64,000 nucleotides of DNA, taken from positions 372,001-436,000 of the forward strand of contig NZ_JBGCUN010000002.1 of the NCBI RefSeq assembly GCF_041103235.1, read 5' to 3'. This stretch comes from Yoonia sp. R2331. Lineage in GTDB: Bacteria > Pseudomonadota > Alphaproteobacteria > Rhodobacterales > Rhodobacteraceae. This document shows, in pieces, positions 1 to 64,000 of the stretch (within the stretch, counting starts at the first letter, position 1; each line of letters begins with the position of its first letter). The notes under the pieces are model-generated. The model was not told the DNA's origin and did no database searches. It saw only the letters and a list, made by a program, of their open reading frames with translations. A program made the position numbers and the translations under genes.

Positions 1-110
1 CCGATCCCTTTGAGACGGCAACGCTGCTTCAGGACATGCAGCGCCAGCTCGAACTTCAATTCGCGACAACCGCACGAATGTCACAACTTAGCTTGGTCAA
101 TTATTTATGA
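1..110 (+). CDS. flgL: FlgL, hook-filament junction protein, C-terminal end only
   Basis: The last 35 codons of an open frame enter from the left edge and stop at 108-110. The tail ends with an aliphatic helix finishing SQLSLVNYL, which resembles the flagellin-like C-terminal D0 helix of FlgL (HAP3), the adaptor between hook and filament. The stop overlaps the flgI start in an ATGA arrangement, so the two are translationally coupled. Identity rests on this short tail and on the following flgI, since flgK-flgL-flgI order is common in Rhodobacterales; another flagellin-type protein is possible. Confidence 0.65.
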   Translation, partial: DPFETATLLQDMQRQLELQFATTARMSQLSLVNYL

Positions 111-1216
111 AAAACCTGATACAGACGACCCTCGTGCTTGCGCTAGCGCTTTGGCAAACTGCAGCGCAAGCCGCACCCATCCGGCTTAAGGATCTGGTCG
201 AATTTGACGGTGTCCGTACCAATGATCTTGTGGGTTATGGACTTGTGGTTGGCCTGAATGGGACCGGCGATGGTTTGCGTAACTCACCATTCACCGAAGA
301 GATCATGGTAAATATTCTGGAACGCCTTGGCGTAAACGTCACAGGAGAACAGTTCCGCCCCAAGAACGTGGCCGCAGTTCTTGTCACCGCATCACTACCA
401 CCATTCGCGCGGGCGGGTAGTCCGATTGATGTGACGGTATCGGCGATTGGCGACGCAAATAGCTTGCTTGGCGGCACTTTGATTATGACACCGCTGAATG
501 CAGCCGATGGCGAAATTTATGCCGTCGCCCAAGGGACGATTATCGCAGGTGGCATCGCGGCAGAGGGGGAAGCCGCCCGTGTGGTGCAGGGCGTTCCAAC
601 CGCGGGCACAATTCCCGGCGGCGCGACCGTTGAACGAGAGGTCGATTTTGACTTCAGCGGGCTAACCCAAGTGCGCCTCGCATTGCGGACACCTGATTTC
701 ACCACAGCAGCACGGATTGAATCTGCGATTAATCAAACTGTCGGTCGATCCGTGGCATTTATGATTGATGCAGGCACAGTTAGGCTGGATATAGAAGCAA
801 TGCACATGGCCTCGCCGGCACATGCGCTTGGCCGCATTGAGAACATCTTGGTTGAACCGGAGCGGCGCGCGCGTGTCGTCGTGGACCAAAGATCCGGGAC
901 AATCGTAATGGGCGAGGATGTGCGGATCAGCCGTGTCGCGGTTAGTCAGGGAAACTTGACGCTTCGAATTCAGGAGGCGCCTTTGGTCTCACAGCCAAAC
1001 CCGTTTTCGCCCGGGGAAACCGTGGTTGTCCCGCGTACAAATGCTGCGATTGATCAGGAGCCTGGGACCGGACTTGCAGTTGTGCCCGAGGGAACGTCTT
1101 TGAGCCAAGTCATCGCTGGTTTGAATGCTCTCGGCGTCGCACCCAACGACATGATAGATATCCTGAAGAGTATCAAAGCGAGTGGTGCGCTTCACGCGGA
1201 GTTCATTGTGCAATAA
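107..1216 (+). CDS. flgI: FlgI, flagellar P-ring protein
   Basis: FlgI forms the periplasmic P ring around the rod in the peptidoglycan layer. The 369-residue product has the family's usual length. It starts with a cleavable signal peptide (Lys3, hydrophobic run to about residue 18, AQA cleavage motif near 22). The mature protein begins with the conserved IRLKDLVEFDGVRTNDLVGYGLVVGL region and ends with the typical LNALGVAPNDMIDILKSIKASGALHAE block. The ATG overlaps the preceding flgL stop by the ATGA tetranucleotide, so this is the distal gene of an operon entering from outside the window. Confidence 0.97.
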   Translation: MKNLIQTTLVLALALWQTAAQAAPIRLKDLVEFDGVRTNDLVGYGLVVGLNGTGDGLRNSPFTEEIMVNILERLGVNVTGEQFRPKNVAAVLVTASLPPFARAGSPIDVTVSAIGDANSLLGGTLIMTPLNAADGEIYAVAQGTIIAGGIAAEGEAARVVQGVPTAGTIPGGATVEREVDFDFSGLTQVRLALRTPDFTTAARIESAINQTVGRSVAFMIDAGTVRLDIEAMHMASPAHALGRIENILVEPERRARVVVDQRSGTIVMGEDVRISRVAVSQGNLTLRIQEAPLVSQPNPFSPGETVVVPRTNAAIDQEPGTGLAVVPEGTSLSQVIAGLNALGVAPNDMIDILKSIKASGALHAEFIVQ

Positions 1217-1526
1217 GCGGCGATGACCCCGAATATTATTCGGGAGTCTCACTGCCAACAAAAATCCGGTCGGATTGATATCGAGAATTCGCCCGACTCT
1301 TGCTTGTCGAAGGCGCCGAGCCGACATCAGTGTCGGGTGTGCAACGCAGGGAGATGTCTTTGGAGTAGTAGCACATGCTAGATCGAGGGTGCGACGATCA
1401 GCTTGAGCACCCTAGTCTCAAACTGTGAAATGGCATTGCTATTCCTTCGCCGGGTCATTGTGAAATGTGAATTCGTGCGGCTTCTAGATCCTGCGCAGCA
1501 CAGCTTGTTCTCCAAGCAAAAGCCGA
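1217..1526. other. Convergent intergenic region flgI / fliP
   Basis: This 310-nt gap separates the 3' ends of flgI (+) and fliP (-). Besides the hairpin at 1228-1244 it holds a second small inverted repeat at 1321-1336 (CCGACA-TCAG-TGTCGG). The only open frame (about 65 codons, running into fliP antisense) has no family resemblance or good ribosome-binding site. I see no gene here. Confidence 0.6.
1228..1244 (+). terminator. Hairpin downstream of flgI
   Basis: A perfect 7-bp stem (CCCGAAT / ATTCGGG, loop ATT) begins 12 nt after the flgI stop. It lacks a following T run, so it is either a weak terminator or a 3'-end stabiliser of the flgL-flgI transcript. Confidence 0.35.
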
Positions 1527-2279
1527 TCAACTGTACCCACGAACCAAGCTTGCTGCGATCAAAGCCCAGCCGTCAGCAACGACAAAGAAGGCCAGCTTGA
1601 ACGGCAATGACACGATAGCTGGAGGAACCATCATCATGCCCATCGACATCAGTACGGCCGCGACGACGAGGTCGATAATCAGAAATGGCAAAAAGATCAT
1701 GAAGCCAACCTGAAACGCGTGCTCTATCTCGCTCAGCAGGAATGATGGCACCAAAACCGACAAAGGGGCGTTCATGGGTGCCAGCCCGGGCGCTAAATCT
1801 GGACGCAGTGAGGCAAGTTCCGACAAGGTATCACCATCGACCCGTGCGGACATAAATTCTCGAAGAGGATCCATCGCCCGTATGAACCCATCTTCAAGCG
1901 CGATCGCGCCGTCCATCATCGGGCGGATGCCAGATGTCCAGCTTTCGACAAAGACCGGTTCCATCACGAAATACGTCAGGAACAACGCCAGTGATATCAT
2001 CAGCATGTTCGGCGGAGATTGTTGAAGTCCGATAGCTTGGCGCAAGATCGCAAGGACCGTCACGATGAACGGGAAACAGGTGACCATAATTGCGATGCCA
2101 GGCACAAGGCTGAGAATGGTGACCAATGCAAGCAATTGGATTGATCTAGTTGCGAGCGAGCCATCTTCACCCAAAGTCAACGTCACTTCTTGTCCGAATG
2201 CCGGGCTTGCCAGGCAAAGGACCGCCAGTGCAATTGCACCGCAAAGTGCCCAGGGTTTAGGCCAGATCGCGTGTATCAC
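1527..2279 (-). CDS. fliP: FliP, flagellar type III export gate subunit
   Basis: FliP builds, with FliQ and FliR, the export gate inside the MS ring. The 250-residue product has an N-terminal signal segment (to about residue 29, ASPAFG), then membrane helices containing the signature LVPGIAIMVTCFPFIVTVLAILRQAIG..QSPPNMLMISLALFLT. The C-terminal helices carry the FLPFLIIDLVVAAVLMSMGMMMVPP motif. The chosen start is GTG at 2279, with GGAAG about 8 nt upstream. It overlaps the end of fliN by 23 nt and is the last gene of fliF-fliH-fliN-fliP. Confidence 0.97.
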   Translation of the reverse strand: MIHAIWPKPWALCGAIALAVLCLASPAFGQEVTLTLGEDGSLATRSIQLLALVTILSLVPGIAIMVTCFPFIVTVLAILRQAIGLQQSPPNMLMISLALFLTYFVMEPVFVESWTSGIRPMMDGAIALEDGFIRAMDPLREFMSARVDGDTLSELASLRPDLAPGLAPMNAPLSVLVPSFLLSEIEHAFQVGFMIFLPFLIIDLVVAAVLMSMGMMMVPPAIVSLPFKLAFFVVADGWALIAASLVRGYS

Positions 2280-2565
2280 TGATCACTTCCGTTAGACGGA
2301 CTGCAAGTTGCCCATGCTCGCCACCTTCCAATTCCTGTAGTTCGCCACGGGCGATCAGGCGATCCCCGACATAGAGTTCGACGGGATCGTCGATCCGACG
2401 GTCCAGCGGCAAAACTGCGTTTTGCCCAAGCTCCAACAGTTCTTGAATAGCTGGGCGCGCTTTGCCGACAGAGATTGTGATTTCAATTGGGATTTTCTGC
2501 AAAAGGCTGGATCCGCCCGATTTGGCGGTCGGCGTTTCGGCAATCGCAGCTTCGGTTTCATCCAT
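2257..2565 (-). CDS. fliN: FliN, flagellar switch (C-ring) protein
   Basis: FliN forms the base of the C ring, binds FliH and takes part in rotational switching. The short product (about 102 aa) is essentially one SpoA domain: IPIEITISVGKARPAIQELLELGQ, then VLPLDRRIDDPVELYVGDRLIARGELQ. Two ATGs are possible. The upstream one (2574) lies only 1 nt from the AGGAG, so the ATG at 2565, about 10 nt from AGGAG, is preferred. It overlaps both fliH and fliP. No fliM or fliG is seen nearby. Confidence 0.9.
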   Translation of the reverse strand: MDETEAAIAETPTAKSGGSSLLQKIPIEITISVGKARPAIQELLELGQNAVLPLDRRIDDPVELYVGDRLIARGELQELEGGEHGQLAVRLTEVISDTRDLA

Positions 2566-3124
2566 GGTTTTCATGCTCCTGCATCATATCGAAGAATCCA
2601 GTCAGCGTTTCGCGCATACCTTCAAGCACCGCATCAACGTCGATGGCTGTCTCTTCCGGGCCGCGCTGCACAAGCGCGCCATGCGGTGTCAGATCATTGC
2701 GGCTGATGACGGTGACATCTGAAAATGCGAGCTGTGTCAGCAACGTTTGCACCGCATCGACCTGATCTGGGTGCAGCGCCAATTGGCAGGGTTGCCTTAC
2801 ATCCTCGGACGCAGCTGATTGCAACTGCTCGATCAACCTTGTCCGGAAGGTGGTGTCGACAGTTACGGGCAGGATGTGCTCTGACAGCTTTTCGAAGAAT
2901 GGCGCCAAACTCATCAGAACGGTTTGCCGCGCCTCTGCAAATCCAAATGCTATATCCTCGATCGATTGCACAAGCGCTTGATCGATTTGATCTTGTTCCG
3001 CTTTTGCTGCGGCGATGCCGGCTGCGAACCCGGCCTCATAACCGGGTAAACCTTCGACGGTCGGAGGGGAGGGATCGGCGGCATCCGCCGACGCAAAATC
3101 CTGCAATGCCAGCATCAATGCCAT
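2558..3124 (-). CDS. fliH: FliH-like regulator of the flagellar export ATPase
   Basis: FliH binds FliI and FliN to hold the ATPase at the export gate. The 188-residue product has the family layout: an acidic N-terminal segment, a Gly/Ala-spaced helix GYEAGFAAGIAAAKAEQ (residues about 28-44) like the GxxxG repeats of FliH, and a C-terminal domain. Sequence conservation in FliH is low, so position between fliF and fliN carries much of the assignment. It starts 2 nt after the fliF stop and overlaps fliN. Confidence 0.8.
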   Translation of the reverse strand: MALMLALQDFASADAADPSPPTVEGLPGYEAGFAAGIAAAKAEQDQIDQALVQSIEDIAFGFAEARQTVLMSLAPFFEKLSEHILPVTVDTTFRTRLIEQLQSAASEDVRQPCQLALHPDQVDAVQTLLTQLAFSDVTVISRNDLTPHGALVQRGPEETAIDVDAVLEGMRETLTGFFDMMQEHENHG

Positions 3125-3126
3125 GT

Positions 3127-4686
3127 TTAGGCCTTTTCAGTTGATTGAGGGTCTTCCATCCAATCCTGCAGGATCTGGACAGTTTCGGTTTCCCGCTCTG
3201 CGATCATTTCGCGCAAACGAGCGACCGCATCAGGGGGCGCAACAGTTCCTTCGATCAGCGGCGCGCTACTCAGCTCTGCCTCGGCGCCTTCTGGTCCGGT
3301 CACATCAAGTGGTGCAGGCAAAGATGGATTTGGCCCCACCGGTTGTGCGTTGGTCAAAACCGGACGCACAACAAAAAGCCCAAGGATCAACGCAACCACC
3401 GCAGCAACACCAATCTGGATGAGTTGCATGACGTTCAAAGGTTGGTTGAGGACGCCGCCGCCGACCGCCTCTGAGCCCAAAGTCGGCAAGGGGTCAAACG
3501 GGAGGGATCGCAACGTCAACACATCGCCACGCGCGGTATCCAATCCGACCGCAGAGGCGACAAGTTCTTCCAGATCGGCAAGTTCTTCAGCTGTGCGTGG
3601 TGTGCTTTCAATGGTGCCATCGGCACTGGTTGCTTGCACTTCATTGACCAGGACCGCGACGGTCAATCGCTTGATATCACCGGGCGCGCGGACAACTTGT
3701 CGTTCGGTCTGGGAAATTTCATAGTTCGTCAAAGCCCGGGTTTCGCTGTTGTCATTGCTGGACGTGCCGCCATTTGCGCCTGCGTCACCATCCGGCAAGT
3801 TCGAAGCGACGGTGACGTCTCCGCCACGGGTGTCTTGGGCCTTTGCTTCGCTTTCTGTGACGTCGGTGCTGATGGCGACACGACTGTCGGGATCAATCAA
3901 CCGCTCTGTAATCGATTCGCTTTCGGTCACTGTGTCGACTGTGATCTCAACCACGGCATTGCCTGGGCCGACCCGCGCGGCCAGCAAACGCTCGGCCTGA
4001 TCACGCAACATCGCGGCTTTATCGTCGCTTGCTGCCCCGACTGGTGCGCCTGTTGCGTCGGACAATAGACCCCCGCGGTCATCAATGACGGCCACGTCGT
4101 TGGGATCAAGGCCCGAGACTGCGGCTGCCACAAGGTATTGAAATGCTTTGATTTGCTGCGCGCTCAACGCATTCGCGGTTGTTGTGAGCGTCACGGCGGC
4201 CGTCGCCTTTTGATCGCGCGCGAAGGCGCGGCTGCTGGGCGTCGAGATGTGCACACGCGCTGCCCGGATGGTGGGATTCGCAAGGATCGTCCGCGCCAGC
4301 TCTCCCTCGCGGGCGCGCCAGTATGCGGCATCAAACATTTGACTTGTTGTGCCAAAGCCGGACAAGCCGTCCAGTAGCTCATAGCCCTGTGCGCCAGCAG
4401 CGGGCAGGCCCTCGCCGGCCAGCGACATCCGCAGCGCATCGCGCATGGCTGCGTCAACATAGATGGCCCCGCCGCGCACCTCGTAGACGACGCCCCGCGC
4501 GTCCAGGGCGGTGATCACATCGCCCGCAGCTGCTGACTCCAGCCCGCCATAGAGGAGTGTGAGGTCTTTTTGTGATGCTGCACGCGCCACAAAGAGGACC
4601 GCCAGAAATACGGCGACCGTCGCCCCGACGACAACCAGCCGCCGTCCTGCGCTTAATGTCGACCAAACCGCCAATAGGTTCTGCAA
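3127..4686 (-). CDS. fliF: FliF, flagellar MS-ring protein
   Basis: FliF forms the inner-membrane MS ring, the platform for rod, switch and export gate. TM1 lies near residues 18-38 and TM2 near 430-450 (VMQLIQIGVAAVVALILGLF). Between them are the RBM domains with the ARVHISTPSSRAFARDQK region and an extended segment. The C-terminal REMIAERETETVQILQDWMED helix is the FliG-binding tail. At about 519 residues it is slightly shorter than the enteric protein. The frame extends to TTG at 4704, but TTG at 4686 has GGAG 7 nt upstream and gives the usual MQNLLAVW-type N-terminus, so it is preferred. Confidence 0.96.
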   Translation of the reverse strand: MQNLLAVWSTLSAGRRLVVVGATVAVFLAVLFVARAASQKDLTLLYGGLESAAAGDVITALDARGVVYEVRGGAIYVDAAMRDALRMSLAGEGLPAAGAQGYELLDGLSGFGTTSQMFDAAYWRAREGELARTILANPTIRAARVHISTPSSRAFARDQKATAAVTLTTTANALSAQQIKAFQYLVAAAVSGLDPNDVAVIDDRGGLLSDATGAPVGAASDDKAAMLRDQAERLLAARVGPGNAVVEITVDTVTESESITERLIDPDSRVAISTDVTESEAKAQDTRGGDVTVASNLPDGDAGANGGTSSNDNSETRALTNYEISQTERQVVRAPGDIKRLTVAVLVNEVQATSADGTIESTPRTAEELADLEELVASAVGLDTARGDVLTLRSLPFDPLPTLGSEAVGGGVLNQPLNVMQLIQIGVAAVVALILGLFVVRPVLTNAQPVGPNPSLPAPLDVTGPEGAEAELSSAPLIEGTVAPPDAVARLREMIAERETETVQILQDWMEDPQSTEKA

Positions 4687-4715
4687 TTGGATTCTCCAGA
4701 TCAACCGAACGTTCT

Positions 4716-4731
4716 GTTCGTTAACCTGCTT
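4716..4731 (+). promoter_or_regulatory. 16-mer GTTCRTTAACCTGCTT, copy 1 (CtrA half-site type)
   Basis: This sequence recurs once at 6281-6296 upstream of motA, with 15 of 16 bases identical. It contains TTAACC, the CtrA half-site. It sits in the divergent fliF/fliL promoter region. Confidence 0.4.
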
Positions 4732-4746
4732 ATGGCCCCAACAGAC

Positions 4747-4761
4747 TTAACAATCGGTTAG
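4747..4761 (+). promoter_or_regulatory. CtrA-like box TTAA-N7-TTAG
   Basis: TTAA CAATCGG TTAG matches the alphaproteobacterial CtrA consensus TTAA-N7-TTAA at 7 of 8 positions. It lies between the divergent fliF and fliL starts. CtrA is known to activate flagellar genes in Rhodobacterales; binding here is inferred. Confidence 0.5.
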
Positions 4762-4809
4762 GGCTTGGCGGTTTATGACGGTGCAACCAAAGATTTTAAG
4801 AGGTCCGTT

Positions 4810-5331
4810 ATGTCAGCCGCAGCTGATCCTGAATTAGAAGCTCCCCCGAAGAAGTCGAAACTCCCTTTGATTCTTGGGGTTGTTCTGGCGTTGGCGGGTG
4901 GCGGCGGCGGGTTTTTTGCAGTGAGCTCGGGAATGATTCTGGGCAATAGCGAATCGGGTGCTGAGGGCGAAAAAGAAGCCGCAGCCGGGCACGATGAGCA
5001 CGCGGAAGGAGATGATGGCATCCCCAAGGCGAGTGCTGCGTTTGTACCCATTGATCCGCTTGTCATCTCGATTTCCGGCACCAATGGCACGCGATTTTTG
5101 CGCTTTGGTGCTCAACTTGAAGTGCCGCCGGAACACGAGGCGACCGTGGCCGCGACATTGCCCCGCGTGGTTGATGTGCTCAATGGATATCTGCGCGCGG
5201 TGGATATTGAAGAACTTGCTGATCCGGATGTGCTGGTACGACTGCGCGGGCAAATGCTGCGCCGTGTCCAAGTGGTGACTGGTCAGGATCAGGTGCGCGA
5301 CCTGCTGATCATGGAATTTGTGCTGAACTAG
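4810..5331 (+). CDS. fliL: FliL, flagellar basal body-associated protein (copy 1)
   Basis: FliL is a single-span membrane protein that rings the stator and supports torque. A Lys/Pro-rich cytoplasmic N-terminus precedes a TM helix (residues about 18-38, with a GGGGG stretch), an acidic His/Glu linker, and a periplasmic domain with FVPIDPLVISI...RFLRFGAQLEV and ending LLIMEFVLN, as in the family. The frame extends to TTG 4765, but ATG 4810 has AAGAGG 7 nt upstream. It leads the fliL-motA-flhA operon. A second FliL-family gene is at 13975-14478. Confidence 0.93.
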   Translation: MSAAADPELEAPPKKSKLPLILGVVLALAGGGGGFFAVSSGMILGNSESGAEGEKEAAAGHDEHAEGDDGIPKASAAFVPIDPLVISISGTNGTRFLRFGAQLEVPPEHEATVAATLPRVVDVLNGYLRAVDIEELADPDVLVRLRGQMLRRVQVVTGQDQVRDLLIMEFVLN

Positions 5332-5343
5332 AAAGGGACAGCC

Positions 5344-5685
5344 ATGGCCTTTATTGCCGATCTTTTACTACTTGCCGGGGCGCTTGGCGCCGGCTTCTAC
5401 TGTCACATTTTGGCGCGACGGCTGCGGCGATTTACGGACCTTGAAAAAGGGGTCGGTGGCGCGGTCGCCCTGTTGTCTGCACAGGTCGATGACCTCTCAA
5501 AATCGTTGGAATCAGCGCAATCGACCGCCACCAATTCTGTCAGTACCCTGTCAGACGTGAGCGCCCGCGCCGAAAAAGCGGCGCGTCATCTGGAGCTTTT
5601 GGTGGCCTCCATGCATGATCTGCCCGCTGAGGCGCCCGCAGACACGAACCCGTTTTATGTCCGCCCGTCCGGGACACAACAATGA
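5344..5685 (+). CDS. Small membrane-anchored coiled-coil protein of the flagellar operon
   Basis: This 113-residue protein is unrecognised beyond its context. It has an N-terminal membrane helix (residues 2-24), a short basic stretch (RRLRRF), then a Ser/Ala-rich amphipathic helix of about 60 residues likely to form a coiled coil, and a disordered Pro-rich tail. It has a clear AAAGGGA ribosome-binding site and overlaps the motE-like start (ATGA). Placement between fliL and motE suggests a stator- or basal-body-associated role; this is inference from position only. Confidence 0.75.
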   Translation: MAFIADLLLLAGALGAGFYCHILARRLRRFTDLEKGVGGAVALLSAQVDDLSKSLESAQSTATNSVSTLSDVSARAEKAARHLELLVASMHDLPAEAPADTNPFYVRPSGTQQ

Positions 5686-6272
5686 GCGGCGCAAAACGAC
5701 CACGCAAGAAACGCGGCACACTTCATATTATTGCGGCGCTACTGGTGACCTCGGCTGTGCTGCGGATCACAACGACCGGAGCAGCTGTTGCCGAAAGTGC
5801 GACGATGGTCGAACCTTCGCCAGAGGAATTGGTTGCACCCGCGTCGCAACCGCCTATCGCAGCGGGCGATGCTGAAGGTTTGCTGCGGGCGTTGCAGGAA
5901 CGCGAAGCCCGACTGGCAGCAAGAGAGGCGCAGTTCCTCGACCGAATGCAGGCCCTTCGCCTGGCCGAATCGGAAGTGGCAGAACAGCTCGCGGCATTGT
6001 CCGCCGCCGAAGAAGCGTTGCGCGCAACAATCGCATTAGCTGATACGGCTGCCGAAAGCGATTTGGAGCGTCTGACGCGAGTCTACGAGAATATGAAGCC
6101 CAAGGACGCAGCTGAGCTTTTTGAGCAAATGACACCTGACTTTGCAGCAGGGTTCCTTGGATTGATGGAGCCAGTGGCAGCGGCCCAGATCATGACCCTC
6201 ATCGAGCCCGATATTGCCTATTCGATCAGCGCGGTCCTGGCCGGGCGCAATGCTGGTGTGCCGACACAGTGA
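5682..6272 (+). CDS. motE: MotE-like periplasmic motility protein
   Basis: The 196-residue product has a basic N-terminus and a hydrophobic signal/anchor (residues 14-36). A long coiled coil follows (about 60-125, EREARLAAREAQFLDRM), and then the MgtE-N/MotE-type domain with VYENMKPKDAAELFEQMTPDFAAGFLGLM and a final helix. In Sinorhizobium, MotE is a periplasmic chaperone for the motor protein MotC. Here it directly precedes motA and a large periplasmic protein, which fits a comparable task. A FliG- or YlxF-like scaffold role is a less likely alternative. Confidence 0.8.
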   Translation: MSGAKRPRKKRGTLHIIAALLVTSAVLRITTTGAAVAESATMVEPSPEELVAPASQPPIAAGDAEGLLRALQEREARLAAREAQFLDRMQALRLAESEVAEQLAALSAAEEALRATIALADTAAESDLERLTRVYENMKPKDAAELFEQMTPDFAAGFLGLMEPVAAAQIMTLIEPDIAYSISAVLAGRNAGVPTQ

Positions 6273-6280
6273 TCCGCACG

Positions 6281-6296
6281 GTTCATTAACCTGCTT
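6281..6296 (+). promoter_or_regulatory. 16-mer GTTCRTTAACCTGCTT, copy 2, upstream of motA
   Basis: This second copy of the fliF/fliL intergenic 16-mer lies 50 nt before the motA ATG and just after the motE stop. Its TTAACC core (6286-6291) fits a CtrA half-site, so motA may have its own promoter inside the operon. Confidence 0.4.
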
Positions 6297-6346
6297 GGTG
6301 CATGGTGTGCGCATGGCAAGTGCGCCTTTTGGAAAGGACGTTTTCA

Positions 6347-7216
6347 ATGATTGGCCTTATTGGCATCGCGATCGTTTTTATCATGGTGTTCGGCGGCTAC
6401 TTGCTGGCCGGCGGCAAGATGGGAATCATCCTGAAGTCTCTGCCGTTTGAAATGATTATGATCGGTGGTGCCGCCTTGGGCGCGTTCGTCATCGCCAACG
6501 ATATGAGTGGGATCAAGCACACCATTGCTGACGTTGGGAAGGTCTTCAAAGGCCCCAAATACAAACGGCAAGACTATCAGGACCTGATGTGCCTGCTGTT
6601 CGAATTGATACGAATCGCCCGCGCAAATCCGGTGGAGCTTGAAGGACATATCGAGGCGCCGGACGAAAGCAGTGTTTTCGGCAAGTATCCAAAACTGCTG
6701 AAGGACAAGGAATCAATTTCCTTGATCTGCGACACGATGCGTTCGGCGTCTATGAACTATGACGACCCACATCAGGTTGAAGAAGTGCTCGAAAAGCGGA
6801 TCGAGGCAACGCACCATCACAAAATGCACTCCAGCCATGCTTTGCAAACCATTGCGGATGGGTTGCCGGCATTGGGAATTGTGGCCGCCGTGCTGGGCGT
6901 GATCAAAACGATGGGGTCCATCGATCAGCCGCCCGAGGTGTTGGGTAAGTTGATTGGTGGCGCGCTCGTCGGGACCTTCCTTGGTGTCTTTCTGGCCTAT
7001 GGATTGGTGGGGCCGTTTTCGGTGCGCGTAAAATCCGTTATCGAAGAAGATGCGCATTTCCAACAACTCATCCGAGAGATCCTGATCGCAAACCTGCACC
7101 GTCACGCTCCGAATATTTGTATCGAAGTCGGGCGTCAGAATGCGCCCAGCCATCTACGCCCCGACTTCGGCGAGCTGGAAGAGGCTCTCAAGACCGTTAA
7201 GCAAGAGGCTGCATGA
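6347..7216 (+). CDS. motA: MotA, flagellar stator proton-channel subunit
   Basis: MotA forms with MotB the stator that converts proton flow into torque. The 289-residue product has four membrane helices. The first pair lies at residues about 2-20 and 30-50; the second pair lies at about 168-190 (LGIVAAVLGVIKTMGS) and 200-225 (ALVGTFLGVFLAYGLVGPF), with the conserved channel Pro. A large cytoplasmic loop for FliG contact lies between. ATG 6347, preceded by GGAAAGGA, is chosen over an upstream in-frame start at 6302. motB is not downstream; the next gene is an unknown periplasmic protein. Confidence 0.95.
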   Translation: MIGLIGIAIVFIMVFGGYLLAGGKMGIILKSLPFEMIMIGGAALGAFVIANDMSGIKHTIADVGKVFKGPKYKRQDYQDLMCLLFELIRIARANPVELEGHIEAPDESSVFGKYPKLLKDKESISLICDTMRSASMNYDDPHQVEEVLEKRIEATHHHKMHSSHALQTIADGLPALGIVAAVLGVIKTMGSIDQPPEVLGKLIGGALVGTFLGVFLAYGLVGPFSVRVKSVIEEDAHFQQLIREILIANLHRHAPNICIEVGRQNAPSHLRPDFGELEEALKTVKQEAA

Positions 7217-9400
7217 ATGCGGTTGGCAATCGTCATCCTCTGTCTACTTCCGACGGTTCTTTGGGCGGAAACCGCGACGATCCGCACGGGCTGGCACCCT
7301 ACATTCACACGGATTGTCATTGCGATCCCGCAGGGCGCTGACTGGCAGGTGGGGCGGACAGATGCAGGTTTTGGCTTTCAGGCGGAAGGAGTCACTGATT
7401 TTGAAACTAATGGCTTTTTTGCTCGCCTGCCACTTGACCGCATTGCGCAGGTCGACGTCGAAGAGGCGCGGCTGAACCTCGCATTGTCCTGTGATTGTCA
7501 TGCAGATGCGTTCTTGTGGCGTCCGGATCGCGTGGTCGTTGATATTCGTGACGGCGTTGCTGCCGCGGACAACCCATTTGAGGTTGCGCTGACCCGCGAA
7601 CCAACGGAACCAGAGCAGACAGCGTCGGCGATCGAGCTTGATCTCTTGCCCCGCCCCCGGCCGCCTGTTGCAATTAACGACGTCTTGCCAGTTGTGACGG
7701 AAGAACCCGCCGCGCCTGACTTGAGCGAAATCGAGGCGCGGATCATAGATGGTTTAACCCGCGCTGCTGATCAGGGATTGCTGACCCTCTCACCTGGCGC
7801 ACTGCCGTCTCAACCTGCTGAAGTCGTGGCCGATGAAGGTGCGACGCAAGAGAAACAATTGCCGACCCCGCAACCGGTGGAGACTATTCTATCCCAGCTG
7901 CCTGCCAGGTCTGGCGTTCGCGCAAGAACGAGTGTCGATGTCGGTTTGGAGCTTGGCGCTTTGGAACAGCCTGCTGTTGTCGCTCCAACAGCCTGTTGGC
8001 CGGATTCGCATGTTCAGGTCACAAATTGGGCAGAAGGCGACAAATTTTCTGAAGAAATCGGGAAACTGCGCAGTCGAATTTACGGCGAATTCGACCGGGT
8101 TGACCATGACGCAGTCACTGCCTTGGCGCGCAGCTACCTTTATTTTGGGTTCGGTCGCGAAGCAACACAGACGCTCCAGATTGATTCTGACAACACAGCT
8201 GAACGTGTCGCGATCGTTGCACTCGCCCACATCATCGATGGTGAACTAGAGCAGGCAACGGGACTGGCAGAACAGATATCTTGCTCGGGCGAGGTCGCAC
8301 TTTGGGCGTTTTTGGCAACACCAGTCGGAGCGATCGAAGAGTTGGCCGATGCAGATCGACTTGTTCGGCAATTCAAGACCCTGCCTGTTTATCTGCGAGT
8401 TCATCTCTCGCCTGCCCTGGCAGCGCGGCTTGTCGCCGTAGGACGGGTTGATGCCGCCGAAAATCTGTTGTCCATCGGTGCCGCGCAACAAAGTATCTCC
8501 GTCGAAAGCGCGGTGGTCGTGGCGGATATTGCACTTGAACGTGGTGATTTCGAAGACGCTGAAGAAACACTTTCAACGCTGGCAGCGAATAACCGAGACG
8601 TTACGCCCACCGCCTTGTTGGACTTGATTGCATTACAACTAAACAGAGGGTTTCCGGTTGATCCGGCGGTGATGTCACTGCTTGAAACGAAGCGGTTCGA
8701 ATATAGGGGGGATCCGATAGATGCGGATCTGGCAGCAATCCAGATCAAGGCGGAAGTGGCGTCTGGCCGTCATGGTGCAGCCTTGGACATCTTGCGCGCA
8801 TCGTTGGATTTGGAGGAAAAGTTTCCACGCTCAGAACTCAACGCTCTAATTGCCCGCGACGTCACCGAAAAAGCAAAAGACATGCCGTTCTTGGAATACG
8901 CATTTGCGGCAGAAGCAGCCGATTTGAATTCAGAAACCAGCAACGGTTTGTCCGAACGCTTACTGGCCCTTGGGTTTGCTGATCGCGCAATTGAGTTATT
9001 GTCTTCTTCCGCCAGTGGTGACGCCATGGCGGAACGACGGTATCTGCGCGCTATGGCGGCGATGCAACTGGGTGATAGAGACACAGCAGAAGTTCATCTT
9101 GCGGGAATGACGTCCGCACGCGCTTTGGCAATTTTGAATGGGTCAGGGTCGTCAGATGGGCAGTCACCTGAGAGTGTTGAAACAGCGTGGCGGACAAACA
9201 ACTGGTCTTCGCTGGCGACGTCCGAGGATCCTCTCTTGCAGTCTGCATCTGAACTTGCGTTACGGCAAACGTCCTCAACACCAGATCCAAACCAGCCCTT
9301 AGCCCAGGGCCGCGCATTGATTGAACAGGCAGCTGCGACCCAAAACACGGTGAGCGCATTGCTCAATCGATTTGATGCACCTCAAATCGACGCAAATTGA
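7217..9400 (+). CDS. Large periplasmic repeat protein between motA and flhA (AMIN-like N-terminus, helical repeats)
   Basis: I do not recognise a named family. The 727-residue product has a signal peptide (residues 1-17, ending LWA). An N-terminal beta-rich segment (about 20-120, with HPTFTRIVIAIPQG and PDRVVVDIRDG) resembles AMIN domains. A Pro/Glu-rich linker follows, then roughly 400 residues of Ala/Leu/Asp helical hairpins that look TPR- or Sel1-like. The start abuts the motA stop, and a MotE-like gene lies just upstream. In rhizobia, MotE chaperones the large periplasmic MotC, so a MotC-type stator or motor-scaffold role is a reasonable but unproven reading. Confidence 0.8.
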   Translation: MRLAIVILCLLPTVLWAETATIRTGWHPTFTRIVIAIPQGADWQVGRTDAGFGFQAEGVTDFETNGFFARLPLDRIAQVDVEEARLNLALSCDCHADAFLWRPDRVVVDIRDGVAAADNPFEVALTREPTEPEQTASAIELDLLPRPRPPVAINDVLPVVTEEPAAPDLSEIEARIIDGLTRAADQGLLTLSPGALPSQPAEVVADEGATQEKQLPTPQPVETILSQLPARSGVRARTSVDVGLELGALEQPAVVAPTACWPDSHVQVTNWAEGDKFSEEIGKLRSRIYGEFDRVDHDAVTALARSYLYFGFGREATQTLQIDSDNTAERVAIVALAHIIDGELEQATGLAEQISCSGEVALWAFLATPVGAIEELADADRLVRQFKTLPVYLRVHLSPALAARLVAVGRVDAAENLLSIGAAQQSISVESAVVVADIALERGDFEDAEETLSTLAANNRDVTPTALLDLIALQLNRGFPVDPAVMSLLETKRFEYRGDPIDADLAAIQIKAEVASGRHGAALDILRASLDLEEKFPRSELNALIARDVTEKAKDMPFLEYAFAAEAADLNSETSNGLSERLLALGFADRAIELLSSSASGDAMAERRYLRAMAAMQLGDRDTAEVHLAGMTSARALAILNGSGSSDGQSPESVETAWRTNNWSSLATSEDPLLQSASELALRQTSSTPDPNQPLAQGRALIEQAAATQNTVSALLNRFDAPQIDAN

Positions 9401-9414
9401 TGGGTTTGGTCAGA

Positions 9415-9429
9415 TTTTGGTAACCAAAA
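9415..9429 (+). promoter_or_regulatory. 15-bp near-perfect palindrome upstream of flhA
   Basis: TTTTGGT-A-ACCAAAA is a 7-bp dyad 15 nt after the preceding stop. It sits in an AT-rich part of the 246-nt motility-gene/flhA gap, so it may be a protein-binding site of an internal flhA promoter. The rest of the gap carries only a small Arg-rich frame ending in ATGA at the flhA start (9648-9650), with no good support as a gene. Confidence 0.3.
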
Positions 9430-9646
9430 ACAACTAATCCTCTTCTTAATTGAATTGGAGAATGTGGATAATGTGCAGAACGCCAGTGTCCAAGTCGAAC
9501 CCTTTACGGGGTCTCGAAAAAGCACGTTTGTTCAGGCACTTGCGGCTACGTGATCCGCTAAGTGCAAAACGCTTTCGCCGTCGCCGGAAACGGATTGAAC
9601 CAGTTGCGCCGTTTCATTGGCCGACCCTTCTGTGGCGAGGCGTGCA

Positions 9647-11740
9647 ATGAATCAGATTTCGAACATTAGCTTTCGTTTCAACCCAACGATCCTGCTGGCC
9701 GTGGCATTGATGGCAATCATTGTCATGATGATCCTGCCTATGCCGGCTTGGGTTCTTGACATTGGACTCGCCGGGTCCTTCGCGCTCGCAATCTTGATGT
9801 TTACCGTGACGCTTTTCATCCAGCGCCCACTCGATTTTTCGGCTTTTCCGACGGTGCTTTTGGCATCACTCATGCTGCGTCTGTCTTTGAACGTCTCATC
9901 GACAAAACTCATCATCGGGGAGGGGCATACAGGGACGAACGCCGCAGGCGACGTGATTGAAGGCTTTGCGATGTTCGTGATGAGCGGCAACGTTTTGCTG
10001 GGCTTGGTCGTTTTTTGTGTCCTGCTGATCGTCAACTTCGTGGTGATCAATAAAGGAGCGACGCGCATGGCGGAAGTCGGCGCGCGATTTGCGTTGGACG
10101 CCATGCCCGGCAAACAATTGGCAATTGACAGCGATGTTGCGGCTGGCGCAATCGACCACGAAGAGGCGAAACGCAGGCGCGAACTTGAACAGGCTGAAAC
10201 CACGTTCTTTGGGTCACTTGATGGTGCATCGAAGTTTGTGAAAGGCGACGCAATCGCAGGGCTATTGATCACAGCACTCAACTTGATCATGGGGCTGATC
10301 ATCGGCATTGCAATCCACGACATGCCGCTTGGGCAAGCTTTTGAAACTTACGCCATTCTGACGGTGGGTGACGGACTCGTAAGCCAAATTCCTGCAGTCA
10401 TCATATCGATTGCCGCGGCCCTCTTGCTTGCGCGCGGTGGCGCGACAGGCGCGACGGACCTGGCGATCGTTGATCAATTGGGTCGCCATCCTGCGGCGCT
10501 TTCTACGGTGGCGGTCCTCATGGGATTGTTCGCGCTGGTTCCAGGACTGCCGTTTTTGCCTTTCGTTTTGGGATCAGTCGTCTTGGGCGTCTGCGCGTTT
10601 GTACTGGTTCAATCCGCCAAAGCGCGCGAAGTGGCCAAAGCACTGCCAGATGTGCCTGCTGAAACAGCGCCACCCACGGCTTCCGTTGGCGACATGTTGG
10701 ATTTGGACGACATCCATGTGGAATTCGCCCCTGATCTCGTCGACATGGTACTGGATCCGGGTACCGGGCTGGACGCGCGGATCGCAAATATGCGCAACCA
10801 TATCGGTACGGCATTCGGTGTTCTGCTGCCTGAAATTCGACTGACCGACAACGCAGCATTGCCGCCCGGTGTTTATGTCGTTCATGTTCAAGGGGTCGAA
10901 CAGGCTCGCGACCTTCTCAAGGCCAATCACGTTCTGGCACTTTTGCCTGATGGGGACAGCCACGCGCTGGATGGAGAGGTCGTGTCTGAACCGGTCTATG
11001 GGGCACCCGCGAAATGGATCACTATCGATCAACAGGAAAGTGCTGCCATGGATGGTCTGACCACTGTTCAGCCAACCGAAGTTCTGGCGACGCACCTGCT
11101 TGAGATCGTAAAGCGAAACTTCGGGCGGTTGCTTACGCACAAGGCTCTGCGTCGGCGCCTGGACGAAATGACGACGCTGACTGACACAGACCGTGCAAGC
11201 GCCAACCAAAAATTGCTGGACGAATTGATGCCTGACAAGGTGCCGATGGACGTTTTGTTGTCAGTAATGCGCCTACTATTGGAAGAGCGGGTTTCGGTTC
11301 GAAATCTGCCTCTGATCCTCGAGGCGATTGCGGAAGCGCGGCAGGTTCACCAGACCATTGACGGCATAACAGAGCATGTCCGCCAGCGGCTTGGTTTTCA
11401 GCTGGTCGCAGAAGTGCGGCGCGACGACGGCACCATCCCCTTGGTCCAATTGGCACCCGAATGGGAAGACGCGTTTACAACCTACGAATTGCGTGGCGAA
11501 CGGGGCGGGGCCGATGTGGCACTACCGCCTGAGACGTTCAACAAACTGGCCGATGGCATTGCGGACAAACTGTCGCAAGCAGCACAACAAGGTGCATATG
11601 CCGCTGTAGTCACATCCATGCGGCGGCGACGGTTCTTGCGTACAGTCATGGCTGCGCGCGGCATTTTGAATCCGGTCTTGTCGTTCGAGGAGATCGGAAT
11701 TGATGCCAAACCGGCCCTTGTCGGTCTCGTAGCGGCATGA
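9647..11740 (+). CDS. flhA: FlhA, flagellar type III export channel protein
   Basis: FlhA is the proton-driven export-gate component whose cytoplasmic ring docks chaperone-substrate pairs. The product (about 697 aa) has eight N-terminal membrane helices and the FHIPEP signature region (PTVLLASLMLRLSLNVSSTK, then EVGARFALDAMPGKQLAID). The C-terminal cytoplasmic domain runs from about residue 345. ATG 9647 gives the usual MNQ..ISFRFNPTILLAV start; a TTG 30 nt upstream also fits the frame. The stop overlaps fliR (ATGA). Confidence 0.97.
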   Translation: MNQISNISFRFNPTILLAVALMAIIVMMILPMPAWVLDIGLAGSFALAILMFTVTLFIQRPLDFSAFPTVLLASLMLRLSLNVSSTKLIIGEGHTGTNAAGDVIEGFAMFVMSGNVLLGLVVFCVLLIVNFVVINKGATRMAEVGARFALDAMPGKQLAIDSDVAAGAIDHEEAKRRRELEQAETTFFGSLDGASKFVKGDAIAGLLITALNLIMGLIIGIAIHDMPLGQAFETYAILTVGDGLVSQIPAVIISIAAALLLARGGATGATDLAIVDQLGRHPAALSTVAVLMGLFALVPGLPFLPFVLGSVVLGVCAFVLVQSAKAREVAKALPDVPAETAPPTASVGDMLDLDDIHVEFAPDLVDMVLDPGTGLDARIANMRNHIGTAFGVLLPEIRLTDNAALPPGVYVVHVQGVEQARDLLKANHVLALLPDGDSHALDGEVVSEPVYGAPAKWITIDQQESAAMDGLTTVQPTEVLATHLLEIVKRNFGRLLTHKALRRRLDEMTTLTDTDRASANQKLLDELMPDKVPMDVLLSVMRLLLEERVSVRNLPLILEAIAEARQVHQTIDGITEHVRQRLGFQLVAEVRRDDGTIPLVQLAPEWEDAFTTYELRGERGGADVALPPETFNKLADGIADKLSQAAQQGAYAAVVTSMRRRRFLRTVMAARGILNPVLSFEEIGIDAKPALVGLVAA

Positions 11741-12519
11741 TTGCAGAGCTTCTCGTTCTCTTGCCCATCGCGCAGTCCGCGCTTTGGGCTGGTTTCGTCG
11801 TGTTTCTGCGTGTTGCTGCCATGATGTCCCTGTTCCCAGCCTTTGGGGAGCAAAGTGTGCCTGTCCGGCTACGCCTTGCCATAGCGCTTGCGTTTGTCCT
11901 GATCGTCACGCCGGTCCTTTCGGTGCAGACCGGCCCGATCCCTTCGGACATTTTGCCCGCGATTGTACTGCTGTTCCCCGAGGTTTTGACCGGTCTGTTC
12001 TTCGGGCTATTGCTACGCTTTTTCGTCTTCGCACTTCAGATCGCAGGCACCATTGCGGCGCAATCAACGTCGCTTTCTCAGATTTTCGGCGGCTCCGCCG
12101 GGGTAGACCCACAACCGGCGATGGGGCACGTCCTTGTCGTCTCGGGCCTCGCATTGGCAGCGATGATGGGGTTGCACGTGCAGTTGACCGCCTACATCTT
12201 GCAGTCCTACGCTCTCGTCCCTCTGGGTGTTTGGTTGATGCCGGATGTCGCCGTTGATCTGGGCGTCCGCGCAGTCGGCAAAACATTTGCGCTGGGCTTT
12301 ACGCTGGCGGCACCGTTCTTGATCGCGTCGTTGATCTACAACGTCACCTTGGGCGTAATAAACCGCGCCATGCCGCAATTGATGGTGTCTTTTGTGGGTG
12401 CGCCAGCGATCACTGCCGGAGGCCTGTTGCTGTTGGTGCTGACTGCACCACTGATGCTGTCAATCTGGCTAGAGGCTTTTGCCCTTGTCGTCATGAACCC
12501 GGCAGGTGGCTGGGAATGA
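11737..12519 (+). CDS. fliR: FliR, flagellar export gate protein
   Basis: FliR completes the FliPQR export gate. The 260-residue product has about six membrane helices. It contains the FPAFGEQSVPVRLRLAIALAF motif and the conserved FFGLLLRFFVFALQIAGTIAAQSTSLSQIF region typical of FliR/YscT proteins. It overlaps flhA upstream and flhB downstream by 4 nt each, so the gate genes are translationally coupled. Confidence 0.96.
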   Translation: MIAELLVLLPIAQSALWAGFVVFLRVAAMMSLFPAFGEQSVPVRLRLAIALAFVLIVTPVLSVQTGPIPSDILPAIVLLFPEVLTGLFFGLLLRFFVFALQIAGTIAAQSTSLSQIFGGSAGVDPQPAMGHVLVVSGLALAAMMGLHVQLTAYILQSYALVPLGVWLMPDVAVDLGVRAVGKTFALGFTLAAPFLIASLIYNVTLGVINRAMPQLMVSFVGAPAITAGGLLLLVLTAPLMLSIWLEAFALVVMNPAGGWE

Positions 12520-13601
12520 GCGGGGACAACAGCGACGAAGACAAGCAATTCGAGCCCAGCCAAAAGAAGCTGGATGATGCGCGCAAAAAGGGCGAAATCC
12601 CGCGTTCTGTCGACCTGACGACGGCCGCCGCCTATGGTGGGATCCTGGCTGCGGCATTCGCGTTTGGGCCAAATGCAATGGTCAATCTGGGCGATGCGAT
12701 GATGATCCTGATCGATCAGGCCGATCAGCTGGCGCGCGTTACGTTTGAGGGATCACGCACCCCAATCATTGGTGGCATTTTGCAGCAAGTGGTCTGGTCC
12801 GTCGCGCCGCTATTTGGCGTACCTGCGCTTTTTGCTGTGCTCGCGGTGATCGGACAGCGCGCCTTTGTCGTGGCGCCGGCGCGGGTTAAGCCGAAGCTTT
12901 CCAACATCTCGTTATTGCAAGGCTTCAAGAAGAAATTTGGCCGTAACGGGTTCTTTGAATTCGCGAAAAGCTTCTCTAAATTGCTGATCTTCAGTGCTGT
13001 TCTTTTCCTGTTTTTGTGGCAGCAGATGGACCGCATGATCGGTGCGATGTTCATGTCGCCCGGCATGATCGTGGTGTCGCTTTTGCGGCTGGTATTGACC
13101 CTCTTGCTGATCGTTCTGGCCATTGCGTTGGCGATCGGCGCCATCGATTTTTTGTGGCAGCGGGCAGAGCATCTGCGCAAGCACCGCATGTCCCGAAAAG
13201 AAATGATGGATGAACTCAAGCAGTCTGAGGGTGATCCGATGATGAAACAGCAGCGCCGCCAAAAGGGCATGGATTTGGCTACAAATCAGATGCTGGCCGA
13301 TGTGCCGGACGCCAACGTCGTTGTTGTGAATCCGACCCACTATGCGGTTGCTCTCAAGTGGGACCGAATGTCAGCGACAGCGCCGGTGTGCGTAGCCAAA
13401 GGCACGGATGAAATTGCCGCACGGATCAGAGAGGTTGCTGCCGAAAACGGCGTACCTTTGCATTCCGACCCGCCAACCGCCCGGGCACTTCACGCGACCG
13501 TTGACATCGGAGATGAGATTCCTCCCGATCACTACCAAGCCGTCGCCGCCGCGATCCGGTTTGCAGAGAGCATCCGCGCCAAAGCGACGGCACGCAGATG
13601 A
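12516..13601 (+). CDS. flhB: FlhB, substrate-specificity switch of the flagellar export apparatus
   Basis: FlhB has four membrane helices followed by a cytoplasmic autocleavage domain that switches export from hook to filament substrates. The 361-residue product starts with the amphipathic, charged N-terminus (FEPSQKKLDDARKKGEIPRS). It retains the autocleavage motif in VVVNPTHYAVALKWD (NPTH near residue 271) and the KGTDEIAARIREVAAENGVP stretch. It overlaps fliR and the next gene by 4 nt. Hook-length partner FliK is encoded separately at 24009. Confidence 0.97.
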   Translation: MSGDNSDEDKQFEPSQKKLDDARKKGEIPRSVDLTTAAAYGGILAAAFAFGPNAMVNLGDAMMILIDQADQLARVTFEGSRTPIIGGILQQVVWSVAPLFGVPALFAVLAVIGQRAFVVAPARVKPKLSNISLLQGFKKKFGRNGFFEFAKSFSKLLIFSAVLFLFLWQQMDRMIGAMFMSPGMIVVSLLRLVLTLLLIVLAIALAIGAIDFLWQRAEHLRKHRMSRKEMMDELKQSEGDPMMKQQRRQKGMDLATNQMLADVPDANVVVVNPTHYAVALKWDRMSATAPVCVAKGTDEIAARIREVAAENGVPLHSDPPTARALHATVDIGDEIPPDHYQAVAAAIRFAESIRAKATARR

Positions 13602-13987
13602 AGACGAAAGAGCTTCACGCATTGCAAGGCCTCGCAGAGGTTGCATTTGCTGCCGACCAGTCGAAACTGGCGCAGATCAACGCGCAAGAACAGGCGATCC
13701 GGTCCCAACTGGATGGGCTGATCACCGAGCGTGGACAACAGGGATTAGCAGTGACGCCGGGCTCTGCCGCGCTCAAGGCGGGGGCAAATGTGCGCTGGCA
13801 TCGCTGGATTGATCACCGGCGCGAATCTCTGAACCGAGATCTGGCTGCAACACTGGCAGAGAAGGCGCGCGTGATCGCGCGCGTCCGACAATCGTTTGGC
13901 AAGAAAGAAGCCCTGACTGCACTTGTGGCGCGGGTCAGGGCTGCGGAAAGTCAGGTCAAAAGTCGCAGGCGCGATCAAACGTCCTGA
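13598..13987 (+). CDS. FliJ-like small coiled-coil protein
   Basis: The 129-residue product is helical, basic and rich in Ala, Gln and Arg, with no membrane segment. It overlaps the flhB stop by 4 nt and the 3' end of fliL2 (convergent) by 13 nt. Length, coiled-coil character and position at the end of the export-gate operon resemble FliJ, the stalk of the FliI ATPase ring, but no specific FliJ motif can be claimed. fliI itself lies 4.6 kb away. Confidence 0.65.
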   Translation: MKTKELHALQGLAEVAFAADQSKLAQINAQEQAIRSQLDGLITERGQQGLAVTPGSAALKAGANVRWHRWIDHRRESLNRDLAATLAEKARVIARVRQSFGKKEALTALVARVRAAESQVKSRRRDQTS

Positions 13988-14478
13988 CGGACGATATCCA
14001 GGACCAGCACATCAAGAGCAGTTTTGCCCAGCACGGCCTGCGCGCTGGCGAGCAAGTCCTCACGCAGGATCCGCATGTTGCTTGTACTCGTGAAATTCCC
14101 GGAAAATCCGCCGATATTGGCGTGGTTGAACATCACTTGTAGCAGCCCGTCGCGTAGGCGCGGTTCGACGGCCAGAACGGCTTCTTCGCCGCCTGGTGGG
14201 ACCGCGATCCCAATTGACAAAACAACCATTGCGGCGATTTTGTCGTCGGCAATCACCGGGATAACAAATTGATCTTCAAGTTGCGCATAGGCGACCTCTT
14301 CCGCCGGAACCTCTGACGTTACTTCGGGGGCCTCGGCAGAAACGTGTGTTTCGCCAGGCAAACAATGCGTTTCGTTCGCGGCGTGTTCTTCGGTCGGGGC
14401 GGGGCGGAGCATGATGCCGGCTCCAACGCCTGCCCCGGTGCCGATCAACGCGAGGATCAATGGAAAGAGCATTTTCAT
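13975..14478 (-). CDS. FliL-family protein, second copy
   Basis: The 167-residue product has an N-terminal membrane helix (residues 3-22, ALIGTGAGVGAGIM), an acidic linker, and a C-terminal domain with FVIPVI...AAMVVLSIGIAVPPGGEEAVLAVEPRLRDGLLQVMFNHAN ending in VLVLDIVRQDV. This matches the FliL fold but is diverged from the copy at 4810. It is the last gene of flgB-flgC-fliE-fliQ-flgF-flgG-flgA-flgH. Its distinct role is unknown; two FliL-type proteins suggest separate stator or basal-body partners. Confidence 0.75.
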   Translation of the reverse strand: MKMLFPLILALIGTGAGVGAGIMLRPAPTEEHAANETHCLPGETHVSAEAPEVTSEVPAEEVAYAQLEDQFVIPVIADDKIAAMVVLSIGIAVPPGGEEAVLAVEPRLRDGLLQVMFNHANIGGFSGNFTSTSNMRILREDLLASAQAVLGKTALDVLVLDIVRQDV

Positions 14479-14492
14479 ATGGGCACCTCTGA

Positions 14493-15218
14493 TCAGAAAG
14501 GAAGGATGGCTTCGATGGCTTGCTGGCCATAGCGCGGTTGTTGCATGTCTGTGATCTGCCCGCGTCCGCCATAAGAAATCCGGGCCGAGGCGATCTTGTC
14601 ATACGTGATCTCGTTTTGTCGGGTCACATCGGCAGGCCTGACAAAGCCCGATACCAGCAGCTCTCGCAATTCAAAGTTGACCCGCACCTCTTGCTGGCCT
14701 TGGATCGCGAGCACACCATTGGGAAGAACATCAGTAATCGTGGCGGCGACACGCAAGGTCAGTTTTTCATTCCGGCGGACCGACCCGTCACCAGAGGACG
14801 AGCTGTTGGAATTGATGCCAACCGCGTTGCCGAGCGAGGCCCCATCCGGCAGGCGCGGATCAACCCGTTGCGGCAGGCCCAAAAGCTGGGGGACAGCCAT
14901 TTGTTGCGCGGCGCTTCGGGATCGATCCGAGGAATTTGAGATTTCAGCCTGATCGTCAATTTCGATCACGACCGTCAGGATATCGCCACGCTGCATCGCG
15001 CGCCGGTCGCCCAGCAATGAACCGCGATCACCCGTCCAAAGCGACGCGCTTGACCCCGGAAACCGGGGCGCACGGTCCACCACTTGCGGCAAGCTATAGG
15101 TCACCATCGCGGTGCGATCATCTGTTGCCACGATCGAGGTCATCTCGGGCGCATTGCCAAGAGGTGTGCTGCTGCACGCAGCCAAAAAGCCAAGCATCAA
15201 AAAACTAGCGCGAAACAT
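14493..15218 (-). CDS. flgH: FlgH, flagellar L-ring lipoprotein
   Basis: FlgH forms the outer-membrane L ring. The product (about 241 aa) has a short lipoprotein signal with the lipobox LAAC. It contains the family region SLWTGDRGSLLGDRRAMQRGDILTVVIEIDD and the C-terminal GVLAIQGQQEVRVNFELRELLVSGFVRPADV block. ATG 15218 is preferred because GGAG lies 6 nt upstream, while the ATG at 15230 has its SD adjacent. The start lies inside the 3' end of flgA. Confidence 0.96.
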   Translation of the reverse strand: MFRASFLMLGFLAACSSTPLGNAPEMTSIVATDDRTAMVTYSLPQVVDRAPRFPGSSASLWTGDRGSLLGDRRAMQRGDILTVVIEIDDQAEISNSSDRSRSAAQQMAVPQLLGLPQRVDPRLPDGASLGNAVGINSNSSSSGDGSVRRNEKLTLRVAATITDVLPNGVLAIQGQQEVRVNFELRELLVSGFVRPADVTRQNEITYDKIASARISYGGRGQITDMQQPRYGQQAIEAILPF

Positions 15219-15621
15219 AGGCGGCTCCATCCTCTCCGATCCGGGCAGAAACTGTACTGCGGGACGACAAATTCATGATCCGCACAACTTCTCCGACACC
15301 GGCGCGACCCAATGACCGCCCTTCGGTCGCGATGTAGAGACCGCCGGTGTTGTAGATGAGCGGCACGATCTGATTGCGGTCGACGATTGCCGGAAATCCA
15401 ACATCGGCAGGGCGCACCGGTCGGCCGGCGTAGAGGGCGACGCGCGCCTCCATCCCGATCAATAGCAGTGGGTCGTCCACACCGCCGTTTGAGGCGACAT
15501 TGCGTAACAGTAAATCTTCTGCTCGGATCAGCGATTGTGCCGGAATGGTGCGCGCGGCGACCAAAACCTCTGCCGCTGCCGGACCGGCGATCAGGACTAA
15601 GAAGAATGCAAGGCGGATCAT
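15205..15621 (-). CDS. flgA: FlgA, P-ring assembly chaperone
   Basis: FlgA is the periplasmic chaperone for FlgI. The 138-residue product is a short form lacking the extended N-terminal domain of enteric FlgA (about 219 aa). It has a signal peptide (to AAA, residue 17), the SAF domain (VLVAARTIPAQSLIRAEDL), and the C-terminal RAGVGEVVRIMNLSSRSTVSARIGEDG motif. The start overlaps the flgG stop by 4 nt; the end overlaps flgH. Confidence 0.93.
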   Translation of the reverse strand: MIRLAFFLVLIAGPAAAEVLVAARTIPAQSLIRAEDLLLRNVASNGGVDDPLLLIGMEARVALYAGRPVRPADVGFPAIVDRNQIVPLIYNTGGLYIATEGRSLGRAGVGEVVRIMNLSSRSTVSARIGEDGAAYVSR

Positions 15622-16403
15622 CGGATCTGCACCATGGCACCCAACATTTGGTCGCCAGCGGTGATCACTTTGGAATTCAACTCGTACCCGCGCTGCGCCT
15701 CGATCAGGTCAGTGACTTCTTTGACCGGATCAACCGAACTATCCTCGAGGTATCCTTGCCGCAAAACACCCAACCCGTCTTGGCCTGGATCATTCACAAC
15801 CGACGGACCAGAGGCGGGCGTTTCAAGGAACAGGTTCGATCCAATTGCCTCTAACCCTTTTGGATTGGTAAAGCTCGCAAGGGTGAATTGGCCTAGCAAC
15901 TGTGGCTGAATTTGGTCAACAAAATAGGCGTAAACCTCGCCCTCTGCATTGATCGAGATTGACCGCGCGTCCTGCGGGATTGTGATATCTGGCACGACAG
16001 GAAAACCATCGGCAGTCACGATTTGCCCTTCGCCTGTCCGTTTCAACGCGCCGTCACGCGTATAGGCGGGAACACCGCTGGGCAGCGTGACTTCCAGATA
16101 GCCTTGCCCTTCGATGGCGACATCCAAGTCACCACCCGTTTGTCCAAGTGCGCCCTGCGACAGCATCATGCTGACCGCGCTGGCCCGCACGCCCAGACCC
16201 AATTGCACACCGGTCGGCAATTGCGTCCCGTCCGAGGCATTGATGGTGCCTGGTCGCGCCAATTGCTGGTAATGCAGATCGGCAAATTCAGCGCGGCGGG
16301 CGTTGTAGCCGGTCGTCGACATGTTGGCGAGGTTGTTGGAAATCACTTCCACCCGCATTTGTTGGGCGGTCATCCCGGCGGCTGCAATTTTGAGTGCGCG
16401 CAT
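15618..16403 (-). CDS. flgG: FlgG, distal rod protein
   Basis: FlgG forms the distal rod. The 261-residue product has family length. The N-terminal rod motif ALKIAAAGMTAQQMRVEVISNNLANMSTTGYNARRAEF and the C-terminal YLEDSSVDPVKEVTDLIEAQRGYELNSKVI block are both intact. It has a GGAG ribosome-binding site and follows flgF by 15 nt. Confidence 0.97.
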   Translation of the reverse strand: MRALKIAAAGMTAQQMRVEVISNNLANMSTTGYNARRAEFADLHYQQLARPGTINASDGTQLPTGVQLGLGVRASAVSMMLSQGALGQTGGDLDVAIEGQGYLEVTLPSGVPAYTRDGALKRTGEGQIVTADGFPVVPDITIPQDARSISINAEGEVYAYFVDQIQPQLLGQFTLASFTNPKGLEAIGSNLFLETPASGPSVVNDPGQDGLGVLRQGYLEDSSVDPVKEVTDLIEAQRGYELNSKVITAGDQMLGAMVQIR

Positions 16404-16418
16404 GAGATTTCTCCTGAG

Positions 16419-17135
16419 TTAGCGTCCGGTGGACTGAATAACGTTGCGGATACGTTCGTCTTCTTTGTCGAGGAATGTCTGCCCCAGCTCGTAGGCGCGC
16501 TGCACCTCGATCATGCGGCTGATTTCAAGGATTGGGTTCACATTCGACCCTTCCAGAAAACCCTGTACCATGCGCCCGTCAGGGGCAGGGGCAAAGCCAC
16601 CCGGTGTCTCGAACATGGTGCCGCTTTGGCGGGTCATGTCGCCGGGGTCATTTGGCACCACCAGGCCGATCTGACCAATGGGATCACCGCCCGCGCTGAT
16701 CGTGCCATCTGCGGCAATTCCGATGGGGCCAACCCCTTGCGGGATGAAGACAGGTGCGCCACCAGCGTCCAGCACCGGGTTGCCATCCATCGTTACAAGA
16801 TCGCCGTTGGTATCAGGTGTGAAAGATCCCGCGCGCGTCAGGCGGGGCCCTGCGGCGGTATCGATCAGAAAGTACCCGTCACCTTCGATCGCCAGATCAA
16901 AGCTGCCGCCGGTTTGGGTCAGCGTGCCTTGGGTCAGGTCAGTATGCCGGACCCGAGCTGCCGCCAGCGACAGCGAAGGATGATCGGGACCAAGATCAGC
17001 AACGTATTCCGAGAACAACAGCCCCTCAGCCCGGAATCCGGTGGTCGAGGCGTTCGCCACGTTGTTGGCGATAATCCGTAGTTCGGACATCAACCCGGAT
17101 TGTCGTGTCAAAGTGGCATAGGTCGCATTTTCCAT
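16419..17135 (-). CDS. flgF: FlgF, proximal rod protein
   Basis: FlgF is a proximal rod component. The 238-residue product starts MENATYATLTRQSGLM, has the rod signature IIANNVANASTTGFRAE, and ends with the NVNPILEISRMIEVQRAYELGQTFLDKEDERI helix. The open frame extends about 76 codons upstream through fliQ in another frame, but ATG 17135 gives the conserved N-terminus and sits 3 nt from the fliQ end. It belongs to the flgB-to-fliL2 operon. Confidence 0.96.
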   Translation of the reverse strand: MENATYATLTRQSGLMSELRIIANNVANASTTGFRAEGLLFSEYVADLGPDHPSLSLAAARVRHTDLTQGTLTQTGGSFDLAIEGDGYFLIDTAAGPRLTRAGSFTPDTNGDLVTMDGNPVLDAGGAPVFIPQGVGPIGIAADGTISAGGDPIGQIGLVVPNDPGDMTRQSGTMFETPGGFAPAPDGRMVQGFLEGSNVNPILEISRMIEVQRAYELGQTFLDKEDERIRNVIQSTGR

Positions 17136-17137
17136 GG

Positions 17138-17404
17138 TCAGCCTCCGGCAATCAGGGGGATCAGCGTGGCCTGAAAAAAGCTGACCAGTGTTTCGGTCAT
17201 AAAGGCCATCGTGACCCAGAAGACGGCGATGATCGCGCCGAGTTTTGGAACAAACGTCAGGGTCATTTCTTGAATGGAGGTCAGCGCTTGGAACAGACCC
17301 ACCGTCAGACCGGTCGCCAATGCAACCGTCAGGATCGGCAGTGAGATCAGGAAAGATATCCACAATCCCTGCCGCAGCGTGTCATAGAAAAGCGCCTCTT
17401 CCAT
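17138..17404 (-). CDS. fliQ: FliQ, flagellar export gate protein
   Basis: This 88-residue protein has two membrane helices and the FliQ features TLRQGLWISFLISLPILTVALATGLTVGLFQALTSIQE followed by LTFVPKLGAIIAVFWV. It joins FliP and FliR in the export gate. The start overlaps the fliE stop by 1 nt. Placing fliQ inside a rod-gene operon, away from fliP and fliR, is normal for this group. Confidence 0.95.
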   Translation of the reverse strand: MEEALFYDTLRQGLWISFLISLPILTVALATGLTVGLFQALTSIQEMTLTFVPKLGAIIAVFWVTMAFMTETLVSFFQATLIPLIAGG

Positions 17405-17679
17405 CAGACGGGCATCCGCAGGATTTCCTGATAAGCCTCGACCACTTTATCCCGCACAGTGACTGCCGTTTGCACGGCCAGCTCCGTCTGCGCGAGGGCA
17501 TGCACCAACTGATGTGGGTCCGCCCCTTCGGTCATGGCTTGCATGGCCGTGGTCTCGCTGGCTTGCATCGTCGACAGGAAATCCTGTGCAGCCCCTAGGG
17601 CTGCCGCCCCTGCGTCTGGCTGTGTTGCTGTACGGTTGGCAGCGTAGTTCTGCGCCACAAGTGTGCTGCGAATATCCAT
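17404..17679 (-). CDS. fliE: FliE, MS ring-rod junction protein
   Basis: FliE links the MS ring to the rod and is the first exported substrate. The 91-residue product has the characteristic C-terminal half PHQLVHALAQTELAVQTAVTVRDKVVEAYQEILRMPV. It is downstream of flgC (14-nt gap) and overlaps fliQ by 1 nt. Confidence 0.93.
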   Translation of the reverse strand: MDIRSTLVAQNYAANRTATQPDAGAAALGAAQDFLSTMQASETTAMQAMTEGADPHQLVHALAQTELAVQTAVTVRDKVVEAYQEILRMPV

Positions 17680-17693
17680 TTTTCAGGCCTCTC

Positions 17694-18086
17694 CTATTTC
17701 TTCAGCAAATCGTTCAGGGCAGAGGACATCTGCCGCACCTGATCAAACATCTTCAGGTTCGCCTCATAACTGCGCTGCGCCTCTCGGGCGTCAGCGATCT
17801 CAACCAGAAGGTTGACGTTTGATCCGTCATAATGGCCGCTGTCATCGGCCATCGGGTGTGTTGGGTCGAAAATGCGGTCCAGTGCTGTGGGGTCTAGTCG
17901 CAGGTTCGTGGCCTCGACCGCGCCAGTGCTCGTGGCGCCTTGCATGACCTCTTCAAACGCAATGGTCTTGCGGCGATACCCCGGTGTGTCGGCGTTCGCG
18001 ATATTCTCGGACACGTGGCGCAACCGGTTGGATTGCGCTTTCAGGCCGCTTGTCGCGACACTGATAGCTTCAGAAAAATCGGTCAT
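17694..18086 (-). CDS. flgC: FlgC, proximal rod protein
   Basis: The 130-residue rod protein has the N-terminal motif ATSGLKAQSNRLRHVSENIANADTPGYRRK and the C-terminal SNVNLLVEIADAREAQRSYEANLKMFDQVR block. It is transcribed after flgB with a 9-nt gap. Both D0 helices used for rod packing are complete. Confidence 0.95.
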   Translation of the reverse strand: MTDFSEAISVATSGLKAQSNRLRHVSENIANADTPGYRRKTIAFEEVMQGATSTGAVEATNLRLDPTALDRIFDPTHPMADDSGHYDGSNVNLLVEIADAREAQRSYEANLKMFDQVRQMSSALNDLLKK

Positions 18087-18095
18087 TTGAAATCC

Positions 18096-18476
18096 TTAGC
18101 GGCCAAGTGACGTGCGCAGCACAGTCATCGTGTGGCGATAGATTGTAAGGGCGCGATTATGCTCGCGGGCAATGTTGACGGCGTTCATCATCTCTTCTTC
18201 GATCGAGACGGCATTGCCATTGGGCGAAGGTTCCGCATCGCCGTTACCCGCCATTGGTCGCGCCGGATCAGGATCAAACGACAAATGTCCAGGGCGCGTG
18301 GCGCGCATCGTCGATGCCGCCTCTTTTGCATAGGTCTCTGTGAAGGGGGCGATCTGCCGGGCCTGATACCCTGGCGTGTCTGCGTTGGCGACATTGCGGG
18401 CGGTTGTGGCCTGTCGTGCACCGGCGTGCCGGGCCATGTCATGCGCTGTCTGGAACAGTGCCAGTGATTGATACAT
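18096..18476 (-). CDS. flgB: FlgB, proximal rod protein
   Basis: The 126-residue FlgB is the first gene of the nine-gene minus-strand operon that ends with fliL2. It carries the rod motif TTARNVANADTPGYQARQ near residue 25 and the C-terminal NAVSIEEEMMNAVNIAREHNRALTIYRH block. A GGGAGAAG ribosome-binding site precedes the ATG. The divergent promoter region towards fliI contains a CtrA-like box. Confidence 0.94.
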   Translation of the reverse strand: MYQSLALFQTAHDMARHAGARQATTARNVANADTPGYQARQIAPFTETYAKEAASTMRATRPGHLSFDPDPARPMAGNGDAEPSPNGNAVSIEEEMMNAVNIAREHNRALTIYRHTMTVLRTSLGR

Positions 18477-18524
18477 CGGGGCTTCTCCCTCGTGCTGATG
18501 AAACGAAGCATTAAGGGTGATTCC

Positions 18525-18539
18525 TTAAAAAGGTGTTCA
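18525..18539 (+). promoter_or_regulatory. CtrA-like box TTAA-N7-TTCA between flgB and fliI
   Basis: TTAA AAAGGTG TTCA matches TTAA-N7-TTAA at 7 of 8 positions, 23 nt before the fliI ATG and 49 nt before flgB. A 6-bp inverted repeat TTAAGG-N6-CCTTAA (18511-18528) overlaps it, giving a dyad that could serve both directions. Confidence 0.45.
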
Positions 18540-18561
18540 ATTGCGAAAGGGATTCTTTGCC

Positions 18562-19899
18562 ATGACCGCAACTTTGATCGACCGGATGACCTCTGCCCTT
18601 GATGACCTCAAGGCCGTTCACCCCGTGGGCCGGGTTCTTGCCGTCACCGGCGCCGCCGTTGAAATTGGCGGGCTGATGCATGTTGTCCGACTGGGGGATC
18701 GTGTGGCGATACATGCCCAGGGTCAGCGTGTGCGCGCAGACGTGGTGCGTCTCGATGCCGGTGTGGCCCATGCGTTGGTCGATGGGCATTGCGACGGCAT
18801 CGCGTTGAATGACGTGGTTCAATACACGCCAAAACCGCGGTTTGCCCCCGATGACAGTTGGGTTGGGCGCGTGATTGACCCAGACGGTCGGCCATTGGAT
18901 GGGCGGGCGTTGCTGCCCGGTTTAGGGCAGGCCAATCTGCAAAACCCGCCGCCACCGGCACACCGTCGCCGGGCGTTGGGCGAACGGTTGGAAACGGGGC
19001 TGGCGGTCATGAACACACTTCTGCCATTGGCGCGCGGCCAGCGGATCGGCCTTTTTGCCGGTTCAGGTGTCGGGAAGTCGTCACTGCTTGCTGACTTGGC
19101 GCGTGGTGTTGATGCAGATGTGATCGTGATTGCACTTGTTGGTGAACGCGGGCGCGAGGTGCGACAATTCACTGAAAACGTCCTTGGCCCCGAAGGTATG
19201 AAGCGCACCGTCGTCGTTGCCGCCACCTCGGATCGCGCGCCGCAGGTCCGGCGCCGCTGTGCGTGGGCCGCCACGGCAACGGCAGAGTTTTTTCGCGACC
19301 AAGGCAAACAGGTACTTTTGCTTGTTGATTCCGTCACCCGATATTGTGAGGCGCACCGCGAAGTCGCTGTTGTGGGTGGAGAGCAGGCAAACCTCCGTGG
19401 TTTTCCACCCTCAACCGCCGGTGCCATCGCGTCCTTGTGTGAACGGGCCGGACCGGGTGAAGACGGGCAGGGTGATATCACTGCGGTCTACACTGTCCTT
19501 GTTGCAGGTTCTGACATGGAAGAACCAGTGGCCGACATGTTGCGCGGTGTCTTAGACGGGCACATCGTATTGGATCGGACAATTGCCGAAAGGGGTCGCT
19601 TTCCTGCCATTGACGTGTTGCGGTCCGTTTCACGGTCCTTGCCAGATGTCGCAGACCGGGTTGAAAATGCACTTATTGCTGACGCCAGAGCGCTCTTGGC
19701 GACCTACGACAAGGCTGCACTAATGGTACAGGCGGGCCTCTACGAGTCTGGATCAGACGAAAGGATCGACGCGTCGATTGCCTGCCATGAACCGCTGGAG
19801 CTCTTCTTGACAGTCAAAGACAAACGAGATGCCCGCGCCCACTTTGCCGCATTGAAAAAGGCGATAGCGCAGGGCGCGCCCGCGCAAAACTCCGGATAA
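18562..19899 (+). CDS. fliI: FliI, flagellar export ATPase
   Basis: FliI is the hexameric F1-beta-like ATPase that readies export substrates. The product (about 445 aa) has the Walker A sequence FAGSGVGKSSLLADLA, the Walker B strand QVLLLVDSVTRY, and the catalytic GERGREVRQF segment. ATG 18562 is chosen over an in-frame TTG 21 nt upstream; GAAAGGGA lies upstream of both. It is monocistronic in the window, divergent from flgB. Confidence 0.96.
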   Translation: MTATLIDRMTSALDDLKAVHPVGRVLAVTGAAVEIGGLMHVVRLGDRVAIHAQGQRVRADVVRLDAGVAHALVDGHCDGIALNDVVQYTPKPRFAPDDSWVGRVIDPDGRPLDGRALLPGLGQANLQNPPPPAHRRRALGERLETGLAVMNTLLPLARGQRIGLFAGSGVGKSSLLADLARGVDADVIVIALVGERGREVRQFTENVLGPEGMKRTVVVAATSDRAPQVRRRCAWAATATAEFFRDQGKQVLLLVDSVTRYCEAHREVAVVGGEQANLRGFPPSTAGAIASLCERAGPGEDGQGDITAVYTVLVAGSDMEEPVADMLRGVLDGHIVLDRTIAERGRFPAIDVLRSVSRSLPDVADRVENALIADARALLATYDKAALMVQAGLYESGSDERIDASIACHEPLELFLTVKDKRDARAHFAALKKAIAQGAPAQNSG

Positions 19900-19951
19900 G
19901 TCGCAAGAGAGAGGGCGATTTAGGGTCGGAGTCGCGTCGTGAGAATAGTCA

Positions 19952-19964
19952 GGCGCATCGCGCC
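19952..19964 (+). terminator. Small hairpin after fliI
   Basis: GGCGC-ATC-GCGCC lies 53 nt after the fliI stop in a 169-nt convergent gap. There is no T run, so termination is uncertain. Confidence 0.25.
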
Positions 19965-20068
19965 AGGTCTAAGAAAGACACTGCCGCGCAACGTCTCGAA
20001 AGACAGATGACTTCTGCCCGCTCTTTCGGCCCCGTACCAATCAGGTTCAGCGCGGTTGATCGAAGCGC

Positions 20069-20884
20069 CTAAATCAGTTGCGATCTCGGCACGGCCGCCG
20101 ATTGCAACAAGGTCAAGGCGATGCTGCCACCATTCGCGGCGCTGATCTGGGCGGCTTCCGATCGAATCAGAAACAACCGGATCAGATCTTCTTGCCTGTC
20201 AGGATCAAGAAAATCCGCAGCCTGATCGGTTCCAAACACGGACTTCGCTCTGTCCCGAAACGTTTCCAACTGTTGGTCGATATCAATTGTTCCAAAACTT
20301 GCGGGTAGCCCGAGGGCCTTTTCAAAAACGGTACGCAAAGGGCCGTCACCCATGATGGAAAACCAACGGCCTGTTTCGGTCTGGTTGTCGGCGACAATAT
20401 CCGAAATCTTGTCCGCGGTATTCAAGGCCAGCCGCATGTCAGGATCGCTGTTGCCTACGGCACGCGCGAACTGTTGTTTCTCGTAGCGGGATACAATCTC
20501 GTCGCCAAAGAACGTTAACCCTGTTCGGGGGATATCACCCTGACCCAAACCAAAAGCTGAGGCAAACGCAAAGTAACGCTTGTCTGACAGCCGGTTGGCG
20601 AGGCCGTCTTCATTGGCGATGCCGTCCGACAGGACCTTAGAAACGAAAAAGCGATTGTTGATGTCTTCGTCCAGACCAAACGCGCCAAGTGCGACCGAGA
20701 GTAATCTGCGGTTATTCACCAGCTCTTCGGCAGTATTGATTTTCGCAATATTCTCTCGGAAATAGGTTGTATCACGAATGACCGGTTGGCTCTGATTGAA
20801 CGTGTCTTGTTGCGCCTCAATCGTGCGCTGCAGGAACCGCCATCCGACATAGCCGGACAGAGGGACAACCGGTTGAAAGGTCAT
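20069..20884 (-). CDS. DUF1217 flagellar-cluster protein
   Basis: This 271-residue protein belongs to the DUF1217 family, which is restricted to alphaproteobacterial flagellar clusters. Visible hallmarks are the N-terminal PVVPLSGYVGWRFL, the ENIAKINTAEELVNNRRLLSVALGAFGLDEDINN stretch, and a predominantly helical fold without signal or membrane segments. It overlaps flbT by 4 nt in the unit flaF-flbT-DUF1217. The function is not established; a role in hook/filament export or assembly is guessed from context. Confidence 0.85.
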   Translation of the reverse strand: MTFQPVVPLSGYVGWRFLQRTIEAQQDTFNQSQPVIRDTTYFRENIAKINTAEELVNNRRLLSVALGAFGLDEDINNRFFVSKVLSDGIANEDGLANRLSDKRYFAFASAFGLGQGDIPRTGLTFFGDEIVSRYEKQQFARAVGNSDPDMRLALNTADKISDIVADNQTETGRWFSIMGDGPLRTVFEKALGLPASFGTIDIDQQLETFRDRAKSVFGTDQAADFLDPDRQEDLIRLFLIRSEAAQISAANGGSIALTLLQSAAVPRSQLI

Positions 20885-21285
20885 TGTGGCTGCGCCGCGA
20901 TTAAGCGGTCCTCTTGCGGCAACAGGGCACGCAGCGCCTTCAGTGTCCGATAGAAGTCACCGGACCGAACAGCGCGCGTCGCGGCCGATAAACGGTCGTG
21001 GCTATCCTCGTCCATCAAGGCCTGGCTCAATTGATTGATGCCAGTGATCATCTGCGGTGTTGCGTCTTCCGGGCTAACGTCGCCGGACAACACCAATTGC
21101 GCAATGTAGCAAACCCGCCGCACGGGTGTATTCGCCTCGCCTGGATGGATTGCATCTCGCAAACGCAAGATGTTGGCATTGGGTGTAATGATGGACAGCT
21201 TGCTGCGTCGGTCACCGTTTTCGATCACGGCGCCATTGACCAAAACCCTTTCTCTGGGGTTCAGCTTTAGAACCAGCCCGCTCAT
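20881..21285 (-). CDS. flbT: FlbT, flagellin translation regulator
   Basis: In Caulobacter, FlbT binds the 5' leader of flagellin mRNA and represses its translation until the hook is complete. The 134-residue product begins SGLVLKLNPRERVLVNGAVIENGDRRSKLSI, the family's typical N-terminal beta region, and has the helical C-terminal half. It overlaps flaF upstream and the DUF1217 gene downstream by 4 nt. Its likely target, the flagellin gene at 21743-23065, is adjacent. Confidence 0.93.
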   Translation of the reverse strand: MSGLVLKLNPRERVLVNGAVIENGDRRSKLSIITPNANILRLRDAIHPGEANTPVRRVCYIAQLVLSGDVSPEDATPQMITGINQLSQALMDEDSHDRLSAATRAVRSGDFYRTLKALRALLPQEDRLIAAQPQ

Positions 21286-21647
21286 GTGGTTGCACCCGAG
21301 GCACGCAAGCCGCGAATGACGGCGCGGTTGATATCGACCAAAGCGGACAAATCAGCCTCACCACGAAGAAATTTCTGGCTGTGCAGGTCGGTGAACTCAG
21401 CAAGATAGAATATATTGGCGCGTAAATCTGTGGGCAACGCGTTGTCGGCGTCTGCGACGTCAACGGCGAGAGCGGTCCACATTTGGCGGTTGTCGTGGAC
21501 TGCGGATACGATGTGCGCATAAGGCGCGTCGGTCTGGGAAAGGCGGCTTGTAATTTCGGAAATTAGTTGGGCTTCGATAGACCGAGGGGTACGAATGGAA
21601 GCGGTTGAAGGGGCATAGGCCTGTCGGGCGAGTTCGATAGCGTTCAC
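21282..21647 (-). CDS. flaF: FlaF, flagellin export/translation activator
   Basis: FlaF is the partner of FlbT and, in Caulobacter, a flagellin secretion chaperone. The 121-residue product starts NAIELARQAYAPS and ends with the family-typical LVDINRAVIRGLRASG. It begins at GTG 21647 with a GGAAGGA ribosome-binding site. It is separated by 95 nt from the flagellin stop and is probably transcribed with or just after it. Confidence 0.92.
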   Translation of the reverse strand: MNAIELARQAYAPSTASIRTPRSIEAQLISEITSRLSQTDAPYAHIVSAVHDNRQMWTALAVDVADADNALPTDLRANIFYLAEFTDLHSQKFLRGEADLSALVDINRAVIRGLRASGATT

Positions 21648-21707
21648 GGCGGATCCTTCCGGGGCGATGTGAAACTAAACGCGATTTTATCGCGCAATTG
21701 CGAGTGA

Positions 21708-21734
21708 GCCGGAGGCGCCAAGAGCGCCTCCGGC
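21708..21734 (-). terminator. Strong hairpin after the flagellin gene
   Basis: A perfect 11-bp GC-rich stem (GCCGGAGGCGC / GCGCCTCCGGC, 5-nt loop) starts 8 nt after the flagellin stop. It has no T run on the minus transcript. It probably terminates or, more likely, stabilises the abundant flagellin mRNA. Confidence 0.55.
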
Positions 21735-21742
21735 AAATGCCC

Positions 21743-23065
21743 TTAGCGGAAGAGCGACAGGATGGTCTGTGGAGCCTGGTTCGCAATCGACAGCGACTGG
21801 ACACCAAGCTGCTGCTGGACCTGCAAGGCTTGGAGACGTGCAGACGCCTCTTCCATGTTGGCGTCGACCAATGTGCCAATGCCTGACTTCAATGCATCGG
21901 TCAGATTTGATACAAATTCGGACTGCGTTTCGATCCGACCCTGTGCAGAACCAAAGCTGGCTGCGGAGTCAATCGACGTTGCAATCAGGCTTTCGATGGC
22001 GGTCAGAGCCGCAGCTGCGCCGTCATCGGTTGTTGCATCAAGTTCGGACAGCAGCTGAAGGCCACCGCTGACCGAACCGCCAGCATCCAGGTCGATGTTG
22101 GCCGCAGCGGAAGCGGCAAGGGCTGTCGTCGTGTTATTCACAACGCTCACGACGTTCCCACTGACTGTCACGGTGAAGTCATCTGACAGACCCTGTTCCG
22201 CCAGACGGAAGTTCATGATGTCTGCCAGTCCGGATGCGATGTCAGATGTCGTGTCGCCGTCTTTGGCAACATACAACGCCTCACCTTTTGTCGCATCAAC
22301 GCCGGCCGCTGTTGCAAAAGGTGTGCCAGAGACGGCTGCATCAAAGATCTGCATGTTGAAGCCGTAGCTGTCGCCAGCCATTACGGTTTTGGTCCGGCCG
22401 GCAGTCGTCGATTCACCGTTAATGGTGTATGTCGCGGTGCCTGCGCCGCTTGCCCCAGCGGTGCCTGCTGCGGTCATAGCGGCTGCGGCAAGTGCGAGTG
22501 TACCTTTGGTGCCTGCGGTCGTTCCAAGATCTTGTTTCGCAACGGAGATGTCGCTGGACGCCACGCCTGTTGCGGAACGGTCAAGAGACGACAGAACCTT
22601 GGTGATACCGGAATCGTCCACATTGCCAGCGGCGGTATATGCAGACGTTGTTTCCGCATTCGACAAGAGGTTCAGCCCGTTGAATTGAGCGGCACCGACG
22701 ACAGAGGTGATTTGATCGCGCAATGCTTCGATATCAGTCTGAAGCTTTTCGCGGTCTACGTTCGATTCCTGCGCTGCGACGATCCGGTCTTTCATCTGCA
22801 CAAGCAGATCAGACACGGTTTCAGAGGCCTGACGAGCAACCGAAACGGTCGATTCGCCCAAAGACAGGCTGGACGAGATGGCCTTGAACCCCTGTACATC
22901 CGATTCCATCACTTTCGAGATGGCCCAGATTGCGGAGTTGTCCTTGGCGCTGCCAACCGCTTTACCGGTCGAGATTTGGGATTGCGTCGTTGCGAGGTCC
23001 TTGTTGATGGACTTCAGTGTCTGCAGCGCGACCATTGCGCCGTTGTTTGTCAGAATGCTTGACAT
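21743..23065 (-). CDS. fliC: Flagellin
   Basis: The filament subunit is 440 residues long. The conserved N-terminal D0/D1 region (residues 1-140, SSILTNNGAMVALQTLKSIN, later AAQFNGLNLL) and C-terminal D1/D0 region (about 360-440, ASFGSAQGRIETQSEF, ending IANQAPQTILSLFR) are intact. Between them is a variable Ala/Gly/Thr-rich D2/D3 insert with little charge. The ATG has a GAAAGGAAAG ribosome-binding site. The gene stands alone, with palindromic leader sequences and a CtrA-like box upstream. The locus name in other Roseobacters is often flaA. Confidence 0.96.
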   Translation of the reverse strand: MSSILTNNGAMVALQTLKSINKDLATTQSQISTGKAVGSAKDNSAIWAISKVMESDVQGFKAISSSLSLGESTVSVARQASETVSDLLVQMKDRIVAAQESNVDREKLQTDIEALRDQITSVVGAAQFNGLNLLSNAETTSAYTAAGNVDDSGITKVLSSLDRSATGVASSDISVAKQDLGTTAGTKGTLALAAAAMTAAGTAGASGAGTATYTINGESTTAGRTKTVMAGDSYGFNMQIFDAAVSGTPFATAAGVDATKGEALYVAKDGDTTSDIASGLADIMNFRLAEQGLSDDFTVTVSGNVVSVVNNTTTALAASAAANIDLDAGGSVSGGLQLLSELDATTDDGAAAALTAIESLIATSIDSAASFGSAQGRIETQSEFVSNLTDALKSGIGTLVDANMEEASARLQALQVQQQLGVQSLSIANQAPQTILSLFR

Positions 23066-23085
23066 GGTTCACTTTCCTTTCGCGC

Positions 23086-23145
23086 GTCGCTTTGCGACCG
23101 CTTGATGGGGCGGCTCCCGCATATGCGGAATTGCCATGACGTCAT
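23086..23145 (-). promoter_or_regulatory. Flagellin leader with three palindromes
   Basis: Within 80 nt of the flagellin ATG lie a stem GTCGC-AAA-GCGAC (23086-23098), a 12-bp perfect palindrome CCGCATATGCGG (23117-23128) and a 10-bp palindrome ATGACGTCAT (23136-23145). Such structure may be the binding ground of FlbT on the mRNA or of a regulator on DNA. Confidence 0.4.
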
Positions 23146-23218
23146 TCTGACGCTTTTGCCGGTGGCTTTGCCCGGCAGGTCTACCGTTTTGGTGGCCTGA
23201 TCTTTGGGCGATGCCCTC

Positions 23219-23233
23219 TCAACAAGAGGTTAA
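23219..23233 (-). promoter_or_regulatory. CtrA-like box TTAA-N7-TTGA upstream of flagellin
   Basis: Read on the minus strand this is TTAA CCTCTTG TTGA, 154 nt before the flagellin start. It shares TTAACCT with the boxes at the fliF/fliL and motA promoters. Confidence 0.45.
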
Positions 23234-23283
23234 CGCGCCTACCGATTATCTGCTCAATTTGATCCATTGTTTGGCCTGCCGAT

Positions 23284-23625
23284 TTACACCTTGTGCTCTA
23301 GCCCACCGCTCTTACGGGATACGGTTTCTTTGTCGCCATGGGCGTTATAGATATTCAATCCCGAGCGGACCGCTCGCAATTCTGCCAACCGTTCCTGCGC
23401 AGAACGCAAACCACTGAGCGCAGCCTGCAATAGCTTGGCATTTTCACTGGCGGCGAGGCGTAATCGTTTAGCGTCTTGCGCGCTCAGCCGCAGTGCTGTC
23501 AGGTCTTGCATCAACGCGGTCTTACGGTCCGCCAATCCGGCCACCTGTTCCAACTGACCGGCCCGCAACGCTGCACGCTCTTCGTCAAGCAGCTTCAGGG
23601 CGCTTTGAAACCGCACTTTATCCAT
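23284..23625 (-). CDS. FlgN-like small helical flagellar protein
   Basis: The product (about 113 aa) is all-helical: ALKLLDEERAALRAGQLEQVAGLADRKTALMQDL, then a second long helix LRLAASENAKLLQAALSGLRSAQERLAELRA. This is the architecture of FlgN, the export chaperone of FlgK and FlgL, with its DRK/ERK-type loop. It follows the FlgJ-like gene with an 8-nt overlap at ATG 23625; a GTG 6 nt upstream also fits. Identification rests on fold-like pattern and context. Confidence 0.65.
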   Translation of the reverse strand: MDKVRFQSALKLLDEERAALRAGQLEQVAGLADRKTALMQDLTALRLSAQDAKRLRLAASENAKLLQAALSGLRSAQERLAELRAVRSGLNIYNAHGDKETVSRKSGGLEHKV

Positions 23626-23908
23626 TGGCACGTGCTTTCATTGCGTTGAAGAGCGATTCGGCCAGTCCGATTCCGCCTGCGGCGACCATTTCTTCTGCTT
23701 GGGCTTCGCGCAGGAATGAAGAGAATTGCTCTTCTCCGATTCCGCCTCCAAATGCGCCTGATTGCGCGTCCAGCCCGGCAGACTTCAACATCTCGGCCAG
23801 AAACGTGGCTTCCAATTTTTGCGCCGCGGCGCGCAGCTGTTCGTCATGAACAGACACACCAACGATGGGCGGCGGAACTGCCGCTGGGAGAACAGGAATC
23901 GGCGTCAT
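23618..23908 (-). CDS. flgJ: Rod-binding protein (FlgJ N-terminal domain type)
   Basis: The 96-residue product contains only the rod-capping half of FlgJ: LRAAAQKLEATFLAEMLKSAG, then EEQFSSFLREAQAEEMVAAGGIGLAESLFNAM. It lacks the muramidase domain found in enteric FlgJ, as is usual in alphaproteobacteria. It is divergent from fliK and co-directional with the FlgN-like gene. Confidence 0.88.
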   Translation of the reverse strand: MTPIPVLPAAVPPPIVGVSVHDEQLRAAAQKLEATFLAEMLKSAGLDAQSGAFGGGIGEEQFSSFLREAQAEEMVAAGGIGLAESLFNAMKARANG

Positions 23909-23946
23909 ATCGGGACCTCAGTTTTTTTCCCTTTTGACCGATACCG

Positions 23947-23961
23947 GTAAACATTCCGTAA
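23947..23961 (+). promoter_or_regulatory. Weak CtrA-like box between flgJ-like and fliK
   Basis: GTAA ACATTCC GTAA keeps the N7 spacing and matches TTAA-N7-TTAA at 6 of 8 positions in the divergent intergenic region. It is supported mainly by the better boxes elsewhere in the cluster. Confidence 0.25.
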
Positions 23962-24008
23962 GCCTAATGCGTCAATTCTGCAGCAACGCAACGAAACAGG
24001 AGTGGTTG

Positions 24009-25292
24009 ATGCAAGACGCGATTCAGGTGTTGTTGACCAGTATGCCAACAGCGGAAGGGGTCACGCCGTTAGTGCAACCTCAATCCGAGGATATGGTTGA
24101 TTTTGCAGCGTTTCTCGACGTCATTGGGCAAGAGAATTTGCCTAAAAAGGCTGCACCACTGATGCTGCAGGTTCCTTTGGATGCCACCACAGAAACGGAC
24201 GTCGCATTGGATGACGAATCACGTGCTGCTATGCCGAAAGCCGCTGCCGAGCCAGAGTCAGAGGCACCGAATAAAGCAGCCCTGATACCTGGTGAGATGC
24301 CAAAAACCGCAGCGCCTGACGTGGTTGTTGTGCGAAAGATGGACGATGCTGGTTCAAAGGCAAAATCCAATCTTGACGAGACGGTGCAACAACGAACGCC
24401 CACCCCTCCTGAACGTGCCGAGAAACCAATAGTTCAGGTCACAGAGCGCGCAAGTTTGGCGCAGGCGGCGATCGCGAAATCAGTGCAGCCTAAGCCATCA
24501 GATATGCAACCGCGAGAGCTGAAAATGACACAGCTTTCCACGGTCGTGACGGATTCTGCAGCGACAAACTCGCGAGCCGCGGGACCTGTAGAAGCGACTG
24601 CATTGCCCGCGCGTATCGTCGCGCAGATGGCGGATGTCCCTCAAGCCAAGCAACGTTTGCGCCCGCAAGAGTCGGGGCCGGAGCCTGTGCAAATGCCAAC
24701 GAAAGAGCGAGCTGCGCCGCCGATGGTCACAATGCACCCAAAGACTGGCCCGGACATTCAAATTGTCAACAGTGATCCCAAACTAGCAGTGAAAAAGGAC
24801 CTATTGGGTGAAGACATACCGCTGACACAGGCCCGACAGCCCACGACTGATGGCGCAGCACCCACGCGCCTCAGTGGCCCTGCCGCCCCCGCAACAGCGG
24901 AAGTTGCGCGCCAGATCGGCGGCCAGATGGCCGTCGCTGTGACGCAGAATAGGGCAGGGGTGACGGAGGTCGCGCTGAGTCCGCAAGAACTTGGCAAGGT
25001 GCGCATGACGATGACGGCGCAGGATAATGCGGTTGTACTGTCAATCGTTGCCGAACGTCCAGAAACGCAAGACCTGATGCGGCGGCATATCGATCACCTG
25101 CAACAGGAATTCCGCAATCTGGGCTTTCAGGACATCAAGTTCAGCTTTGGCAGCGGTTCGACCCCGCAGGAGCAACAAGAGCCCACCGATCAGGACACGA
25201 CATCACCGGCGGCAGACGCCGATGGCGCACCGGATGAACAGAAAGCAACGCCAAACCGTGCGACCGATTCGGCGCTCGATCTGCGGCTTTGA
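24009..25292 (+). CDS. fliK: FliK, flagellar hook-length control protein
   Basis: FliK measures hook length and triggers the FlhB switch. The 427-residue product has a long low-complexity N-terminal part rich in Pro, Ala, Glu and Gln (the ruler, residues 1-310). The conserved C-terminal hook domain contains VALSPQELGKVRMTMTAQDNAVVLSIVAE, then DLMRRHIDHLQQEFRNLGFQDIKFSF. ATG 24009 with AGGAG 6 nt upstream is preferred to an upstream frame extension starting at 23865 that reads through the promoter. flgD follows after 12 nt. Confidence 0.9.
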   Translation: MQDAIQVLLTSMPTAEGVTPLVQPQSEDMVDFAAFLDVIGQENLPKKAAPLMLQVPLDATTETDVALDDESRAAMPKAAAEPESEAPNKAALIPGEMPKTAAPDVVVVRKMDDAGSKAKSNLDETVQQRTPTPPERAEKPIVQVTERASLAQAAIAKSVQPKPSDMQPRELKMTQLSTVVTDSAATNSRAAGPVEATALPARIVAQMADVPQAKQRLRPQESGPEPVQMPTKERAAPPMVTMHPKTGPDIQIVNSDPKLAVKKDLLGEDIPLTQARQPTTDGAAPTRLSGPAAPATAEVARQIGGQMAVAVTQNRAGVTEVALSPQELGKVRMTMTAQDNAVVLSIVAERPETQDLMRRHIDHLQQEFRNLGFQDIKFSFGSGSTPQEQQEPTDQDTTSPAADADGAPDEQKATPNRATDSALDLRL

Positions 25293-25304
25293 AAGGACAT
25301 TGAT

Positions 25305-25967
25305 ATGGAAGTTTCCAACGCCACCAACCCGACTGCCACGCCCCCACCGTCGGTTTCTTCGCGACCCGAGATCAGCTCTGATTTTGAGACATTCTTGAAG
25401 ATGCTGACCGTACAGATGCAAAATCAGGATCCTCTCAACCCCGTGGATTCCTCGGACTATGCCGTTCAATTGGCGACGTTTTCGGGTGTCGAACAGCAAG
25501 TGCAGACCAATGATTTGTTGCGCGATCTGGCGACAAAGATGGGCGGCGGCGATATGGCGCAGATCTCGGGCTGGGTCGGGATGGAAGTGCGATCAACTGC
25601 ACCGGTAAACTTTGACGGCAGCCCCCTTCAACTTTTGACTTCGCCTGATGCAAGTGCTGCGAATGCAGCGCTTGTGGTCAAAGATGCCGACGGGAACGAA
25701 ATTCAGCGGCTGCAGATGTCTACCAGCGATCGAGAGGTGACTTGGGCGGGTGTCACTGCCGATGGCGCGCCGCTTCCACCCGGAAGATACAGTTTTGAAG
25801 TCGTCAGCAGCACGCAAGGTGAAGAAATCAGTCGCACCGGTGCGGAAACCTATGCGCGCGTGAACGAAGTCCAATTGCGCGACGGGCAAGTGGTGGTTGT
25901 GCTGGCCTCTGGCGCGACTGTCGCTGCGTCAGATGTGACCGCCGTCCGGGAATCATCGGATGGCTAA
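25305..25967 (+). CDS. flgD: FlgD, hook-cap protein
   Basis: FlgD caps the growing hook. The 220-residue product has the conserved N-terminal segment FLKMLTVQMQNQDPLNPVDSSDYAVQLATFSGVEQQVQTN (residues about 27-65). A central beta domain follows (GMEVRSTAPVNFDGSPLQL) with a tudor-like C-terminus. It sits 12 nt after fliK with an AAAGGACA ribosome-binding site and is convergent with ubiB, 3 nt apart. Confidence 0.95.
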   Translation: MEVSNATNPTATPPPSVSSRPEISSDFETFLKMLTVQMQNQDPLNPVDSSDYAVQLATFSGVEQQVQTNDLLRDLATKMGGGDMAQISGWVGMEVRSTAPVNFDGSPLQLLTSPDASAANAALVVKDADGNEIQRLQMSTSDREVTWAGVTADGAPLPPGRYSFEVVSSTQGEEISRTGAETYARVNEVQLRDGQVVVVLASGATVAASDVTAVRESSDG

Positions 25968-25970
25968 GCG

Positions 25971-27500
25971 TTAGAGGAGCGTAGAAAGGCCCCAAGCCGC
26001 GCCCACAATGAAAGCACCCAGCGACATCCAAGCGATCCGTGCGCGCCGGCGCTGCGGTTTGGGCGGCGGTGGCGGATTGTTCAGGCGGATCAGATGTTCT
26101 TCCGCCAAGCGTGGCAGCTGTGGGCCAAAGCGGGCCAGCACCCGGGCCGTTTTCAGAAGGTCGTTCACCAGTGCTTTGGGGCCAATGGACTTGGTCACAT
26201 AGTCCTGCACGATGGGTTGGGCGACCTGCCAGATGTTCATATGTGGATCAAGCGACCGCGCAACGCCTTCGACCACCACCATTGTGCGCTGCAACAAGAT
26301 CAGTTCTGTCCGGGTTTCCATGCCAAAGCGTTCAGTCACTTCAAACAGATACGATAAAAGCCGTGCCATTGAGATTCGGCTGGCGTCCATGCCAAAAATC
26401 GGCTCTCCGACAGCGCGCAAAGCCCGGGCAAATTCGTCCACGTCGCGATCAGCGGGGACATAGCCCGCCTCAAAATGGACCTCTGCCACGCGCTGATAAT
26501 CTTTGCGGATAAAACCAAACAAAATCTCGGCATAGACACGGCGTGTATATTCATCAATTCGGCCCATGATCCCGAAATCATAGGCAATGATTTCACCATT
26601 TGCGGCCACCTTCAGGTTGCCCTGGTGCATATCCCCGTGAAAATATCCGTCGCGCAACGCCTGGTTCAGGAACACCTGCAAGACTCGTGCCGCCAGTGCG
26701 CGTCGGTCATGGCCTGCGGCATCCAACGCGGCGTTGTCGCCAATGTTCGTCCCTTCCGCCCAATCCAGCGTCATGACGCGGCGCGCGGACAGGTGCCACC
26801 GCACCGCTGGCACCTGAAATCCGTCATCCCCCACCGTGTTTGCGGCGAATTCGGACGCGGCAGAGCTTTCAAGCCGAAGATCCAATTCGCCCATCACGAC
26901 GCCTTCGAAGTGAGTGATGACTTCCATCGGACGCAACCGGCGGGAGGCCGGCGACAAAAGCTCAATCGCGCGTGCGGCAAAGTAGAAGGCGTCAATATCC
27001 TTGCGAAAGGCCCGTTCTATCCCCGGGCGCAGCACTTTAACTGCGACCGCATCGCCGCCTTCGGCCAAATGCGCCTTGTGCACCTGAGCCAGGGAAGCGG
27101 CTGCGACGGGTTCCGAAAAGCTGGAGAACACTTCCTCGACCGATTGACCGATCTCGCGCTGCACTTCTGCCTTGGCCTCTTCCACAGAAAAAGGCGGCAG
27201 TTTGTCTTGCAAGACACGCAACTGTACGGCCAATTCGTCACCAACCACATCGGGGCGCGTCGACAGGATTTGACCAAATTTGATGTAGGCCGGTCCAAGT
27301 GCGGTCAGCGCACGCACCGCAGGCGGCATGGTCACATCACCCTTGTACCCCAGCCATTGGAACGGCCAGACCAACCCGCGAAAGACGGCCCGCAAAAGCG
27401 GCCCGGCCTCAAACGCATCCAGAACGACCTTCATTGCACCGGTGCGTTCTAGGGTGGCGCCTGTGCGAATTAGGCGGATGATATTGTGTGGCCCGCGCAA
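25971..27500 (-). CDS. ubiB: UbiB, atypical kinase/ATPase of ubiquinone biosynthesis
   Basis: UbiB (ABC1/ADCK family) is needed for ubiquinone synthesis, probably as an ATPase that handles lipid intermediates. The 509-residue product has the signature KFGQ in GPAYIKFGQILSTRPD, the Ala-rich loop VAAASLAQVHKAHL, the catalytic region YFHGDMHQGNLKV and DFG in IAYDFGIMGRID. C-terminal membrane anchors end GAFIVGAAWGLSTLL. The start is TTG at 27500 (RGPHNIIRLIRTGAT), 1 nt after the ubiE stop, so it forms a unit with ubiE. Confidence 0.96.
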   Translation of the reverse strand: MRGPHNIIRLIRTGATLERTGAMKVVLDAFEAGPLLRAVFRGLVWPFQWLGYKGDVTMPPAVRALTALGPAYIKFGQILSTRPDVVGDELAVQLRVLQDKLPPFSVEEAKAEVQREIGQSVEEVFSSFSEPVAAASLAQVHKAHLAEGGDAVAVKVLRPGIERAFRKDIDAFYFAARAIELLSPASRRLRPMEVITHFEGVVMGELDLRLESSAASEFAANTVGDDGFQVPAVRWHLSARRVMTLDWAEGTNIGDNAALDAAGHDRRALAARVLQVFLNQALRDGYFHGDMHQGNLKVAANGEIIAYDFGIMGRIDEYTRRVYAEILFGFIRKDYQRVAEVHFEAGYVPADRDVDEFARALRAVGEPIFGMDASRISMARLLSYLFEVTERFGMETRTELILLQRTMVVVEGVARSLDPHMNIWQVAQPIVQDYVTKSIGPKALVNDLLKTARVLARFGPQLPRLAEEHLIRLNNPPPPPKPQRRRARIAWMSLGAFIVGAAWGLSTLL

Positions 27501-27501
27501 A

Positions 27502-28254
27502 TCAGAGTTTCCAACCAGAATGCAGGCAGGCCACGCCCAACGTCATGTTGCGGTACTTTGTGTTGCTGAAACCTGCCGCGTTGATCATGCCCAGAAACGT
27601 GTCTTGATCCGGAAACTTTCGAATAGATTCAACAAGATACTGATAGCTGTCCCGATCGCCCGCAATCATCTGGCCCATGCGTGGGATCACGTTGAATGAA
27701 TAGGCGTCATAAGCGGCCTGCATCGCTGGATTGGGCAATTGGCTGAACTCCAGCACCATCAAACGCCCGCCCGGGCGCAGAACGCGATAGGCTTCGTTCA
27801 ATGCCTCCTGCGGGCGGGTCACATTCCGGATACCAAAGCTGATGGTGTAGACGTCAAAGCTGTTGTCGGCAAAAGGCAGCGCCATGGCATCGCCCACAAC
27901 CCAATCCAGACTGTCGGCCATGCTGGCGGCCTCGGCCCGTTTGCGCCCTTCGATCAGCATCGGTTCAGTCAGGTCCAATACGGTTGCATGTCCATGACCC
28001 GCGCGCTTGAGAAACCTAAAAGAGATATCACCGGTCCCGCCCGCCACATCCAGCAATTGCTGACCGGGACGCGGGGCAAGCCAATCCATCATTGCGTCTT
28101 TCCAGATGCGGTGAATGCCCACCGACATCACGTCATTCATGATGTCATACTTGCTGGCAACAGAGGAAAAGACCCCCTGCACACGGCCTGCTTTGTCACC
28201 TTCGGGGACTGTTTCATTACCGAAATGCGTTGTTTTTGGGCTGTGGTCGGTCAT
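27502..28254 (-). CDS. ubiE: UbiE, demethylmenaquinone/demethoxyubiquinol C-methyltransferase
   Basis: This SAM-dependent C-methyltransferase acts on 2-octaprenyl-6-methoxybenzoquinol in ubiquinone synthesis. The 250-residue product has [22 protein letters not shown], motif [14 protein letters not shown], and the family signature [31 protein letters not shown]. The open frame extends 112 codons further upstream, antisense to the next gene, but ATG 28254 gives the conserved N-terminus. It is the promoter-proximal partner of ubiB. Confidence 0.97.
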
Positions 28255-28296
28255 GTCATTCCATCGCCTTAGTCGCGTCGCAAAGGGGTTATACCC

Positions 28297-28995
28297 ATGC
28301 GCGCAAAGACACAAATTGTCATTACGCCACAGGAGATAAGCATCGTGCTGCTGCTTTCGATCATCGTCGCTGCAATTGTGGGTCTTGCTGCGATTTCCGG
28401 GCTGATCCTGATGACCTTTGGCCCATACGTGCTGGCCTATATGCTTGGCCGAAGGGTGCGTAGCGCGGCGGCACAAAAAGATAGTGAGGGGCGGCCAGTT
28501 CAGATGACAGGCCTCGCTAACGCGGGTCTGGGCACCTTGCCCTTGGATGTGGGCTTTGTTGCGGGTCTGGGGCGTGACGCGGTCCCGCAATCCACCGCGG
28601 GTTCGTTGTTATTGCGCCCAACCTGGGGCGTCCGGATGCTCAGCATCGTCTTTTCTGCGCTGCTTATCTACATTGTCTATATCGGGCGCGGCGATCTGGT
28701 TCCGGATTCGCCCTATGTCTGGCCAGTACTGGGCCTTGTGTTGGGCTACGGCATCTTGACCACGAACATCTACGAACTGCGCTACAGCACTGAAGGTTTT
28801 GTCACCTCTGGCTTTGCCCGCCGCCGAAAAGAAGTGCGTTGGAAAGACCTGTCGTACATCACTGACAACGGGCATTACTTCTACTACTTTCACACCTTTT
28901 CGGGCCAAAAAGTCGAGACACTGAAATACCTAGTGGGTATCGGCGACTTCCTCAGCTATGCACGGGCGCAAATGCACTTTCACGACAGGCACTGA
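28297..28995 (+). CDS. Membrane protein of unknown function with PH-like C-terminus
   Basis: No named family is recognised. The 232-residue product has two N-terminal helices (about residues 15-50), a soluble loop (50-108), two more helices (about 112-130 and 140-155), and a C-terminal part with alternating strands ([29 protein letters not shown]) that resembles a bacterial PH-like domain. It has an AAGGGG ribosome-binding site and abuts mutM, so it may be cotranscribed. It is divergent from ubiE. Confidence 0.8.
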
Positions 28996-29847
28996 ATGCC
29001 CGAACTGCCAGAGGTTGAAACGGTCCGCGCCGGACTCGTCCCCGTGATGGAAGGGCAGGTGATCGCGCGTGCGGACGTCAATCGACCTGATCTGCGCTGG
29101 CCGTTCCCCGACCGCATGGCCGACCGTCTGACCGGGGCCAAGGTTTTGCAACTGCGCCGCCGGTCCAAGTACATTCTGGCCGATCTGAACTCCGATGAAA
29201 CCTTGCTGATTCACCTTGGCATGTCGGGCCGGATGCTGATTTCGGGTCATCAGATCGGTGATTTTCACCTTCCGCACCCTGCACCAGCAAAGCATGATCA
29301 TGTTGTGTTTCACATGGGTCAAGGGGCGCGGATCACCTTTAACGATGCGCGTCGTTTCGGCGCGATGGACCTATTGCCGACTGCCACGCAGGATGATCAT
29401 TGGTTGCTGCGCACGCTGGGGCCGGAACCATTGGGGAATGCCCTGAATGCGGACTATCTGACAGAGCGCTTGAAGGGTCGGAACACCCCGATCAAGACGG
29501 CACTTCTCGATCAAAGGATCATCGCGGGATTGGGAAATATCTATGTTTGCGAAGTGCTTTACCGCGCCCGCATCCATCCTGCACGCAAGGCCGGGCGCAT
29601 CGCTGCGGCCCGTGTTGTGGCGATGGTCCCGATCATCCGCGATGTCTTGTCAGAGGCGATTGCAGCAGGCGGTTCATCCCTGCGCGATTACCGTCAGGCC
29701 GATGGTGAATTAGGCTATTTTCAGCACGGTTTTCAGGTCTACGACCGCGAAGGTGAACGTTGCCAGACCCCCGAATGCAAAGCTCGAATCAAGCGAATCG
29801 TCCAATCCGGACGCTCATCCTTCTTCTGTCCGCAATGCCAAAGATAG
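28996..29847 (+). CDS. mutM: MutM, formamidopyrimidine-DNA glycosylase
   Basis: MutM excises 8-oxoguanine and cuts the abasic site. The 283-residue product starts with the catalytic [10 protein letters not shown] (Pro2, Glu3). It has the Lys loop near [14 protein letters not shown], the helix-two-turn-helix segment [19 protein letters not shown], and a C-terminal zinc finger of the CX4C...CPQC type seen in alphaproteobacteria. The ATG directly follows the preceding stop. It is part of the conserved mutM / enoyl-CoA hydratase / rpsT / dnaA neighbourhood. Confidence 0.97.
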
Positions 29848-29908
29848 CTTGATTGCCTGTAAAAGATTTGCGAACCCAAGAACCTGACCAGCGGCAAGGG
29901 AGAGCCAG

Positions 29909-30685
29909 ATGGCCTATGAGACGATCGTTGTTGACGTTACCGATTACGTGGCACTTATTCGCCTCAACCGTCCCGACGCGCGCAACGCGCTGAACCAGCA
30001 ACTGCTGACAGAGCTGTGCGCGGCACTGGACGAAGCCGACGCAAGCGACAAGGTCCGCTGCATCGTGATCACTGGATCGGACAAGGCCTTTGCCGCCGGG
30101 GCCGACATCACGGAGATGGCCGAGAAAAGCTTTGTCGATATGTATACCAAGGCGTTTTTTCAGGCCGAGGTGGAGCGGTTTAACAACATCCGCAAGCCGA
30201 TCATCGCCGCCGTTGCGGGCTATGCGCTGGGCGGCGGCTGCGAATTGGCCATGATGTGCGACTTTATCATCGCCGCTGACACCGCAAAGTTTGGCCAGCC
30301 AGAGATCAACCTTGGCGTGATTGCAGGCATCGGCGGCACCCAACGTCTGACCCGTTTTGTCGGCAAGTCAAAGTCGATGGACATGCATCTGACCGGGCGC
30401 TTTATGGGCGCGGAAGAGGCGTTGTCTTCGGGGCTTGTTAGCCGTGTGGTGCCTGCCAAAAAGCTGATTGAAGAGGCGCGCGGCGCCGCCGACAAGATCG
30501 CGGAAAAGTCACTCATCGCTGCGATGGCGGCCAAGGATGCCGTGAACCGGGCCTATGAAACGACTTTGGCTGAAGGCGTGAATTACGAACGTCGCCTGTT
30601 CCAGTCGCTTTTTGCGACCGAGGACCAAAAGGAAGGCATGGCAGCCTTTACCGAAAAGCGTGAGGCGCAGGTGCGCGACCGTTAA
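29909..30685 (+). CDS. Enoyl-CoA hydratase (crotonase family)
   Basis: The enzyme hydrates trans-2-enoyl-CoA in beta-oxidation. The 258-residue product has the oxyanion-hole motifs KAFAAGADI and [13 protein letters not shown], and both catalytic glutamates: one in the GGGCELAMM region and one in [20 protein letters not shown]. This matches short-chain enoyl-CoA hydratase. It has a GGGAGAG ribosome-binding site and overlaps the convergent racemase gene by 4 nt. A gene of this type next to mutM is common in alphaproteobacterial dnaA regions. Confidence 0.93.
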
Positions 30686-31425
30686 AGGCGGGTCAGCGCG
30701 CCGAAATCCGGGGCAAGTGACACACCCGACAGGCGCGCCATGTGCCAGGCCAGGACCTGATTGCTGGATAAAACGGGCAGGCCGGTTTCCGCTTCGATGG
30801 GTGCGATCACGTCCAGCGTCCGCAGGTTGGTGCAGGATAGGAACAGCCCATCAACCCCGCCCTCTGCGGCGAGTGCGGTCGCCGCCGCGATAACCGACGC
30901 GCCGTCAATCCGGGCCACGCGTGCCTCGACTGCCTCATCAAAGCTGCCGAAAACGGGGGATGCGACGCCGTGATCGGCCAAGGTATTGCGCAAGACAGCA
31001 CTGACCTCCGCGATGTAGGGCGACAGAAACGCGAGCCTGCGCAGGTTCAACGCTGAGCAAGCAGCGATCAGGGCTGTGACCGGCTCTGTCACCTCTTGCG
31101 TGTTGACGCCGCTGCGCACCAAATCCGCAATGGCCTTTGCACCAATAACTGACGTCCCAGAGGTGCAGCCGTAGCCCACCGCATCAAAGTTCAGCCCGCG
31201 CGGCAAAAGCGCGGCAGCGCCGGGCAAGTCATCCCGCATCTGCGCCAGCGTGTCGCCGGTCACATCGCCGGCTGACGGAATGCGAGAGGCATAAAGTGTG
31301 ACGCCGTTCACCGGTAGCATGCGGCGGAAATCATGTTCGATCGTTTCATCCGCTTGCAGGACGATCAGCCCCAAAGTGGCGCGATGACCCAACCGGTCAG
31401 CGGTGCCATAGGGAAACACACTCAA
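30682..31425 (-). CDS. Asp/Glu racemase-superfamily protein (EutA / maleate isomerase type)
   Basis: The 247-residue product has the two-cysteine active site of the superfamily: GYGCTSGTS (Cys87) and [12 protein letters not shown] in the C-terminal half. The N-terminal [26 protein letters not shown] matches maleate isomerase, arylmalonate decarboxylase and EutA-type members. It starts at TTG 31425, overlapping the M24 peptidase by 4 nt, and is the last gene of a three-gene unit. Substrate is unknown; a relation to ectoine utilisation (EutA) is suggested by the partners. Confidence 0.8.
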
Positions 31426-32555
31426 AGCTCTGTCATCCTGCGTTCGGCGGGGCGTGACAGGTATTCGGCCTGTGCATCCCGGATCACGATATTCTCTTCA
31501 TGCACAAGCATCCTCCCATCGCGCGTCGCAATGCCCGGTTCCAGCGTCAGCACCATGCCCGGCTGCAACACGGTGTGATCGCCAGGGATGAGCGAGGGCG
31601 CTTCGGTCAATTGCATCCCCAGACCATGTCCAAATCGGCCCGCGTCCGATCCGCCTGCCCCGCCAGTCAGCACCTTGTCCATCGCATGAAACAGTTCAGC
31701 GGTGGTGATGCCAGGTCGGGCGATGTCCATCGCGGCGGCTGTTGCGTCGATCAGCTTGCTGTGGGCACCTGCGGCCAGTTCACTGGTGGGACCGACGCTA
31801 AAATTCCGATCAAAATCACAGAAATAACCCTGCCGGACGAGACCGGTATCCAACATCAGGACATCCCCTGCACGCAACGGAGCTTCTGTCGCAGGAGAGA
31901 TCACATCGTCATACCCGTCCGGCCCCGCGCCACCCGCCAGATAGGGAACCCAATCTGCGCCTTCCTGCAGGCACAAGATTTGGAAGTGCCGAAAAACCTC
32001 TGCAAGGCTGACACCGGCGCGCGCAATCTCTGGCACCCGATCAAAAGCGCGATTTGCGACTTGGCAGGCCAAACGGATCAAGTCGATCTCGGCCTCGGAC
32101 TTGATCAACCGCAGTCCACGCATCAGCCTCGCGTCTGCGACGATTTCACAGGTTCCGCGCAGCTTTTCAAAATCCGCAATCGGCATCCGCAGATGCGTTT
32201 CATGCCCCATGGGTATGGCGACAGGACCGGGGCAAAGCTCTTGCAAGGTGGCGATCAACAGGTTGACACCGTCATCCGCAAGGTCTGGCGCGCGCCACGT
32301 CCGAATGTCGTCAATCCAGCCGCGCGCCATCAGCGCCGCCCCAATTGCGGGGATCACCGCAACCGGATCACCTGCTGCGGGCACAATCACAAACCACGGC
32401 CGGGTCGGGCTTTCCCAAAACCGCGTCAGGAACCCGGTGAAGTAGCGGACATCCGGTTCCGTCGTCAGCAGCAGACCCGCAAAGCCGCGCTCGGCCATTG
32501 CGTTTTGCGCGCGGCGGGTCCGGTCAACGAACTCTTCCCGGTCCAACCCGTTCAT
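31422..32555 (-). CDS. M24-family metallopeptidase / ectoine-hydrolase-like
   Basis: The 377-residue protein has a creatinase-like N-terminal domain and a pita-bread catalytic domain. All five metal ligands appear present: MLDTG and CDFDR (two Asp), FGHGLG (His), LTLEPG and VHEEN (two Glu). The family covers Xaa-Pro peptidases, creatinase and the ectoine hydrolase DoeA/EutD. Flanking EutA-like and EutB-like genes favour a hydrolase of a small amidine or amide over a peptidase, but the N-terminus does not look like classical DoeA. It overlaps both neighbours by 4 nt. Confidence 0.8.
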   Translation of the reverse strand: MNGLDREEFVDRTRRAQNAMAERGFAGLLLTTEPDVRYFTGFLTRFWESPTRPWFVIVPAAGDPVAVIPAIGAALMARGWIDDIRTWRAPDLADDGVNLLIATLQELCPGPVAIPMGHETHLRMPIADFEKLRGTCEIVADARLMRGLRLIKSEAEIDLIRLACQVANRAFDRVPEIARAGVSLAEVFRHFQILCLQEGADWVPYLAGGAGPDGYDDVISPATEAPLRAGDVLMLDTGLVRQGYFCDFDRNFSVGPTSELAAGAHSKLIDATAAAMDIARPGITTAELFHAMDKVLTGGAGGSDAGRFGHGLGMQLTEAPSLIPGDHTVLQPGMVLTLEPGIATRDGRMLVHEENIVIRDAQAEYLSRPAERRMTEL

Positions 32556-33571
32556 CGCGCAGGCTCTTCACTTAAGATGCATAATACTCGCGCGTCGGGC
32601 GATAACCCCAACGCTGCCCCCGCTTCCATCACCGCGACAATCCCGGCGCCGCCAGATGGCGTTGTGGCCAGCCCGGCCTGCGCGAGCACGGGCATCGAGG
32701 CCTCTGCCGCTGCATCACTGATGGTCACAAAATCATCGGCATCCCGCGCCAAACCGTTCAGCGCAATCAGCGAAGGTTCCTTGCAATCAAGCCGTCCCAT
32801 GTTGCTGTCAGGCCCGGATGTGACCACGGCGCGACCTGCGCGCGCGCTTTCCATCAGGGCCGGTGCGGCCTCGGGTTCCACCACGACAATGCGCGGCGCA
32901 TCGCCCCAGATCTTGCGGGCATAAGCGGCGACCGCGCCTGCCAATCCACCGACCCCGGCTTGCAAGAAGATGTGCGTTGGTATGGCATCGACCTGCGCCA
33001 CCGCCTCTGCCGCCATTTGCACATAACCCTCCATCAACCGATGCGGGATGGTCGTGTACCCGGCCCAGGACGAATCCGACAGCAGGGTCCAGCCGTTCTG
33101 ATCTGCCGCTGCCGCTGCTGCAGCCATGCTTTCGGCATAGTTCGCCCCGGCGAGAACCACGCGCGCACCTTCGGCTTGCAGACGTTTCGCGAACACCTCT
33201 GGCACGGTCTGCGCAATGTAGACCACCGAATTTGCGGCAAAGACGCGCGCCCCTGCCGCCACGGACATCCCGTGGTTACCGGCGCTTGCCGTGACATAGG
33301 TGCGTCCTTTCGCAGCGCCGTCCTCAGCATCGCGCGCGATGACATAAGCAGCACCCAGCGCCTTGAAGCTGCCCAACCCCATGCGTCCCCGTTCATCTTT
33401 GACCCACAGAGTCGCCACATCGGCCAACCCAGCGACTTTGACGAGGGGAGTCTCGGCGTGGGTCGGGCAGTGCGCCAACCGCGTGGCGACTGTTGCCGCA
33501 TCGGTCGAAGGCTGCGGCACCCCAGACAGCAGATCGGATGCACCACGGTGCGGGTTGCGGAAATGTTGCAA
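32552..33571 (-). CDS. PLP-dependent ammonia-lyase (threonine dehydratase / diaminopropionate lyase / EutB type)
   Basis: The 339-residue fold-type II PLP enzyme has the Schiff-base lysine in GLGSFKALGAAYV, the phosphate-binding VTASAGNHGMSVA, and a Gly-rich QAGVGGLAGAVAAYA loop. The KDERGRMGLGSFKALGA segment is closer to diaminopropionate ammonia-lyase than to biosynthetic IlvA, and no ACT domain is present. The start is TTG 33571. It is first in the unit with the M24 hydrolase and racemase; such a gene is called eutB in ectoine clusters. Confidence 0.82.
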   Translation of the reverse strand: MQHFRNPHRGASDLLSGVPQPSTDAATVATRLAHCPTHAETPLVKVAGLADVATLWVKDERGRMGLGSFKALGAAYVIARDAEDGAAKGRTYVTASAGNHGMSVAAGARVFAANSVVYIAQTVPEVFAKRLQAEGARVVLAGANYAESMAAAAAAADQNGWTLLSDSSWAGYTTIPHRLMEGYVQMAAEAVAQVDAIPTHIFLQAGVGGLAGAVAAYARKIWGDAPRIVVVEPEAAPALMESARAGRAVVTSGPDSNMGRLDCKEPSLIALNGLARDADDFVTISDAAAEASMPVLAQAGLATTPSGGAGIVAVMEAGAALGLSPDARVLCILSEEPAR

Positions 33572-33794
33572 ACGGACCTCTCATCGCCATGCCTTGCTGA
33601 CGCTAGACCGCGGTGCTGCGCTGCGTCTATCCCCCATCTGCAAATAGGGCTTTCCTCTGCCAAGGGTTTTGACTATACGCCGCGCTGAACATGCGCGTGA
33701 TGCCCGCTTTGGCAGATTCGGCCGGTCAGAAAACCCGGTGGGGCCGTCAGGCGCATATGACTGTTATTGATGAACCCGAACGAAAGACACGAAC

Positions 33795-34058
33795 ATGGCA
33801 AACACCGCTCAGTCCAAGAAACGCGCCCGCCAGAATGCCGCGCGCTTTGCTGTCAATAAAATGCGCCGCTCGCGGATCCGCACGCACCTGCGCCAAGTGG
33901 AAGAGGCGATTGCATCCGGCGACGCCAAAGCCGCGCAAGAAGCACTGAAAGCAGCACAACCCGAATTGATGCGTGGCGTCACCAAGGGCGTGATGCACAA
34001 GAACACCGCAGCGCGCAAAATGTCGCGCCTTGCTGCACGCGTGAAAGCTGTGGGCTAA
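33795..34058 (+). CDS. rpsT: Ribosomal protein S20
   Basis: The 87-residue basic protein begins with the S20 signature [21 protein letters not shown], followed by [15 protein letters not shown] and [20 protein letters not shown]. It binds 16S rRNA early in 30S assembly. A GAAAGA ribosome-binding site precedes the ATG and a strong terminator follows. rpsT upstream of dnaA is the usual alphaproteobacterial order. Confidence 0.98.
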
Positions 34059-34103
34059 ATGCCGCAATATCGTCCGTCCGGACGGTGAATTGAGACTTTC
34101 AGA

Positions 34104-34128
34104 GGCGCGCCCATCGGGCGCGTCTTTT
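34104..34128 (+). terminator. Rho-independent terminator of rpsT
   Basis: A 9-bp stem (GGCGCGCCC / GGGCGCGTC with one G-U pair, loop ATC) is followed at once by TTTT and a second T run (34131-34136). It begins 45 nt after the rpsT stop. Confidence 0.85.
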
Positions 34129-34163
34129 GCGTTTTTGACCCGGGCGCGGAAACTTTTCCCGTC

Positions 34164-34264
34164 GATTCAAAGGGGTCACAGATTCGAATTCAGATAGTTC
34201 CGAGTCAAGCGCGTTGTTCGGTTGAAGCGGCCCCAAACCCCTTGCTACGTTGCTCATGCGATTC
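34164..34264 (+). promoter_or_regulatory. Cluster of four GANTC (CcrM) sites upstream of dnaA
   Basis: GANTC occurs at 34164, 34181, 34202 and 34260, four times in 101 bp, where random sequence would give fewer than one. In Caulobacter, CcrM methylation of GANTC in the dnaA promoter ties transcription to replication. The density suggests similar control; the sequence shows only the sites. Confidence 0.5.
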
Positions 34265-34424
34265 ACATCGTTCCGGGGGGGACATGAGGGTTCAGCGTCG
34301 ATAAGAGCGTCCAATTGTGCGGTGTTGCACATGCGACAGACGCCATTGGGATAGCGACGTTGATAGTCTTGCAAGGGTGATTGGCGTATCCGCTGTTTGG
34401 CGGAGCCAAGCAATCCTTGTGTCT

Positions 34425-34561
34425 GCGACAAGTGGGGTTTTGTCCCACTTTCCGTATCTCTCAACCCCGCTTGTCGCGACCTACGCGGCCCTTTTGGCAA
34501 GGGGTCCAGCGGTCGGGGCCTTTGAAGTGGTGGCGGTCCGACCGCCCAACCCTGTGTTGGG
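34425..34561 (+). promoter_or_regulatory. Structured dnaA leader with overlapping stem-loops
   Basis: A 15-bp inverted repeat with one mismatch pairs 34425-34439 with 34463-34477. A competing 7-bp hairpin AAGTGGG-N7-CCCACTT (34430-34450) uses the same left arm. Downstream come GGCGGT-CCG-ACCGCC (34532-34546) and CCCAAC-N5-GTTGGG (34545-34561), which share bases. Mutually exclusive pairing is typical of attenuators or of structured regulator sites; the function is unknown. Confidence 0.45.
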
Positions 34562-34645
34562 CGCATGGTACCGTATTGTCTGCGGAGTGGTGTGGACGTG
34601 GCAGTTTGGGCTGTCAGGCAGGGATTTGGTTTGGAACAGGGCAAG

Positions 34646-35998
34646 ATGACGACAGGTGTGTGGGGACAGGTTCAGCAAGAGCTGAAAGACGGGATGAGTG
34701 GCAATAGTTTCACAAGCTGGATTGCTCCGCTGGAACTCAAAGATCTGAATGGGCAGGTGGCAACTTTTGAAGTCCCAACAGGTTTCATTGGCAACTACGT
34801 GAACCAGAACTTTGGTGACCAGATTCTGTATCAACTCAACAAAGCCGGTCAGGATGTGCAGCGCTTGAAATTTTCAGTTCCCGCCGGGAAACGCGCAGCC
34901 CCTACTGCCGACACAACGGCACAGCCTGCCAAACCTGCCAAGGCCATGTTGGACAATGACATGGGGTCCGCAATCGACCCGCGTTATACTTTCGACAGTT
35001 TTGTCGTCGGCAAACCGAACGAGCTGGCCCACGCTGCGGCGCGCCGCGTGGCCGAGGGCGGCGAGGTGACGTTCAACCCGCTGTTTCTTTACGGCGGCGT
35101 TGGTCTGGGTAAGACCCACCTGATGCATGCCATCGCCAATGAATTGGCCCGCGCGCGTCCCGACTTGAAGGTCCTGTACCTTTCTGCGGAACAATTCATG
35201 TACCGGTTCATCACCGCATTGCGTGACCGCAAGATGATGGAATTCAAGGCGCAGTTGCGCACTGTCGATGTGCTGATGGTTGATGATGTGCAATTCATGG
35301 CGGGCAAGGACAGCACGCAAGAAGAGTTCTTTCACACCTTCAACGCCCTGATCGAGGCACGCAAACAGATCATCCTGTCTGGCGACCGCGCACCGGGTGA
35401 TATGAAAGAAATGGAAGACCGCATTCGCAGCCGCATGCAGTGTGGTCTGGTCGTGGACCTGCACCCGACGGACTATGAATTGCGCCTTGGTGTGTTGCAG
35501 TCCAAAGCCGAGATTCAGGCTGCCAGCTATCCAAATCAAGCCATCGCGCCCGGTGTGCTTGAATTCCTCGCGCATCGCATCACCAGCAACGTGCGTGTTC
35601 TGGAAGGCGCGCTGGTCCGGCTGTTTGCCTTTGCCAGCCTTGTAGACCGCGAGATTACGCTCGAACTTACGCAGGATTGCCTTTCTGACGTCCTGAAAGC
35701 CAATGACCGCAAGGTGACGGTCGAGGAAATCCAGCGCAAGGTGTCTGAGCACTATAACATCCGCCTGTCTGACCTCATTGGACCGAAACGTCTGCGCGCC
35801 TATGCGCGGCCGCGTCAGGTGGCGATGTATCTGTGCAAAACCATGACCAGCCGATCCTTGCCCGACATCGGCCGCCGCTTTGGCAAGCGCGACCACACCA
35901 CTGTCATGCACGGCGTGAAACGGATCGAGGAATTGGCCGCAACAGACAGCCAGATCGCCGATGATCTGGAACTCTTGCGTCGCGCGCTCGAAGAATAG
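34646..35998 (+). CDS. dnaA: DnaA, chromosomal replication initiator
   Basis: DnaA binds oriC and opens the duplex. The 450-residue product has domain I (MTTGVWGQVQQELKD, with FTSWIAPL), a linker, and domain III with Walker A YGGVGLGKTHLMHAIA and Walker B VDVLMVDDVQFMAGK. The domain IV helix-turn-helix ends with the DnaA-box-recognising RDHTTVMHGVKRI. ATG 34646 gives the conserved N-terminus; the frame extends 27 codons upstream without a better start. dnaN follows after 129 nt. Confidence 0.98.
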   Translation: MTTGVWGQVQQELKDGMSGNSFTSWIAPLELKDLNGQVATFEVPTGFIGNYVNQNFGDQILYQLNKAGQDVQRLKFSVPAGKRAAPTADTTAQPAKPAKAMLDNDMGSAIDPRYTFDSFVVGKPNELAHAAARRVAEGGEVTFNPLFLYGGVGLGKTHLMHAIANELARARPDLKVLYLSAEQFMYRFITALRDRKMMEFKAQLRTVDVLMVDDVQFMAGKDSTQEEFFHTFNALIEARKQIILSGDRAPGDMKEMEDRIRSRMQCGLVVDLHPTDYELRLGVLQSKAEIQAASYPNQAIAPGVLEFLAHRITSNVRVLEGALVRLFAFASLVDREITLELTQDCLSDVLKANDRKVTVEEIQRKVSEHYNIRLSDLIGPKRLRAYARPRQVAMYLCKTMTSRSLPDIGRRFGKRDHTTVMHGVKRIEELAATDSQIADDLELLRRALEE

Positions 35999-36018
35999 CG
36001 GCGCGCGCTTGACGGTCT

Positions 36019-36084
36019 TGTCACACTCAGTGACAGTCATTCATGAAAACGCTTGAGCGGGGCGGAGAAACGGTTAGTTTCTCC
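36019..36084 (+). promoter_or_regulatory. Two perfect stem-loops in the dnaN leader
   Basis: TGTCAC-ACTCA-GTGACA (36019-36035) and GGAGAAAC-GGTTA-GTTTCTCC (36064-36084) lie between dnaA and dnaN. The second ends 43 nt before the dnaN ATG and is not followed by a T run. They may modulate read-through or dnaN translation. Confidence 0.35.
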
Positions 36085-36127
36085 CTCCCGACGTTTGCGT
36101 CCGCAAAAGAGAAAAAGGGCAAGGGAC

Positions 36128-37246
36128 ATGAAACTCAGCATCGAACGCGCCAGCCTGCTTAAGGCCGTGGCACAGGCCCAATCTGTCGTTGAGCGGCGCA
36201 ACACGATCCCGATCCTGGCCAATGTGTTAATCGAGGCTGAAGGCGACAGCATCCAGTTCCGCGCAACCGATCTGGATATCGAGGTGGTAGATCGTGCCCC
36301 CGCTAAAGTGGAACGGGCAGGCGCCACAACCGTGTCCGCTGTCACGCTAAACGAAATTGTTCGCAAGCTGCCCGATGGCGCGCTCGTAACACTGACCGAA
36401 GACAGCAACACAGGCCGTTTGACGATCGAGGCGGGCCGCTCGAACTTTTCGCTGGCGACGCTGCCGAAAGAAGATTTCCCGGTCATGGCCTCGTCAGAAT
36501 ACAGCGCCAATTTCTCGGCCGCCGCACCTGTGTTGCGCCGCTTGTTCGATAAGTCGAAATTTGCAATTTCGACCGAAGAGACCCGGTACTATCTGAACGG
36601 CGTCTACATGCATATCGCAGATGGCGAAGGCGGCAAGGTGTTGCGCTGTGTGGCGACGGATGGTCACCGGCTGGCGCGCATTGATGCCGATCTGCCTTCG
36701 GGGGCGGCTGATATGGCCGGTGTGATCGTGCCGCGCAAGACCGTGGGCGAGTTGCGCAAATTGCTGGACGATGACGATATGCAGATCGCGGTGTCGGTGT
36801 CCGAAACCAAAGTGCGGTTTGCAACGCCCGACATCACCTTGACCTCCAAGGTGATCGACGGGACGTTTCCCGACTATACCCGCGTCATTCCAGCCGGAAA
36901 CACGCGCAAATTGGAAGTGGACGCGTCAGAGTTCGCCAAGGCTGTTGACCGTGTCGCCACCGTCAGCTCTGAACGATCCCGCGCGGTGAAACTGCAGTTG
37001 GACGAAGACAAGCTGGTGCTGTCCGTCAACGCACCCGACAGCGGCGCGGCAGAAGAAGAACTGGCCGTCGCTTACGGTGATGAACGGTTGGAAATCGGCT
37101 TTAACGCAAAATACCTTCTTGAAATTGCAAGTCAGGTCGATCGCGAGAACGCCGTGTTCATGTTCAATTCTTCCGGCGATCCGACGCTTATGCGTGAGGG
37201 CAACGACACCAGCGCCGTCTATGTCGTCATGCCAATGCGCGTGTGA
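36128..37246 (+). CDS. dnaN: DnaN, DNA polymerase III beta sliding clamp
   Basis: The 372-residue clamp has the three repeated domains of the family. Examples are the N-terminal MKLSIERASLLKAVAQAQSVVERRNTIPILANVLIEA, the central KTVGELRKLLDDDD, and the C-terminal end AVYVVMPMRV. ATG 36128 has AAGGGA upstream; the open frame extends 25 codons earlier. It dimerises around DNA to tether polymerase. It lies in the dnaA-dnaN-recF order. Confidence 0.98.
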   Translation: MKLSIERASLLKAVAQAQSVVERRNTIPILANVLIEAEGDSIQFRATDLDIEVVDRAPAKVERAGATTVSAVTLNEIVRKLPDGALVTLTEDSNTGRLTIEAGRSNFSLATLPKEDFPVMASSEYSANFSAAAPVLRRLFDKSKFAISTEETRYYLNGVYMHIADGEGGKVLRCVATDGHRLARIDADLPSGAADMAGVIVPRKTVGELRKLLDDDDMQIAVSVSETKVRFATPDITLTSKVIDGTFPDYTRVIPAGNTRKLEVDASEFAKAVDRVATVSSERSRAVKLQLDEDKLVLSVNAPDSGAAEEELAVAYGDERLEIGFNAKYLLEIASQVDRENAVFMFNSSGDPTLMREGNDTSAVYVVMPMRV

Positions 37247-37311
37247 CGGGGCGAAGAACAAGCGGCCTCCGGCGGGCATATTTTTATTCAAAAGAAAGGT
37301 GCTAGCGGGGC

Positions 37312-38424
37312 ATGAGCGGTCTGTTCCTGTCCCGGCTGACCCTGTCGCATTTTCGCAGCCACAAGCGTGCGGTGCTGGATGTTGATCTGCGCCCGGTCGC
37401 GATCTTTGGCCCCAACGGTGCGGGCAAGACCAATCTGATCGAGGCGATATCGCTTCTTTCCCCTGGCCGCGGGATGCGGCGCGCGGGTCTTGCTGACCTG
37501 TCCCGCAGGCCCGAGGTATTGGGGTGGAAAATCACCGCTCAGATCAATGGTGCCCGCCACGTACACGAGGTTGAAACAGGGGCAGAGGCCGGGCAGCCGC
37601 GAACTGTGCGAATTGATGACAAGGCCGCGTCGCAAGTCGCCCTTGGCAGTATCGCGCGCATCCTGTGGCTTGTGCCCGCCATGGACAGGTTATGGATCGA
37701 AGGGGCTGAAGGACGCCGCCGGTTTCTGGATCGCGCCACGCTTTCGTTCCAGCCCAGCCATGCCAGCACTGTTTTGCGCTATGAAAAGGCGATGCGTGAA
37801 CGTAACCGCCTGCTGAAGGACATGGTACGCGACCCCCATTGGTACACCGCTCTCGAAGCGCAAATGGCCGAAGCGGGGGCAGAGATTCACACCAACCGTT
37901 CCGCCACGCTGGGTCACCTCGCGCAAGCACAAGCCGATACCACGACGGCATTCCCGACAGCGGACCTGACCCTCGTGCAGGCGGAAGACGGCGCGCCAAC
38001 AACGCAAGAGGGACTGTGCCGCGCCTTTGCCGATGGCCGTACGCGTGACATGGCGGCAGGGCGGACCCTCACCGGGCCGCACCGTGCTGATCTTGAGGCG
38101 ATCTATGCCAACAAAGGCGTGAATGCCCGCGATTGTTCCACGGGCGAGCAAAAGGCACTGCTGATCAGCCTGATCCTTGCCAATGGGCGCGCGCTGGCCT
38201 CGGATCATGGCGCGCCACCCATCTTGCTGCTTGATGAGGTTGCAGCCCATCTTGATGCCGACCGCCGCGCAGCACTTTATGATGAAATCTGCGCACTTGG
38301 CGCGCAGGCCTGGATGACAGGCACCGGCCCGGAATTGTTTGCGGAACTGGATACGCGGGCGCAATATGCCGAAGTGACTGACACAGACGGCCAATCCACC
38401 ATAACGCAAAGGACCGCCCCATGA
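37312..38424 (+). CDS. recF: RecF, DNA gap-repair ATPase
   Basis: RecF, an SMC-like ABC ATPase, helps load RecA at single-strand gaps. The 370-residue product has Walker A AIFGPNGAGKTNLIEAIS, the RecF signature region STGEQKALLISLILA, and Walker B PPILLLDEVAAHLD. It follows dnaN by 65 nt; that gap carries a CCTCCGGCGGG-ATATTTTTA stretch of the kind often seen at Rhodobacteraceae transcript ends. The stop overlaps the VOC gene by 4 nt, so the five-gene segment downstream starts in the recF operon. Confidence 0.97.
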   Translation: MSGLFLSRLTLSHFRSHKRAVLDVDLRPVAIFGPNGAGKTNLIEAISLLSPGRGMRRAGLADLSRRPEVLGWKITAQINGARHVHEVETGAEAGQPRTVRIDDKAASQVALGSIARILWLVPAMDRLWIEGAEGRRRFLDRATLSFQPSHASTVLRYEKAMRERNRLLKDMVRDPHWYTALEAQMAEAGAEIHTNRSATLGHLAQAQADTTTAFPTADLTLVQAEDGAPTTQEGLCRAFADGRTRDMAAGRTLTGPHRADLEAIYANKGVNARDCSTGEQKALLISLILANGRALASDHGAPPILLLDEVAAHLDADRRAALYDEICALGAQAWMTGTGPELFAELDTRAQYAEVTDTDGQSTITQRTAP

Positions 38425-38861
38425 CCCCGCAACGTGTATCGCTTATCACACTTGGCGTCGCCGACTTGGCACGGTCGCGCAAATTCTACGGTGATCTGGG
38501 CTGGACACCCAAGGATGAGGTTCCGGGACAAGTGGTGTTTTATCAACTGCACGCTTCGGTCCTTGGCCTGTTCGGATTGGCCCCGTTGGCCGCAGATCAG
38601 GGCCGTCCGGATGCAAAGCTGGGCACCGGTGCTGTCACCTTGGCGCAGAATTTCCCCGATGAGGCGGGCGTTGACGCCGCCTATGAAAAGGCGCTGTCTG
38701 TTGGAGCGATGCCGCTGAAAGCACCGGAAAAAGTGTTCTGGGGTGGCTATTCCGGCTATTACGCTGATCCCGACGGCCACGTTTGGGAAGTGGCGTTCAA
38801 CCCGTTCTGGGAACTAGATGAGGAGGGCAGGCAGATCCTGCCGGATACGGATGAAGATTGA
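38421..38861 (+). CDS. VOC-family (glyoxalase/bleomycin-resistance fold) protein
   Basis: The 146-residue protein has the two beta-alpha-beta-beta-beta modules of the VOC fold: RVSLITLGVADLARSRKFYGDLGWTPKDEV, and at the end GYSGYYADPDGHVWEVAFNPFW with the typical DPDGH metal-site motif. It could be a lactoylglutathione lyase relative or a dioxygenase; substrate is not predictable. It is translationally coupled to recF (ATGA) and overlaps the GNAT gene by 11 nt. Confidence 0.85.
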   Translation: MTPQRVSLITLGVADLARSRKFYGDLGWTPKDEVPGQVVFYQLHASVLGLFGLAPLAADQGRPDAKLGTGAVTLAQNFPDEAGVDAAYEKALSVGAMPLKAPEKVFWGGYSGYYADPDGHVWEVAFNPFWELDEEGRQILPDTDED

Positions 38862-39378
38862 ACGGATCGACGAAATCCACCTAACGCCCGAAGACGAGGC
38901 GCGCATTCACACCCTGCTGGTGCGCGCATTTGAAGAGCCGTTCGGCAACCGGTCCTTTCACCAGCAACGCCACCATGTCCGGCTGATTGTGCGCGATGGT
39001 GACGCAATCATCGGGCATATGTCGCTATGCTATCGGTCAATCCGCATGGGCGAAGACCTTCTACCGATAATGGGCTTGGCAGAGGTGGCGACAGACCCGG
39101 ATCATCGCGGCAAGGGCATCGCCAGCGCCCTGATGACGGATGCCATCGCCGAAGCGCGGGGCAGTCAGGCGGTGCATTTCCTGCTGTTTGGTGGTCAGCC
39201 GCTTTATGCCGGGCGCGGTTTTCGGTCGGTTCCAAATACGGTCAAACACACAGCGCTTTATGATGCATGGACGGGCGACGTGCAGGTTGATGACCGTGGC
39301 CACCTGATGGTAATGGAGCTGCGCGATCAGCCTTGGGATGATACAGCGCCCGTGGACCTTTTGGGCTTTTCCTTCTAA
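38851..39378 (+). CDS. GNAT-family N-acetyltransferase
   Basis: The 175-residue product has the GNAT core: a beta4 strand LAEVATDPDHRGKGIASALM with the acetyl-CoA pyrophosphate loop (Q/R-x-x-G-x-G/A as RGKGIA). The C-terminal LYAGRGFRSVP follows. The FHQQRHHVRLIVRDGDAIIGHMSLCYRSI region resembles NodA-like and predicted acyltransferases. ATG 38851 is used; the frame extends 11 codons earlier within the VOC gene. The acceptor is unknown. Confidence 0.85.
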   Translation: MKIERIDEIHLTPEDEARIHTLLVRAFEEPFGNRSFHQQRHHVRLIVRDGDAIIGHMSLCYRSIRMGEDLLPIMGLAEVATDPDHRGKGIASALMTDAIAEARGSQAVHFLLFGGQPLYAGRGFRSVPNTVKHTALYDAWTGDVQVDDRGHLMVMELRDQPWDDTAPVDLLGFSF

Positions 39379-39387
39379 GCCGCGCAC

Positions 39388-40008
39388 ATGACGATCACAT
39401 CCGCCGATATGCTGCTATATGCGGGCGCACTTTTCGTGCTGTTCCTGACCCCCGGTCCGGTCTGGGTGGCTTTGATCGCGCGCACATTGTCGGGCGGGTT
39501 CAACGCGGCCTGGCCGCTGGTTCTGGGTGTTGTCGTCGGCGATGTGCTTTGGCCTTTTCTAGCGATCCTTGGGGTTACCTGGCTGGTCAGCGTTTATGCC
39601 GATTTCATTCTGGTGTTGAAATGGGTCGCCGTACTGACATTTCTGCTGATGGGCTGGCTGGTCATCCGCCATGCGGACAAGACCATCGCCTCTGATACCC
39701 GGCTTACGCGGCCCGGCATGTGGGCAGGGTTCATTGCCGGTTTGGCGGTGATCCTCGGAAATCCCAAGGCGATCCTGTTCTATATGGGTATGTTGCCGGG
39801 CTTTTTTGATCTGACGATGCTGACCTGGGCTGACATCGCGGTGATCTGCTTCTTGTCGCTGATTGTGCCGCTGATGGGGAACCTGACGCTGGCGCTGTTC
39901 ATCGGGCGGGCGCGGGCGCTGCTGACCTCGCCCACAGCGCTTTATCGCACCAATATCGTGTCTGGTAGTTTGCTGATCGGCGTTGCGGTGGTGATCGCGC
40001 TGACCTAG
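39388..40008 (+). CDS. LysE/RhtB-family amino acid exporter
   Basis: The 206-residue membrane protein has about six helices and the family N-terminus LLYAGALFVLFLTPGPVWVALIARTLSGGF with the TPGP motif. The GNPKAILFYMGMLPGFFDLT segment is also characteristic. Members export lysine, homoserine or threonine. It follows the GNAT gene by 9 nt and converges with the TetR gene, overlapping it by 4 nt. Confidence 0.9.
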   Translation: MTITSADMLLYAGALFVLFLTPGPVWVALIARTLSGGFNAAWPLVLGVVVGDVLWPFLAILGVTWLVSVYADFILVLKWVAVLTFLLMGWLVIRHADKTIASDTRLTRPGMWAGFIAGLAVILGNPKAILFYMGMLPGFFDLTMLTWADIAVICFLSLIVPLMGNLTLALFIGRARALLTSPTALYRTNIVSGSLLIGVAVVIALT

Positions 40009-40598
40009 TGCGGCTGCGGCGCAAGCCAGGCGTTCAGGTAAGGGCCCAGCCGCTCATCGATGCCCACCACGCGCGATTCCACCGCGCAGAACGATAGTGC
40101 GACAGTCTGGACCACAAAGGCCTGAATGCCCTCGGCCATCAGTTGCGGGTCAATGTCGCCGCGTAGCGCCTTGCCATGGAGGGGTACGACCCAGTCGATA
40201 AATAGCATGATCTGGTCGATGAAATTCTGCGCGATTGGCCCGATGTTGGCGACTTCCAGTGCGCCGGAATAGCGCATGATCAGGTCAAACGCAGCCCGCT
40301 CAGAGGCGAGGACCCGCACCAGCGGATCGAGTGCAGTGACCAAAGTGGCCGCATCGTGCGGCGCAGGTGCCTCTCTCATCGCGGTGATGGCGGCAGTCAG
40401 GTCTTCGGCGATCAAGGCCTCCATCAGGGCATCCTTGTCGCGGAAATGGGCAAAGAACGTGCCTTTGGCGACACCTGCGCGGATCACAACCTCTTCCACC
40501 CGCATCTGGGCATAGCTGCCGTCGGCCACAATCGCCTTGGCCGCCGCCAAAAGGCGGTTGTGCGTGTCGATTCTGCGTTGTTGCGGTGCGCGGGCCAT
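40005..40598 (-). CDS. TetR-family transcriptional repressor
   Basis: The 197-residue product has an N-terminal TetR helix-turn-helix (LLAAAKAIVADGSYAQMRVEEVVIRAGVAKGTFFAHFRDKDALMEALI, residues about 17-63) and a helical ligand-binding domain. It is divergent from a flavodoxin-fold reductase. Three copies of one operator lie between them, two near its own promoter, so autorepression and control of the reductase are likely. The -10 box ends 5 nt before the ATG, suggesting a leaderless message. Confidence 0.92.
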   Translation of the reverse strand: MARAPQQRRIDTHNRLLAAAKAIVADGSYAQMRVEEVVIRAGVAKGTFFAHFRDKDALMEALIAEDLTAAITAMREAPAPHDAATLVTALDPLVRVLASERAAFDLIMRYSGALEVANIGPIAQNFIDQIMLFIDWVVPLHGKALRGDIDPQLMAEGIQAFVVQTVALSFCAVESRVVGIDERLGPYLNAWLAPQPH

Positions 40599-40603
40599 GC
40601 CGT

Positions 40604-40631
40604 CTTATAGCATTAAAATGACCGTGGTCAA
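40604..40631 (-). promoter_or_regulatory. Promoter of the tetR gene
   Basis: On the minus strand, TTGACC (40631-40626), a 16-nt spacer and TATAAG (40609-40604) form a good sigma-70-type promoter. The -35 box lies in operator copy 1. Transcription should start at or next to the ATG. Confidence 0.6.
40619..40630 (+). promoter_or_regulatory. TetR operator, copy 1
   Basis: TGACCGTGGTCA is a 12-bp dyad (TGACC-GT-GGTCA) overlapping the -35 box of tetR. Identical or inverted copies are at 40642 and 40673. Confidence 0.7.
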
Positions 40632-40641
40632 AAATTGTAAT

Positions 40642-40653
40642 TGACCGTGGTCA
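40642..40653 (+). promoter_or_regulatory. TetR operator, copy 2
   Basis: TGACCGTGGTCA is identical to copy 1, with centres 23 bp apart. It overlaps a TTGACC (40641-40646) that may be the -35 box of the reductase promoter (candidate -10 CATTAA at 40665-40670). Confidence 0.7.
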
Positions 40654-40672
40654 CTTTTTGAGTGCATTAAAG

Positions 40673-40684
40673 TGACCACGGTCA
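40673..40684 (+). promoter_or_regulatory. TetR operator, copy 3
   Basis: TGACCACGGTCA is the exact reverse complement of copies 1 and 2. It lies just downstream of the presumed reductase -10 box and would block transcription start. Confidence 0.7.
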
Positions 40685-40701
40685 ATTTAAGGAATCACAC
40701 C

Positions 40702-41295
40702 ATGACACCGCGCAAAATTCTTGTCCTGAACGGGCATCCCGGCGAACGTTCGCTTTCGCAATTGTTCGCCAATACTTACGCGGCCTCCGCCACGGCTGCG
40801 GGCCACGACGTACAAACCGTCGACCTTGCCGATCTGGACTTTGATCCGGACTTTGGCGGTGGCGGCTACCACGACCACAAACCGCTTGAACCCGACCTTC
40901 AGGACTTCACGGCCAAGCTGCAGTGGGCCGATCACTTCGTGCTCGCGCTGCCGATGTGGTGGGGCTCGATGCCAGCGAAGTTGAAGGGTCTCTTTGACCG
41001 CACCTTTCTGCCGGGTGTCACCTTTGACACGCGCAACAAGACCAAGCTGGGCCTTCCCGCGCCCTTGCTGACAGGTCGGACGGCACAGTTGATCGTCACC
41101 GCAGACACACCGATGTGGGCGTTGCGGATGCTTTACAGCCGCGCGATGCTGCACATGATGCACGGGCAAATCCTAAAATTCGTTGGCATGAAACCCCGCA
41201 AACCGCTGTGGTTTGCGGGCGCGACGGACGCGAAATCCGACCAGATCGACAAGTGGATCGCAGCTGTGAAATTTGCAGCAACTGCAGCCGCTTGA
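40702..41295 (+). CDS. NAD(P)H-dependent quinone reductase (flavodoxin-like fold)
   Basis: The 197-residue product starts KILVLNGHPGERSLSQLFANTYAASA, a strand-loop-helix FMN/FAD site of the MdaB/KefF/NQO1-type family, and has ADHFVLALPMWWGSMPAKLKGLFDRTFLPGVTF, its flavin-binding PMWW motif. It reduces quinones or electrophiles, often under control of a TetR repressor that senses quinone-like compounds; the divergent TetR gene with three operators fits. ATG 40702 has AAGGA 8 nt upstream. Confidence 0.9.
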   Translation: MTPRKILVLNGHPGERSLSQLFANTYAASATAAGHDVQTVDLADLDFDPDFGGGGYHDHKPLEPDLQDFTAKLQWADHFVLALPMWWGSMPAKLKGLFDRTFLPGVTFDTRNKTKLGLPAPLLTGRTAQLIVTADTPMWALRMLYSRAMLHMMHGQILKFVGMKPRKPLWFAGATDAKSDQIDKWIAAVKFAATAAA

Positions 41296-41309
41296 CATCG
41301 GGCCACACG

Positions 41310-41348
41310 TCACGTCCGAAACCACAAAATGTGGGGCTTCGGGCGTGA
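41310..41348 (+). terminator. Long hairpin between the reductase gene and gyrB
   Basis: Three helical segments stack: TCACG/CGTGA, CCGAA/TTCGG and CCACA/TGTGG with loop AAA, plus one T-G pair and a 1x3 internal loop. It starts 15 nt after the reductase stop. No T run follows, and its right arm overlaps the gyrB -35 box. It may be a terminator or a supercoiling-sensitive element. Confidence 0.45.
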
Positions 41349-41373
41349 CAATCCCCCTGAAAAACCATATATT
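41345..41373 (+). promoter_or_regulatory. gyrB promoter
   Basis: GTGACA (41345-41350), a 17-nt spacer and TATATT (41368-41373) match sigma-70 consensus at 5 of 6 positions each. The predicted start lies about 20 nt before the gyrB ATG, near an AACAGGAA ribosome-binding site. Confidence 0.65.
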
Positions 41374-41383
41374 TAGCGGGTAA

Positions 41384-43819
<2,436 letters not shown>

Positions 43820-43822
43820 GCC

Positions 43823-44257
43823 ATGGCCTCTGCATTCGAAAAACTTGGTGTCGTCAGCTTTCTGATGATGAAGAACCCACAGTTCCGCGAACTTACCTTG
43901 GAACAGGTACGTGCGATCACGATCATGCCGCTGCAAAAGAACCTGCTGGTCACGGCCACAGTGCCAGGCAAAAGCGATGCAAGCGTGCCGACCCCTGTGG
44001 GCTTTGCTACCTTTGCCAAAGTCGATGACGCATGGGATGCCAAGTTGCGCGATCCCCACTTTGATTTGGCAGAAATGACAGATGACGCGTGGGACAGCGG
44101 CGGGAACAAATGGCTGGTTGACGCGGTCTCGACGCAGAAGGATCACGGCGCGTTTGTGGAAAAAGCGGCGCGCGCTGTCTTTCCCAAAGGCGGCACACTG
44201 CACATCCGTTTGCGTGGCGCTGATGGCAAACACGAGATCGGTAAACGTAAGTTCTAA
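43823..44257 (+). CDS. HlyC/RTX toxin-activating acyltransferase-like protein lacking the catalytic His
   Basis: The 144-residue product resembles the HlyC family of lysine acyltransferases. It has LGVVSFLMMKNPQFRELTLEQV at the start, a strand near PVGFATFAKVDDAWDAKL, and WDSGGNKWLVDAVS, matching the family's W-SG-x-x-W-x-x-D block, followed by an AVFPKGGTLHIRLRG segment. The family's catalytic His (in the S-P-x-H motif) is Phe21 here. It may be inactive as a toxin activator or have another role. It begins 3 nt after gyrB; no RTX toxin gene is nearby. Confidence 0.65.
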   Translation: MASAFEKLGVVSFLMMKNPQFRELTLEQVRAITIMPLQKNLLVTATVPGKSDASVPTPVGFATFAKVDDAWDAKLRDPHFDLAEMTDDAWDSGGNKWLVDAVSTQKDHGAFVEKAARAVFPKGGTLHIRLRGADGKHEIGKRKF

Positions 44258-45057
44258 ATGGGCCGCACCCCAGACCAATTCGCAACTGACGTTCGTCTGA
44301 TTTCAGGTACCCCATAACTTCATGCGGTGTCCGATGTCGTGGGCGGCCTGCTTTCCGCGTTGTTTGGAAATAGCACTTTCACCGTCACCCCGTCCAAGCA
44401 GGCACTGCCATTCGCGAACCAGATCGACGCACTTGCGGCCACGGCAGGCATCACCGCTCATGACGACCCCACACGCGCTACCCGTATCGAATTTGACAAT
44501 GCCCGAATCCACAACCGACGCAGGGCAGATAATCCACTACGGCGCGGTTTTTCAGGTTGCGAATGCGCAGGGCCGGAAACCCCCTTACGAATTGCGCCCG
44601 CCCAAGGACAACAGCACCGCGTTCTGACACCGCACGGCGAGCATCGACCGCCATGACCTGTCAGAGATCAACGTGGATCAATACACGGGCGACGTGCTCA
44701 AGCGTCACGACTTGGCCGACAAACCCGGCGTTGCACGCAACGGATCCAGCAGGAATTCGCTTTAACAAGCTAAACTCTATGGTTGGCTCAACGCTGCTCA
44801 AATAGCCCTTGCCGCGGAATTAAGCTTGGTTCTGTCGTTCAGCGGATTTGTCGCAAGGTGGATGCGCCGCCCCAAAGGCTCACGAGACGCTATTCCAGCG
44901 TCTGGGCTGGTTCCAATCGCACCCCCTCTGATCCCTTCCCAAAGGGCGGCACATACGTCGCCTCTCGCCCCCAAATTTTCCGCGCTATGTTCATGCGCCA
45001 GACGTGTTAGGCTGTCCCTGCTGGGAAGGGTAACAAGTTTGACGTCAGGTGTCCGTG
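44258..45057. other. 800-nt region without an intact gene
   Basis: It contains the PepSY-TM relic described separately. The first 250 nt carry only short frames; one reading from 44327 (VGGLLSALFGNSTFTV) is protein-like but breaks down after about 60 codons and I cannot place it. The last 70 nt probably hold the promoter of the cysteine-synthase-family gene. Confidence 0.55.
44508..44990 (+). pseudogene. Decayed PepSY-associated TM protein gene
   Basis: One frame reads IHYGAVFQVANAQGRKPPYELRPPKDNSTAF, then a TGA (44625-44627) where relatives have a tryptophan-like residue, then HRTASIDRHD...INVDQYTGDVLKRHDLADKPGVAR. After two small frame disturbances and a TAA (44763-44765), the same frame resumes as KLYGWLNAAQIALAAELSLVLSFSGFVARWMRRPKG. 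These blocks match the C-terminal half of PepSY-associated transmembrane proteins of iron or reductase loci. No start or N-terminal half was found, so it is a truncated, broken relic. Limits are approximate. Confidence 0.6.
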
Positions 45058-46014
45058 ATGGCGGGAACATCTATCATTTCGACAATCGGTGGCACACCGG
45101 CCATCTGGCTTGACCGTCTGGTCGAGGCGGCGGGCGTGCAGGGCCGCATCCTCGCCAAGCTCGACTACCTGAACCCCGGCTTTTCCAAGAAAGATCGCGC
45201 CGCCCTTGGCATCATCCGTGCCGCGCGGTCTGGCGGCACCTTGCGACCCGGTCAAGCCGTGGTTGAGATGACAAGCGGCAACATGGGCACTGGACTTGCC
45301 ATCGTTTGCGCACAGATGGGACATCCGTTCATCGCAGTAATGAGCCGTGGAAACTCGCCCGAACGGGCTCGCATGATGCGCGCGCTTGGGGCAAAGGTGG
45401 TACTGGTCGAACAGGTGCCGGGCAGCACGCCCGGCAAAGTCAGCGGCGCCGACCTCGCGCGGGTGGATGCTGTCGCCACGCGGCTGACAGCTGCGCATCA
45501 GGCATTCCGCGCCGATCAGTTTGCCCACCCCGGCAACAAAGGCGCACACCAATACGGCACCGCGGAAGAGCTTTGGTCAGACAGCAACCGCAACGTGGAC
45601 GTCTTTGTCGACTTCGCGGGGTCTGGCGGCACGTTTGCCGGCACGCTTACTGGTTTGCGCAACTTAAATCCGCAGGTGCGTGGATACGTCGTTGAACCAT
45701 CGGGTGCGGCCGTTCTGGCGGGTGGTGATCTGACCGATCCCGATCACCCTATCCAGGGTGGCGGCTATGGCATGCCGGATCTGACCCAGATGGAAGGCAT
45801 TGAAATTGATGGGTTTATCGCGGTCACCGGCGAAGAGGCCGCAGAAACCACCCGTGACCTCGCACGGGTAGAAGGCGTGTTTGCAGGCTATTCTGCCGGG
45901 GCGAACGTCATGGCGGCGCTGGCGCTTCTGGCAGGACCGGAGACGGGCAAAACTATTGCTGTGATCATCTGCGACAGCGGCCTGAAGTACCTTTCAACAG
46001 ACCTGTGGTCCTAG
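45058..46014 (+). CDS. Cysteine synthase-family PLP enzyme
   Basis: The product (about 318 aa) is a fold-type II PLP enzyme. The Schiff-base Lys lies in NPGFSKKDRAALG, the substrate loop is MTSGNMGTGLAIV, and the phosphate-binding loop GSGGTFAGTL and C-terminal SGLKYLS are present. It resembles O-acetylserine sulfhydrylase/cystathionine beta-synthase enzymes, but the usual NPxGSxKDR is altered to NPGFSKKDR, hinting at a different substrate. ATG 45058 has CAGGTG upstream; GTG 45049 is an alternative. It stands alone, convergent with the catabolic operon (4-nt overlap). Confidence 0.85.
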   Translation: MAGTSIISTIGGTPAIWLDRLVEAAGVQGRILAKLDYLNPGFSKKDRAALGIIRAARSGGTLRPGQAVVEMTSGNMGTGLAIVCAQMGHPFIAVMSRGNSPERARMMRALGAKVVLVEQVPGSTPGKVSGADLARVDAVATRLTAAHQAFRADQFAHPGNKGAHQYGTAEELWSDSNRNVDVFVDFAGSGGTFAGTLTGLRNLNPQVRGYVVEPSGAAVLAGGDLTDPDHPIQGGGYGMPDLTQMEGIEIDGFIAVTGEEAAETTRDLARVEGVFAGYSAGANVMAALALLAGPETGKTIAVIICDSGLKYLSTDLWS

Positions 46015-46847
46015 GTCTTGATGCTCCGCCGCTTGATCATCTCAACCCCGCTTTCGCCCAGCGGCACGACTGCAAACGGCCCGCCATGGCACATGTCTTC
46101 GGGGTCCTGGTTGTTCTGCGGCGGGGCCTTTGCCAAAATCTCGGCCGCGTAGTCCTCAGCATTGTCCTTGGGGCGGTAACCAAGCGAGGCCGCGCCGGAA
46201 TTGTCGACGCCAGCGCGGTCGTTGTTGGACACACCATAGACAATCATGAAGCCCGTTGTGGGTGACGACACCGACTTTTCGACCAATTGGATCAAGTCCG
46301 CGTCTGACAGCCACGACCCAAGCGCGCGGCTGTTCCCGGGTTTTTCCGTCGCAGAGAATATTCGCATGGACACAGTTTCAAGTCCGCGCTTGTCCCAATA
46401 AAGACTGGCCAGATCCTCGGTAAAACACTTCGCCAACCCATAGAAGGTGTCAGGCCTGTGTGGGACATCGGTGGTGAGTGTCTTGTGTTTGGAATACATG
46501 CCAACCGCATGAATAGAGCTGGAATAAACGATGCGGCGCACGCCATGTTGGTGGGCTGATTCCCAGACGTTGTATGCGCTCAGCAGATTGGAATGCAGGA
46601 TCTTTTCCCAAGGTGCCTCGTCCGCGATGGATCCGAAATGAACCACCATTTCGGCCCCTTCAAGCAGCGCGTGAACATCTGACATCTCGCCCACATCCGC
46701 CTGAACGTAGGTTTCATTGGGGGCCAGATCGCTGATCCCGTCGACGATGTCAGATGACACCAGTGTTTCGCACATGGCCGCAAGCGGGGCGCGACACAAC
46801 CCGCCCAATCGGCCAGCGGCCCCTGTCAGAACGATTTTCTTGATCAT
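46011..46847 (-). CDS. NAD-dependent epimerase/dehydratase, uronate dehydrogenase-like
   Basis: The 278-residue extended SDR has the NAD motif VLTGAAGRLGG and the catalytic YGLAKCFTEDLA (Tyr-x3-Lys) with SSSIHAVG upstream. The Udh-type features SSSIHAVGMY and DTFYGLAKCFTED match uronate dehydrogenases, which oxidise glucuronate or galacturonate to aldarolactones. It is the last gene of the six-gene minus-strand operon, 3 nt after the aldolase. The real substrate may be another sugar acid. Confidence 0.85.
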   Translation of the reverse strand: MIKKIVLTGAAGRLGGLCRAPLAAMCETLVSSDIVDGISDLAPNETYVQADVGEMSDVHALLEGAEMVVHFGSIADEAPWEKILHSNLLSAYNVWESAHQHGVRRIVYSSSIHAVGMYSKHKTLTTDVPHRPDTFYGLAKCFTEDLASLYWDKRGLETVSMRIFSATEKPGNSRALGSWLSDADLIQLVEKSVSSPTTGFMIVYGVSNNDRAGVDNSGAASLGYRPKDNAEDYAAEILAKAPPQNNQDPEDMCHGGPFAVVPLGESGVEMIKRRSIKT

Positions 46848-46850
46848 TGT

Positions 46851-47624
46851 TTATCCTTCCATTCCGGCCTTCACTTGTGCCAACAGCCCGTCGGCTGCTT
46901 TGGCCAGCAGCCCCGTATCTGTCGCAACGGCGACAAAGGTGAAACCCTTGTTCAGCAATTCCGTTGCCAACGCCGGGTCCGTCACCAACGTCCCCACCGG
47001 CACGCCCTGATTCATCAGCTTTTGCGCCACCGGCATGATCTTGGCCCAGACATCCGCGTGCAAAGGTTGGCCCAGCATTCCCATATCTGCCGCGATGTCC
47101 GCAGGGCCAAAGAAAACACCGTCCACGCCGTTTACAGCTGCGATTTGGTCCGCAATCGCCATCGCCGACAATGTCTCGACCTGCAAGATCACGACCGTTT
47201 CATCCGCAACCCGTGCGCCATAGTCGCTATAGCGCCCCCACTGACTGCCACGCATTGCCCCGGCCACGCCGCGCACACCTTCGGGTGGGTAACGCGTTGC
47301 CGCCACGGCAGCTTCGGCCTCTGTCACGGTCTGAACCATCGGGAACAGCAGCCCCGGCGCACCGATATCCAGCAAGCGCTTAACCACTACCGTGTCGTTC
47401 CACGGGGGGCGCACGATGGCGCTGGTATGCGGTGCAATCGCCTGTAGCTGGGTCATTGCCGTCATCACGTCGCCAGGGCTGTGTTCCATATCAACGCACA
47501 GCCAATCGTAACCAGCGCCGGCCACGATCTCTGCGATCATTGGGCTGGCAGTCGACACCCACAGCCCGACCTGCTTCTTCTTGGCTTTCAACGCGGCCTT
47601 GAAAGCATTGGTTGGCATCTTCAT
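46851..47624 (-). CDS. HpcH/HpaI-type class II aldolase
   Basis: The 257-residue product has the HpaI family features: LWVSTASPMIAEIVAGAGYDWLCVDMEHSPGD (catalytic His within EHS), IVRPPWND, GAPGLLFPMVQT, ILQVET (metal-binding Glu), and GVFFGPADIAADMG. Such enzymes cleave 2-keto-3-deoxy sugar acids to pyruvate plus an aldehyde. It overlaps the upstream FAD-oxidoreductase stop by ATGA and precedes the uronate-dehydrogenase-like gene, suggesting joint sugar-acid breakdown. Confidence 0.9.
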   Translation of the reverse strand: MKMPTNAFKAALKAKKKQVGLWVSTASPMIAEIVAGAGYDWLCVDMEHSPGDVMTAMTQLQAIAPHTSAIVRPPWNDTVVVKRLLDIGAPGLLFPMVQTVTEAEAAVAATRYPPEGVRGVAGAMRGSQWGRYSDYGARVADETVVILQVETLSAMAIADQIAAVNGVDGVFFGPADIAADMGMLGQPLHADVWAKIMPVAQKLMNQGVPVGTLVTDPALATELLNKGFTFVAVATDTGLLAKAADGLLAQVKAGMEG

Positions 47625-48817
47625 ATCACGGCCTTTTCGTCAAACGGTTCACCTTTGGCGATACGTTCAAAGGAAAACGGCGTGAGGTCCAGCGTTTGAT
47701 AGGCCCCGGTCGCGATTATCTCGGCCACGCCGCGCCCCATCGCGGGCGATTGCTGAAACCCATGCCCGGAAAAGCCATTCACGAAGACGAAGTTCGTGAC
47801 TTCGGGATGGGGACCAATGATCGCGTTTTGGTCGAATGTGTTATAGGCATAGTGCCCCGCCCAACTTTGCCGCAACTTGATCCGCTCAAAGCTCGGAACG
47901 CGATGCGCCAGCACAGGCCAGACCTTTTCTTCCCAGATCGAATGGTCCTGCACGAAGTCGTCGTAATCCACGGCCGGGTCTTCATCTGGCGGACAGCCTG
48001 CAAGGTAATAGGCCCCGTCAGTCCGCATATGCACACCAGAGGGATCAATCGTCAGTGGCAGGTCCCGATCCAACGGTTCTGCCGCCTCAAAAATAAAGGT
48101 GTAGCGTTTGCGCGGTTCCACAGGAATTTCGATTCCGGCCATACGAGATATCAAAACAGCACGTGGACCGCTGCAATTCACCACCGTGCCGCAGGCGATC
48201 ACCTCACCGCTGTCCAGCGTCACACTGGCAATCTTGTCGCCTTGCCGGTCCATCGCCACGACCGAATTATGGATGTATTCCACACCGCGTTCCCGCGCTG
48301 ACCGCTTCCACCAATCAAATAGCGTGTTCCCGTCAAAATAGCCCTCGTCGATCAGGTTGTGATTGCCTGCAATGATGTCGTCCAGGTTGTAGAACGGATA
48401 GGCCGCTTTGATTTCGTCCGCGCTCATATGCTTGGTGCCAGCGCCATTCGCTTCTTGAATGGCTTGCCCCTCGCGCAGGGTTTGCGCAAACGCGTCGTTG
48501 TCGGCCAGATACAAATAACCGTAGTTTTGCAGCACCACGTCCGGCACCCGGTCGTCGCCGCCCATATAACTGCGGAAGTTCTTGACGAAGTCGGCAGCGA
48601 ACTGACTGATGGAAATGTTCAAAGGGCGCGAAAACTGCTGCCTCATGCAGGAATTTGTGTGCGCAGTTGATGTCCACTCATACGTCGGGTCGCGCTCCAC
48701 AACCAGAACCGAGCCATTAAAATCCGCATTCTCTGACAGCCACCACGCAACAGAAGAGCCATACATGGCCCCGCCCACAATCACGACGTCATAGCTTTTT
48801 TGCTGTGGTGCCTGCAT
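47621..48817 (-). CDS. FAD-dependent oxidoreductase (DAO / sarcosine-oxidase-like family)
   Basis: The 398-residue product has the dinucleotide motif YDVVIVGGAMYGSSVAWWL, the covalent-flavin-family-like TSTAHTNSCMRQQFSRP loop, and a C-terminal NFVFVNGFSGHGFQQSPAMGRGVAEII block of the DAO family. Members oxidise secondary amines, N-methyl amino acids or hydroxy acids. An AGGAG ribosome-binding site lies 6 nt before the ATG. It sits between the SDR and aldolase genes of the operon. Confidence 0.88.
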   Translation of the reverse strand: MQAPQQKSYDVVIVGGAMYGSSVAWWLSENADFNGSVLVVERDPTYEWTSTAHTNSCMRQQFSRPLNISISQFAADFVKNFRSYMGGDDRVPDVVLQNYGYLYLADNDAFAQTLREGQAIQEANGAGTKHMSADEIKAAYPFYNLDDIIAGNHNLIDEGYFDGNTLFDWWKRSARERGVEYIHNSVVAMDRQGDKIASVTLDSGEVIACGTVVNCSGPRAVLISRMAGIEIPVEPRKRYTFIFEAAEPLDRDLPLTIDPSGVHMRTDGAYYLAGCPPDEDPAVDYDDFVQDHSIWEEKVWPVLAHRVPSFERIKLRQSWAGHYAYNTFDQNAIIGPHPEVTNFVFVNGFSGHGFQQSPAMGRGVAEIIATGAYQTLDLTPFSFERIAKGEPFDEKAVI

Positions 48818-48828
48818 AATCTTCTCCT

Positions 48829-49527
48829 TCAGACCGACCGCGTGATACCACCATCCACGCGCAGGTTTTGCCCGGTGATGTAGCCTGCGCTGTCGGACGC
48901 CAGAAAGGTAACAACCGACCCGATTTCCTCTTTTGATTTTCCGTAACGACCCATTGGGACGCGGGCACGAAATTCTTCTTTTTCAGGAAGACTGTCGATG
49001 AACCCCGGCAACACATTGTTCATTCGGATGTTCTCGGCGGCGTATTTGTCCGCGAAGAGCTTGGTGAACGCGGCCAGACCCGCGCGAAACACGCCACTTG
49101 TTGGGAACACCGGATCGGGTTCAAACGCGGCGAAAGTGCTGATGTTCACAATCGCGCCGCCGCCCTGTGTCTGCATGATCGGTGTCACAAGCCGGGTCGG
49201 ACGGACCACGTTCATGAAATAGACATCCATGCCGGTGTGCCAATCCTCATCCGTCAATTCCAGTACCGGCGCGCGCGGGCCGTGACCTGCGCTGTTGACC
49301 AGTACATCAATTCGGCCCCAGTGATTCATCGCAGCATCGACCAGTTTTTGCAGATCGTCGGTCGATTGGTTCGACCCGGTGACACCAACACCCCCTAATT
49401 CCTTTGCCAAGGCTTCGCCCTTGCCGGACGACGACAAGATGGCAACTTTGTAACCTGCCTCGGCCAGCGCCCGCGCGCTATCCGCACCCATGCCGCTGCC
49501 GCCTGCCGTGATCATTGCAACCTTCAT
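48829..49527 (-). CDS. SDR-family protein lacking the YxxxK catalytic pair
   Basis: The product (about 232 aa) has a Rossmann motif TAGGSGMGADSARALAEAG, the NSAG strand (VLVNSAGHG), a Ser-containing NISTF strand, and the C-terminal SAGYITGQNLRVDGGITRSV. Where classical SDRs have Tyr-x3-Lys-Ala-Ala, it reads SGVFRAGLAAFTKLFADKY, so the catalytic Tyr and Lys are not in place. It may use a different chemistry or bind without catalysis. ATG 49527 overlaps the hyuB stop (ATGA) and has AAGGGGG upstream; an ATG 6 nt earlier is possible. Confidence 0.85.
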   Translation of the reverse strand: MKVAMITAGGSGMGADSARALAEAGYKVAILSSSGKGEALAKELGGVGVTGSNQSTDDLQKLVDAAMNHWGRIDVLVNSAGHGPRAPVLELTDEDWHTGMDVYFMNVVRPTRLVTPIMQTQGGGAIVNISTFAAFEPDPVFPTSGVFRAGLAAFTKLFADKYAAENIRMNNVLPGFIDSLPEKEEFRARVPMGRYGKSKEEIGSVVTFLASDSAGYITGQNLRVDGGITRSV

Positions 49528-51221
49528 GACCATTCCCCCTTTGTAACGTGATCCATGATTGCCAAGACCTCGGCCGTTTCCATACCGTATTCCGTCTGCG
49601 CCGCCTCGGGCGTCACGTAGCCCCGCACAAGATCGCGCCGCACCAGCGCCGGGTCACGATCGGCGACCGCGCCGTAGCCTGCACCGCCGGGAAAGGCGAG
49701 CATCACGCGCGCGCCGTGTGGCACGAACTGCTTGCCCTTGCCGCGCATCGCGGCACCGTCGCTCCGGGCAATTGTGGTCGGCGCGCCCTCGACACCACCC
49801 TGACGGCCCCGCGCCGGGAAATCTACGCGGTCAAACATCGCTTGAAAGTCAAACTCATGACCCTCCTGCGCGCCGACTTCCATGAACTGCCCAAGCCCCC
49901 CGCGATACTGCCCCGCACCGCCGGAATCAGGCCGCAGCTCCTTGCGCCAGATGATGACCGGGCCCGCGTGTTCCGTGGCTTCAATCGGCATCGTCATCAC
50001 GCCTGACGGAAACGCTGTCGCGCTCATCCCGTCCAGGCTCGGCCGCGCGCCTGATCCTCCGGAATTGAAGGTCAGCACCTCGGACCGCACCGCATCTGGC
50101 GCGGCCACACCATCGGTGCGGGGCCGCAATGACACCTGAAAATTGCACAGCGTCCCGGCCCCTTCGGCAGGCACGACGCCGGGCAGGATCTTATCAAGAG
50201 CATCATAAACCGTATCCGGCACCATGTGCCCAATCACATGCCGCAAAGCCACCGGGGCAGGGTGCACCGCATTCAGGATTGACCCCTCTGGCGCAGAAAT
50301 CTCAAACGGTGCGAGAGAGGCGGCATTGTTCGGGATCTCAGGTGCAATCGCGCATTTCAGCGCATAACAGGCGTAGGCCTTGGTATAGACCAGCGGCACA
50401 TTGATACCCTTCTTGTCGACAGGGCTTGTGCCATCAAACGTGCAAACAACGCGGTCGTCTTCCAGTGATAGTTGCACGACCAAATTTATCGGCGCGTCAA
50501 ATCCGTCAATCCGCATCGCGCCTTCGGCCTGCGCGCGAGGCAGGGCATTGATCCGCTCAATTGTGGCGCGGCGGGAATTCTCAAGGATGAACCCGCCGAT
50601 CCCTTCCAGATCGTCCAGCGCAAATTCTTCCATCATCTCGACCAGCCGCCGATGACCGATCTCGTTGCAGGTCGCCAACGCATAGATATCGCCTACCAAC
50701 TGATCCGGCTCGCGCACGTTGCCGCGAATGATGCGGATCAGGGTCTCATCCACCGCGCCGCGATCCATCAGCCGCATGATCGGCAGATAAAGCCCTTCTT
50801 CGTAGACGCTCGCCGCATCCGCGCCAAAGCCGCGACCGCCAATGTCGACGATATGCGCAGTACAGGCGAAAAACCCGACTATCGCGCCTTTATAGAAGGA
50901 TGGTGTGACGACCGTGATATCGTGCAGATGTCCGGTGCCTTCCCACGGATCATTGGTGATATAGACGTCACCCTCGGCCATTGTGTCCGCGCCGATCCGG
51001 CGGATGAAATGCGCCACCGCATCGGCCATCGCGTTCACGTGCCCAGGCGTGCCGGTGACTGCCTGCGCCAGCATCTGCCCGCGCACGTCGTAGACACCCG
51101 CAGACAGATCGCCTGCCTCGCGCACGGATGTTGAAAAGGCCGTGCGCACCAAGGCCTGCGCCTGTTCTTCAACAATGGAAATCAAGCGGTTCCACATCAC
51201 CTGGTTTGCAACGGTGCTCAT
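49524..51221 (-). CDS. hyuB: Hydantoinase B / oxoprolinase-type subunit
   Basis: The 565-residue HyuB subunit pairs with HyuA in ATP-dependent hydrolysis of cyclic amides (5-oxoproline, N-methylhydantoin) or carboxylation of ketones. Features include EQAQALVRTAFSTSVREAGDLSAGVYDVRG, the metal-site region YITNDPWEGTGHLHDITVVTP, and the C-terminal GGAGQYRGGLGQFMEVG. ATG 51221, with GGGAGGG 7 nt upstream, overlaps the hyuA stop by ATGA; the frame extends 15 codons further upstream. Confidence 0.93.
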   Translation of the reverse strand: MSTVANQVMWNRLISIVEEQAQALVRTAFSTSVREAGDLSAGVYDVRGQMLAQAVTGTPGHVNAMADAVAHFIRRIGADTMAEGDVYITNDPWEGTGHLHDITVVTPSFYKGAIVGFFACTAHIVDIGGRGFGADAASVYEEGLYLPIMRLMDRGAVDETLIRIIRGNVREPDQLVGDIYALATCNEIGHRRLVEMMEEFALDDLEGIGGFILENSRRATIERINALPRAQAEGAMRIDGFDAPINLVVQLSLEDDRVVCTFDGTSPVDKKGINVPLVYTKAYACYALKCAIAPEIPNNAASLAPFEISAPEGSILNAVHPAPVALRHVIGHMVPDTVYDALDKILPGVVPAEGAGTLCNFQVSLRPRTDGVAAPDAVRSEVLTFNSGGSGARPSLDGMSATAFPSGVMTMPIEATEHAGPVIIWRKELRPDSGGAGQYRGGLGQFMEVGAQEGHEFDFQAMFDRVDFPARGRQGGVEGAPTTIARSDGAAMRGKGKQFVPHGARVMLAFPGGAGYGAVADRDPALVRRDLVRGYVTPEAAQTEYGMETAEVLAIMDHVTKGEWS

Positions 51222-53293
51222 GCCTGACCCTCCCTTTCGGTGACCTCGATCGTGCCGTCTGGCCATCCCTTTGCAACCCGACTTGCCGGCACCACAATCG
51301 TCGTTTCATCCTCAGTCACGACTGCGGGGCCATCAACGGCGGCCCCGGCAAGGTCGCCGCGTGCGACAACCTGCGCCTGCGCGGTCGTGCCCAACGCGGG
51401 ATCAAACAGCTTACGTGTACCGCTGACCTTTGCCGCCCCGGCAGCACCCATCGCGCCAACCTTGGGCACTTCGAGCTTGGGGGTCGCCGCATTCACGGCC
51501 CAAACGGTGATTTCCACGTCCAACCCCGCAACGGGCCGTCCAAATAGCGCTGTGTAGTCCGCCTCGAACAACTGCTGAAACGTCACCGCATCCGGGGCGC
51601 GCGCTTGCGCTTCGGTCAAGTCAATCGGGATCTCCCAGCCTTGCCCGGTGTAGCGCATGTAGGCCTTGTATTCACGCCCGATGTGGGCGTCTGCGTCACA
51701 TGACCGGACAAAGGCTGTCGCCTCTTCGGCCAGTTCTGCAAGCAACGCCTCGACCCGTCCCGGATCGAAATCCGACAGTTTCATATAAACACTGCGGTTC
51801 GCCTCAAAGCTGAACGGCGCGCGCAGGAACCCGATGGCCGACCCGACACCTGCCCCCTCTGGCACCAACAACCGCTGCACACCCAGCTTCTCGCATAACC
51901 GCCCCGCATGAAGCGGGGCCGCGCCGCCAAAGGCAATCATCGTGTAGTCCGCCAAATCCTCGCCGTTCTCGACCGCATGGACACGCGCGGCGTTGGCCAT
52001 ATTCTCGTCCACAACCTCGGCCAGCCCAAACGCCGCCTCGGTCGCGTCCATATCCAGTGTGTCGCCGATCACCGCGTCCAAAGCGGTCCCCGATGCGTCT
52101 GCGTCCAAAGTGATTGACCCGCCTGCAAAGCTATCGGGGTCGAGCTTGCCCAGCACCAGATCCGCATCGGTGACCGCTGGTTTCGCGCCGCCCCGTCCAT
52201 AGCACGCGGGTCCCGGTTCGGACCCGGCACTTTCCGGACCGACACGGATTTGCCGCATCGCATCCACATGTGCCAGCGATCCACCGCCTGCGCCAATCTC
52301 GACCATATCAATCACCGGGATCGAGATTGGCATCCCCGATCCCTTTTTGAACCGATAGGTCCGCGCGACTTCAAACACGCGTGCCGTCTTGGGCTGCTGG
52401 TCGCGGATCAGGCAAATCTTGGCCGTGGTCCCGCCCATGTCGAATGACAGCACCTTGTCCAAACCGAACCGCTGCGCCAGCGTTGCGGCAAAAACCGCCC
52501 CGCCCGCCGGGCCGCTTTCGACCAAGCGCACCGGGAATTCGGCGGCGGATTCTATCGAAATGATCCCGCCACCCGAATGCATCAGAAAGATGGGGCAGCC
52601 TGCGCCAACCTCGGCCAACCGTCCCTTCAGCCGGCCTAGATAGGACTTCATCAGCGGCTTGATATAGGCATTTGCGCAGACCGTGTTGAACCGTTCGTAT
52701 TCGCGCATCTGGGGGCTGACTTCCGATGACAGCGACACCATCACTTCCGGCAGTTTTTCGGCCAGAACTTCGCGGACCATCTGTTCATGCGCGTCGTTAA
52801 GATAGGAATGAATAAGCCCCACCGCGACGCTTTCGTAGCCCGCGCGCGCGATCTGATCGACAACCGCCTCAATGCCAGCGCGGTCCATCGGCACCAGTTC
52901 CTGCCCTTTGGCATCAATCCGGCCTGCAACCGTGAAACGCGATTGCCTCGGCAACAGCGGTTCCGGCAGTGTAAGGTTCAGATCGTATTGTTCAAACCGG
53001 CTTTCGGTGCGCATCTCGATCACATCACGAAACCCTTCGGTCGTGATCAGCGCCGTTTTCGCCCCGCGCCGCTCGATCAGCGCGTTGGTCGCCAGCGTTG
53101 TACCGTGAATGATCTGGCTGATCTGATCCGCCGCAATCCCCGCCTTGCCGCAGACCTGTTGCAACCCGTCGATGATCGCGTTCTCAGGTGCGGCATACGT
53201 CGTCAGCACCTTGGTCGAGGTCAGACCGTCCGGCCCCTCCAACACCACATCCGTAAATGTGCCGCCAATATCAACGCCCAAACGATAGGTCAT
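51218..53293 (-). CDS. hyuA: Hydantoinase A / oxoprolinase-type ATPase subunit
   Basis: The 691-residue subunit belongs to the ASKHA ATPases: phosphate-1 loop VDIGGTFTDVVLEGPDG, phosphate-2 region VLSFDMGGTTAKICLI, adenosine region AFGGAAPLHAGRLCEKLGV. It provides ATP-dependent activation for HyuB. It is the first gene of the six-gene operon. ATG 53293 has AAGGGAG upstream; the preceding codon is an in-frame GTG. An AT-rich dyad-like stretch upstream (53344-53366) may carry the promoter and a LysR site. Confidence 0.94.
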   Translation of the reverse strand: MTYRLGVDIGGTFTDVVLEGPDGLTSTKVLTTYAAPENAIIDGLQQVCGKAGIAADQISQIIHGTTLATNALIERRGAKTALITTEGFRDVIEMRTESRFEQYDLNLTLPEPLLPRQSRFTVAGRIDAKGQELVPMDRAGIEAVVDQIARAGYESVAVGLIHSYLNDAHEQMVREVLAEKLPEVMVSLSSEVSPQMREYERFNTVCANAYIKPLMKSYLGRLKGRLAEVGAGCPIFLMHSGGGIISIESAAEFPVRLVESGPAGGAVFAATLAQRFGLDKVLSFDMGGTTAKICLIRDQQPKTARVFEVARTYRFKKGSGMPISIPVIDMVEIGAGGGSLAHVDAMRQIRVGPESAGSEPGPACYGRGGAKPAVTDADLVLGKLDPDSFAGGSITLDADASGTALDAVIGDTLDMDATEAAFGLAEVVDENMANAARVHAVENGEDLADYTMIAFGGAAPLHAGRLCEKLGVQRLLVPEGAGVGSAIGFLRAPFSFEANRSVYMKLSDFDPGRVEALLAELAEEATAFVRSCDADAHIGREYKAYMRYTGQGWEIPIDLTEAQARAPDAVTFQQLFEADYTALFGRPVAGLDVEITVWAVNAATPKLEVPKVGAMGAAGAAKVSGTRKLFDPALGTTAQAQVVARGDLAGAAVDGPAVVTEDETTIVVPASRVAKGWPDGTIEVTEREGQA

Positions 53294-53343
53294 CACGTGC
53301 TCCCTTGGTTGATGGCAAGGTAATCGCCGGTGGCTATCGCGTC

Positions 53344-53366
53344 GAATTATTTGATTTAATGATTAC
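53344..53366 (-). promoter_or_regulatory. AT-rich imperfect dyad upstream of hyuA
   Basis: The stretch AATTATTTGATTTAATGATT is unusually AT-rich for this genome and includes TTATTTGATTTAA, a T-N11-A-type LysR box. It lies 50-70 nt before hyuA and just after the end of the LysR gene. Confidence 0.3.
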
Positions 53367-53368
53367 GA

Positions 53369-54226
53369 TCAGGAAAAATGATTGGCTGTGTCCAACGCAA
53401 TTGCAGCAGACTGCGCCACTGCGGCCTGGGTGCGTTCGGCATCGTAGCGGGCGAAAAACCGCAACGGTTCTGGCGCCCAACCATAGTCGATCTGGACCAA
53501 CTTGCCCGCCGCCAGCGCCCCGCGCGCCATCGCTTCTGGCACCACGGTCACGCCGCGCCCGTCCATTGCCATCAGCAGTCCTGTGGCCAGATTGCTGGAC
53601 GGCACCAACCTGACGGCAGCACCACCTTGCGCCGCAAAATGCGCCGCGATCTGCTGGAACAGGATCGTGTCGCGCCCATGGGTCAGCACCGGCTGACCTG
53701 CCACCTCTGTCACGCCGGGGGCAGCCACCCAAACCATCGGATAAGTGCCCAGCGCGACCTCTCCAGACATCGCGCGTTGAAATGGTGCATTCTGAAGGGC
53801 CAGATCAATCGCCCGTTCCGCCAGCCGCTTTTCAAGCGCAGCAGAGAAATCCACAGTCAGTTCTACATCCATCTTGGGAAAGGCATCAGCCAACCGCACC
53901 AAAAACGCCCGCAGCCAGGTTTCGGCAACCATTTCGGTCACGCCCAGCCGCAGCACGCCATCGTATAGCCCCGCCTCGCCGCTTTCGACCACCAGCGCAT
54001 CCATCGCCGCCAGCACATCGCGCGCTCGCTTCAGCATCCGCGCGCCCAAGGGCGTGACCTGCATCGTATCGCGGTCCAGCAGCCGACCGCCCAGCAAGCC
54101 CTCAAGCTTGGCAATCCGGCCAGAGATATTGGGCTGCGTCGTTGCCAACCGTTCGGCGGCCTTGTTGAAACTGCGCAGGTCCGCGACCCAGACAAACGCC
54201 TCAAGCTGTTTCAGCGTGATGTTCAC
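53369..54226 (-). CDS. LysR-family transcriptional regulator
   Basis: The 285-residue product has the N-terminal winged helix (LKQLEAFVWVADLRSFNKAAERLATTQPNISGRIAKLE) and a C-terminal periplasmic-binding-type effector domain (RLGVTEMVAETWLRAFL...). It starts at GTG 54226, overlapping the nicotinamidase stop by 4 nt, and lies 75 nt upstream of hyuA on the same strand. It is the probable regulator of the hydantoinase operon, with the effector unknown. Confidence 0.92.
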   Translation of the reverse strand: MNITLKQLEAFVWVADLRSFNKAAERLATTQPNISGRIAKLEGLLGGRLLDRDTMQVTPLGARMLKRARDVLAAMDALVVESGEAGLYDGVLRLGVTEMVAETWLRAFLVRLADAFPKMDVELTVDFSAALEKRLAERAIDLALQNAPFQRAMSGEVALGTYPMVWVAAPGVTEVAGQPVLTHGRDTILFQQIAAHFAAQGGAAVRLVPSSNLATGLLMAMDGRGVTVVPEAMARGALAAGKLVQIDYGWAPEPLRFFARYDAERTQAAVAQSAAIALDTANHFS

Positions 54227-54816
54227 GCGACGGTGACGCCCGCGTCCGCCATCCCTTTCAGCGCAGCCGCAAGCGAGCCATCAAAATCAATCGCCCGCGT
54301 CAGATCGCGCCGCACCGTGACGTCGAACCCCAGCTTGGCCGCATCCTCAGCCGAATAATTCACGCAGAAATCCAGCGCGAGGCCAACCATCGTCAGCCGC
54401 GAAATCCCACGTGTGCGCAGATACCCTTCCAGCCCCGTCGGGGTAGAGTGGTCATTCTCGAAAAATGCCGAATAGCTATCAATCGCGGGGTTGAACCCCT
54501 TGCGAATGATCAGATCACCATCGGTACGCAGGCCCGCGTGAAACGCGGCACCTGTTGTCCCTTGGATGCAATGATCCGGCCACAACACCTGCGGCCCGTA
54601 CGGCATCTCGGTGACGCTCATAGGTGCTGCACCCGGATGTGACGACGCAAATGACGAATGCCCCGCCGGGTGCCAATCCTGCGTCAGGATCACACTGTCG
54701 AAATCTGCCATCAGGGCATTGATCCCATCGACAATTTCGTCGCCGCCCGCCACGGCGAGCGCACCGCCGGGGCAAAAGTCATTCTGGACATCAATCACGA
54801 TCAAAGCGTCAGACAT
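54223..54816 (-). CDS. pncA: PncA, nicotinamidase
   Basis: PncA deamidates nicotinamide to nicotinate in NAD salvage. The 197-residue product has the Asp of the catalytic triad in VIDVQNDFCPGG (Asp13), metal ligands in TQDWHPAGHSSFA, the Lys in LIIRKGFNP, and the nucleophilic Cys in VGLALDFCVNYSAEDA. The frame extends 55 codons upstream, but ATG 54816 gives the family N-terminus. Its partner PncB is encoded at 62273. It is co-directional with and overlaps the LysR gene. Confidence 0.95.
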   Translation of the reverse strand: MSDALIVIDVQNDFCPGGALAVAGGDEIVDGINALMADFDSVILTQDWHPAGHSSFASSHPGAAPMSVTEMPYGPQVLWPDHCIQGTTGAAFHAGLRTDGDLIIRKGFNPAIDSYSAFFENDHSTPTGLEGYLRTRGISRLTMVGLALDFCVNYSAEDAAKLGFDVTVRRDLTRAIDFDGSLAAALKGMADAGVTVA

Positions 54817-54839
54817 GGCATTCTCCTTTGGGTCTAGGG

Positions 54840-55349
54840 TTAGGCGCTTGCCATGAAGTCCGCAACCTCTGCCCGCGACCGCAAATGATGCACGGTCAGA
54901 TGCGGATGCTCTGCCACCATGCGCGCGATCCTGTTGCGCTGGCTGACCCGTGTCTGGAAAATCCAGACAAAGAACTCCCAAGTGTGCGCCCCAACCGTTT
55001 CAACGCAGCCCTCGGCCATATCCGGGCGCCGTTGTCCGTAGGATTGCCATAACCGCTTGACGACCCGCCAAAACCGCAGCCCGACAGGCAAATCCAGCCA
55101 GATCAGCGTATCCGCCCGCGTTGCACGGGTGTCATAGGTCGATGACATGCCACCCTCAAACACCCAGGCCTCTTGCGCTTCAACCGCATGGGCCATCGCG
55201 TGCTTTTCCGTCATCGGGCGCGGCTCCCAGTTGGGCAGATGGTGGATGTGATCCATATGATGCACCGGCAGCCCGGTTTGCGCACCCAGCCAGCGCGCCA
55301 AAGTGCTCTTGCCTGATCCCGGCCCGCCCACGATCATGACCCGTTTCAT
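54840..55349 (-). CDS. Small P-loop kinase-like protein (adenylate kinase / topology-modulation family)
   Basis: The 169-residue product has Walker A IVGGPGSGKSTLARWLGA (residues 6-23), then VHHMDHIHHLPNWEPRP and an LIWLDLPVGLRFWRVVKRLW segment with an Arg-rich lid region. This is the FlaR/topology-modulation-type adenylate-kinase fold. Substrate is unknown. It ends 23 nt upstream of pncA and is divergent from the Hsp70-like gene. Confidence 0.85.
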   Translation of the reverse strand: MKRVMIVGGPGSGKSTLARWLGAQTGLPVHHMDHIHHLPNWEPRPMTEKHAMAHAVEAQEAWVFEGGMSSTYDTRATRADTLIWLDLPVGLRFWRVVKRLWQSYGQRRPDMAEGCVETVGAHTWEFFVWIFQTRVSQRNRIARMVAEHPHLTVHHLRSRAEVADFMASA

Positions 55350-55418
55350 CTGAACCTCCGCTTGTCAGATCGACCGCGATATCTTATTGCCGCCCTCCCG
55401 CAAAGAGGAATCGCGACA

Positions 55419-56645
55419 ATGGCACGGCTTGGCATCGACTTTGGCACCTCGAACACCGCCGCAGGCGTGATGGCGGGCGACCGTCCCTTTCTGATCCCGG
55501 TTGAAGGAGGTGAGACCACCCTGCCGACATCCGTGTTTTTTGACCCCGACCGCAAGATCACGCTGTTTGGCAACGCGGCCAACCGCGCCTTGATCGACGG
55601 GCGCGAGGGGCGATTCATGCGCGCATTGAAATCTGTGCTTGGTACATCGCTGATGCATGAAAAGCGCGTCATCGCCCACGAACGCCTGACCCTGATCGAG
55701 GTCGTCGCCCGCTTCCTCGCCATGCTGCGCGAACGGGCCGAGGCGACAACCGGTCAGACATACGACACGGCACTTTCAGGCCGCCCCGTGCAATTCCATT
55801 CCACCGACGCTGCGCGCAATGCCCGGGCAGAGGATGACCTGCGCGCCGCCTATATGGCCGCGGGTTACAAGGACGTGGACTTTATGTTCGAGCCTGAGGC
55901 GGCAGCCTTGACCGCCGGCCCGTTAGAGGCTGGAACCTACGGCCTGATCGTCGACATCGGCGGGGGCACCTCGGATTTTTCCGTCTTCGCGCAAGACCCC
56001 GCGACCCGCATCGTCGCCAGTCACGGCGTCCGCATCGGCGGCACCGATTTTGACCGTACACTTAGCTTGGCGCACGTCATGCCGCTTTTGGGGCGAGGTA
56101 CCGCGATCCGCAACGAAATGGGCCCCGGCAGTCACACCGCGCCCAATGCGATCTACAATGACCTCGCCACGTGGGAAAAGATCGCGTTTCTCTATTCCCC
56201 TGACAACCTGCGTCTTGCCAAACGCTATGCCAAGCTGGGCGTTGACCCGGTACTGTTCCAGCGCCTTGCCACGGTCATCGAAGAAGAAACCGGCCACGAC
56301 CTCGCCTTTGCCACCGAACGCGCCAAGATTGCGGCCAATGCCGAACCCACCGCGCAGATTGATCTGCGCATCATCGAACGCGGGCTATCGGCCCCGCTGA
56401 CGTCTGACGCCATGTCTGATGCGCTGTCCGATTACGCCGCCCAGATTGCCGCCGCCGCGTCCGAGACTTTGACCCGCGCCAACGTCGCGCCGCGCCAAAT
56501 CAACCAGATCGTCTTTGTTGGTGGCTCCAGTTTGATGGGGGTCGTCGCTTCAGCCCTCACGACGCTTTTGCCGGCTGCTGCGCCCCAACAAGCCGCTGCC
56601 TTTACGGCTGTGGCTGACGGCCTCGCGATGGCTTCGGCGCGTTAA
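55419..56645 (+). CDS. Hsp70-like protein (YegD/HscC type, short)
   Basis: The 408-residue protein has the actin-like ATPase fold: LGIDFGTSNTAAGV, GLIVDIGGGTSDFSVF, and C-terminal NQIVFVGGSSLMGVVASAL. It lacks a substrate-binding domain, unlike DnaK, and matches the length of YegD-type Hsp70 relatives. ATG 55419, with AGAGGAA upstream, is preferred to an in-frame start at 55362. The client or role is not known. Confidence 0.88.
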   Translation: MARLGIDFGTSNTAAGVMAGDRPFLIPVEGGETTLPTSVFFDPDRKITLFGNAANRALIDGREGRFMRALKSVLGTSLMHEKRVIAHERLTLIEVVARFLAMLRERAEATTGQTYDTALSGRPVQFHSTDAARNARAEDDLRAAYMAAGYKDVDFMFEPEAAALTAGPLEAGTYGLIVDIGGGTSDFSVFAQDPATRIVASHGVRIGGTDFDRTLSLAHVMPLLGRGTAIRNEMGPGSHTAPNAIYNDLATWEKIAFLYSPDNLRLAKRYAKLGVDPVLFQRLATVIEEETGHDLAFATERAKIAANAEPTAQIDLRIIERGLSAPLTSDAMSDALSDYAAQIAAAASETLTRANVAPRQINQIVFVGGSSLMGVVASALTTLLPAAAPQQAAAFTAVADGLAMASAR

Positions 56646-56701
56646 GACCTTTTCGGCGACCTTCGGCAACCTCTGATAGCCAAGTTGGTCCGCTTGGCCG
56701 G

Positions 56702-57199
56702 TCAAACCGGTTTTGTGTCAGAAGACGGTGACGGTGGCCCGATATATGCTCCGTCATTTTCAAGCACCAACCGCCCCACGATCTCAACCGGCTTATTGCG
56801 CTCTGAGCGATCACCAGAGGCCGCAGCGGCCCCCATTTCGCCAATCCCAGAGATTTGCACAAGCCTGCTGACCAGGTCGGATCCGCCCATCACAACAAGC
56901 GTTGTCACGACGATATCAATGCTCGCATCGACGTTGTTGCCTGACAAACGTGTCAAGATCCGCAGATCGTCAAACCAGAAAACAGCCGAACAGGCGATCA
57001 CGCCCACGATCACGGTATAGGCGATCAGATAGCGGTTTCGCATCTTGTACTTCTCAACCCGGTTCGAGATGATTTCAGGGTCGCGAAAGTACCGTTGCCA
57101 TCGCGGAACGAATGCCAGAACAAACATGATGGCCTTCGTCAGGCGGTCGGCGGAAAACGCTAAAATCATGATCAGAACAAGGGCGCTTGTGGCGTTCAT
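56702..57199 (-). CDS. Membrane protein of unknown function
   Basis: The product (about 165 aa) is not recognised. It has an N-terminal helix (residues 3-22), a basic loop (PRWQRYFRDPEIISNRVEKYKMRNR), a second helix (about 55-72, YLIAYTVIVGVIACSAVFWF), a third hydrophobic stretch near VDIVVTTLVVMGGSDLV, and a polar tail. ATG 57199 has GGAGA upstream; the frame runs 25 codons earlier. It follows the other unknown membrane gene by 20 nt. Confidence 0.7.
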   Translation of the reverse strand: MNATSALVLIMILAFSADRLTKAIMFVLAFVPRWQRYFRDPEIISNRVEKYKMRNRYLIAYTVIVGVIACSAVFWFDDLRILTRLSGNNVDASIDIVVTTLVVMGGSDLVSRLVQISGIGEMGAAAASGDRSERNKPVEIVGRLVLENDGAYIGPPSPSSDTKPV

Positions 57200-57219
57200 C
57201 TGTCTGTCTCCTTTTTGGT

Positions 57220-57702
57220 CTATGGCCTGCGAACAAAGGTCTTCTCTGTTGGCCGACTGGAATCCGCGCGGCAACTGCTCCCGATCTCCAAACCAGCGCG
57301 ATAGAAGACCCGCAGCCGGTCGGCAGGTTCATTAAATGTCGTCACGTCCAGATCGACGGTGCGCGAAAACAGGCCGCATCGGTCAATGGTGTCTTCCTCC
57401 ATCCAAACCAGATCAATCAAACCAGAAAACGCGGTCTCGCTGTCTGCCCGCACCTCAAAAAATGCGCTCCCGTCCACAAAGTTGGCCCGAAGGGTGCGGC
57501 CAACGTGATAAACCTCAATCACTTCGGACCGGTCAGCACGATTGACCCATTGCCCCGACAGGTTCGGCTCGACGCTTGCCGCAACAAAGACGCCAACCGC
57601 CACGGCAGCAGTGCCCAGGTACCTTGGCCTGCGACGAAACCGCTTCCAAAGCGAACGCGGGAAGGGGCCATTTAGCTCGATGGATGCAAACACGGGAAAC
57701 AC
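57220..57702 (-). CDS. Membrane-anchored protein of unknown function
   Basis: The 160-residue product has a basic N-terminus (WKRFRRRPRYLG), one membrane helix (residues about 28-43), and a soluble beta-rich remainder with GQWVNRADRSEVIEVYHVGRTLRANFVDGSAFFEVRA, a lipocalin-like strand pattern, plus two cysteines (DRCGLF and GSSCRAD) that may form a disulfide. The start may be GTG 57702 or GTG 57693, the latter better spaced from GAGG. It probably forms an operon with the following unknown gene. Confidence 0.65.
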   Translation of the reverse strand: MFPVFASIELNGPFPRSLWKRFRRRPRYLGTAAVAVGVFVAASVEPNLSGQWVNRADRSEVIEVYHVGRTLRANFVDGSAFFEVRADSETAFSGLIDLVWMEEDTIDRCGLFSRTVDLDVTTFNEPADRLRVFYRAGLEIGSSCRADSSRPTEKTFVRRP

Positions 57703-57930
57703 CTCGTGTCATGACATGGTGCGTTAAAATGGTTTCTCAGAATAGCCCGGATTCTAGCCGATTTTCGGCAATCGGTCCAGCTTGGCCACGCTGCCCTGCT
57801 TTTCATCAGGCTCTTGGCTTGAGGTTCCTCAGGTGCCCTGCAGCACCTTGGCGAACCACATGCGTTGCGCTTTCGGGCCGCCATTGATCACCCGCTTGCA
57901 CCGCGTTCCGCACAGGCGTATCTGGCAAAT

Positions 57931-58836
57931 ATGTACACCATTGCTGCGCTCTATCACTTCACCCGGTTTGAAGACCCGGCCGCCATTCGGCCGGGCCTGA
58001 TCGAGGCCTGCGCGACACATGGCATCTCCGGCACCCTGTTGCTGGCGGGCGAAGGGATCAACGGGACAATTGCAGGTAGCCGCGCCGGGATTGACGCCAT
58101 CCTGGGCTACATCCGTGCGCTTCCGGGATGTGCTGCGCTGGAACACAAGGAAAGCCAGTCCGACACGCCACCCTTTCACCGCATGAAAGTGCGGCTGAAG
58201 AAAGAGATCGTGACGATGGGCCAGCCGCAGGTCAAGCCGGCGGACGGTACCGGCCACTACGTTGACCCCGCTGACTGGAACGAACTGATCCAGTCCCCCG
58301 ATGTGGCCGTGATCGACACCCGCAACGATTACGAAGTGGCCATCGGCACCTTCGACGGCGCGGTCGATCCGCACACCAAAAGCTTTGGCGAGTTTCCCGC
58401 ATGGTGGGAAGAAAACAAAGACCGGTTTCACAACAAGAAGATCGCCATGTTCTGCACCGGCGGTATCCGCTGCGAGAAATCCACGAACTTCCTCAAGGGC
58501 CAAGGCGTGGACGAGGTCTATCACCTCAAAGGCGGCATCCTGAAATACCTCGAAGAGGTGCCGGAGGATGACAGCACCTGGCAGGGGGAGTGCTTTGTCT
58601 TTGATGCCCGCGTCTCTGTCGGACATGGGTTAGAGGTCGGTCCGCACCTCCTGTGTTACGCCTGTCGCCGCCCGATCCTGCCCGCAGACCGCGACCGGCC
58701 AGAATACGAACATGGCGTCGCTTGTCATCACTGCGCCGCTGAAACCACGGACGCGGACAAGGCCCGTTTCCGCGAGCGGCAGAAACAGATCGCGCTGTCC
58801 GCCGCGCGTGGTGAACGCCACATCGGCGGCCTTTGA
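57931..58836 (+). CDS. trhO: TrhO, tRNA uridine-34 hydroxylase (rhodanese family)
   Basis: TrhO makes 5-hydroxyuridine at tRNA position 34 using oxygen. The 301-residue product has the N-terminal LLAGEGINGTIAGS region, a rhodanese domain with active Cys in MFCTGGIRCEKSTNFLKGQG, and a C-terminal zinc-like CYACRRPI...CHHC motif. ATG 57931 starts the conserved YTIAALYHFTRF; the open frame extends 22 codons upstream. It overlaps the AbrB-type gene by 4 nt. Confidence 0.95.
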   Translation: MYTIAALYHFTRFEDPAAIRPGLIEACATHGISGTLLLAGEGINGTIAGSRAGIDAILGYIRALPGCAALEHKESQSDTPPFHRMKVRLKKEIVTMGQPQVKPADGTGHYVDPADWNELIQSPDVAVIDTRNDYEVAIGTFDGAVDPHTKSFGEFPAWWEENKDRFHNKKIAMFCTGGIRCEKSTNFLKGQGVDEVYHLKGGILKYLEEVPEDDSTWQGECFVFDARVSVGHGLEVGPHLLCYACRRPILPADRDRPEYEHGVACHHCAAETTDADKARFRERQKQIALSAARGERHIGGL

Positions 58837-59882
58837 TGCGCCACGCTGCCATGCCCGCTGGCCTTGCGCTGCTGATCGGGTTGGCGTCAGGCATCACCGG
58901 ATTTCTGATCGGTATGCCGCTGCCGTGGATGCTCGGTTCTATGCTAGGGGTCACCATCGCCGCATTGGCGCATCTGCCCATTGCTGGGCCAGAGCCGCTG
59001 CGCCCTGTCGTGGTCCCGGTCATTGGGGTGATGCTCGGATCGTCGATCACCGCTGAGACGCTGCAACAGCTGGGGCAATGGTCGACCACAATACTGATCC
59101 TGCCGCTGGCCCTGATCGGGGCTGCTGGCGCATCCTTTGCCGTCTATCGCCGCATTGGCGGCTATGACCCCGTCACAGCCTTCTATTGCGCGATGCCCGG
59201 CGGCCTGAACGAGATGTTGCTGATGGGCGCTGCTGAAGGCGGGGATGAACGCCGCATCGCACTGGCCCATGCCGCGCGTGTGTTGATGGTGATCTTCCTC
59301 GTGGCGCTGTTTTTCGGTGTCTTCATGGGCGCGCGCACTGGTGTGGGCGGGCCAAGTTGGACGGCGCTGACGGATCTCACTGTAGTCGACTATCTGATCC
59401 TCGCGGCCTGCGCCGCTTTGGGCGTACCGTTGGCGAAACAGCTGCGCCTGCCCGCAGCCCCTGTGTTTGGCCCGCTGATCCTGTCGGGCGCTACCCATGT
59501 GTTAGGCTGGGTCACCGTGGCCCCGCCCACGCTGGTGATCGTCGTCGCACAGATCGTCGTTGGCACGATCATTGGCACCCGGTTTATCGGCGCGACGCTG
59601 CGCGAACTGGGCCGCGATCTGGCGCTCGCCTGCCTTGCCACGCTGCTGATGCTGATCGCGGCCCTGGCTGTGGCGGTCCTGCTGACTGTGCTGATCACGG
59701 TGCCGTTGTCGCAGGCTTTTCTGGCCTATGCACCGGGCGGCTTGACCGAAATGGCGCTGCTGACACTCGCGATTGATCAGGACGTGGCCTTTGTGTCAGT
59801 CACACATATCGTGCGGATCGCGCTGGTCATCGCCATCGCACCGGCGGTCTTTAACCTGCTCCGCAAACGCCTGTTGCGCTGA
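58833..59882 (+). CDS. AbrB-family membrane permease-like protein
   Basis: The 349-residue protein has about nine to ten membrane helices arranged as two repeats of the AbrB duplication. Each has a G-x-x-x-G-rich start: GLASGITGFLIGMPLPWMLGSMLG, and PAAPVFGPLILSGATHVLGW. The MPGGLNEMLLMG and PGGLTEMALLTLAI motifs are characteristic. Family members were once called ammonia-monooxygenase-type; transport function is unproven. It is coupled to trhO (ATGA). Confidence 0.9.
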   Translation: MMRHAAMPAGLALLIGLASGITGFLIGMPLPWMLGSMLGVTIAALAHLPIAGPEPLRPVVVPVIGVMLGSSITAETLQQLGQWSTTILILPLALIGAAGASFAVYRRIGGYDPVTAFYCAMPGGLNEMLLMGAAEGGDERRIALAHAARVLMVIFLVALFFGVFMGARTGVGGPSWTALTDLTVVDYLILAACAALGVPLAKQLRLPAAPVFGPLILSGATHVLGWVTVAPPTLVIVVAQIVVGTIIGTRFIGATLRELGRDLALACLATLLMLIAALAVAVLLTVLITVPLSQAFLAYAPGGLTEMALLTLAIDQDVAFVSVTHIVRIALVIAIAPAVFNLLRKRLLR

Positions 59883-59941
59883 CGCTTGCACCGATTTGCG
59901 CAACGCCCTAGCCTAAGCAAAATTCACCGCCCGAGGCTGCC

Positions 59942-60391
59942 ATGTTCGATCGTATCCTGTCCCTGTTTTCGCCCACACCACATGTCACCGAACTCCCGCC
60001 AGAGGACGCGCGACATGCGCTGGGCGCACTGCTGGTGCGCACCGCCAAGGCCGATCACGCCTATCTTTTCGAAGAGGTGGAAGAGATCGACCATGTGTTG
60101 GCCGATCTTTACGATCTGAACCCGGTTGAGGCGGCGATGATGCGCGCGGCCTGCGAAAAGCTCGAGCACGAGATGCCGACCACCGAAAACCTCGCCCAAA
60201 TCCTGCACGACGCCATTTCCCAACAGGAAAGAGAGGCGGTCGTGGCCGCGCTTTGGCGCATTGTCTTTGCCGACGGCATCGAGGAAAAGGAAGAAGACGC
60301 AATCCTGCATCAGGTGGAACAGGCGCTTGGCGTCTCACCCGATGTCAGCAAGGCGCTGCATGACAAGGCGCAATCCGCCGCCGGGCACTGA
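59942..60391 (+). CDS. TerB-family (tellurite-resistance-like) protein
   Basis: The 149-residue helical protein resembles the TerB/DjlA N-terminal fold. The DARHALGALLVRTAKADHAYLFEEVEEIDHVLADLYDLNP and REAVVAALWRIVFADGIEEKEEDAILHQVEQALGV segments carry the repeated A-D/E-x-x-x-x-E-x-x pattern. Families of this type bind metals or sit in stress pathways. It lies 59 nt after the permease and directly abuts the desaturase start. Confidence 0.82.
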   Translation: MFDRILSLFSPTPHVTELPPEDARHALGALLVRTAKADHAYLFEEVEEIDHVLADLYDLNPVEAAMMRAACEKLEHEMPTTENLAQILHDAISQQEREAVVAALWRIVFADGIEEKEEDAILHQVEQALGVSPDVSKALHDKAQSAAGH

Positions 60392-61303
60392 ATGTCGCAT
60401 CTGACGTTTCTGCAAGACCTCTCGCCGGAGGATCGCGCAAGGCTGACCGCACTGACCAACCGCGCGGGGCTGATCCATCTTGCGTGGCACAGCACTTTGA
60501 TCCTTGTGCCGGCCGTGCTGATCGCTGCGGGTGTGCCGGGCTGGCCTCTTTTATTGATGCCGCTGGGCTTGTTTCTGGTGTTCCTGTTCCACCTGCTGCA
60601 CGAAGCGACCCATGAAACCGTCTTTGCAGCCAAAGCGTTGAACATATGGGTGGCGCGGGTTGCGGGGTTCATCTTGTTGATCCCGCCCGCGTGGTTCCGC
60701 TACTTTCACTTTGCGCACCACAAACACACCCACGACCCCGATCAAGATCCTGAACTAGCGACCCCCAAACCGCGCACATGGGGCAGCTACATTTGGTATC
60801 TGACGGGCGCACCTCTTTGGAGGTCTGTCGCCGTGACGCTTTGGACAAATGCCACCGGCGGCTGTGATGATGCGTTTGTCCCAACCCGCCAACGCAACCG
60901 CATCACGGCAGAGGCGCGCTGGATGCTCCTCGTCTACGCGCTGCTTGGCGGGGCCTCAATTGCGCTGGGCTCGGCGTTGCTCTTCTGGGTCTGGATTCTG
61001 CCGATGCTGATCGGCCAGCCGTTCCTGCGGGCCTATCTGATGGCCGAACACACCGATTGCCCAAACGTCCCTGACATGTTCAGCAACACCCGCACGATCT
61101 TTGCCAATCGTGCTGTCCGCTGGCTGGCATGGAACATGCCTTACCACGCCGAACATCACGCGTTTCCGACGGTCCCCTTTCACCAGCTCCCCGCATTGCA
61201 CGACATGGCGCGGACGCATCTGCGCGAAACCGAAACCAGCTATACCGCTTTTCACGCGGGCTTTTCCGGGCGCCTAACGCCCGCGCCCGGCGGCCAGGGC
61301 TGA
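60392..61303 (+). CDS. Fatty acid desaturase (membrane di-iron)
   Basis: The 303-residue integral membrane protein has the three histidine boxes of the desaturase/hydroxylase family: HLLHEATHETVF, HFAHHKHTHDPD, and PYHAEHHAFPTVPFHQLP. Helices lie between the boxes. It inserts double bonds or hydroxyls in acyl chains, or acts on sterol- or carotenoid-like substrates. The ATG directly follows the TerB-like stop. The 3' end overlaps the convergent DMT transporter by 30 nt. Confidence 0.9.
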   Translation: MSHLTFLQDLSPEDRARLTALTNRAGLIHLAWHSTLILVPAVLIAAGVPGWPLLLMPLGLFLVFLFHLLHEATHETVFAAKALNIWVARVAGFILLIPPAWFRYFHFAHHKHTHDPDQDPELATPKPRTWGSYIWYLTGAPLWRSVAVTLWTNATGGCDDAFVPTRQRNRITAEARWMLLVYALLGGASIALGSALLFWVWILPMLIGQPFLRAYLMAEHTDCPNVPDMFSNTRTIFANRAVRWLAWNMPYHAEHHAFPTVPFHQLPALHDMARTHLRETETSYTAFHAGFSGRLTPAPGGQG

Positions 61304-62143
61304 TCCAACACCAGCGGCAATGATCACGACCAGCCCAACCAGCGTCCAGCGGTCCGGCCAGTCACCAAAGACAAGCAAACCCAACACCATCGCGGCAATC
61401 AACTGGCTATAGATCAACGGTGCGATCACGCCTGCGGGCGTTGTCCGATTGACCTGCACCAGCAACAGGTTCCCAATCGCAGACCCTAGCGCACTGATCG
61501 TCAAGAGCCCCATTGCGACCGCACTGAACGCCCCCGCGCCACCAACCGCAAACGGGGCCAGCAACACCGTGCCGATGGCAAGCTGGGACAACAATAAGAA
61601 TCGCGGTCGGAACCCCGGTGCCAGCCAGCGTGTTGTGACCAGATAGCCGCCATGCAGGCACCCGGCCAAAACGGCAAAGCCCATGCCGACACTCACCCCA
61701 AATCCGGGACGCACCACGATCAGCACACCCGCGAAACTCACTGCCAGCAGCCCCGCACGCAGCACGGTCACCCGCTCTTTCAGGATCAGCGCCGACAGGA
61801 CAAAGGCCACCACCGGCCCAATGAAAAACCCCGCAAAAGCGTTGGCCATCGGCTCTGTCTTCAGCGCGGTCAAAATGCACGCGATCCCGCCCGCAATCAG
61901 CGCGGCCCGCAGGATCAGCCGCCAGTCCAGCATCAACCGCCACTCGTGTCGTTGCATCCCACTCAGTGGTGCCAACACGATCACCGCCAGCGCAAACCTT
62001 GCCCAGGCCACAAAAAACGGCGCAAACCCCATGCCGCCCAAAACTTTCCCTGCCGCGTCCCCGCCAACAATCAGGAACATCGCGGTCACGACGGAAAGGA
62101 TGACGATGGGCATGGCGCGTCCGCTCTGGCTGGTTCGCGCCAT
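61274..62143 (-). CDS. DMT-superfamily transporter (EamA type)
   Basis: The 289-residue protein has about ten membrane helices in two EamA repeats (LIVGGDAAGKVLGGMGFAPFFVAWARFALAVI and LLTISALGSAIGNLLLVQVNRTTPAGVIAPLIYSQ). Such proteins export or import metabolites; substrate is unpredictable. ATG 62143 or 62113 could start it; neither has a clear Shine-Dalgarno. Longer frame extension upstream runs antisense to pncB and is not coding. It is divergent from pncB. Confidence 0.88.
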   Translation of the reverse strand: MARTSQSGRAMPIVILSVVTAMFLIVGGDAAGKVLGGMGFAPFFVAWARFALAVIVLAPLSGMQRHEWRLMLDWRLILRAALIAGGIACILTALKTEPMANAFAGFFIGPVVAFVLSALILKERVTVLRAGLLAVSFAGVLIVVRPGFGVSVGMGFAVLAGCLHGGYLVTTRWLAPGFRPRFLLLSQLAIGTVLLAPFAVGGAGAFSAVAMGLLTISALGSAIGNLLLVQVNRTTPAGVIAPLIYSQLIAAMVLGLLVFGDWPDRWTLVGLVVIIAAGVGSALAAGRGR

Positions 62144-62272
62144 CAGTGCGGCACTTGTGACCAATGTGCAATCGCATCCTGTGGGTATCCGGGCCACACA
62201 TCTGCCGCGCCCCGCGCTTGCAAACCCCGCCACCCCTTGCTCTAACCGCCACCAAGCCAACGGAGGACCAGA

Positions 62273-63565
62273 ATGGTCGACATCGCCACCCGCGTCTGGA
62301 ACCACAAATGGAAGATCGACCCGATCGTCCGTTCCCTGATCGACACCGATTTCTACAAACTGCTGATGTGCCAATCGGTGTTCCGCAACAAACCCGACAC
62401 GGCTGTCACCTTCTCCCTCATCAACCGCGCCACCCATATCCCGCTCGCCACCCTCATCGACGAAGGCGAGCTGCGCGAGCAACTCGACCACATCCGCTCC
62501 CTCTCGCTCCGCCGCGGCGAAAGCACATGGATGCGCGGCAACACCTTCTACGGCAAACGCCAGATGTTCTCGCCCGAATTCATGGACTGGTTTGAAAACC
62601 TCCGCCTGCCGCCCTACCACCTTGAACGCGTTGGTGACCAATACGAACTCACCTTCGAAGGATCATGGCCCGAGGTCATGCTTTGGGAAATCCCCGCTCT
62701 CGCTGTGCTGATGGAACTGCGCGGCCGCGCCGTCCTCGGCGCAATGGGCCGGTTTGAACTGCAGGTCCTCTACGCCCGCGCCATGACCAAACTCTGGGAA
62801 AAGGTCGAACAACTGCAAACCATCCCCGACCTGCGCATCGCGGACTTCGGCACCCGCCGCCGCCACTCCTTCCTCTGGCAGGACTGGTGCGTGCAGGCCA
62901 TGTCCGAAGGTCTGGGCAGCGCCTTCGCGGGCACCTCCAACTGCCTGATCGCCAAGAACCGCGACATGGAGGCGATTGGAACCAACGCTCACGAACTCCC
63001 CATGGTCTACGCCGCGCTTGCGCAGGACGACACGGCCCTGGCACAGGCTCCCTATGACGTGCTGTCCGACTGGCAGGCCGAACACGACGGCAACCTGCGC
63101 ATCATCCTGCCCGACACCTACGGCACACCGGGGTTCTTGGAGCGTGCGCCGGATTGGCTCGCCGGCTGGACCGGCATCCGCATCGATTCAGGTGACCCCG
63201 CCGCCGGTGCCGAAGCCGCAATCGCGTGGTGGACATCCCGCGGCGAAGACCCCCGCCAAAAGCTCGTCATCTTCTCCGACGGCTTGGACGTCGACAAAAT
63301 CCTGTCCCTGCACGCGCAATTCGTCGGCCGAGTCCGCGTTTCCTTCGGCTGGGGCACCATGCTGACCAACGACTTCAAGGGTCTGACAGATGGCGACAGC
63401 CTCGCCCCCTTCTCACTGGTCTGCAAAGCCGTCTCGGCCAATGGCAACGCGACGGTCAAGCTGAGCGACAACTCGAATAAAGCGATGGGGCCACTTGACG
63501 AGATCACTCGTTACAAGCGAGTGTTCGGTGTCGGTGATCAGGCCGAATTTGAAATCTTGGTTTGA
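62273..63565 (+). CDS. pncB: PncB, nicotinate phosphoribosyltransferase
   Basis: PncB turns nicotinate into nicotinate mononucleotide in the Preiss-Handler salvage route. The 430-residue product has SLIDTDFYKLLMCQSVFRN, the LRIADFGTRRRHSFLWQ loop with the autophosphorylated-His region, SNCLIAKN, and the ISGD-like IRIDSGDPAAG phosphoribosyl site. It completes the pathway with pncA (54223-54816). A GGAGGACC ribosome-binding site precedes the ATG. The last 30 codons (from about 63470) use more A/T-ending codons than the rest of the gene. Confidence 0.96.
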   Translation: MVDIATRVWNHKWKIDPIVRSLIDTDFYKLLMCQSVFRNKPDTAVTFSLINRATHIPLATLIDEGELREQLDHIRSLSLRRGESTWMRGNTFYGKRQMFSPEFMDWFENLRLPPYHLERVGDQYELTFEGSWPEVMLWEIPALAVLMELRGRAVLGAMGRFELQVLYARAMTKLWEKVEQLQTIPDLRIADFGTRRRHSFLWQDWCVQAMSEGLGSAFAGTSNCLIAKNRDMEAIGTNAHELPMVYAALAQDDTALAQAPYDVLSDWQAEHDGNLRIILPDTYGTPGFLERAPDWLAGWTGIRIDSGDPAAGAEAAIAWWTSRGEDPRQKLVIFSDGLDVDKILSLHAQFVGRVRVSFGWGTMLTNDFKGLTDGDSLAPFSLVCKAVSANGNATVKLSDNSNKAMGPLDEITRYKRVFGVGDQAEFEILV

Positions 63566-63595
63566 CAATCGCATTGGGCAACAACAAAGAGAACA

Positions 63596-64000
63596 ATGGA
63601 TCAAATTGAAAACGAAAAACTCGACGAGAGCATTAGACATATTCTCTCTGGAAACGCAGTATGCTTTGTTGGGGCCGGATTTTCAATAGGAGGTGAGAAC
63701 AGCGAAGGAGAGAGCATTCCTAGTACTGGGGAACTGGAGAAGCTGCTTCGCGAACTTGCTGACTTGCCTCCAGATGAGCAATCGACACTTCCAGCACTAG
63801 GCGACTATATCGAAGATGATCCACGGCTCGCTCCAGAACTTCGATCTCTATTGGCTAGGCGGCTTACGATTTGCAAGCCCAATGCAACGCAACAAGCGCT
63901 TATCTCATTGCCGTGGCGGGCAGTTTTTACAACAAACTACGACGATCTATTTGAGCGTGGTCCGAACCCAAGTCAATATAACCCAGTCTCAATCGCAACA
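63596..64000 (+). CDS. SIR2-like (SIR2_2-type) NADase-domain protein, 5' part only
   Basis: The frame opens at ATG 63596 and runs without a stop to the window end (135 codons). It has the NAD-binding motif AVCFVGAGFS (residues 21-30) and the TTNYDDLFE motif (residues 112-120), the two sequence hallmarks of SIR2-like domains in prokaryotic defence proteins. The catalytic His and any C-terminal sensor lie beyond the window. AAAGAG precedes the ATG. It uses AGA, ATA and CTA codons rare in the neighbours and is lower in GC, suggesting horizontal transfer. It follows pncB by 30 nt. Which SIR2 subtype it is cannot be told. Confidence 0.8.
   Translation, partial: MDQIENEKLDESIRHILSGNAVCFVGAGFSIGGENSEGESIPSTGELEKLLRELADLPPDEQSTLPALGDYIEDDPRLAPELRSLLARRLTICKPNATQQALISLPWRAVFTTNYDDLFERGPNPSQYNPVSIAT

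Follow-up and report, generated by a model that had tools for sequence, protein, structure and literature searches.

A putative Avs5-like SIR2-STAND defence gene between pncB and arfB, broken by a cargo-carrying IS1595-type transposon in Yoonia sp. R2331

Results

A SIR2 reading frame at the edge of the window

The window analysed here, a stretch of 64,000 nucleotides of the Yoonia sp. R2331 genome (G000:C2:372001-436000), ends within a gene whose frame starts at the ATG at 63596 and is open through the window end in the ORF list (Table 1). Positions in locus L002, which carries the sequence across this edge, are converted to window positions by adding 62000. The SIR2-like gene placed here by the initial annotation is real. 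The entire 209-aa ORF scored 39 bits against Pfam SIR2_2 (cut-off 24.5), and the motifs noted earlier were located at residues 26-30 (GAGFS) and 112-116 (TTNYD, asparagine at residue 114), together with an HG motif at residues 151-152 whose histidine is residue 151. The part inside the window scored 21.1 bits against SIR2_2 (E=3.5e-4), under the cut-off of 24.5, and matched the PADLOC models Dsr2 (3.9e-9) and ThsA (2.1e-8). The classical SIR2 model gave no match to the ORF at E<=1. The gene does not look like a CobB-type single-domain metabolic sirtuin, as only SIR2_2 was matched and the whole gene runs on into a STAND region. The low GC content pointed out earlier was borne out, at 0.47 and 0.46 for the two halves of the gene compared to 0.62 for pncB, the core gene that indeed lies just before it, and 0.585 for the window. 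A second SIR2_2 protein was observed elsewhere in the genome (G000:C1:2645268-2645762, 53.3 bits, 434-aa frame).

The expectation that the gene would continue past the window held in part. The frame does not stop at once and extends for 75 more codons, stop included, but the gene is broken there: the frame stops because an IS1595-type transposon sits after codon 199. The last codons of the ORF fall within the transposon end, preceded by 199 gene-encoded residues, and the SIR2_2 match stops at model position 90 of 141. As the fragment ends inside its domain, it would not be expected to function in the strain of the window.

Table 1. Features of the locus, of the related tRNA loci and of the pncB/arfB slots surveyed. 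Positions are those of the window or, where prefixed, of the named locus.
Feature	Position	Strand	Evidence or remark
pncB, nicotinate phosphoribosyltransferase, left slot border	62273..63565	+	NCBIfam PRK05321, 476 bits
SIR2 domain, N-terminal half of SIR2-STAND gene	63596..64000, ORF on to L002:2225 (= 64225)	+	motifs, SIR2_2, PADLOC
IS1595-type transposon	L002:2193-4710		2,518 bp, 24-bp ends, TATTTTTT on each side
45-aa ORF of transposon	L002:2565-2702	-	
DUF3800 gene	L002:2721-3575	+	Pfam DUF3800, 28.7 bits (cut-off 21)
DUF3800-VIII RNA	L002:3561-3627	-	Rfam, 54.1 bits (gathering score 40.2)
Transposase	L002:3658-4641	-	IS1595 DDE, 112.7 bits (cut-off 27)
Second half of broken SIR2-STAND gene	L002:4719-6596	+	sub-threshold nSTAND matches
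Hexamer array ACTCCT	L002:6596-6691		between ends of SIR2-STAND gene and arfB
arfB, right slot border	L002:6684-7097	-	convergent with pncB
tRNA, anticodon TTA	L045:1396-1481		
tRNA, anticodon TTA	L053:4444-4530		inside paired transposon
tRNA, anticodon TTA	L054:2433-2519		inside paired transposon
tRNA, anticodon TTA	L164:3930-4018		
tRNA, anticodon TTT	L167:1399-1484		
tRNA, anticodon TTA	L168:1901-1986		
tRNA, anticodon TTA	L170:1381-1468		
Slot content	own		SIR2-STAND
Slot content	L140		NTP_transf_6, 120 bits; weak 2TM effector match, E=2.9e-4
Slot content	L141		GmrSD, 138 bits; PADLOC best Orf5 7.1e-158, HEC-06 6.6e-87
Slot content	L142		AIPR, 26.4 bits (cut-off 25); nothing in PADLOC
Slot content	L144		OLD across two overlapping frames, 3.1e-151 and 4.2e-38
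Slot content	L150		dCTP-deaminase-type protein, PADLOC 1e-136
Slot content	L151		216-aa protein without match
Slot content	L147, L148, L157		housekeeping-looking genes (by eye)
Slot content	L152		one doubtful ORF
Slot content	L155		gap of 25 bp, no more

The interrupted gene is whole in a second genome of the species

The insertion after codon 199 breaks the SIR2-STAND gene in the genome of the window. The transposon has perfect terminal inverted repeats (24/24 bp), is present in a single copy and encodes the sole IS1595 match of that genome. On its far side the gene resumes as a frame of 621 aa when counted from the TTG that the mechanical list gives as its start, or of 643 aa when its open frame is followed back into the transposon end. 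This second half contains the P-loop GNGKS in its STAND region, and its matches to nSTAND_NTPase5 (32.4 bits, cut-off 34) and nSTAND3 (19.7 bits, cut-off 27.2) were both sub-threshold. Searched apart, the N- and C-terminal pieces aligned to the single 827-aa protein of one relative, at residues 3-188 (36%) and 212-826 (33%) respectively.

Genome G688, listed as the same species, keeps the gene whole, with a single 824-aa ORF at the corresponding place. The 8-bp target duplication TATTTTTT, found twice around the transposon, occurs once in the G688 region, and no transposon end was present in the 7,001 bases read. The insertion therefore varies within the species. The 824-aa protein aligned over residues 4-723 (E=1.2e-42) to PDB 9jap, a SIR2-like domain-containing protein of 869 aa, leaving its last 101 residues unaligned; no publication on this structure was found. 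The second half was matched in 4 of 295 family genomes, own included, and in 19 of 72,556 plasmid records, with no relative found in the viral contigs. In genome G121, a relative of the gene adjoins a terminase-like ORF (assigned by eye).

A one-gene slot with variable content

The initial annotation had proposed that the SIR2 gene was the first of a defence island. This was rejected, given that arfB comes next, followed by genes that look by eye like housekeeping genes; what lies here is a one-gene slot closed by arfB, in which the two border genes are convergent. Neither HerA, Argonaute/APAZ nor TIR was found as a partner among four scanned slot proteins. The ACTCCT array beside arfB counts 16 copies in the genome of the window and 10 in G688, and is absent from three genus relatives read.

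Slot content was surveyed at 20 pncB loci, comprising the own locus and 19 that were fetched from 21 matching genomes among 41 searched, one matching genome with a 54-base match being left out. In 12 of the 20, arfB was found within the same stretch; the 8 others include L145, where the contig ends, and L143, where arfB is about 8 kb away. Strong defence-type content was observed in four of the 12 slots (own, L141, L144 and L150) and weaker content in two. Defence genes do not have the slot to themselves, as housekeeping-looking genes occupy 3 of the 12. The OLD-type gene at L144:5838-7629 lies on two overlapping frames, and a second slot defence gene may thus be broken.

Comparison of the own locus with G688 revealed 0 nt differences in the first 198 codons of the SIR2-STAND gene and 1 nt in the remaining 626 codons, compared to 29 nt over 430 codons of pncB (Fisher p=5e-13). 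The stretch holding this single difference spans L002:1395, within pncB, to 6796, within arfB, the transposon and the hexamer array excepted. On the strength of this contrast the slot was probably exchanged recently between strains, most likely through homologous recombination within the core genes on either side, both readings resting on one strain pair.

The transposon belongs to a family with interchangeable cargo

An exact 22-mer of the transposon end was found in 86 genome-contig stretches, 80 of which were taken as loci; with L002, L019, L021 and L022, this amounted to 84 loci examined. Both ends were in range in 35 of these. All 35 paired elements matched the transposase (partially in L056) and 34 contained the 45-aa ORF. 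Identical 8-bp flanks were present in 27, own included, while the other eight were cut by the locus end (2), differed by one base (2) or differed by more (4). The 27 target duplications were 82% A/T, and in 24 of the 27 cases the 300-bp flanks had a lower GC content than the remainder of the locus (Wilcoxon p=5e-5). Such a preference for GC-poor surroundings would explain insertion into the GC-poor SIR2-STAND gene. Two matches to the transposon end were found in the viral contigs (L019, L020), with a transposase fragment in L019.

Cargo was evaluated by scanning ORFs with a minimum length of 78 aa. Of 75 such frames 68 were covered, leaving aside the 83-aa ORF of L002, three copies in L092 and a further three ORFs in L052 and L054. 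At a threshold of E<=0.01, 13 Pfam families were matched, led by DUF3800 (10), SocA_Panacea (4), Cas2 (4), PIN (3) and DUF1828 (3), as were 14 PADLOC models, led by PDC-M04A (5), PDC-M24B (4) and Cas2 (4). Many of the remaining ORFs had no family match. Judging from the family names, part of the cargo would be toxin-antitoxin-like or defence-like. An ORF of 88-97 aa recurs near one transposon end in L021, L050, L058, L062, L071 and L092, and the L071 copy gives a weak Cas2 match (21.1 bits, cut-off 23.8). One family member (L097:1202-4167) lies on a contig labelled as a Woesearchaeota MAG, where a binning error is possible, and its two-gene cargo is as in L063 and L064. A tRNA-Phe (gaa) gene was observed within a transposon of the same IS1595-type family at L096:3151-3223.

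A DUF3800 gene paired with a structured RNA

By profile, DUF3800 genes were detected in 10 paired elements out of 35, the own one among them, as well as in 4 that are unpaired; among plasmids, the DUF3800 protein was found in 2 of 72,556 records. The DUF3800 protein of the L002 element matched PADLOC PDC-M04A (1.6e-18), component A of the candidate system PDC-M04, and no further component was found in the PADLOC scan of that element, which covered its ORFs other than those of 83 and 45 aa. The RNA assignments that follow are Rfam matches throughout. Across 38 loci beyond L002, DUF3800-VIII or -VII RNA was found in 3 of the 10 with DUF3800 (L071, L076 and L096) and in 0 of the 28 others. The remaining 7 of those 10 showed no DUF3800-type RNA above threshold, nor was such an RNA found in seven loci whose DUF3800 relatives are weaker. 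A search of 385 genomes of the class matched DUF3800-VIII in three (own, G624 and G389), each time adjoining a DUF3800 gene; a match was also obtained in Bacillus subtilis, the control genome. In all six places (own, L071, L076, L096, G624 and G389) the RNA stands tail to tail with the DUF3800 gene and overlaps its end. A MAFFT alignment of five DUF3800-VIII sequences, run without a control, contained two-sided changes in 15 of 25 predicted pairs.

Two broader proposals were abandoned. The RNA is not part of the transposon backbone, given its absence from the 28 loci without DUF3800 and two matches beside DUF3800 genes whose surroundings show no IS1595 transposase in the ORF list. The idea that every DUF3800 element has a structured RNA following its transposase was likewise dropped, as minimum folding z-scores were equally low in elements without DUF3800. 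One DUF3800 gene with its DUF3800-VIII RNA (L135:3138-4071) was observed among genes that look by eye like those of a Mu-like prophage, where the ORF list contains no IS1595 transposase.

A tRNA with a stop anticodon beside a small protein

In L045, L053 and L054, a protein of 135-139 aa adjoins a tRNA predicted by ARAGORN. The tRNA has a long variable arm, and its anticodon TTA would read UAA. By eye, the tRNA appears to be of leucine type. Searching 371 genomes of the order for the partner protein returned six matches. Five were strong and adjoin a tRNA, with anticodon TTA in four and TTT in one (L167); the sixth was weak (E=9e-4) and has no tRNA beside it. The seven tRNA sequences align, the anticodon loop being conserved with one base changed in L167, and the anticodon stem carries paired changes in L164 and L170. 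L164 has a partial transposase and no recognisable transposon ends. A two-mismatch pattern search for the tRNA gave hits in 2 of 295 family genomes and none in the viral contigs, and the small protein was not found in the 72,556 plasmid records. No gene clearly needing UAA read-through was found in four tRNA loci, the matches there being conserved DNA in other frames.

Discussion

We assign a probability of roughly 0.84 to the reading that the ORF at the window edge is the N-terminal half of a one-gene SIR2-STAND defence protein, Avs5-like yet not a curated Avs5, which occupies the pncB/arfB slot and has been broken by a cargo transposon. The report on PaAvs5 (PMC12931631) describes the same domain order and a SIR2 domain that hydrolyses NAD+ after a phage protein has been sensed. 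It places the motifs of PaAvs5-1 at residues 24-28, 108-112 and 153-154, and gives a mutual identity of just 18-21% for the three PaAvs5 proteins tested. The protein studied here has the N-terminal SIR2 motifs GAGxS, TTNxD and HG in closely matching positions, followed by a putative STAND NTPase and a long C-terminal part; however, it is transposon-broken in the genome of the window and its score lies far under that of the curated family. Against the Avs5 equivalog NCBIfam NF041814 (cut-off 1000 bits) the N-terminal half reached 31.4 bits and the intact relative L009 57.1 bits, while no Avs5 match was listed for the second half. The protein is therefore termed Avs5-like. DSR2 and ThsA share the SIR2 domain, with profile matches of 34.7 and 39.7 bits, but the resemblance is limited to that domain and no TIR partner was found among the scanned slot proteins.

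The analogy with PaAvs5 makes the intact protein most likely a phage-triggered, NAD-depleting enzyme. Its C-terminal part would sense a phage protein, upon which the STAND NTPase would drive activation and the SIR2 domain would then hydrolyse NAD+, halting infection. The defence-type character proposed initially thus stands, in the form of a SIR2-STAND protein of Avs5 kind at a site occupied in relatives by other genes of defence type.

STAND proteins are able to detect mobile elements other than phages, and with relatives of the second half on plasmids, the gene could be functional in a role not directed against phages, for instance as a plasmid-directed surveillance factor. We consider this rather unlikely, since several genes of phage-defence type occupy the same slot, the G121 relative adjoins what looks by eye like a terminase ORF, and the nearest characterised architecture is anti-phage (PMC12931631). 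Less probable still is a working rearrangement, in which the SIR2 fragment either cooperates with the STAND part as a second protein or serves on its own as a small NADase. The two halves have open frames and lie 1 nt from the uninterrupted gene, so that selection to retain them is conceivable; this near-identity is nevertheless accounted for by a recent insertion, the gene being whole in G688. The fragment moreover stops short within the SIR2 domain, and the second half depends on a TTG start in the mechanical list with a frame that reaches into the transposon. Either half of the broken gene may retain some residual function. An assembly error that fused unrelated pieces is hardly credible as the origin of the transposon in view of its perfect ends, its 8-bp duplication and its single copy in the assembly, and the same kind of duplication flanks most paired members of the family. 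The preferred reading remains that of a defence gene broken by insertion.

Elements with passengers have precedents. IS1595-family elements with passenger genes, MTnSag1 and tISCpe8, are described in PMC5704250; they are alike in transposase family, ends of about 25 bp and 8-bp duplications, whereas the family described here is compact and combines a conserved 45-aa ORF with interchangeable cargo. Tn7-like transposons carry defence and toxin-antitoxin modules as cargo (PMC8649781) but employ another transposase family, the elements here measuring 1.5-3.8 kb with small modules. The gene itself is Avs5-like, and transposons with defence and toxin-antitoxin cargo are already known (PMC8649781); the cargo modules are the most novel part. 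No published report of such IS1595 cargo modules was found among the titles and abstract openings listed, in a literature coverage that misses most subscription journals. DUF3800 RNAs are reportedly described in an RNA-motif paper. The pair resembles other DUF3800 genes with DUF3800 RNAs in Rfam in having the DUF3800-VIII RNA at the 3' end of the gene, and differs in riding here as a transposon passenger. An RNase H fold is predicted for DUF3800 in PMC10910872.

More speculatively, and with considerable doubt, the IS1595-type family could serve as a small carrier of exchangeable modules for addiction or defence against phages, two kinds of which would be new. One would pair the RNase-H-like DUF3800 protein with a structured RNA; the other would join a small conserved protein to a leucine-type tRNA that misreads stop codons (through anticodon UUA) or, once, lysine codons (through anticodon UUU), the tRNA acting as toxin or antidote. 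At the present locus such a module might have replaced one defence by another.

The locus captures a defence gene between two events in one species, a probable recent exchange of the slot followed by inactivation through a transposon whose own cargo is a further candidate module for defence or addiction. Together, own and G688 constitute a natural test of the role of the SIR2-STAND gene. The transposon family in turn provides a defined set of minimal, interchangeable candidate modules, including the DUF3800-RNA pair and the putative stop-reading tRNA with its partner.
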